Shown in pieces: positions 1 to 36,114 of a stretch of 36,114 nucleotides of DNA. A program made the position numbers and the translations under genes. Location: assembly GCA_902586395.1 (NCBI GenBank), contig CACIHL010000003.1, positions 1 through 36,114 of the forward strand. Reading direction: 5' to 3'. Under the pieces are notes generated by a model. The model searched no databases and was not told the origin of the DNA. It was given only the letters and a program-made list of their open reading frames with translations. Source of the DNA: an uncultured Pelagibacteraceae bacterium (GTDB lineage: Bacteria > Pseudomonadota > Alphaproteobacteria > Pelagibacterales > Pelagibacteraceae). Positions within the stretch are counted from its first letter, which is position 1; the number at the start of each line of letters is the position of its first letter.

Positions 1-153
1 GAATTACCAATTAAAGCAAGCAGAGCAAGTTTGAAAATTTGTAATAGCGAGTCTTATGAAAGACCAAGAATTGGTGGTAAAAAAAAAGTTAACGCTTTCA
101 AAGATGGATTTAAAATATTATTATCAATGATAAAGTTATTTTTTAAATCCTAA
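1..153 (+). CDS. C-terminal fragment of a family 2 glycosyltransferase (5' truncated by window edge)
   Basis: Frame 1 is open from base 1 to TAA at 151-153: ELPIKASRASLKICNSESYERPRIGGKKKVNAFKDGFKILLSMIKLFFKS*. The GGKKKVNAFKDGFKIL tail resembles the C-terminal end of dolichol-phosphate-mannose-synthase-like GT2 proteins. Not in the supplied ORF track. Confidence 0.6.
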   Translation, partial: ELPIKASRASLKICNSESYERPRIGGKKKVNAFKDGFKILLSMIKLFFKS

Positions 154-1158
154 TTTTCGCTTATAAAATTTATTCAATAAAATATAAATTACGTTATAAA
201 AAATAACTGATAAAATTATTAGTTGAATTTGAAAAATGGTGCTACTCGGGTTTAAAGTAGAAACATATATTATCAGGAAATTAAAAAAACAAATAATTAG
301 ACTACTTAAATTATTAGAAAGAATAACATTTAATTTAAACACTTTTTTAATAAAGAAAAAAACAAGTTGATGTAAATGTTTATTGTCAGGTTTTAAAGGT
401 GAAAATTTTTTATTAGATTTTCTAATGATGGAAAAAAGATTTTCAAAACAAGGATACCATATCAATGATATAAAAAAATACGGAGAAATATTAGGACTAT
501 TAATGTGTGAACTAATTATTATGAATCCAAGAAAAAAACCTAATAAGTATGCCCCGCTGTCTCCAAGCATCAAGATATTTGAAATATTCAAAAGTAAAAG
601 AAGCAGCAATAGAATTAATATCAAATCGATAAATTTATCTGAAATTATAAAATTATCTACTAAGCCTAAATTTGTTAAAAAATACAAAACAATTAATGTA
701 TAGGAAATCAATAGTCCATTTAAACCGTCAATAAAGTTGCTGCCATTAACTAAAATGAGCAAACAAAATGTCGTAAAAAAATATGCAAAAATTGTATTAT
801 TTAAAATGATATCAAATAACTCAATTCTAGATGAAGCTATTTTAAGATCTATAATAATTACAAATGAAAAAATTAATATACTTTGAATAATGAACCTTTT
901 TTTTGGTGAGACCAAAAATTTCCTATCAGAAAAAAAACCAATTAGGAATACTGAAACTAAAAAAAAATTAAATTCAAGATTATTTGAAAAAAAAAATATT
1001 AAAGGAATAAGTATAAAAAAACCACCACTTAAAGGAACGTTTCCTTTGTTTGAAAAAGATTGATGATTTTCTCCGGAATAATTTAAAAATAAACTCTTTT
1101 TTTTTAGAAGAAAAGAGATTGCAAAAACTGAAAGAAGGTAAATATAGTAAAAAATCAT
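136..1158 (-). CDS. MraY/WecA-like glycosyl-1-phosphate transferase (glycosyltransferase family 4), multi-pass membrane protein
   Basis: 340 aa, multiple TM segments; motifs NGSNFIDGLNGL, MLGDSGAYLLGFFLG and KHLHQL are typical of WecA/MraY enzymes. Confidence 0.88.
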   Translation of the reverse strand: MIFYYIYLLSVFAISFLLKKKSLFLNYSGENHQSFSNKGNVPLSGGFFILIPLIFFFSNNLEFNFFLVSVFLIGFFSDRKFLVSPKKRFIIQSILIFSFVIIIDLKIASSRIELFDIILNNTIFAYFFTTFCLLILVNGSNFIDGLNGLLISYTLIVLYFLTNLGLVDNFIISDKFIDLILILLLLLLLLNISNILMLGDSGAYLLGFFLGFIIISSHINSPNISPYFFISLIWYPCFENLFSIIRKSNKKFSPLKPDNKHLHQLVFFFIKKVFKLNVILSNNLSSLIICFFNFLIIYVSTLNPSSTIFQIQLIILSVIFYNVIYILLNKFYKRKLGFKK

Positions 1159-1159
1159 T

Positions 1160-1906
1160 TTATTTTTTTTTAAGATAATTCAAACTTAAGCATAATAAAA
1201 AATAAATGGACTTAAATATATTGAAATTCATATAATAGTAATAGACTTTAAATCCATCACCTAATTTTTGGATTATGGATGAAGAAAGTGAATTTTTTGC
1301 ATCAGTCCAATTTGTAAGATACTTATCATATCCATAAAACTTATATTCTTTTTTTAATAACATTAACCAAAAAACAAAATCCTCTTTAGTATTAATTTTA
1401 GGAAATTCAATTTTATTTTTTATAATAATTGATTTCTCAATAATCACAGTGGATAAACCTATATCGCAAGACTTAAGAACTTCATTAATTGATAATAAAT
1501 CCCTAGCTTTTCTATGCCCAATTATTTTTTTTTTTTCATTAATAATATAATAAGAAGTATGTGATATTTTGTAATTATTTTTACTCATAAATGATATTTG
1601 ATTTTTAAGTTTATCTGGGCTCCAAGTATCGTCAGCATCTAAAAAAGCAATGTATTTTCCACTAGATTTTCGAATACCCAAATTTCTTGAAAATCCGGCA
1701 CCTAAGTTAATATCATTTTTTAAAATCTTTATTCTGTTGTCTAATTTCCCAATTTCTTTCACATATTCAAAATCGTTTATATTAGTGTCGTCAAAAATAA
1801 CTAATACTTCAAAATTTTCATAACTTTGATTGATGACAGAAATTATTGTTTCTCTAACAAAATTTCTTTTTTTATAGTATGGAATTATTACACTTACTAA
1901 GTCCAT
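1160..1906 (-). CDS. Family 2 glycosyltransferase
   Basis: 248 aa; N-terminal VSVIIPYYKKRNFVRETIISVINQSYENFEVLVIFDD and AFLDADDTWSPDKL (DxD region) are classic GT-A/GT2. Confidence 0.92.
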   Translation of the reverse strand: MDLVSVIIPYYKKRNFVRETIISVINQSYENFEVLVIFDDTNINDFEYVKEIGKLDNRIKILKNDINLGAGFSRNLGIRKSSGKYIAFLDADDTWSPDKLKNQISFMSKNNYKISHTSYYIINEKKKIIGHRKARDLLSINEVLKSCDIGLSTVIIEKSIIIKNKIEFPKINTKEDFVFWLMLLKKEYKFYGYDKYLTNWTDAKNSLSSSIIQKLGDGFKVYYYYMNFNIFKSIYFLLCLSLNYLKKK

Positions 1907-1922
1907 TTAGTAAAATAAAATT

Positions 1923-3782
1923 TTAACTTTCTAGAAAGCTTTTAAGTTGTTTAGATCTACTAGGATGTTTTAACTTTCTCAAAGCTTTTGCTTCAATTTG
2001 TCTAATACGTTCCCTGGTAACAGAAAACTGTAGACCAACTTCTTCTAAGGTGTGGTCTGTATTCATACCAACACCAAACCTCATTCTTAACACTCTCTCC
2101 TCTCTTGGAGTCAAAGTTGATAAAATTTTAGTTGTAGCTTCACTCAAGTTAGATTTAATAGCTTGTTCTAAGGGAGCAAGAGCTTTTGTATCTTCAATAA
2201 AGTCGCCAAGACTACTGTCTTCTTCATCTCCAACTGGTTTTTCAAGTGAAACAGGTTCTTTTGAAATTTTTAATACTTTTCTAACTTTTTCCAATGGCAT
2301 TCTTAATTTTTTTGCAAGTTCTTCAGGTGTGGCCTCACGACCAAACTCACTTAAAATAAGTCTTTGGGTTCTAACTATTTTATTTATTGTTTCTATCATA
2401 TGGACAGGTATTCTAATTGTTCTAGCTTGATCTGCTATTGATCTTGTTATGGCTTGTCTAATCCACCAAGTAGCATATGTAGAAAATTTGTAGCCTCTTC
2501 TATATTCAAATTTATCAACAGCTTTCATTAAACCAATATTTCCCTCTTGAATTAAATCTAAAAATTGTAGGCCTCTATTTGTATATTTTTTTGCAATTGA
2601 AATTACTAATCTTAAGTTAGCTTCAACCATTTCTTTTTTAGCAATCCTAGACTCTTTCTCACCTTTTTGAACTCTACTAACTAATTTTTTAAAATCTGTT
2701 ACGCTTATGCCGAGTTTATGACTTATTTCTGTTAGCCTATTTCTTATATTCTTGAACTCTTCTTTGTTTTTTTGAAAAAAGGATTTCCAAACCTGGTTAG
2801 TGCTTAAAAAATTTTTTAAATTTGGATTTATTTCGTTTCCAACATAAAATTTAATAAATTCATCTCTTGAAATTTTATTGTCAATCGCAAGACGAAGAAG
2901 GTTCCCTTCTAAAGAAACAATTTTTCTGTTTTCAAGGTAATGTTTTTGGACTAAAACCTCTAAAACTGAAGGTGATAATTGTAGAGATTTAATATTGTCG
3001 AGTATCTCAGTGACTATTTTTTGGTAACTTTTTTCTTTTGAGTTTGTAAATTCTGAACTCTTCAAAACACACTCTAATTTTTCATTTTGATACTTGATAA
3101 GTTTAGAATAATCTTTGGTAAGTTTATGAATGGTTTGTAAAATTTTTGGTTTTATTTCACTTTCCATTGCAGCAAGTGTTGGGTTAAATTCATCTTCTTC
3201 GACATCTTGTTGGTTCTGTTCATTTTTGTCATCTATATTATTCTTTTCAGTTTTATTTTTTTTATTATCGTCTTTTTTTTCTTTTGTCTCTTGAGAGGAA
3301 TTTTCTTCCTCCATATAGTTAGTATCAATGTCTATAATTTCTCTTACTAAAATTTCGTCATTTTGAAGTTTATTGTTCCATTCAAAAAATTGTGCGGCGG
3401 TGATTGGACTTTGGGATAAGGCATTTAACATCACATCTTTTCCAGCTTCTATACGTTTAGCTATTGCTATTTCTCCCTCTCGGGATAAAAGTTCAACACC
3501 TCCCATTTCTCTCAGATACATTCTTATAGGGTCATCACTTTTTTCAATAGTTTTTGGTTCTTCTTTATTATTTGGGTCCCTTTTTTTTAAAGCTTTAAAA
3601 TCGGATTTTTTTTCAACCAAAGAAATTTTTTCATCTAAGATATGTAAAAATGCTTGTGCAAGATTTTCACAAGACAAGTTTCTTTTTCCTAAAGATTTAT
3701 TCAATTCCTCGTGAGTTATAAAACCTCTGTGGATCCCACGACCCATCAATCTAGCAAATGATTTTGTAATTATTCTTTCCAC
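1923..3782 (-). CDS. rpoD: RNA polymerase primary sigma factor RpoD (sigma-70)
   Basis: [11 protein letters not shown] (region 1.2), [74 protein letters not shown] (2.x/3.0), [30 protein letters not shown] (4.2). GTG start with an in-frame TAA just upstream. Confidence 0.98.
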
Positions 3783-3850
3783 AATTTATAATGTTTGGAA
3801 AACCTTATATAATAGCTATTTTAAAAAAATCCACGAAAAATTTAACTGAA

Positions 3851-5620
3851 TTAATTAATATTTTGCTCTTTTTTAAGCCTATTAATTTCATCAAAAGTGT
3901 TTTGGTTAAAATCCTTAGCAAATTTCGATTCTAATTCTTGAATTCTTAGCTCTAAATCATGTGTTTTGAGTTCATTCTTTATATCATTAAAGATTTCTAC
4001 AATCTTGCCCTCATCTTTATCATTTTTGTGAATTATATGTTTTATATTTGCGTATTTTTCAACTTGGTATAAAAGCTGATCGTCAATTTGTAAATTATTA
4101 AGATTTCCACTTTTAAAACATTCCAAGATTTTATCAAAAATCAGCTCATTTTCTTTCTTAAAAAATTTTACATTTTCTAATAAGTCGGATCTTTGATAAA
4201 AAAAATCTAAATTTTTAACCAAAATATAAAGTAAACAAAATTCTTTAATATCAATTGACGAGAAACTTTCAGTTTCTTTGAAAAGTTGTTTTGTTTTATC
4301 GAGTGGCTTATTAAAATTAATAGATGATTTTTTAGAATTTTTGAAAACTGTTCCCGGAGAATGTTTTGCAAGATTTTCTAAAAAATATCCTAATATATAT
4401 TTTTTAACTACATTATCTTTAACCGAATTAGCTATAACTTTTAATTTTTTTTCAAGAGATGCAAGTGCAGAAGGAGATGAAGAGTTTTCTTTTTTATAAT
4501 GTTCAAATATCAATTTATGAACAGGAATTTTATAATTCTTATAATAATTTAAAAATTCATTTTTTCCTTTTTTTTCAACAAAGGTATCTGGATCTTCTCC
4601 GTCAGGAAGAAATAAAAAATATATTTGTTTATCTGGAAGAACGCTCTTAATTGAATTTTCTGCTGCTCTTATAGCAGCTTTATATCCACTCTCATCACCA
4701 TCAAAGCAAATAACGATATTATTAAAAAACTGGGTTACCATATAAATTTGTTTGTCAGTCAGCGCAGTTCCTAAATTTGCAATGCAATTTTCTATTTCAA
4801 ATTTGCTTAAACCTATTACATCCATATAACCCTCAACCAAAAAAACTTCGTCGAACTTATGAGAAATTTTTCTTACTCTATCTAAGTTATATAAATTATT
4901 TCCTTTTCTAAAAAAATTTGTTTCTGGAGAGTTGATATATTTTGCATATTTATTTTTTGTGTCAATTATTCTTCCACCGAAAGCCATTGGTTTGCCTGAT
5001 AAAGAGTTAATTGGAAAAATTATTCTGTTCCTAAATCTTTCAACATATATTTTTTTGTTTTCATCATGAAAGAATAATCCAGACTCATTTAAAATTTTCA
5101 CATCATAATTTTTGCTTAGTTTTTCGTAAATACTTGAATTAAAGTTAACAAATCCAATCTTAAATTCTTTAATAATTGAATTATAAATTTTTCTTTTTTT
5201 TAAATAATCTAAAGCAATCTTTGAATTTGGATTATTTAATAATTCATTGTGATAATAATCAGCATAGTCTGAATATATACCTGTGTACTCATTCCACTCT
5301 TTTTCTCTTTGCTCATCAACTTTAGTAAATCTATAAGGTGCCATTCCAGCTAAATTTGCTAAAAATTTTACTGCCTCTCCAAACTTAAAGTTTTGCATTT
5401 TCATTACAAAATCAAAAATGTTTCCGTGTTCAGAAGTGCTAAAGCAATGATAAAAACCTTTTTCATCATTTACTGTAAAAGATGGAGTTTTTTCATTTTT
5501 AAATGGTGACAATCCTACAAACTCTTTTCCTCTTTTCTTTAACGATACATGTTTTGAAACAACCGTAGAAACTTTTAGCCTTATTTTAATTTCATCGAGA
5601 TACTCTTTTGGATATTTCAT
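3851..5620 (-). CDS. dnaG: DNA primase DnaG
   Basis: 589 aa; SPFKNEKTPSFTVNDEKGFYHCF (N-terminal zinc-ribbon-like fold), TOPRIM motifs VFLVEGYMDVIGL and CFDGDESGYKAA; sits in a yqeY-dnaG-rpoD block. Confidence 0.97.
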   Translation of the reverse strand: MKYPKEYLDEIKIRLKVSTVVSKHVSLKKRGKEFVGLSPFKNEKTPSFTVNDEKGFYHCFSTSEHGNIFDFVMKMQNFKFGEAVKFLANLAGMAPYRFTKVDEQREKEWNEYTGIYSDYADYYHNELLNNPNSKIALDYLKKRKIYNSIIKEFKIGFVNFNSSIYEKLSKNYDVKILNESGLFFHDENKKIYVERFRNRIIFPINSLSGKPMAFGGRIIDTKNKYAKYINSPETNFFRKGNNLYNLDRVRKISHKFDEVFLVEGYMDVIGLSKFEIENCIANLGTALTDKQIYMVTQFFNNIVICFDGDESGYKAAIRAAENSIKSVLPDKQIYFLFLPDGEDPDTFVEKKGKNEFLNYYKNYKIPVHKLIFEHYKKENSSSPSALASLEKKLKVIANSVKDNVVKKYILGYFLENLAKHSPGTVFKNSKKSSINFNKPLDKTKQLFKETESFSSIDIKEFCLLYILVKNLDFFYQRSDLLENVKFFKKENELIFDKILECFKSGNLNNLQIDDQLLYQVEKYANIKHIIHKNDKDEGKIVEIFNDIKNELKTHDLELRIQELESKFAKDFNQNTFDEINRLKKEQNIN

Positions 5621-6081
5621 TGTTTACTCAGTAGCTCCTTCAATATCGATCCAGCTTTAGAAAAATCTATGCTATCAGAATAATTTTTTTTCAACTCACC
5701 CATTACTTTACCCATATCCTTAATACTTTGGGCTCCAACTTTTAAAATGATTTCTGAACATACTTTTTTAGTCTCCTCCTCGCTTAGTTGTGCAGGTAAG
5801 TATGTTGACAATAAATCAATTTCACCTTGTTCTATTTTTAACAAATCTTCTCTCTTATTTTTTTTATAAATTTCAACTGATTCGTTTCTTTGTTTGATCA
5901 TTTTTTTTAAAAGTTTTTTTATATCTTCATCGTCTGTTTCTTTCTTGTTTGGGCCTGACCTGTTTGAAATATCTAAATCCTTTATACCAGAAAGAATTAA
6001 CCTATAAGTTGATATCTTGTTTTTATCTTTAGATTTAAGCGCGGTTTTATAATCATTGTTAATTTTTTCTCTAATGGACAT
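5617..6081 (-). CDS. GatB/YqeY domain-containing protein
   Basis: 154 aa; IREKINNDYKTALKSKDKNKISTYRLILSGIKDLDI, LLSTYLPAQLSEEE, IKDMGKVMGELKK typical of YqeY; overlaps dnaG start by 4 bp. Confidence 0.93.
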   Translation of the reverse strand: MSIREKINNDYKTALKSKDKNKISTYRLILSGIKDLDISNRSGPNKKETDDEDIKKLLKKMIKQRNESVEIYKKNKREDLLKIEQGEIDLLSTYLPAQLSEEETKKVCSEIILKVGAQSIKDMGKVMGELKKNYSDSIDFSKAGSILKELLSKQ

Positions 6082-6206
6082 TTATATTTAACTTAGCCTA
6101 AAGATTTTTTTCTTAAAAGAAAAATTGTTTTTTTTTCAAATTTTGTATTAGTTCGGTTGCTTAACTGAAGCTTTTATTGTATTAACCTTTAACTCATGAG
6201 TTGTAA

Positions 6207-7400
6207 TTGAACAAAAAACAAAAAGTAAACTCAAAAAAAAAAACAAATTTTAGCCCGGGTATTTTAGTTCTTGAAAATAAATCAATTTTTAATGGAATTG
6301 GTATTGGGTATGAAGGTACTGCTACAGGAGAGGTTTGTTTCAATACTTCAATAACAGGTTATCAAGAAATAATTTCAGATCCGTCATATGCAGGACAAAT
6401 TATTAATTTTACTTTTCCCCACATTGGTAATGTTGGAACTAACAAGCAAGATAATGAATCTGAAAAAGTATGGACAAGAGGTGTAATATTTAATTCGGAG
6501 ATTACTAACCCTTCAAACTATAGATCACTCATTGAGTTAGATTTATGGCTAAGAAAAAATAAAATTGTTGGTCTTACTGGTTTAGATACCAGAAGTTTAA
6601 CAAACCTAATTAGAGACAAGGGAGCGCCAAGAGGAACAATTTCTCACAAAAAAAAAGGTGTTTTTCCAGTAAAAAAACTTATTAATAAAACATTAAAATG
6701 GCCAGGTCTCAACGGTCTCGATTTAGCAAAAACGGTTTCTACTAAAAATAAATTTACTTGGCGGGGGTTACAAACTTGGACAAAAGAAGATGGTTTTAAA
6801 AAAATAAAAAAAAAGAAATTTAGGATAGTTGCAATTGATTATGGAATAAAAACAAATATTTTAAGATATTTTTCAAATTTTTATTGTGACGTAGTTGTTG
6901 TACCGTGTGATGCTTCAGCTGAATATATTATGACTCTTAAACCAAGTGGAGTTTTTTTGTCAAACGGCCCTGGTGATCCTGCAGCCACAGGCAAATATGC
7001 GATTAAAATTATAAAAAATCTTATAAAAAAAGGTTTACCGATTTTTGGAATTTGTCTTGGGCATCAATTATTAGCGCTTGCTTTAGGTGGTAAAACCAAA
7101 AAAATGAAACTTGGACATAGGGGCGCAAACCATCCTGTTAAAAATCTCAAAGATAATAAAGTTGAAATAACTAGTCAAAATCATGGATTTGAGGTGACCA
7201 AGAATAATTTGCCATCTAAAATTGAAATCACACACAGATCTTTATTTGATAATAGTATTGAGGGTATCAAGTTAAAAAATAAACCGGTTTTTTCAGTACA
7301 GTACCACCCTGAATCGAACCCTGGACCTCAAGACAGTCACTATTTATTTAATAACTTTATTATGGAAGTAAAAAAATATGCCAAAAAGAAAAGACATTAA
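6207..7400 (+). CDS. carA: Carbamoyl-phosphate synthase small subunit (glutamine amidotransferase)
   Basis: 397 aa, TTG start; [51 protein letters not shown] (GATase nucleophile), [12 protein letters not shown]. Confidence 0.97.
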
Positions 7401-10400
7401 AAAAATATTGGTAATTGGTGCTGGGCCGATCATTATAGGTCAGGCATGCGAGTTTGATTACTCAGGAACTCAAGCATGTAAAGCACTTAAAGATGAAGGC
7501 TATAAAGTTGTTTTAGTCAATTCAAATCCTGCAACAATAATGACAGATCCTGAAGTTGCAGATCAAACATACATTGAGCCAATATCCATAGAAGTCCTTG
7601 AAGAAATTATCAAGAAAGAAAAACCTAATGCTATTCTACCTACAATGGGTGGTCAAACAGCATTGAATCTAGCTTTGAAAGCAGAAAAAAATGGATTGTT
7701 AAAAAAATATAAAATTGAGTTAATTGGAGCAAATTCTAAAGCAATTGCTAATGCAGAGGATAGAAAAAGATTTAGAAAAAATATGTCAGACATTGGTATT
7801 GATCTTCCAAAATCTGAGATACTAAATAATTTTAAAAATGCCTCAAAGTGTTTAAAAAAAATTGGATTACCGGCGATCATAAGACCTTCATTTACTTTGG
7901 GTGGACTTGGAGGTGGAATAGCAAGAACAAAGAAAGACTTTTTTAAGATTGTAAAGGGTGGACTTCACGAGTCTCCTCAAAACCAAGTACTCGTAGAAGA
8001 ATGCCTAGATGGTTGGAAAGAATTTGAAATGGAGGTCGTTAGAGATAAAAATGATAATTGTATAATAGTTTGCTCAATTGAGAATATAGATCCAATGGGA
8101 ATACATACGGGTGACTCAGTTACAATAGCTCCCGCATTAACGCTTACAGATAAGGAATATCAGGTGATGAGAAACGCTTCCATTGCATGTTTAAGAAAAA
8201 TTGGTGTTGAAACTGGAGGCTCAAATGTTCAGTTTGCAATTAATCCAAAAAATGGAAGAATGGTAATTATTGAGATGAATCCTCGAGTGTCTCGATCATC
8301 TGCTTTAGCATCAAAGGCAACAGGTTTTCCAATCGCTAAAGTTGCGGCAAAACTTGCTGTCGGATACACTTTAGACGAACTTCAAAATGAAATTACAAAA
8401 GTTACTCCAGCATCATTTGAACCAACCATAGATTATGTAGTCACGAAAATACCTAGATTTACTTTTGAAAAGTTTCAAGATACCAAAGCAATTTTAGGAA
8501 CCTCAATGAGATCAGTTGGTGAAGCAATGGCTATAGGCAGAAATTTCAAAGAGTCATTTCAAAAAGCCCTTGTATCTCTTGAAACCGGTTTGAGCGGATT
8601 AGATGACATTTTTAACTATTCAAAAAAAGAGATAATCAAAAAATTAAGAGAGAATATACCTAACAAATTGTTACTGATTGCGGAGGCTTTTAGAAAAAAA
8701 ATTTCTTTAGATAAAATTTATAAGTTATCAAAAGTTGATCCTTGGTTTTTAAATCAAATAAAAGAAATAGTAGATGACGAAAATAGAATTATAATTAATG
8801 GTTTACCAAATAATTATATAGAATTTAATAGAATTAAATCATGTGGATTTTCAGATAAAAGGTTATCTAAACTTACAAAAACAAAAGAAGAAATTGTTAA
8901 AAGAAAAAGGAAGGTTTTAAAAGTGATTCCGGTTTTCAAAAAAGTTGATACGTGTGCTGCAGAATTTAAATCGTTTACTCCATATATGTATTCGACATAC
9001 CAAAGAAATTTTGCCCTTAACTCTGAATGTGAAGCTGATCCAAGCAATAAAAAAAAGATTATTATATTAGGTGGAGGTCCCAACAGAATTGGGCAAGGTA
9101 TTGAATTTGACTATTGTTGTTGTCAAGCTAGTTTTTCGCTTAAAGATGCAGGATATGAAACAATAATGATAAACTGTAATCCTGAGACAGTTTCTACCGA
9201 TTATGACACGAGTGACAGGCTTTATTTTGAGCCTTTAATAGAGGAGTATGTGGAAAATGTAATTTTAAAAGAAAAATCAAAAGGAAATCTCTTAGGCATA
9301 ATTGCACAATTTGGAGGTCAAACACCAATTAAATTAGCAAAATTTCTTGATGAGAATAAATTGCCAATACTCGGAACTCAATATTCATCAATTGATCTCG
9401 CAGAAGATAGAGATAGATTTAGAGATTTATTAATTAAATTAAATTTGAAACAGGCAGAAAGCGGAATTGCTAAAAGTTTTGACTCTGCAATTAAAATAGC
9501 TCACAAAATTGGTCTTCCAGTGGTCATACGTCCATCTTATGTCTTGGGTGGGAGAGCTATGGAAATTGTTCACGACGAGAGTCAATTAATAAAGTTTATT
9601 AAACAGGCTTTTGATGCATCTGAAAATAATCCAATTCTAATTGATAAATTTATTGATAATGCAATGGAAGTTGATGTTGATGCTATTGCAGATGGAAAAG
9701 ATGTCTATGTTGCGGGTATTATGCAACATATAGAGGAAGCAGGAATACACTCGGGAGACTCCGCTTGTTGTATGCCACCAGTTTCGATTAAAGAAAACAT
9801 ATTAAGAGAGATAAAAGTTCAAACAAAAAAACTAGCTTTAGCAATGGGTGTTAAAGGTTTTTTAAATATTCAATTTGCTATCAAAAAAGATCAAATTTTT
9901 GTTATAGAAGTAAATCCACGAGCGAGCAGAACTGTGCCATTTGTTTCAAAAGCTAACGGAATACCGTTAGCAAAAATTGCTTCAAGAATAATGGCAGGTG
10001 AAAAACTTTCAAAATACAATTTAAAATATAAAAAAAATAAAAGATATGCTGTTAAAGAAGCTGTCTTTCCATTTAATAAGTTTCCAGATAGTGACGTCTT
10101 ACTTGGTCCTGAAATGAAATCGACTGGTGAAGTTATGGGCTTTGATGAAGATTTTGGTATGGCAGTAGCAAAGAGTCAAATCGCTGCTTCTAATTCTTTG
10201 CCTGTAGGAGGTATGGCATTTCTATCTGTAAAAGACTCGCATAAGCAAGAAATCATAGGGGTAGCGCAAAGACTAAAAAAATTCGGTTTTAAAATTTCAG
10301 GTACGAAAGGAACTTCAAAAATTTTGAATAATAATGGTATAAAATGTAAAACGATTAATAAGGTAAGTAGTGGTCGACCACATATCGTTGATATTTTAAA

Positions 10401-10602
10401 TTCGAAAAAAATTTCTTTGGTAATTAATACTGGAGGTGGAAACAGTGAACATAGAATTAATGATGCAAAAGCATTAAGAAGAGGAGCATTGGCAAACAAA
10501 ATCCCCTATTGCACAAACATGTCAACTGCTTATTCTTTTTTAGAAGCTATTAAATCTCTGAAAACTAAAAAGTTGGGTGTTAAATCTATTCAGGGTAATT
10601 AG
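7378..10602 (+). CDS. carB: Carbamoyl-phosphate synthase large subunit
   Basis: 1074 aa; duplicated ATP-grasp/synthetase halves ([58 protein letters not shown]), C-terminal MGS-like domain; 23-bp overlap with carA. Confidence 0.98.
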
Positions 10603-11261
10603 TCGACTTTCCAGTCAGTTTTAAAAGTTACGTAATTAACTTGTAAACATCTTCTCTCTTCACGAATTTCTTTTTTTTCCATACCATGCCATGTACCCGG
10701 GCCGCTGGTAAAAAAATATCCATAATTATCCTTATACGGCATTGTCTTTACTTTTTTAAGATCGTTATTGTAAAAGTCAGTTCCTAAGTCTTCACTTTCA
10801 TTTGTTTTATTAACAAATAACAAACACGACATTAATTTTTCTTCAATATCACAATGAGGTTTTAACCAAAAACCTTTCCTGTCACATATAACTTCAACTC
10901 TTACATAAGAATTTGACAAATCTTTACCAACAAGTTTAGAAACTTTTTCATGAGTTTTCTTGCTCTGTAGTTCTTTAATCAATTTTATTAAGTTTGGGAA
11001 TTCATTTGAATTCTCTTTTGTTATAAAGCATCTAAACTTTAGCGCTTTTCCGCCATGAGATAACCCTTTTCTAAATTCTGGTGCTCCACCATCAATAGCT
11101 CTTGTCCCATCATAATTTAAATTATGTTCAATGGGATTTGCAATATCGGCCTTGACTATTTCGTTAATTTGTTCATCAGTTAAGGGTTTGTCCAATTCCC
11201 AATGCAAAAATGGATCGTTAAACTTCTTTGATTTATTTTCTAGAGAATTTAAAAATGACAT
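10599..11261 (-). CDS. 2OG-Fe(II) oxygenase-like protein
   Basis: 220 aa; LKPHCDI (HxD), [14 protein letters not shown] (distal His) and RCLQVNYV (Arg) follow the double-stranded beta-helix dioxygenase layout; substrate unknown. Confidence 0.6.
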
Positions 11262-12196
11262 TACAATTTCTGTTTTATTAAATTTGCAATTCTGTTAGTT
11301 TCATCAAGTTTCTCATATTTCCATATTTCTAAACTATTTTCTAAATTTTTTATAATATTTAATTTACTAAACAAGTCCCTAAATTGCCTAAACCTAAGGT
11401 CATCTCTTTTTGGTGGTATTTGAGCTACATATATTGGTTTTCCGGTTAAAGCGGCTTCAGAAATCATCGACGTTGAGTCACATGTCACTACTAAAAATTT
11501 AGCAATTGATAGGCCACTTAAATAAGCTTTTTTGTCTACGTGTTGAATAACAAGACTCTCACTTCCAAAAAATTTATTTGCATAATCTATCGTATCAGGT
11601 GGAGTTCTCATAGAAGGAACTATAATTATCTGTAGATCATTTTTTTTTGCTAAGACCTGAACAGTTTCAAAAATTCTCTCTAAGCTTTGTTTATCATATT
11701 TGTAATACTTATTAGGACCACCTAAAATAAGAAGTATTTGTTGTTTGTTTTTATTAATCTTATTACTAAGGTAACTATGGTTTTTTTGAATTTCTTTCAA
11801 TGTAAGATAGTGCAAAGCACCTTTTGAGTTAATAATATTTTGACCACTTAATCCGTCATGCTCAGGAACAATTACATAATCAAAGTTAGATAAAGAAACT
11901 TTTGGGTCTTGAATATGAATATTAATAATTTTTTTATTTGAATTCTTTTTGAGATATAATGAGGGTATTACACTTTTTCTTCCACACGAAATAACTAGAT
12001 CGATTTCAGGTACAGAAAATCTTTTAAAAAATAAATTTGATATAGGAGTAATTTTTGGTGGAAGAAGTTTAGCAAGTGTATTTATTTCAACTTTTTGGTG
12101 AATGAAATCAATATCTAACGCTTTGGCTAAACCCTCAACTTGACTTATCATGCCATGCATTCCCTCTGTCAATAATAACCCTTTTAATTTAGACAT
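11261..12196 (-). CDS. ELM1/GtrOC1-type putative nucleoside-diphosphate-sugar epimerase/glycosyltransferase family protein (mitochondrial fission ELM1-like)
   Basis: 311 aa; LLTEGMHGMISQVEGLAKAL, DLVISCGRKSVIPSLYLKK, LLILGGPNKYYKY, VVTCDSTSMISEAALTGKPIYVAQIPP resemble the ELM1-like family; 1-bp overlap with the downstream oxygenase. Confidence 0.8.
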   Translation of the reverse strand: MSKLKGLLLTEGMHGMISQVEGLAKALDIDFIHQKVEINTLAKLLPPKITPISNLFFKRFSVPEIDLVISCGRKSVIPSLYLKKNSNKKIINIHIQDPKVSLSNFDYVIVPEHDGLSGQNIINSKGALHYLTLKEIQKNHSYLSNKINKNKQQILLILGGPNKYYKYDKQSLERIFETVQVLAKKNDLQIIIVPSMRTPPDTIDYANKFFGSESLVIQHVDKKAYLSGLSIAKFLVVTCDSTSMISEAALTGKPIYVAQIPPKRDDLRFRQFRDLFSKLNIIKNLENSLEIWKYEKLDETNRIANLIKQKL

Positions 12197-12217
12197 AAAT
12201 TACTATATAGCTTTCCT

Positions 12218-13162
12218 ATGAAACAAAATCCAACTAAACACACAAAAGTGTTAATAATTGGGTCTGGACCTGCAGGATATACAGCGGCAGTTTATGCTGC
12301 TAGAGCTATGTTAAATCCAATTTTAGTTCACGGGATGGAGCCTGGTGGACAGTTAACCACTACTACCGATGTTGAGAATTACCCTGGGTTTGCTGAAGTG
12401 ATTCAGGGACCCTGGCTAATGGATCAAATGAAAGAGCAAGCCAAAGCTGTTGGGACAGAGATGATTGAAGATCACATTTCCTCAGTTGACCTTAAGTCTA
12501 AACCATTTGGGGCTATAGGAGAAAGTGGACAAAAATACTCTGCTGACGCAATTATAATTTCCACCGGTGCTCAAGCAAGATGGTTGAATTTAAAATCAGA
12601 ACAGGAATATAGGGGTTTTGGAGTCTCAGCATGTGCTACTTGTGATGGTTTCTTTTTTAAAGAAAAAACTGTTGCTGTTGTTGGAGGTGGAAATGCTGCA
12701 GTTGAGGAGGCAATGTTTCTTACAAAGTTTGCCTCTAAAGTAAAGTTGATACACAGAAGAAACAAATTGAGAGCTGAAAAAATGCTTCAAAAAAAATTAA
12801 TGGAAAATAAAAAAATTGAAATTATTTGGGACAGCATAATTGAGGATGTCATAGGAGATAAGGATCCTAAAAATGTAACTGGAATAAAAATAAAAAATGT
12901 TAAATCTAATAAAACAGAAGATTTAAAAGTTGATGGGCTGTTTATTGCAATTGGTCATGATCCTGCGACTCAATTATTTAAAGATCAGCTTGAAATGGAT
13001 AGTGAAGGATATTTGATTACCAAATCTGATTCAACGGAAACAAACGTACCTGGTGTATTTGCTGCAGGCGATGTTAAAGATAAAATTTTTAGACAAGCTG
13101 TAACAGCGGCAGGTATGGGGTGTATGGCTGCACTTGAAGCTGAAAAACATCTTTCATCGTAA
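12218..13162 (+). CDS. trxB: Thioredoxin-disulfide reductase
   Basis: 314 aa; GSGPAGYTAAVYAARA (FAD), CATCDGFFF (CxxC redox motif), VVGGGNAAVEEAMFL (NADPH), GVFAAGDVKDKIFRQAVTAAGMGC. Confidence 0.97.
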   Translation: MKQNPTKHTKVLIIGSGPAGYTAAVYAARAMLNPILVHGMEPGGQLTTTTDVENYPGFAEVIQGPWLMDQMKEQAKAVGTEMIEDHISSVDLKSKPFGAIGESGQKYSADAIIISTGAQARWLNLKSEQEYRGFGVSACATCDGFFFKEKTVAVVGGGNAAVEEAMFLTKFASKVKLIHRRNKLRAEKMLQKKLMENKKIEIIWDSIIEDVIGDKDPKNVTGIKIKNVKSNKTEDLKVDGLFIAIGHDPATQLFKDQLEMDSEGYLITKSDSTETNVPGVFAAGDVKDKIFRQAVTAAGMGCMAALEAEKHLSS

Positions 13163-13169
13163 AAAATGA

Positions 13170-14117
13170 ATGAAAAATAATCTACATGTTTTTTTGGGAG
13201 CCACTGTTGCTGATGCTGCAGCTAGACCTTTGCACTGGGTTTATAATCAAAGGAAACTACTAACTTATATCAAAGGAAAGAAAGATTTTGCTTTTTTAAC
13301 GAAAAACAAAAGTCCTTTTTACAATATCAAGACTGGAAAAGTTTCAGGTTATAATGAAGTTGGTCAAGTCATGTTTAAAACATTGATTGAAGGACATGAA
13401 AATATAGAAGAAAGATTTAAAAAAAATATTACTAAAAACTTTGGTCCTGGAAGTGAGCATTGGAAAAACCTTAATCTAAGAGCCAAATATAGAAAGATTA
13501 AAGATTGGCGAGGTATAATTAAAGGACCTTGGATACATCAAAACATCATTGAAACAGTTAAAAATATTAAAAATAAAAAGAAATTAACAGGTGGCGCTAA
13601 AGTAAATGAGTCTGATGGTTATTGTGCTGCTCTACCCTTTTTTTTATATGGTTGTGATTTAAATAGCTTAAAAAAGATTATCTCAACAGTTACCGTTTCA
13701 AAAGTAAGCCTTAAGTATGCTTTGGCTAAATTTTATCTAATAGATTTAGCTCTAAAAGGTGCTAAAAATCCAATAAATGAATTCTTAAAAAAGTTTAAAA
13801 AAAATTCATATTTTAAGAGTGTTGTTGACGACATTAGTAGAGTAAAAAAATTAAAATCAAAACCTCACGCAAAAGTGGTTAAAAAATTAGGAATGGCGTG
13901 CAGCTATCCTGGGACTTTTAATAGTTCAATACACTCAATTATTAATTCAACAAATTATAAAAGTGCAATTTTGGGAACAATTAAGGCTGGTGGTTGTAAC
14001 TGTTCTAGGGTTAATTTCATTGGAGCTTATTTTGCCGCTTTAAAAGGTATTAATTCAATTCCTAAATCCTGGATAAAAAAAACTGATCGTGCTAAAAAGA
14101 TCTTAAGTCAAAAATAA
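13170..14117 (+). CDS. ADP-ribosylglycohydrolase-fold protein of the J1-crystallin-like type
   Basis: 315 aa; FLGATVADAAARPLHWVYN near the N-terminus and AGGCNCSRVNFIGAYFAALKGINSIPKSWIKKT near the C-terminus align with the ADP-ribosylglycohydrolase/J1-crystallin layout, with altered metal motifs. Confidence 0.7.
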   Translation: MKNNLHVFLGATVADAAARPLHWVYNQRKLLTYIKGKKDFAFLTKNKSPFYNIKTGKVSGYNEVGQVMFKTLIEGHENIEERFKKNITKNFGPGSEHWKNLNLRAKYRKIKDWRGIIKGPWIHQNIIETVKNIKNKKKLTGGAKVNESDGYCAALPFFLYGCDLNSLKKIISTVTVSKVSLKYALAKFYLIDLALKGAKNPINEFLKKFKKNSYFKSVVDDISRVKKLKSKPHAKVVKKLGMACSYPGTFNSSIHSIINSTNYKSAILGTIKAGGCNCSRVNFIGAYFAALKGINSIPKSWIKKTDRAKKILSQK

Positions 14118-14136
14118 TATAGAAAGTCTCAATAAA

Positions 14137-16362
<2,226 letters not shown>

Positions 16363-16386
16363 TTATTTTATTACTTTGTTTAATAT

Positions 16387-18561
16387 ATGCAAAATACATA
16401 TCAAGATTTAATTACCGATTTAGAGGGAAAAAAACCACAAATCAGTGGAAAACTTGAGGGAGGTAAGAAGTTTAAAATAATTTCAAATTTTACACCCGCG
16501 GGTGATCAACCAGAAGCAATTAAAAAACTGGTCTCTGGAGCTAATAAAGAACAATTTAATCAAGTTTTATTGGGGGTCACTGGATCAGGTAAAACTTTCA
16601 CAATGGCAAAAGTTATTGAAGCTACGAACAGACCAGCTTTAATATTAGCCCCAAATAAAACATTAGCTGCTCAACTTTACGGCGAAATGAAAACTTTTTT
16701 TCCTGAAAATGCTGTAGAGTATTTTGTTTCATATTATGACTACTATACTCCTGAAGCATACGTACCAAGGTCAGATACTTATATCGAAAAAGAAGCTTCA
16801 ATAAATGAGCAGATTGATAGAATGCGTCATTCAGCAACAAGATCTCTATTAGAAAGAGATGATGTACTTATTGTTGCGAGTGTATCATGTATTTATGGAT
16901 TAGGTTCCGTAGAGGCTTACAGTAAAATGACACTGACGCTTCAAAAAAATTATGAATATAACAGGGAACAAATAATTAAATCTTTTGTTGCTCTACAATA
17001 TAAAAGAAATGATCAAAATTTTTATAGAGGCACTTTTAGAGTAAGGGGTGAAAATCTAGAAATTTTTCCTTCGCATTTAGAGGATAGAGCTTGGAGAATA
17101 AGTCTATTCGGGAATAAACTTGAACAAATAGAAGAATTTGATCCTTTGACTGGTGATAAAGTCAGAGATTTAAACTTGATAAAAGTTTATGCAAACAGTC
17201 ACTATATTACACCAAAGCCTACTGTAGAACAGGCAGTAATAAATATCAGAAAAGAATTAGAACTTACTCTAAAAAAACATAAATCTGAAAATAAATTGTT
17301 AGAAGCCCAAAGACTAGAGGAAAGAACAAAGTTCGACTTAGAAATGATAGAGGCAACTGGATCTTGTGCCGGAATTGAAAACTATTCAAGATTTTTATCA
17401 GGTAGAAAACCAGGTGAACCTCCTCCAACTCTATTCGAATACTTTCCAGATAATGCAATTATATTTGTTGACGAGTCTCATGTGACAGTTCCTCAATTAA
17501 ATGGAATGTATAAAGGAGATAGATCGAGAAAAAGCACACTTGCTGAATATGGATTTAGACTACCTTCATGTATGGATAATAGACCATTAAAATTTGAAGA
17601 GTGGGATTTAATGAGAACACAAACCATCTTTGTTTCGGCAACCCCGGGACCGTGGGAACTAGAGCAGACAAAAGGTAAACATATAGATCAAGTTATTAGA
17701 CCCACTGGATTAATTGATCCAGAAGTAGAAGTGAGGCCAGCGAAAAATCAGGTGGATGATTTAATGCACGAATGTAAAAAAGTTGTTGAAAAGAATTATA
17801 GAGTTCTAGTTACAACTCTAACAAAAAAAATGGCAGAAGATTTGACTGAGTACCTCCATGAGAATGGGATTAAAGTTAGGTATCTACATTCTGATATCGA
17901 CACACTTGAAAGGATAGAAATTATGCGGGACCTTCGTATGGGTGTTTTTGATGTTTTAGTTGGAATAAACTTATTAAGAGAAGGGCTTGATATTCCTGAA
18001 TGTGCGTTAGTTGGTATTTTAGATGCAGATAAAGAGGGTTTTCTAAGATCTGAAACATCTTTGATTCAAACTATTGGAAGAGCAGCAAGAAATGTTGAAG
18101 GAAAAGTAATTTTATACGCAGATAAAGAAACCAAAAGTATTAAAAAAGCTATCCTTGAAACAAAAAGGAGGAGGGAAATTCAATTAGATTATAACAAAAA
18201 AAATAAAATTGATGCTAAATCAATTAAAAAAGAAATAAGCGATATTTTAGAAAGTGTCTACGAAAAAGACTATGTAAAAATTAGCGAAGGGTCAAATATA
18301 GGTGGCAACCTTAAGAAACACTTGAAGGGTTTAAATAAAAAAATGAAAGATGCTGCATCAAATTTAGAATTTGAAGAAGCAGCTAAGTTAAGAGACGAGA
18401 TTAGAAAATTGGAAAGTACCGAACTTGAAATTACTTTAAATCCTAAAATAAGACAATATGATGTAAAAAATAAGCTTTATCCTAAAGGTAGATCCACTCT
18501 GGGAATGCCAGGAACTAAGGTAACTAAAAAAAGAGATAAAAAGTGGAAGCACAAAAAATAA
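16387..18561 (+). CDS. uvrB: Excinuclease ABC subunit UvrB
   Basis: 724 aa; [17 protein letters not shown] (Walker A), [61 protein letters not shown]-terminal UVR domain. Confidence 0.99.
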
Positions 18562-19298
18562 TAATTACTGGGGGGGCAACTAGGATTGGTGCTGCAATCG
18601 CTAGGAGTTTATCTGGTATTAACAAAGATATAGTCATTCATTATAATAAATCAAAAACGAAAGCTGAAAATTTAAAAAAAGAACTGATAAAGACAGGATC
18701 AAAAGTATATCTTATTAAGGGTGATTTAGGAAAAGAAAAGGATGTTAATAAGATAGTAAAATTTGCAAAATCTAAACTAAAATATTTTGATTGTTTAATT
18801 AATAATGCATCAATTTTTGAGAACGATAAATTAGAAAATTTCAATTCAAGTAGTTGGGAAAAACATTTATCTATAAATCTAAAGGCTCCAGCTATGTTAT
18901 CAAGAGAATTTGGAAAAAATATAAAAGGAAAAAATAACAATATAATAAACATTATTGATCAAAGAGTCTTTAAACTTACCCCCTTTTTTTTTTCATATAC
19001 TTTAAGTAAAACAGGTCTTTATACTTTAACTAAAACTAGTGCCATGAGTCTTGCGCCCCGTGTAAGGGTTAATGGTATAGCACCTGGACCAACTATTAAA
19101 AATAAAAGACAATCAAAAGGTCACTTTAGAAGGCAATATCTTTCAACACTTCTAAAAAAACAAGTAGACGTGGAAGAAATATGTAGTGCTGTTGACTTTT
19201 TTATCAAAAATAGATCTATTACGGGGCAAGTAATTTCAATCGACAGTGGACAAAGTTTAAACTGGCAGACACCAGATGTCTTGAAAGGCAAGGAATGA
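18543..19298 (+). CDS. SDR oxidoreductase, FolM/PTR1-like (probable dihydromonapterin/pteridine reductase)
   Basis: 251 aa, GTG start; TGGATRIG (TGxxxRxG, pteridine-reductase type Rossmann motif), Asp in place of the usual SDR Ser (NIIDQRVF), YTLSK (YxxxK), [12 protein letters not shown]; directly upstream of folB. Confidence 0.8.
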
Positions 19299-19714
19299 AA
19301 AGAAGTAATTTAAAGATCGTAAAAATTAATAAATCTAAAAAGCTTTTTAATTATGAAAAAAAAGTTCTTGTAAAAGAATTATTACTAGATCTTAAAATTG
19401 GATATTTTGACTTTGAAAAAGAAAAAAAACAAAAGGTAAAATTTTCACTTGAAATAGACTATGTAGACAAAAAACCATCAAGTGATAAGGACATCAAATC
19501 AATTGTAAACTACGCAAAAGTTGTAAGATTAATTAAAAAACTTGTTAAAAAAAAACATTACAATTTTCTTGAAACATTAGCAGAAGATGTTTTTGATGAA
19601 CTTTTCAAAGATAAAAGAATAGATAAAATAAGCCTTCAAATAGAAAAACTCGAGATAATGAGAGATTGCTCTTCTGTTGGGATACAAATCTCAAAAAAAA
19701 GAAGTCATGATTAG
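19295..19714 (+). CDS. folB: Dihydroneopterin aldolase family protein
   Basis: 139 aa; [66 protein letters not shown]; position after the FolM-like SDR. Confidence 0.82.
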
Positions 19715-21542
19715 TTCTGAAATTGGAAAAGAAATCATAAAGAAAGAGTTGCCTTTAATTCCAAAGCTTCCAGGTGTTTACAAAATGCTGAGTGATAAAG
19801 ATCAAATTCTTTATGTTGGTAAAGCAAAAAACCTGCCTAACAGACTCAAAAGTTATGTATCGGAAAAAAATCATATTATTAGAACTGAGAGAATGCTATC
19901 TCAAACACGAAAAATTGAGATTACAACAACATCAAATGAAAGTGAGGCACTACTTCTTGAAGCTAATCTTATTAAAAAACATAAACCAAAATTTAATATC
20001 TTACTAAGAGATGACAAATCTTTTCCATTTATTTTTATCGGCAATAAAGACAAATGGTCTCAAATAAAAAGACATAGAGGTAAAAAAACTAAGGAAGGTT
20101 TTTATTTTGGTCCTTTTGCATCTGCTGGATCTGCTAACTGGACTATAAAAATGATCCAAAAAATATTCCATCTTAGAGTTTGTGATGATACTGTTTTTAA
20201 AAATAGACAGCGACCTTGTATTTTATATCAAATCAAAAGATGCTCGGGTCCTTGTGTTGGTTATATTGATGAAATTGAATACAAGAGAACAGTTGATGAT
20301 GCTATTGAATTTGTCTCTGGTAAATCAAGAAAGATACAAAAAAATTTATCCAATCAAATGGAAAAAGCTAGCGAGAGTCTTGATTTTGAGAAAGCAGGAA
20401 TTCTCAGAGATAGAATAAAATCGCTTAACATAATTCAATCTTCTCAAAGGATAAATGAAGCAAACTTAGTTGAAGCCGATGTAATTGCGGCTTATAAAGA
20501 ATCTGGACAAACTTGTATACAAGTATTCTTTTACAGATCTAAACAAAATTGGGGTAATCAAGCTTTTTTTCCAAAACATGATCCTGATGAAAATTTAGGC
20601 AATATTTTAAATTCTTTTGTTTCACAATTTTATGAAAATAAAAGTGTCCCATCCTCAATTATTCTATCCCAAGAAATTAAAGAGAAAATTTTGATAGAAC
20701 AGACGCTTTCACAAAAAGAGAGTAAACAAGTGAATATTTCAGTGGCCAAAAAAGGTTCTAAGTTAAAAGTAATTAATCAAGCAATTAAAAATGCAAAAGA
20801 TAGTTTAAATAGAAAGCTTCATGAAACACAAAATAACAGGGAGCTATTTGAGTCGGTTGTCGCAAAATTTAATTTAGAAACAAATATTAATCTTATTGAA
20901 GTTTACGACAATAGTCATATTCAAGGAACAAATAGTGTTGGAGCATTAATTTCTTATGGAGATGAGGGATTTATTAAAAAAAGATATAGGAAATTTAATA
21001 TAAAAATGAAGAAAAATGAACAAGACGATTATGGTATGATGAAAGAAGTACTTACAAGAAGATTCAAAAAAGCAGTGCAAGAAAAAGAAGGTCATCTTTC
21101 ATTTCCTGATCTTATTTTTGTTGATGGAGGAAAAGGTCAATATTCAGTAGCAAGAGAGACATTGAATGAACTTGGGCTTCACGATATTCCATTAATAGCG
21201 ATTGCTAAAGGGAAGTTTAGAAATAGTGGAAATGAAACTTTTTTTCATAATGGAAAAGAATACAAGTTTTCAAAAAATGACCCTACTCTATTTTTTCTTC
21301 AAAGAATAAGGGACGAGTCTCACAGGTTTGCGATTAGTGCTCACAGAGCTCGAAGAAAAAAAGGTATAAGTAAATCTTTATTGGATCAAATAGAAGGTAT
21401 AGGATCAATTAGAAAAAGAGCTTTGCTTAACCATTTTGGTTCAGCAAGAGCAGTGGAGTCTGCTAGTTTGGATGAGATTAAGTCAGTTGAAGGAGTTGAG
21501 GAAAAAGTTGCAAAAAAGATATATAATTTCTTCCACGAATGA
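19707..21542 (+). CDS. uvrC: Excinuclease ABC subunit UvrC (ATG at 19707 preferred over the TTG of the track ORF at 19677)
   Basis: [33 protein letters not shown] (GIY-YIG nuclease), [45 protein letters not shown]-terminal HhH. Confidence 0.97.
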
Positions 21543-22120
21543 AAATAAAATTTCCTAATTACTTAACAATCGGCCGAATAATAATAGTTCCCTTTTTTGT
21601 TTTAGCATATTATTTACCAGGATTTTATGGAGACATTATACCTTTCACTTTATTTGTTGTTGCATCTTTCACTGATTTCTTAGACGGCTTACTTGCTAGA
21701 CTATATAAAGAAGAATCTAAGCTTGGAGAACTTTTAGATCCTATCGCTGATAAAATCATTGTAGCAACTGCTTTGATTTTGCTTGTAATGGATGGGACTA
21801 TAAAAAATTATGAAGTAATAGCTGCGATAATTATTTCAACTCGAGAAATTTTAATATCTGGTTTAAGAGAATTTTTAGCAAAAGGTCAGGTGAATTTACC
21901 TGTGTCGGGATTGGCCAAATTAAAAACTTTCTTACAGATGTTTTCAATATCATTACTTTTGACTGGTGAAACTGGAAATAAAATAATTAATTTTCAAGAC
22001 TACAACGCTCAAACCATTGGTATTATTTTGTTGTGGCTTTCGGCTTTTATCACTTTGTATACAGCATATGATTATCTGAGAAAAGGCATTGATCATGCAA
22101 TATCAGAAGACAACAAATAA
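21539..22120 (+). CDS. pgsA: CDP-diacylglycerol--glycerol-3-phosphate 3-phosphatidyltransferase
   Basis: 193 aa; [44 protein letters not shown] (DGxxAR...GxxxDxxxD CDP-alcohol phosphotransferase motif). Confidence 0.95.
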
Positions 22121-23002
22121 TTAAGCCGCAATTTTTTTTCTAACGAAAGATTGATAACTATCTGATAAATCCATTATTGTTTTGCAAACTTTAAAAGAAT
22201 AATTTGATATTTTCGAAACAGGTGTTACCTCTGCTGCAGTACCTGTTAAGAAGCATCCAACAAAATCCTTTAATTCGTTGGGTGAGATTTTTCTCTCAAT
22301 AACTTTGATATTTTTAGATTTTGCAATTTCAATCACAGTTCTTCTAGTAATTCCATCTAAGAATGAGTCTGGTACTGGAGTATGTAGCTCCCCTTTAGTA
22401 TCCTTGAAAAAAATATTTGCACCAGTTGCTTCTGCAACATTTCCCTCGTGATCTAACATTAGAGAATCTGTATAGCCTTGTCTTTCTGCTTCGTGTTTTG
22501 ACAAAGTGCAAATCATATAAAGTCCTGAAGCTTTTGTATCCCATGGTATTGAGTCAGGAGAAGGTCTTCTCCAATTTGATATATTTAACTTAATACCTTC
22601 AGTTTTAAGTTTAGGGTCGAAATAGGATCCCCACTCCCAAGTTGCGATGGCTACATGAATTTTTGTTTGTTGAGCCGATATTGCCATCATCTCGCTTCCT
22701 CTCCAAGCCACTGGTCTCACATAACCATTTTTTACATTTTGAGCTGATACAATTTTTTTTGTTGCGATATTTATGTCGCTCTCAGAATAAGGAATTTCAA
22801 AACCCATTCTTTTTGCTGAATAGAAAAATCTTGAAGTATGTTCCTCAAGTTTAAAAATATTTCCGTCATAAACCCTTTCACCTTCAAATACACAACTTCC
22901 ATAATGTAAACCATGACTTAAAACATGTAGCTTAACATCAGACCAATCAACTAAGTCTGAATTGTACCATATTTTTCCGTCTCTTTTATCGTAAGGAATC
23001 AT
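22121..23002 (-). CDS. ilvE: Branched-chain amino acid aminotransferase
   Basis: 293 aa; VLSHGLHYGSCVFEGERVYDG, GLYMICTLSKHEAERQGYTDSLMLDHEGNVAEATGANIFF, DGITRRTVIEIAK. Confidence 0.94.
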   Translation of the reverse strand: MIPYDKRDGKIWYNSDLVDWSDVKLHVLSHGLHYGSCVFEGERVYDGNIFKLEEHTSRFFYSAKRMGFEIPYSESDINIATKKIVSAQNVKNGYVRPVAWRGSEMMAISAQQTKIHVAIATWEWGSYFDPKLKTEGIKLNISNWRRPSPDSIPWDTKASGLYMICTLSKHEAERQGYTDSLMLDHEGNVAEATGANIFFKDTKGELHTPVPDSFLDGITRRTVIEIAKSKNIKVIERKISPNELKDFVGCFLTGTAAEVTPVSKISNYSFKVCKTIMDLSDSYQSFVRKKIAA

Positions 23003-23067
23003 ATTAAAAAGATTTATTTATAAAAAATATATTCCTATATATAATATGTCAATATAACTTACCAATT

Positions 23068-23511
23068 ATGAAAAATCTTCTTTACCTAAAAGATGAACAA
23101 TTAAAAGGTTTTATTGAAAAAATCTTTGTTGGTTACAGGGAAACATTTAACGACTCAAAAAAAGTACTTAAAAAATACAATTTAGGAACTGCCCATCATA
23201 AAGCTCTGCATTTGATATCATTTTATGATGGGATAACTATTACTCAATTACTTAACAAGCTAAACGTAACTAAACAAAGTTTAAATAGAGTCATAAATGA
23301 TTTAAAAAAATTAAATTATCTAGAATTTAAAAAGGATACTAAGGACACAAGAGTAAAACATATTTTTTTAAATGATAAAGGTAAGAAAATATTTGATGAA
23401 ATTTTTTTATCCCAAAAAAAAAGGATTTATAAAGCATTACTTAATTCAAGTTCGAAAGAAGTAATAAATTTTGAAATAGTTTTAAAAAGAATAATCGATG
23501 GAAAGTTTTAA
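23068..23511 (+). CDS. MarR-family transcriptional regulator (PetP-like by context)
   Basis: 147 aa; winged-helix core LGTAHHKALHLISFYDGITITQLLNKLNVTKQSLNRVINDLKKLNYLEFKKDTKDTRVKHIFLNDKGKKIFDE; overlaps the downstream response regulator by 14 bp. Confidence 0.88.
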   Translation: MKNLLYLKDEQLKGFIEKIFVGYRETFNDSKKVLKKYNLGTAHHKALHLISFYDGITITQLLNKLNVTKQSLNRVINDLKKLNYLEFKKDTKDTRVKHIFLNDKGKKIFDEIFLSQKKRIYKALLNSSSKEVINFEIVLKRIIDGKF

Positions 23512-24175
23512 ATCTCATATTTTAGTAATTGATGATGACGAAGGAATAAGATCATTACTTAAACAATTTTTAAATGAAAACGGGTATTTAGTAAATACTG
23601 CTTCAAATGCATTGGAAGCGAAAGAAAAGATTTCGATAATAAAATTTGATCTTTTGGTCTTGGATATAATGATGCCTGGTAAGAGTGGCTTAGAATTTAT
23701 TTCTGAAAATAAAAATAATTTAAATGTGCCAATCATTTTACTTACGGCTAAAGGAGAAGCGAGTGAAAGAGTTGAAGGGTTAGAAACAGGTGCAGATGAT
23801 TACTTGCCCAAACCTTTTGAACCTAAGGAACTTTTATTAAGAATTAATAATATCTTAAAAAAAACCAAAAAAGTTAATCTTAAACACGTCCTAGAATTCG
23901 GCTCAATTAAAATAGATTTAAATAAGTTGATGATTACCAATCAAAATAGTAATTTTAAAATTAACAATACTGAAAAAACAATTTTAGAAAAAATGATAAA
24001 TAATCCTGGTAAAGTATTTTCAAGAATTGATATTGGTAATTTAATTAAAATCGATAAAGAAAGATCAATTGATGTAATTATTACTAGGCTCAGAAAAAAA
24101 ATTGAGACAAATCCAAAAAATCCAAAATACTTACAAACAATTAGAGGTTCGGGCTATGTTCTCTGGGTTGAGTAA
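23498..24175 (+). CDS. OmpR/PhoB-type response regulator (PetR-like by context)
   Basis: 225 aa; receiver IDDDEGIRSLLKQFL, DLLVLDIMMPGKSGLEF, LTAKGEASERVEGLETGADDYLPKPFEPKELLLRI; C-terminal wHTH ending TIRGSGYVLWVE. Confidence 0.95.
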   Translation: MESFKSHILVIDDDEGIRSLLKQFLNENGYLVNTASNALEAKEKISIIKFDLLVLDIMMPGKSGLEFISENKNNLNVPIILLTAKGEASERVEGLETGADDYLPKPFEPKELLLRINNILKKTKKVNLKHVLEFGSIKIDLNKLMITNQNSNFKINNTEKTILEKMINNPGKVFSRIDIGNLIKIDKERSIDVIITRLRKKIETNPKNPKYLQTIRGSGYVLWVE

Positions 24176-25469
24176 TTATATCAAAAAGTTACTTCCAAAA
24201 AGACTTTTTTATAGAGCATTACTAATTGTAGCTACACCAATAATAATATTGCAAATTATTATATCGATTGTTTTTTTTGATAGCCTCTGGATAAAAACTA
24301 ATAAAGGAATGACCAGGGCTCTAGTAGGTGAAATTAAATTTTTTATAGATGCGTACGAAAATGAGGAATATGAAAAAGATAATTTGATTAGACTATTTAA
24401 AGAACATCATAATTTTAATGTGAAGTTTCAGACATTTGGGGATATTCCAGAAACAGATATGGAAAGATGGTTTAGTCCCATGGATAGAACTCTGAGAAGA
24501 GAATTGAAAAATAAATTTAATAATTATTGGTTTGATACAACTACGTATAAAGAATTAATTGAGTTGAAGATTGAATATCTCAATGGTTACTTTGAATTTT
24601 TAATTCCAAAGAATAGAGTCACCAATACATCGGCCAGATTATTTGCGTTATGGATAACATTCCCAGCATTTTTGTTAATTACAATCGCTCTAATCTTCTT
24701 AAAAAATCAAACTCGACCGATAATTAATTTAGCAAAAGCATCAGAAAAATTTGGCAGAGGTGAAGATGTTGAGGAGTTTAGACCTTCGGGTGCTCTGGAG
24801 ATAAGACAAGCTGGTTTTGAGTTTGAAAGAATGAGAAAGAGAATATTGAGACACTTAAACCAAAGATCTGAAATGCTTTCAGGTATAAGCCATGACTTGA
24901 GAACTCCACTCACTAGAATTAAACTTCAACTTGCTCTAATAAAAGACGAAAAGATTTCACGTAAATTATCTGAAGATGTGGAGGATATGGAAAAAATGTT
25001 AAATGAATATCTTCAATTTACTAGCTCTACATCATCTGAAAAAACTGAACTTTTTGATATTTCAAAATTACTAAATCATTCAATTATGAAATATGAGAAT
25101 AACAATATTACTTCTAATATAGAGCAAGAGATTTTTTTTAATGGAAGAAAAAGTTTAATAAATAGATGCATAGATAACTTAATTAATAACTCCCTTAAAT
25201 ACTCAAATAAAGTTTTGGTAAATTTAAAAAAGATTCATAAAAGCTTGATAATTACTGTTGATGACGACGGTCCCGGAATAGCTGAGAGTGAATATGAAAA
25301 CGTTTTTAAACCATTTTACAAAATAAATAAAGGAAGAGGTGATTCTAAGTCTAGTGTTGGCTTGGGTTTATCAATTTCATCAGATGTAGTGAGATCCCAC
25401 GGAGGTAGTATTACACTAGATAAATCTAGTCTTGGCGGTTTAAGGGTTAAGATCTCTTTGCCTTTTTAA
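24156..25469 (+). CDS. EnvZ-like sensor histidine kinase (ATG at 24156 preferred over the TTG at 24102)
   Basis: Two TM segments; HAMP-like region (RPIINLAKASEKFGRGEDVEEFRPSGALEIRQAG); HisKA SGISHDLRTPLTRIKLQL; HATPase DNLINNSLKYS, DDDGPGIAESE, GLGLSISSDVVRSHGG. Confidence 0.95.
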   Translation: MFSGLSNYIKKLLPKRLFYRALLIVATPIIILQIIISIVFFDSLWIKTNKGMTRALVGEIKFFIDAYENEEYEKDNLIRLFKEHHNFNVKFQTFGDIPETDMERWFSPMDRTLRRELKNKFNNYWFDTTTYKELIELKIEYLNGYFEFLIPKNRVTNTSARLFALWITFPAFLLITIALIFLKNQTRPIINLAKASEKFGRGEDVEEFRPSGALEIRQAGFEFERMRKRILRHLNQRSEMLSGISHDLRTPLTRIKLQLALIKDEKISRKLSEDVEDMEKMLNEYLQFTSSTSSEKTELFDISKLLNHSIMKYENNNITSNIEQEIFFNGRKSLINRCIDNLINNSLKYSNKVLVNLKKIHKSLIITVDDDGPGIAESEYENVFKPFYKINKGRGDSKSSVGLGLSISSDVVRSHGGSITLDKSSLGGLRVKISLPF

Positions 25470-25689
25470 TTTTTTTAGACTTTAAGGTTTTGATTTCCTT
25501 TTCTAGTTTTTCTATTCGTTTCTTTAATACCTCAGTTTCCTCTTTTGTAGAAATCTTCATTCTTAAAACAATTTCATCCCTTTGAGATCTTACAATATTA
25601 ACGATTTCTTCGCTTAAATCTTTATAGGATATAATTCCTTGTTCAAATAATTTTGCAAATTTTTCAATGATAAATTTAGACTTTGACAT
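25447..25689 (-). CDS. ubiK: UbiK/BMFP-family accessory factor
   Basis: 80 aa, coiled-coil C-terminus; FAKLFEQGIISYKDLSEEIVNIVRSQRDEIVLRMKISTKEETEVLKKRIEKLEKEIKTLK fits the UbiK (formerly YqiC/BMFP) pattern. Confidence 0.72.
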   Translation of the reverse strand: MSKSKFIIEKFAKLFEQGIISYKDLSEEIVNIVRSQRDEIVLRMKISTKEETEVLKKRIEKLEKEIKTLKSKKIKKAKRS

Positions 25690-25733
25690 ATTTTTTTTTT
25701 TTACGATAGTATATCTTATATTTCATTTTTATA

Positions 25734-26498
25734 ATGTTTGTAAATAATCTAGATCCTGTTGCATTTGAATTTTTATCCTTTCAAATAAGGTGGTATTCAT
25801 TAGCATATATTTTTGGTTTTTTAATAGGTTGGTTTTATATCAAAAATTTCTTAATTAAAGATTTGAAGGAAAAAACTTTAGTCGATGATTTTATCACTTA
25901 TCTAATTTTAGGGGTAATTATTGGTGGAAGGCTAGGCTACGTAATTTTTTACAATTTTTTTTATTATTTAAGTCATCCATTTGAAATATTTTTTATTTGG
26001 CAAGGTGGTATGTCTTTCCATGGTGGCTTGCTGGGTGTTTGCTTGGCCACTTATATATTTACTCAAAAATATAATTTAAACTTTTTTAGATATACAGATT
26101 TGGTGTCCCTTGCAGCACCGATAGGAATTTTTTTAGGTAGAGTTGCAAATTTTATAAATTCTGAACTTTACGGCAGAGAAACTGATTTTATTTTTTCAGT
26201 TAATTTTAATAAGGTAGATAATCTTTTTAGACATCCTTCGCAATTATACGAAAGTTTTTTTGAAGGTATCGTTTTGTTCATGATTCTAAATTTACTTTGG
26301 AAAAAATTTTCAGAAATTCCTGGAGTAATATCGTCACTATTTTTAATTTTTTATTCTCTTTTTAGATTTATAATTGAGTTTACAAGGGAACCAGATGCTC
26401 ATCTAGGTATCTTAATGAATATTTTTACATACGGGCAAATGTTATCAATTGCATTTTTTATTTCTGGAGTAATACTTTTTAAATTAGTAAAAAAATGA
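25734..26498 (+). CDS. lgt: Prolipoprotein diacylglyceryl transferase
   Basis: 254 aa; IRWYSLAYIFGFLIGW, GGRLGYVIFYN, WQGGMSFHGGLLGV, GRVANFINSELYGRET, RHPSQLYESFFEG, FIIEFTREPDAHLG. Confidence 0.97.
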   Translation: MFVNNLDPVAFEFLSFQIRWYSLAYIFGFLIGWFYIKNFLIKDLKEKTLVDDFITYLILGVIIGGRLGYVIFYNFFYYLSHPFEIFFIWQGGMSFHGGLLGVCLATYIFTQKYNLNFFRYTDLVSLAAPIGIFLGRVANFINSELYGRETDFIFSVNFNKVDNLFRHPSQLYESFFEGIVLFMILNLLWKKFSEIPGVISSLFLIFYSLFRFIIEFTREPDAHLGILMNIFTYGQMLSIAFFISGVILFKLVKK

Positions 26499-27544
26499 TC
26501 ACTAAGGCTCAATCACTAGATAATTTTATTGATAAATCTCTTTATGAAAAAAATAAAGGTTATTATCAAAGAAAAATGGAATTTGGTCGAAGAGGAGATT
26601 TTATTACATCTCCAGGAATTTCAAAACTTTTTTCTGAAATGATTGCTATTTGGATTGTATCATTTTGGGAAAATTTAAATAAACCAGAAAAAATTAATTT
26701 AGTAGAATTGGGTGCAGGAAATGGGGAACTCATAGAAGTCTTAATTAATACATTGAATAAATTGGAAATTGTAAAAAATAAATTCAAATTTTTTATTTTT
26801 GAAAAAAGCGTGTCTCTTAAAAAATTACAAAAAAAAAAATTTTCAAAAAGTGTTAAGTGGTTGGATAATTTTGATAAATTGCCAAATTCTCCAACTATAT
26901 TTTTGGCTAACGAATTTTTTGATGCTTTACCAATAAAGCAGTTTATTAAAATAAATGAAGAATGGTATGAAAATTTTGTATTATTAAATAAAAGTGGAAA
27001 ATTCTCTCTTGAAAAGAAAAAAGTTACTAAAAAAAAGATGAAGAAAATTTTTAATCAAGGGATAGACGAAAATCAAAATTTTATAGAATTTTCACCTTTA
27101 ATGGTCAAATATCTAAAAAGTATTTGTAAAAAAATCAAATCTTCTGCGGGAGGTATTTTATTAATTGATTATGGTACCTCTGACAAAAAAATGTACGACA
27201 GTTTACAAGGGATTAAAAATCATAAAAAAGTAAATATTTTTGATGACTACCAAAATATTGATATAACTCACCATATAAATTTTAACTTTATTAAACAAAT
27301 TGTTAACTTAAATGGATTAAAAGTTGGTGGTATTACTAATCAAGGAAGTTTTTTAAAAAACATGGGAATAAATTTAAGAGCTGAAATAATATCGAAAAAA
27401 ATGAGTTTCCTAAAAAAAACGGATCTTTATACAAGAATAAGAAGACTTACACACAAAGATGAGATGGGTGAGTTGTTTAAAGTAATGTTTGTAACAAAGA
27501 AGGATAACAACTTTAAGACAGGGTTTAATGACATTAAAATCTAA
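26495..27544 (+). CDS. SAM-dependent methyltransferase, MidA/NDUFAF7 family
   Basis: 349 aa; GRRGDFITSPGISKLFSEMIAIWI, LVELGAGNGELIEVLI, FLANEFFDALPIKQF, GGILLIDYGTS. Confidence 0.9.
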   Translation: MITKAQSLDNFIDKSLYEKNKGYYQRKMEFGRRGDFITSPGISKLFSEMIAIWIVSFWENLNKPEKINLVELGAGNGELIEVLINTLNKLEIVKNKFKFFIFEKSVSLKKLQKKKFSKSVKWLDNFDKLPNSPTIFLANEFFDALPIKQFIKINEEWYENFVLLNKSGKFSLEKKKVTKKKMKKIFNQGIDENQNFIEFSPLMVKYLKSICKKIKSSAGGILLIDYGTSDKKMYDSLQGIKNHKKVNIFDDYQNIDITHHINFNFIKQIVNLNGLKVGGITNQGSFLKNMGINLRAEIISKKMSFLKKTDLYTRIRRLTHKDEMGELFKVMFVTKKDNNFKTGFNDIKI

Positions 27545-28283
27545 AAAATTAGTAAAGTTTAAAAATATTACACATGGTTTTTTTGGAAAAAAAGGAGGAG
27601 TATCAAATGGAATTTATAGTGCCTTAAATTGTGGCCCTGGTTCTAATGATAAAATTTCTAATGTTAAAAAAAATTTAAAAATTGTTTCGAAAAAGTTTAA
27701 GGTTTCTCCAAAAAACCTTATATTGCTTAAACAAACACATAGTAACAAATGTCACTTTATTTTGAAAAGACCTTCAAAAAAACTAGTTGGTGATGGCTTG
27801 ATTACCTCAAAAAAAAATTTAGCTTTAGGTATTTTAACCGCTGATTGTGCTCCAGTTCTTATTTATGACAAAAAATTGCCAATGATTGCGGCTATCCATG
27901 TTGGCTGGAAGGGTGCTTTTAAAAATATTCTTAAAAAGTGTATAAAATTTATGATTAAAAAAGGCTCTGAAAACAAAAATATTTCTGCAGTAATAGGTCC
28001 GTCGATATTTAGAGAAAACTATGAAGTGAAAAAAGAATTTATGAAAAGGTTTTTAAACCTTAATGATCGAAATCGTAAATTTTTTTACTTTAAAAAAACT
28101 AGAATTTTTTTTGATTTAAAAGAATTTATAAAATCTCAACTAAGATCATTAAAAATAAGTAATATAGATATAATTAATAAAGATACTTTTAAAAACAGGA
28201 CTGAGTTTTTTAGTGCAAGGAGGGCTTTAAAAAATAAAGAAGACGATTATGGTAGAAATATATCTATAATTATGCTTAAATGA
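27528..28283 (+). CDS. pgeF: Peptidoglycan editing factor PgeF (YfiH family, formerly polyphenol oxidase)
   Basis: 251 aa; HGFFGKKGGVSNGIYSALNCG, LKQTHSNKCHF, ILTADCAPVLIYD, AAIHVGWKGAFKNIL, AVIGPSI. Confidence 0.93.
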   Translation: MTLKSKKLVKFKNITHGFFGKKGGVSNGIYSALNCGPGSNDKISNVKKNLKIVSKKFKVSPKNLILLKQTHSNKCHFILKRPSKKLVGDGLITSKKNLALGILTADCAPVLIYDKKLPMIAAIHVGWKGAFKNILKKCIKFMIKKGSENKNISAVIGPSIFRENYEVKKEFMKRFLNLNDRNRKFFYFKKTRIFFDLKEFIKSQLRSLKISNIDIINKDTFKNRTEFFSARRALKNKEDDYGRNISIIMLK

Positions 28284-28296
28284 CTTTTTTCTTAAA

Positions 28297-29229
28297 ATGA
28301 AGATTCTCACAGGAAATAGCAATAAAAATCTAAGTTCAAAAATTGCAAAATATCTAAAAGAAAACCTTGTAAATTCAAACATAAGAAAATTTAAAGACGG
28401 TGAAATTTATGTTGAGATAAATGAAAATATAAGAGGCAATAATATTTTTTTCATTCAGTCAGTATCTTCCCCAGCAAATGACAATTTGATGGAAATGTTG
28501 CTTTGCATAGATGCTCTTAAAAGATCTTCTGCAAAAAATATTACAGCCGTGATTCCTTATTTTGGTTACGCAAGACAAGATAGAAAAGTGGTTCCTAGAA
28601 CATCTATTTCTGCAAAACTAGTTTCAAATTTAATCACAAAAGCAGGAGCTGATAGAGTTGTCACTGTAGATTTGCATGCTGGTCAAATTCAAGGTTTTTT
28701 TGATATTCCAGTAGATAACCTTTTTACAACACCGTTATTTGCACGACATATTAAAAAAAAAATTAAAAGTAAAAATATAATTTGTGTTGCGCCTGACGTC
28801 GGAGGAGTTGAGCGAACTAGAGCCCTGGGAAGAAATTTAAATGTAGGTCTTGCAATTATTGACAAGAGAAGACCAAAGCCTGGTCAGTCTCAAGTCATGA
28901 ATGTGATTGGAGATGTGAAAGGAAAAACTTGCATAATTAATGATGACATAATCGACTCTGGTGGAACAATTATAAATGCTGCTAAGGCTCTAAAAAAAAG
29001 AGGTGCAAAAGACGTTTATGTTTATATTACTCATGGTGTTTTAAGTGGGGATGCTGTGAAAGCTATTAAAAATTCTCCAATCAAAAAACTTGTTATTACA
29101 GACACAATTAATAATGAGAATAAAGTAAGATCTGCAAAAAATATTGAAATTTTGTCAATTTCTAACTTAATGGGTGAAGCAATTAGAAGAATATCAAATT
29201 CTACATCTGTTTCATTTTTGTTTAAATAA
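28297..29229 (+). CDS. prs: Ribose-phosphate pyrophosphokinase
   Basis: 310 aa; FKDGEIYVEINENIRGNNIFFIQS, AVIPYFGYARQDRKVVPRTSISAKLV, VTVDLHAGQIQGFFDIPVDNL, IINDDIIDSGGTIINAAKAL (PRPP motif). Confidence 0.98.
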   Translation: MKILTGNSNKNLSSKIAKYLKENLVNSNIRKFKDGEIYVEINENIRGNNIFFIQSVSSPANDNLMEMLLCIDALKRSSAKNITAVIPYFGYARQDRKVVPRTSISAKLVSNLITKAGADRVVTVDLHAGQIQGFFDIPVDNLFTTPLFARHIKKKIKSKNIICVAPDVGGVERTRALGRNLNVGLAIIDKRRPKPGQSQVMNVIGDVKGKTCIINDDIIDSGGTIINAAKALKKRGAKDVYVYITHGVLSGDAVKAIKNSPIKKLVITDTINNENKVRSAKNIEILSISNLMGEAIRRISNSTSVSFLFK

Positions 29230-29274
29230 TTTACTTGTTTTATCAACTAACTTGAGTTAAAACGCTTTTTCTTT

Positions 29275-30015
29275 ATGAATACGATTAATGCAAGTTTAAG
29301 AAATACTAAAACCTCTGGTGAAGTAAATAAACTAAGGACAGAAGGGAATGTTCCTGGCATAATCTATGGTGGAAAATCAGAGACTCAAAAAATATCTATA
29401 TCAAAAAAACTGTTGAAAAATTTAATTGAGAAAGAGAATTTTTTATCAAGTATATTAAATTTAAAAATTGACGGCAAAGATGAAAATGTTTTACCTAAAG
29501 AAATTGCTTACGATATCTTAACTGATGATCCAATTCATATTGACTTTTTAAGAATTGTAAAAGGTTCAAGTGTAATAATTGAAATACCAGTAAATTTTAT
29601 CAACACAGAAAAATCTCCTGGTTTGAAAAGAGGTGGTGTATTAAATATAGTTCGTAGGAAAGTAGAACTAAAATGTCCATCTGAAAACATTCCAAGTGAA
29701 CTGGTTGTTAATTTAGATGGAGTTGATATAGGACATTCTTTTAAAATTTCTTCAATTAAACTTCCTGAAAATGTTGAACCAACTATTCGTGGTAGAGACT
29801 TTGTGATCGCAACTGTAGCAGCACCAACAGTTATTAAAGAACCGGAAAAACCAGCAGAGACAGAAGAAGGAGCAGAAGGTGCGGAAGCAGCTGCTGCAAC
29901 TAGTGAAGGAGCTGCAGAAACTGGTGATGCAAAAGATGCTAAAGGGGCTGAGGGTGAGAAAAAAGAAGCTGATAAAAAAGAGGACCCAAAAAAAGGTCAG
30001 CCTGAAAAAAAATAA
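29275..30015 (+). CDS. rplY: 50S ribosomal protein L25/general stress protein Ctc, with long low-complexity C-terminal tail
   Basis: 246 aa; VNKLRTEGNVPGIIYGGKSETQKISISKKLL, DPIHIDFLRI, VPVNF-like IPVNFINTEKSPGLKRGGVLNIVRRKVELKCPSENIP; then a 60-70 aa Glu/Ala/Lys-rich tail. Confidence 0.95.
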   Translation: MNTINASLRNTKTSGEVNKLRTEGNVPGIIYGGKSETQKISISKKLLKNLIEKENFLSSILNLKIDGKDENVLPKEIAYDILTDDPIHIDFLRIVKGSSVIIEIPVNFINTEKSPGLKRGGVLNIVRRKVELKCPSENIPSELVVNLDGVDIGHSFKISSIKLPENVEPTIRGRDFVIATVAAPTVIKEPEKPAETEEGAEGAEAAAATSEGAAETGDAKDAKGAEGEKKEADKKEDPKKGQPEKK

Positions 30016-30042
30016 TTTACAATTGAAGAATTTAATTAAATA

Positions 30043-30276
30043 ATGTTACTTTTTGTTGGACTTGGAAATCCAGGAAGAGGAAGAGCTTTGGGTGTGAATA
30101 CTGTAAAGTTTACTGGTGAAGTTCTTAAAAATGTCAAAAAAGCAATTTATGAAATAAATATGAAAAAAATTCTTAAAAAAGAAGGAGCGACTGTTGGCCT
30201 GGCTAATGGAATACTATTAGCTGATGGAAAACAAATTTACACAACAGAAAATTTAAAAGTAGGTTTATTCAAATAA
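30043..30276 (+). pseudogene. Chimeric ORF: first ~11 aa of peptidyl-tRNA hydrolase (Pth) fused in frame to the C-terminal ~66 aa of 3-hydroxydecanoyl-ACP dehydratase (FabA)
   Basis: MLLFVGLGNPG is the Pth N-terminal signature and follows rplY, its usual neighbour. [67 protein letters not shown] matches the FabA C-terminal half (E. coli ...[32 protein letters not shown]...[26 protein letters not shown]) and precedes fabB-fabI. Confidence 0.85.
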
Positions 30277-31487
30277 TGAAAAGAGTTGTTGTAACTGGGA
30301 TTGGGGTAGTGTCTTGTTTAGGAAACAATCAAGATGAAGTCTATCAGTCTCTATTAAATTCTAAATCAGGAATTTCTTTTTCTGATGAATACAAAGAGTA
30401 CAATCTAAAAAGTAACATACATGGAAAACCAAAAATTAATCTTGAAGACCATGTTGATAGAAAATTTATAAGGTTTATGGGACCTGGCTCAGCTTACAAT
30501 TATATATCAATGGCAGAGGCAGTTAAAGACTCTGGTTTAGAAGATAAAGATGTAAGTAATATATCAACTGGTATGATTATGGGTTCAGGGGGACCATCCA
30601 TTGAAAATGTAATTTTAGCAGCTGATAAAACTAGAGCCAAAAGTCCAAAGAGAATGGGTCCATTTGTAGTTCCAAGAACTATGTCTAGCACTGCTTCTGC
30701 GACGCTAGCAGTTCCATTTAAAATCAAAGGAGTTAATTATACAATAAGTTCTGCATGCGCAACTAGCGGACACTGTATCGGTAATGCGATGGAATTAATT
30801 CAATTAGGAAAACAAAAAATTATTTTTGCTGGGGGAAGTGATGAAGTTCATTTTGCCATGACCGCTATGTTTGATGCAATGACTGCATTATCTTCAAAAT
30901 ATAATGACACGCCAGAAAAAGCTTCGAGACCTTATGACAAAACAAGGGATGGATTTGTGATAGCCGGTGGTGGTGGAGTTTTGGTTCTAGAGGAATATGA
31001 ACATGCAAAAGCACGGGGTGCAAAAATATATGCAGAATTGACTGGTTATGGAGCTACCTCTGATGGTTACGATATGGTTGCACCATCTGGTGAAGGAGCT
31101 GTCAGGTGCATGAAAATGGCTTTAAGTACTGCAAAAAATAAAATTGATTACATAAACACGCATGGAACATCAACACCTGTTGGTGATATTACCGAATTAA
31201 AAGCAGTTGGAGAAACTTTTACAGATTATAAACCAAAAATAAGTTCAACAAAATCATTAGCAGGTCACTCCTTAGGAGCTACTTCAGTTCATGAGGCAAT
31301 TTATAGTTTAATAATGATGAAAAATAGTTTTATAGCAGCATCCGCAAATATTACTGACATGGATGACGAGGCTAAAAAATATCCGATAGTTACCAAAGTT
31401 GAAAAAGGTGTAAATTTAAACTCCGTAATGTCTAATAGTTTTGGTTTTGGTGGAACTAACGCAACGCTAGTTTTTGAAAAGGTTTAA
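30276..31487 (+). CDS. fabB: Beta-ketoacyl-ACP synthase I
   Basis: 403 aa; [32 protein letters not shown] (active-site Cys), [49 protein letters not shown]. Confidence 0.97.
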
Positions 31488-31490
31488 TTT

Positions 31491-32276
31491 ATGGATCTAA
31501 TGAAAGGAAAAAAAGGACTAATCATGGGTGTTGCAAATGAAAGGTCTATTGCGTGGGGAATATCTCAAAAATTAGCTGAAGCGGGTGCAGAATTAGCATT
31601 CACTTACCTTGGGGATGCTCTTAAAAAAAGGGTTATACCTTTAGCAGAAAAATTAAATTCAAAAGTTACATTTAGTTGTGATGTTGAGAAAAAAGAAGAA
31701 GTAGTAAAATTATTCGAAGATATAAAAAAACAATGGGGTCAAATTGACTTTGTGGTTCATGCAGTTGCATTTTCAGATAAATCAGAACTGTCTGGTGAGT
31801 ATCTCAATACAACTAGAGAAAATTTTTTAAGAAGTATGTTAATTTCATGTTTTTCATTCACAGAGGTTGCAAAAGAAGCGTCTAAGATAATGAAAGATGG
31901 AGGAAGTATGCTAACATTAACCTATGAGTCTACAAAGGCAATTCCAAATTATAATGTCATGGGTGTTTGTAAATCTGCATTAGAGGCTAGTGTAAAATAT
32001 TTAGCAAGGGATTTGGGTTCTAAGAAAATTAGAGTAAATGCAATTAGCGCTGGTCCAATCAAAACGCTTGCTGCATCTGCAATTGGTGATGCTAAATTCT
32101 TATACAAGTGGAATGAGGATCATTCTTTTTTAAAAAGAAATGTTGATATTCACGATGTAGGAAATTCAGCCTTATATTTATTAAGTGATCTTGGTGGGGG
32201 TGTGACTGGTGAAATTCATTATGTTGATGCTGGTTATAACAAAGTAGGAATGCCTGATCCAAAAAATATGTCATAA
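31491..32276 (+). CDS. fabI: Enoyl-ACP reductase FabI
   Basis: 261 aa; KGLIMGVANERSIAWGISQKLAEAGAELAFTY, DFVVHAVAFSDKSELSG, LTYESTKAIPNYNVMGVCKSALEASVKYLARDLG, VNAISAGPIKTLAASAIG. Confidence 0.97.
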   Translation: MDLMKGKKGLIMGVANERSIAWGISQKLAEAGAELAFTYLGDALKKRVIPLAEKLNSKVTFSCDVEKKEEVVKLFEDIKKQWGQIDFVVHAVAFSDKSELSGEYLNTTRENFLRSMLISCFSFTEVAKEASKIMKDGGSMLTLTYESTKAIPNYNVMGVCKSALEASVKYLARDLGSKKIRVNAISAGPIKTLAASAIGDAKFLYKWNEDHSFLKRNVDIHDVGNSALYLLSDLGGGVTGEIHYVDAGYNKVGMPDPKNMS

Positions 32277-32279
32277 ATT

Positions 32280-32402
32280 ATGGTAGAAATTCTTCTATCA
32301 ATTTTTGTTTTATTAGTCGTTTTAATGTACTTATTCAGACCAACTTCCAAAAACGAGAAAGATCATTTCAATGACAAAAATAATTGGAGAGGTGGATTTT
32401 AG
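32280..32402 (+). CDS. Putative 40-aa single-pass membrane microprotein
   Basis: ATG...TAG ORF 3 bp after the fabI stop: MVEILLSIFVLLVVLMYLFRPTSKNEKDHFNDKNNWRGGF*. Strong N-terminal hydrophobic helix and polar tail; it fills the only otherwise unexplained gap of this size. Below the ORF-track length cutoff. Confidence 0.55.
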   Translation: MVEILLSIFVLLVVLMYLFRPTSKNEKDHFNDKNNWRGGF

Positions 32403-32407
32403 TATTT

Positions 32408-34480
32408 TTAAACAGCTGCCTGCTTAATTGATAGTTTTACTTTTCCTCTATCAAAACCAATAACTTTTACTTTTACTTCATCACCTTCTTTTACAACATC
32501 AGTAACTTTAGCTACTCTCTTATCTGCAAGTTCTGAAATATGCACAAGTCCATCTTGTTTTCCTAAGAAATTTACAAATGCCCCAAACTCCATAATTTTC
32601 ATAACTTTACCATTATAAATTTTATTTAGTTCTGCTTTAGCTGTTAAATCTTTGATCATTTGCATAGCTTTGTTCCTAGAATCTTCATCTGGTGCTGCTA
32701 CAGTGACTACTCCTTCATCATTCACATCTACTTTAGCTCCTGATTTTTCAACAATTTCTCTTATAGTAGCTCCACCCTTACCAATGACAGTTGCAATATC
32801 TTTTTTATCAACTGTAATTTTTTCCATTTTTGGCGTGTGTTTACCCACATTGTCTCTAGATTTAGCTAAAGCTTTATTCATTTCTCCTAAAATATGAATT
32901 CTTCCGTCTTTAGCTTGTTTTAAAGCTTGTTCCATTATCTCAAATGTAATTCCTGTAATTTTAATGTCCATTTGTAAAGAAGTAATTCCATCCTTAGTTC
33001 CAGCTACTTTAAAATCCATATCTCCAAGGTGATCCTCATCTCCAAGAATATCTGAGAGCACGCTAAAGTCATCTCCCTCTTTTATCAGCCCCATTGCAAT
33101 ACCTGCTACAGGCTCTTTTATTGGAACTCCAGCATCCATTAGAGCAAGAGATGAACCACATACCGTTGCCATTGAAGAAGATCCATTCGACTCAGTAATT
33201 TCAGAAACTATTCTAAAAGTATAAGGAAAGCTTTCTTTAGATGGTAGTGAAGATTTGATAGCTCTCCATGCTAATTTTCCATGGCCTATTTCTCTTCTTC
33301 CAGTACCTATTCTGCCAGTCTCGCCAACAGAAAATGGGGGAAAATTGTAGTGAAGCATAAATCTTTCTCTTTGAAGACCTTCTAAGCTTTCTATTCTTTG
33401 TTCATCGTCAGAAGTTCCTAAAGTTGTTGTAACAATTGCTTGTGTCTCACCTCTAGTAAACAGTGCAGATCCGTGAACTCTTGGCAATATTCCAACTTCA
33501 CACATTATTGGCCTTACATCGGCAAGTCCCCTACCATCAATTCTATTCTTATTTTTTAGGATATCTGTTCTCACAATACCTTTTTCAATATCTTTTAGTT
33601 CATGCATAACATCCAACTCAGTAAAGTTTTCATCCTCTTCATAAAGTTTTTTTGCTTTCTCTGTAACCTCAGATATTAAATTTGATCTCTCTTGTTTATC
33701 TTTAATTGAGAAGGCTTTTTTTAAGTCTTTGCTAAATTCTCCATCTAATTTTTTCTTTACAGATGATAAATCTTTTTTCTCAACAACCCATTCAGGTTTT
33801 TTACATTCCTTCGCTAAATCCTCGATCATTTTTATAACTGGCACAAATCCTTCATGACCAAATTTTACAGCGTCCAACATTTGTTGCTCGGTTAAACCAC
33901 TAGCCTCTGATTCTACCATCAATACAGCGTCTTTTGTTCCTGCTACGACTAAGTCTAGTTTTGAATGCTCTAAATCTTTTTTTGATGGATTTAAAACATA
34001 CTTTCCATCAATAAAACCAACTCTTGACGCCCCAACTGGTCCTAAAAAAGGCATTCCAGAAATAGCTAATGCAGCTGAAGAGGCAATGATTGATAAAATA
34101 TCTGCTTCGTTTTCTTTATCATATGAAATTACTGTGGGTAACACTTGTACTTCATTTTTAAATTCATCTGGAAACAAAGGTCTTATAGGTCTATCAATCA
34201 ATCTAGAGATTAGAGTTTCGCTCTCTGTTGGTCTTGCCTCCCTTTTAAAGTATCCTCCAGGTATTTTACCTGCAGCGTAATATTTTTCTTGGTAGTTTAC
34301 CGATAATGGAAAATAATCCACATCTGGGTTAACTTTTTTTGCACCTACGGCTGTTGCTAAAACTACAGTCTCACCACAAGTAGCTATAATTGCTCCATCT
34401 GCTTGACGAGCAACCTTTCCTGTCTCAAGGGTAATTTTCTTTCCCCCAAAATCTATTTCTTTTTTAAAAACTTTAAACAT
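32408..34480 (-). CDS. pnp: Polyribonucleotide nucleotidyltransferase
   Basis: 690 aa; two RNase PH domains, KH domain [23 protein letters not shown]1 domain [28 protein letters not shown]. Confidence 0.99.
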
Positions 34481-34729
34481 TTACTTCCTTAGGTTTAATT
34501 TGGTTAATATATTTTTATAAGCATCAGATTTTTTTCTCTTAAGATATTCTAATAACTTTTTCCTTCTATTTACTGCCTTTAATAATCCAACAGATGAGTG
34601 CTTGTCTTTTTTAAATTTCTTTATATGGGCTGACAAATTTTCTATTTTATCAGTTAGTAAAGCAATTTGTACCTCTGATGATCCAGTATCTTTTTCATGT
34701 AAAGCAACTTCTTTTAATTTTTTGTTCAT
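34481..34729 (-). CDS. rpsO: 30S ribosomal protein S15
   Basis: 82 aa; HEKDTGSSEVQIALLTDKIENLSAHIKKFKKDKHSSVGLLKAVNRRKKLLEYLKRK. Confidence 0.98.
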   Translation of the reverse strand: MNKKLKEVALHEKDTGSSEVQIALLTDKIENLSAHIKKFKKDKHSSVGLLKAVNRRKKLLEYLKRKKSDAYKNILTKLNLRK

Positions 34730-34736
34730 CTTTTTC

Positions 34737-35102
34737 CTATTTGTTTGTTTGTTTAATTAAATTCTCAATTTTTTCAGCATAATCGAAAGACTCATCTTTA
34801 ACAAATAGAAGTTTGGGTAAAAACTTCATACTAATTTTTTTTGATAAAGTTTTTCTTATTACAAAAGAAAATTCTTTAAGGCTTTCTACGGTTTGATCAG
34901 AATTTATTCCGCCAAGAGGAAGAACAAAAGTTTTTGCAGTTTTAAGATCTGGGCTCATTCTTACTTCTGTCACCGTTATCCCTTTAGTTTGCACATTGGG
35001 AAGTTTTGCCTCATCTTTTAAAAAAATCATGCTTAAAGCTTGCTTAATCATTTCGCCAACTCGTAGCTGTCTTTGAGTAACTGGTTTTCCTAATTTTCCC
35101 AT
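34737..35102 (-). CDS. rbfA: Ribosome-binding factor A
   Basis: 121 aa; RQLRVGEMIKQALSMIFLKD, GITVTEVRMSPDLKTAKTFVLPLG, IRKTLSKKISMKFLPKLLFVKDESFDYAEKIENLI. Confidence 0.95.
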   Translation of the reverse strand: MGKLGKPVTQRQLRVGEMIKQALSMIFLKDEAKLPNVQTKGITVTEVRMSPDLKTAKTFVLPLGGINSDQTVESLKEFSFVIRKTLSKKISMKFLPKLLFVKDESFDYAEKIENLIKQTNK

Positions 35103-36114
35103 TATACTGATCTTTCTGTAGTTTTTGAGTTATACGCCTCAATAATATCTTTCTTTTGAAAATCATTAAAATTTTTTAAGGTTATCCCACATTCTAGGCC
35201 CTCTGTAACTTGTTTTGTTTGATTTTTTTCCCTAAAAATTGATCCAATTTTTCCTGTAAAAACAACTGTTCCATCTCTAATAACTCTTGCTAAAGAGTCT
35301 TGACTTATTTCACCTGTAGTTACTTTTGAACCAGCAACTTTGCCAACTTTTGATACTTTGAATATCTCTAAAATTTCTGCTGAACCTGTTATGCTTTCCT
35401 CTACATCTGGAGATAGTAGACCAGACATCTTGCTTTTTACAAAGTCAATTAATTCATAAATAATATTAAAAGATGAAATTTTCACTACACTCTGTTCAGC
35501 AATTTTTTTTGCTTCTTTGCTTGGTTTTACATTAAAAGCTATCAAAATAGCATTCGAAGCTTTTGCTAAATTAACATCAGTTTCTGTAACCATTCCTACA
35601 TCTGATAAAATTATCTTTGGTTTTACCTCATCATGTTTTATCAAATTAATAGCGTTTTTAATTGCTTCAGAAGAACCGTGGACATCTGCTTTTATGATTA
35701 TATTTAATTCTTGGCTTGTCTGATCCTTAAATGCAGAGTCTTGAGTTAAAAGAGATACTTGACCTTTTTTTGATTGGGCCTCATTTATCCTAGCTTCACT
35801 TAAAACTCTAGCTTCTTTATCTGTATCTAGAACCAAAAAATCATCTCCGGATTTTGAAGCCCCACTTATACCTAATATTTCAACTGGAGTAGACGGTAAA
35901 GCTTCATTAACAGATTTTCCGTTATCATCAATTATCGCTCTTACCTTACCCCATTGAGGTCCACATACAAAATGGTCTCCTTTTTTTAGTTTTCCCGAAG
36001 TTACAATTATATTTGCTATTGGGCCTCTTCCAATGTCAATTTTTGACTCTAAAACAATACCAGTTGCTTTATTGTCATAATCTGTTTTCAAATTTAAAAG
36101 TTCAGCTTGCAGAG
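35102..36114 (-). CDS. infB: Translation initiation factor IF-2, C-terminal part (5' truncated by window edge)
   Basis: Reverse frame stays open to the window end (LQAELLNLKTDYDNKATGIVLESKIDIGRGPIANIIVTSGKLKKGDHFVCG...), so the track start at 36091 is only an internal TTG. EITGSAEILEIFKVSK-type C-terminal domains present. Confidence 0.97.
   Translation of the reverse strand, partial: LQAELLNLKTDYDNKATGIVLESKIDIGRGPIANIIVTSGKLKKGDHFVCGPQWGKVRAIIDDNGKSVNEALPSTPVEILGISGASKSGDDFLVLDTDKEARVLSEARINEAQSKKGQVSLLTQDSAFKDQTSQELNIIIKADVHGSSEAIKNAINLIKHDEVKPKIILSDVGMVTETDVNLAKASNAILIAFNVKPSKEAKKIAEQSVVKISSFNIIYELIDFVKSKMSGLLSPDVEESITGSAEILEIFKVSKVGKVAGSKVTTGEISQDSLARVIRDGTVVFTGKIGSIFREKNQTKQVTEGLECGITLKNFNDFQKKDIIEAYNSKTTERSV

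Follow-up and report, generated by a model that had tools for sequence, protein, structure and literature searches.

The open reading frame between rplY and fabB

The window analyzed here, a stretch of 36,114 nucleotides, corresponds to contig C3 in the assembly G000 (594,305 bases in 44 contigs, ~60% complete), a genome of the Candidatus Pelagibacter type. Between rplY and fabB, it carries a single-frame, stop-free open reading frame (ORF) of 77 amino acids at positions 30043 to 30276, the protein product of which starts with MLLFVGLGNPGRGRALGVNTVKF. The ORF consists of the start of pth, followed in frame by the last ~70 residues of fabA (Table 1).

Table 1. Composition and neighborhood of the ORF at positions 30043 to 30276 of the window
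Feature	Position	Strand	Basis or context
rplY (ribosomal protein bL25, CTC family)	29275..30015	+	Left synteny block prsA-rplY-pth; protein 95-97% identical to its counterparts in ten near SAR11 relatives
5' part from pth (MLLFVG): peptidyl-tRNA hydrolase start codon and initial codons	30043..30060	+	Identical or nearly identical to the pth starts of ten near relatives
Join, word CTTGGAAATCC	30061..30071	+	Aligned parents; present in fabA, and in pth either exactly or with CTA for CTT
fabA-derived 3' part (FabA residues about 97/99-166); catalytic His69/Asp83 region gone	30072..30276	+	Homology and Pfam PF07977
fabB (3-oxoacyl-ACP synthase)	30276..31487	+	Right synteny block fabA-fabB-fabI; collinear with G141, G168, and G049
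fabI (enoyl-ACP reductase)	31491..32276	+	Collinear with G141, G168, and G049

An initial annotation had described this ORF as an in-frame chimera of Pth and FabA that has lost the catalytic His and Asp of FabA, and both statements were borne out, the former by the ORF itself, by nucleotide homology and by Pfam. The only Pfam match in the ORF was to the C-terminal half of FabA (PF07977, profile positions 72 to 137 of 138; E value, 4e-8), and the Pth profile (PF01195) gave no match in it. Compared with FabA, a 3-hydroxydecanoyl-ACP dehydratase/isomerase, the ORF shares residues about 97 to 166 (96-99% identical at the protein level to the FabA of G049, G141, G168, and G008) and the place before fabB-fabI, but it lacks the N-terminal ~58% and does not span the full domain; His69 and Asp83, located by motif in the 166-amino-acid FabA of a relative, lie upstream of the part that was kept. 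Similarly, its likeness to Pth is limited to the first 6 to 10 residues and the place after rplY, whereas everything past GLGNP is gone, the catalytic body included.

Position of the join and the shared word

At the nucleotide level, homology to the rplY-pth loci of ten near relatives, which were identified through rplY (93-97% identity), ends at position 30071, and homology to fabA-fabB-fabI loci starts between 30052 and 30064, varying with the relative. The fabA loci of G049, G141, G168, and G008 are 93-98% identical to the window from 30055 on, through fabB and, where the sequence reaches that far, fabI too. When identity to G141 was computed in 20-bp bins across the join, it dropped from 0.9-1.0 to 0.15-0.4 for pth and climbed from 0.2-0.4 to 0.85-1.0 for fabA. 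Aligned at the join, the parents read GTTGGACTAGGAAATCCTACACC (pth) and GGTTGGCTTGGAAATCCAGGAAG (fabA), and the window reads GTTGGACTTGGAAATCCAGGAAG; A30060 is specific to pth, and A30072 is of the fabA type. T30063 is of the fabA type as well if the pth of this strain has CTA, the codon found in its ten nearest relatives (CTT is present in 10 of the 79 pth genes examined). Depending on whether that pth codon is CTT or CTA, the word CTTGGAAATCC is therefore common to the parents at 11/11 or 10/11 bases; if it is CTA, the perfect match at the switch shrinks to CT, with GGAAATCC adjoining. The 10/11 case would also fit a primer strand from the fabA side, the primer retaining its own mismatched base.

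These data place the switch at 30061 to 30071, slightly upstream of the site that had been annotated (30067 to 30078) although close to it. The assignment of codons 1 to 11 to Pth holds for the start but not for codon 11 (Gly), which is already fabA; in the nearest relatives, the Pth sequence is MLLFVGLGNPTPNSENN. If an inverted join were placed at random, the chance of a shared run, computed for the window, would be ~5e-4 for at least 8 bases, ~7e-5 for at least 10 bases, and ~4e-5 for at least 11 bases. Since a shared run of 10 to 11 bases is thus improbable by chance, we conclude that microhomology, with pairing between the two words, guided the join. The continuity of the reading frame, on the other hand, is a coincidence, because both genes encode LGNP in the same frame at the shared word.

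Parental loci in the genus and in the host assembly

Across the genus set (399 genomes, G000 included), a degenerate pattern spanning the chimeric junction matched G000 alone, with 0 matches in the 398 other genomes, which ruled out a trait shared by a lineage. As to the gene order after rplY and before fabB, a comparison suggested in the initial annotation, downstream sequence was available for 79 of 80 rplY loci, with pth next in 79/79, and the block fabA-fabB-fabI is collinear with G141, G168, and G049. Among the listed matches in other genomes, FabA lay in an open frame of about at least 150 codons in all but two, of which the short frame in G071 is a contig end and that in G040 (locus L011, 1,722 bases) appears to be one also. 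At one of the 79 rplY loci, a broken pth was observed in AG-435-N04, another SAR11 genome with a single-cell-type isolate name, where a short out-of-frame internal deletion (L080:5786-6260) has removed about residues 80 to 100; this deletion, which may have used the short repeat TTGGAG, is probably a second amplification artefact, of the direct type.

The native gene order of G000 itself was deduced from that of its closest relatives, G141 and G168. On a single 335-kb contig of G141, fabA is found at C2:53692(+) and pth at C2:316403-316945(-), and on one contig of G168, they are found at C1:181133(+) and C1:443878-444420(-), respectively, i.e., on opposite strands and ~262.5 kb apart (262.7 kb in G168). 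Opposite strands were likewise seen in the more distant G155, G012, and G082 (the last two each a single contig), with the genes 275 to 285 kb apart by coordinates. In G035, G042, and G075, a single contig carries pth and fabA on the same strand, so gene order within the genus is variable. Because of the opposite orientations in G141 and G168, the window represents an inverted join relative to its closest kin and not a deletion. A simple deletion between neighboring genes was ruled out on the same grounds, and the earlier suggestion that material is missing between the two parts does not quite hold, as no single deletion gives this join.

The ORF does have a start codon, an open frame, rplY upstream, and about half of the FabA domain, as would be expected of a functional short gene, be it a novel fusion or a FabA-like protein with a regulatory role that was selected in this lineage. 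However, it occurs in no other genome, the catalytic residues of both enzymes are gone, and the loci of both parents are intact in those close relatives whose sequence spans them, which leaves a selected gene with next to no probability.

We then considered the remainder of the host assembly, in view of the suggestion that full-length copies might be present elsewhere. In this ~60% complete assembly, no match to pth (PF01195) was found anywhere, the YchF C-terminal family gave no match (ychF is absent), and the sole FabA-domain match was the ORF itself. The parental junctions are absent from it, and so are the 5 kb normally located 3' of pth or 5' of the fabA break, if weak matches of short length and the junction are disregarded. 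While at 60% completeness such absences are not proof, they remove the support for copies elsewhere. Additionally, a frame error hiding full-length genes was ruled out, as the missing parts of both parents are absent from the surroundings as well as from the rest of the assembly.

Both flanks of the join are collinear with relatives save for small gene insertions. One of these, at 13152 to 15139, is a flexible gene insertion of ~2 kb between trxB and an aminotransferase gene; it is absent from G141 and G168 and carries a gene of the ADP-ribosylglycohydrolase family (PF03747) and one encoding an NAD-dependent epimerase/dehydratase (PF01370). At position 32412, between fabI and pnp, G141 has a 206-amino-acid methyltransferase-like ORF (L110:16052-16672) that neither the window nor G049 contains. 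Collinearity with relatives also held for two 20-kb samples from other G000 contigs (C1 and C2; 40 kb), except for a small flexible insertion of ~1.5 kb in C2 (L132:15548-17071), which has no counterpart in G141 and G168 and is collinear on both sides; the coordinates in the relatives overlap by ~40 bp, which suggests that a short direct repeat flanks it.

Origin of the join

The two loci are oriented in relatives precisely as a simple inversion would require, and a real inversion of ~262 kb in the cell, breaking pth and fabA at the 11-bp word that they carry in inverted orientation, would have yielded two fusions: the ORF described here and a reciprocal FabA(1-~98)::Pth. With the words at offsets 288 and 21, both 0 mod 3, the latter would be in frame and open too and might be Pth active, with FabA lost, and the variable gene order of the genus (G035, G042, and G075) is in line with rearrangement. 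Nevertheless, we regard such an inversion, although it is the one serious alternative, as unlikely. The junction was seen in 1/399 genomes, neither the reciprocal junction (fabA 5'::pth 3') nor its flanks left any sign in the assembly (of which, admittedly, about 40% is missing), and FabA would be destroyed, with no other FabA-domain gene found in the assembly. Moreover, the inversion would break both pth and fabA, which are normally essential. That the cell carried the inversion and survived because the reciprocal FabA-Pth fusion supplied Pth activity is a more specific version of this idea, and we consider it highly improbable.

A join made purely in silico, by an assembler or scaffolder connecting two unlinked contigs, would account for a unique junction to which relatives lend no support. 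Short-read assembly, however, usually employs k-mers longer than 11 bases, so that a shared word of 10 to 11 bp falls below them; the join contains no run of N, and its precise placement at a shared word indicates a chimeric molecule. Being too short to confuse an assembler, the 11-bp word suggests that the chimera probably existed in the amplified DNA and did not arise in software, and we see hardly any likelihood of a computational origin.

The reading that very probably applies is that the ORF is not a gene but the in-frame scar of an inverted amplification chimera, in which the rplY-pth locus was joined to the fabA-fabB locus, the two loci belonging to one SAR11 genome or to two that are nearly identical. 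As phi29 polymerase amplified the whole genome, a 3' end displaced from one locus would have been extended after annealing at CTTGGAAATCC to a strand from the other, and the chimeric product would then have been amplified and assembled into one contig. A microhomology artefact of amplification had already been one of the options in the initial annotation, and it is the better reading since the join is inverted, lies at an 11-bp (or 10/11) word, and is unique among 399 genomes. We infer that its source was MDA and not a living chromosome. Judging by its relatives and its low completeness, G000 is presumably a single amplified genome; almost all of its near relatives in the collection are named as single-cell isolates.

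The join shares several properties with the inverted MDA chimeras described by Lasken and Stockwell in 2007 (PMC1855051), which likewise connect opposite-strand segments of one genome (compare G141, G168, G012, G082, and G155) precisely at a short complementary word (2 to 21 nt), without a common gene function; it is absent from the 398 other genomes. Of 475 chimeras in that study, 85% were inverted, and priming at matching bases, up to 21 of them, accounted for most junctions (PMC1855051); elsewhere, overlaps were mostly 5 to 8 nt (PMC4595205). The join is in frame here, which sets it apart, and its one untypical feature for an MDA chimera is the distance between the segments, ~262.5 kb in G141 and G168. 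Of the inverted chimeras, 337/406 joined segments <10 kb apart, but 69/406 spanned >10 kb, marking short distance as a tendency and not a requirement; shared bases were present at only about a third of the junctions in chimeras of >10 kb (PMC1855051). On benchmark cultures, the SCGC marine single-cell workflow behind the GORG genomes produced misassemblies at a rate of 1.5 per 100 kb (PMC11247762). If G000 is of the SCGC kind, ~0.5 misassemblies would be expected in 36 kb, and a break in a 36-kb contig is therefore unremarkable.

In summary, the pth-fabA fusion almost certainly represents an error of copying during single-cell-type DNA amplification rather than a real gene; in related genomes, as far as their sequences indicate, both genes are intact and distant from each other, in most cases on opposite strands. 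It provides a clean example of an amplification chimera posing as a gene, being in frame, with a start codon and plausible neighbors. For SAR11 gene catalogues and synteny studies, this means that the ORF should be taken neither as a fusion or rearrangement nor as a sign that pth or fabA has been lost.
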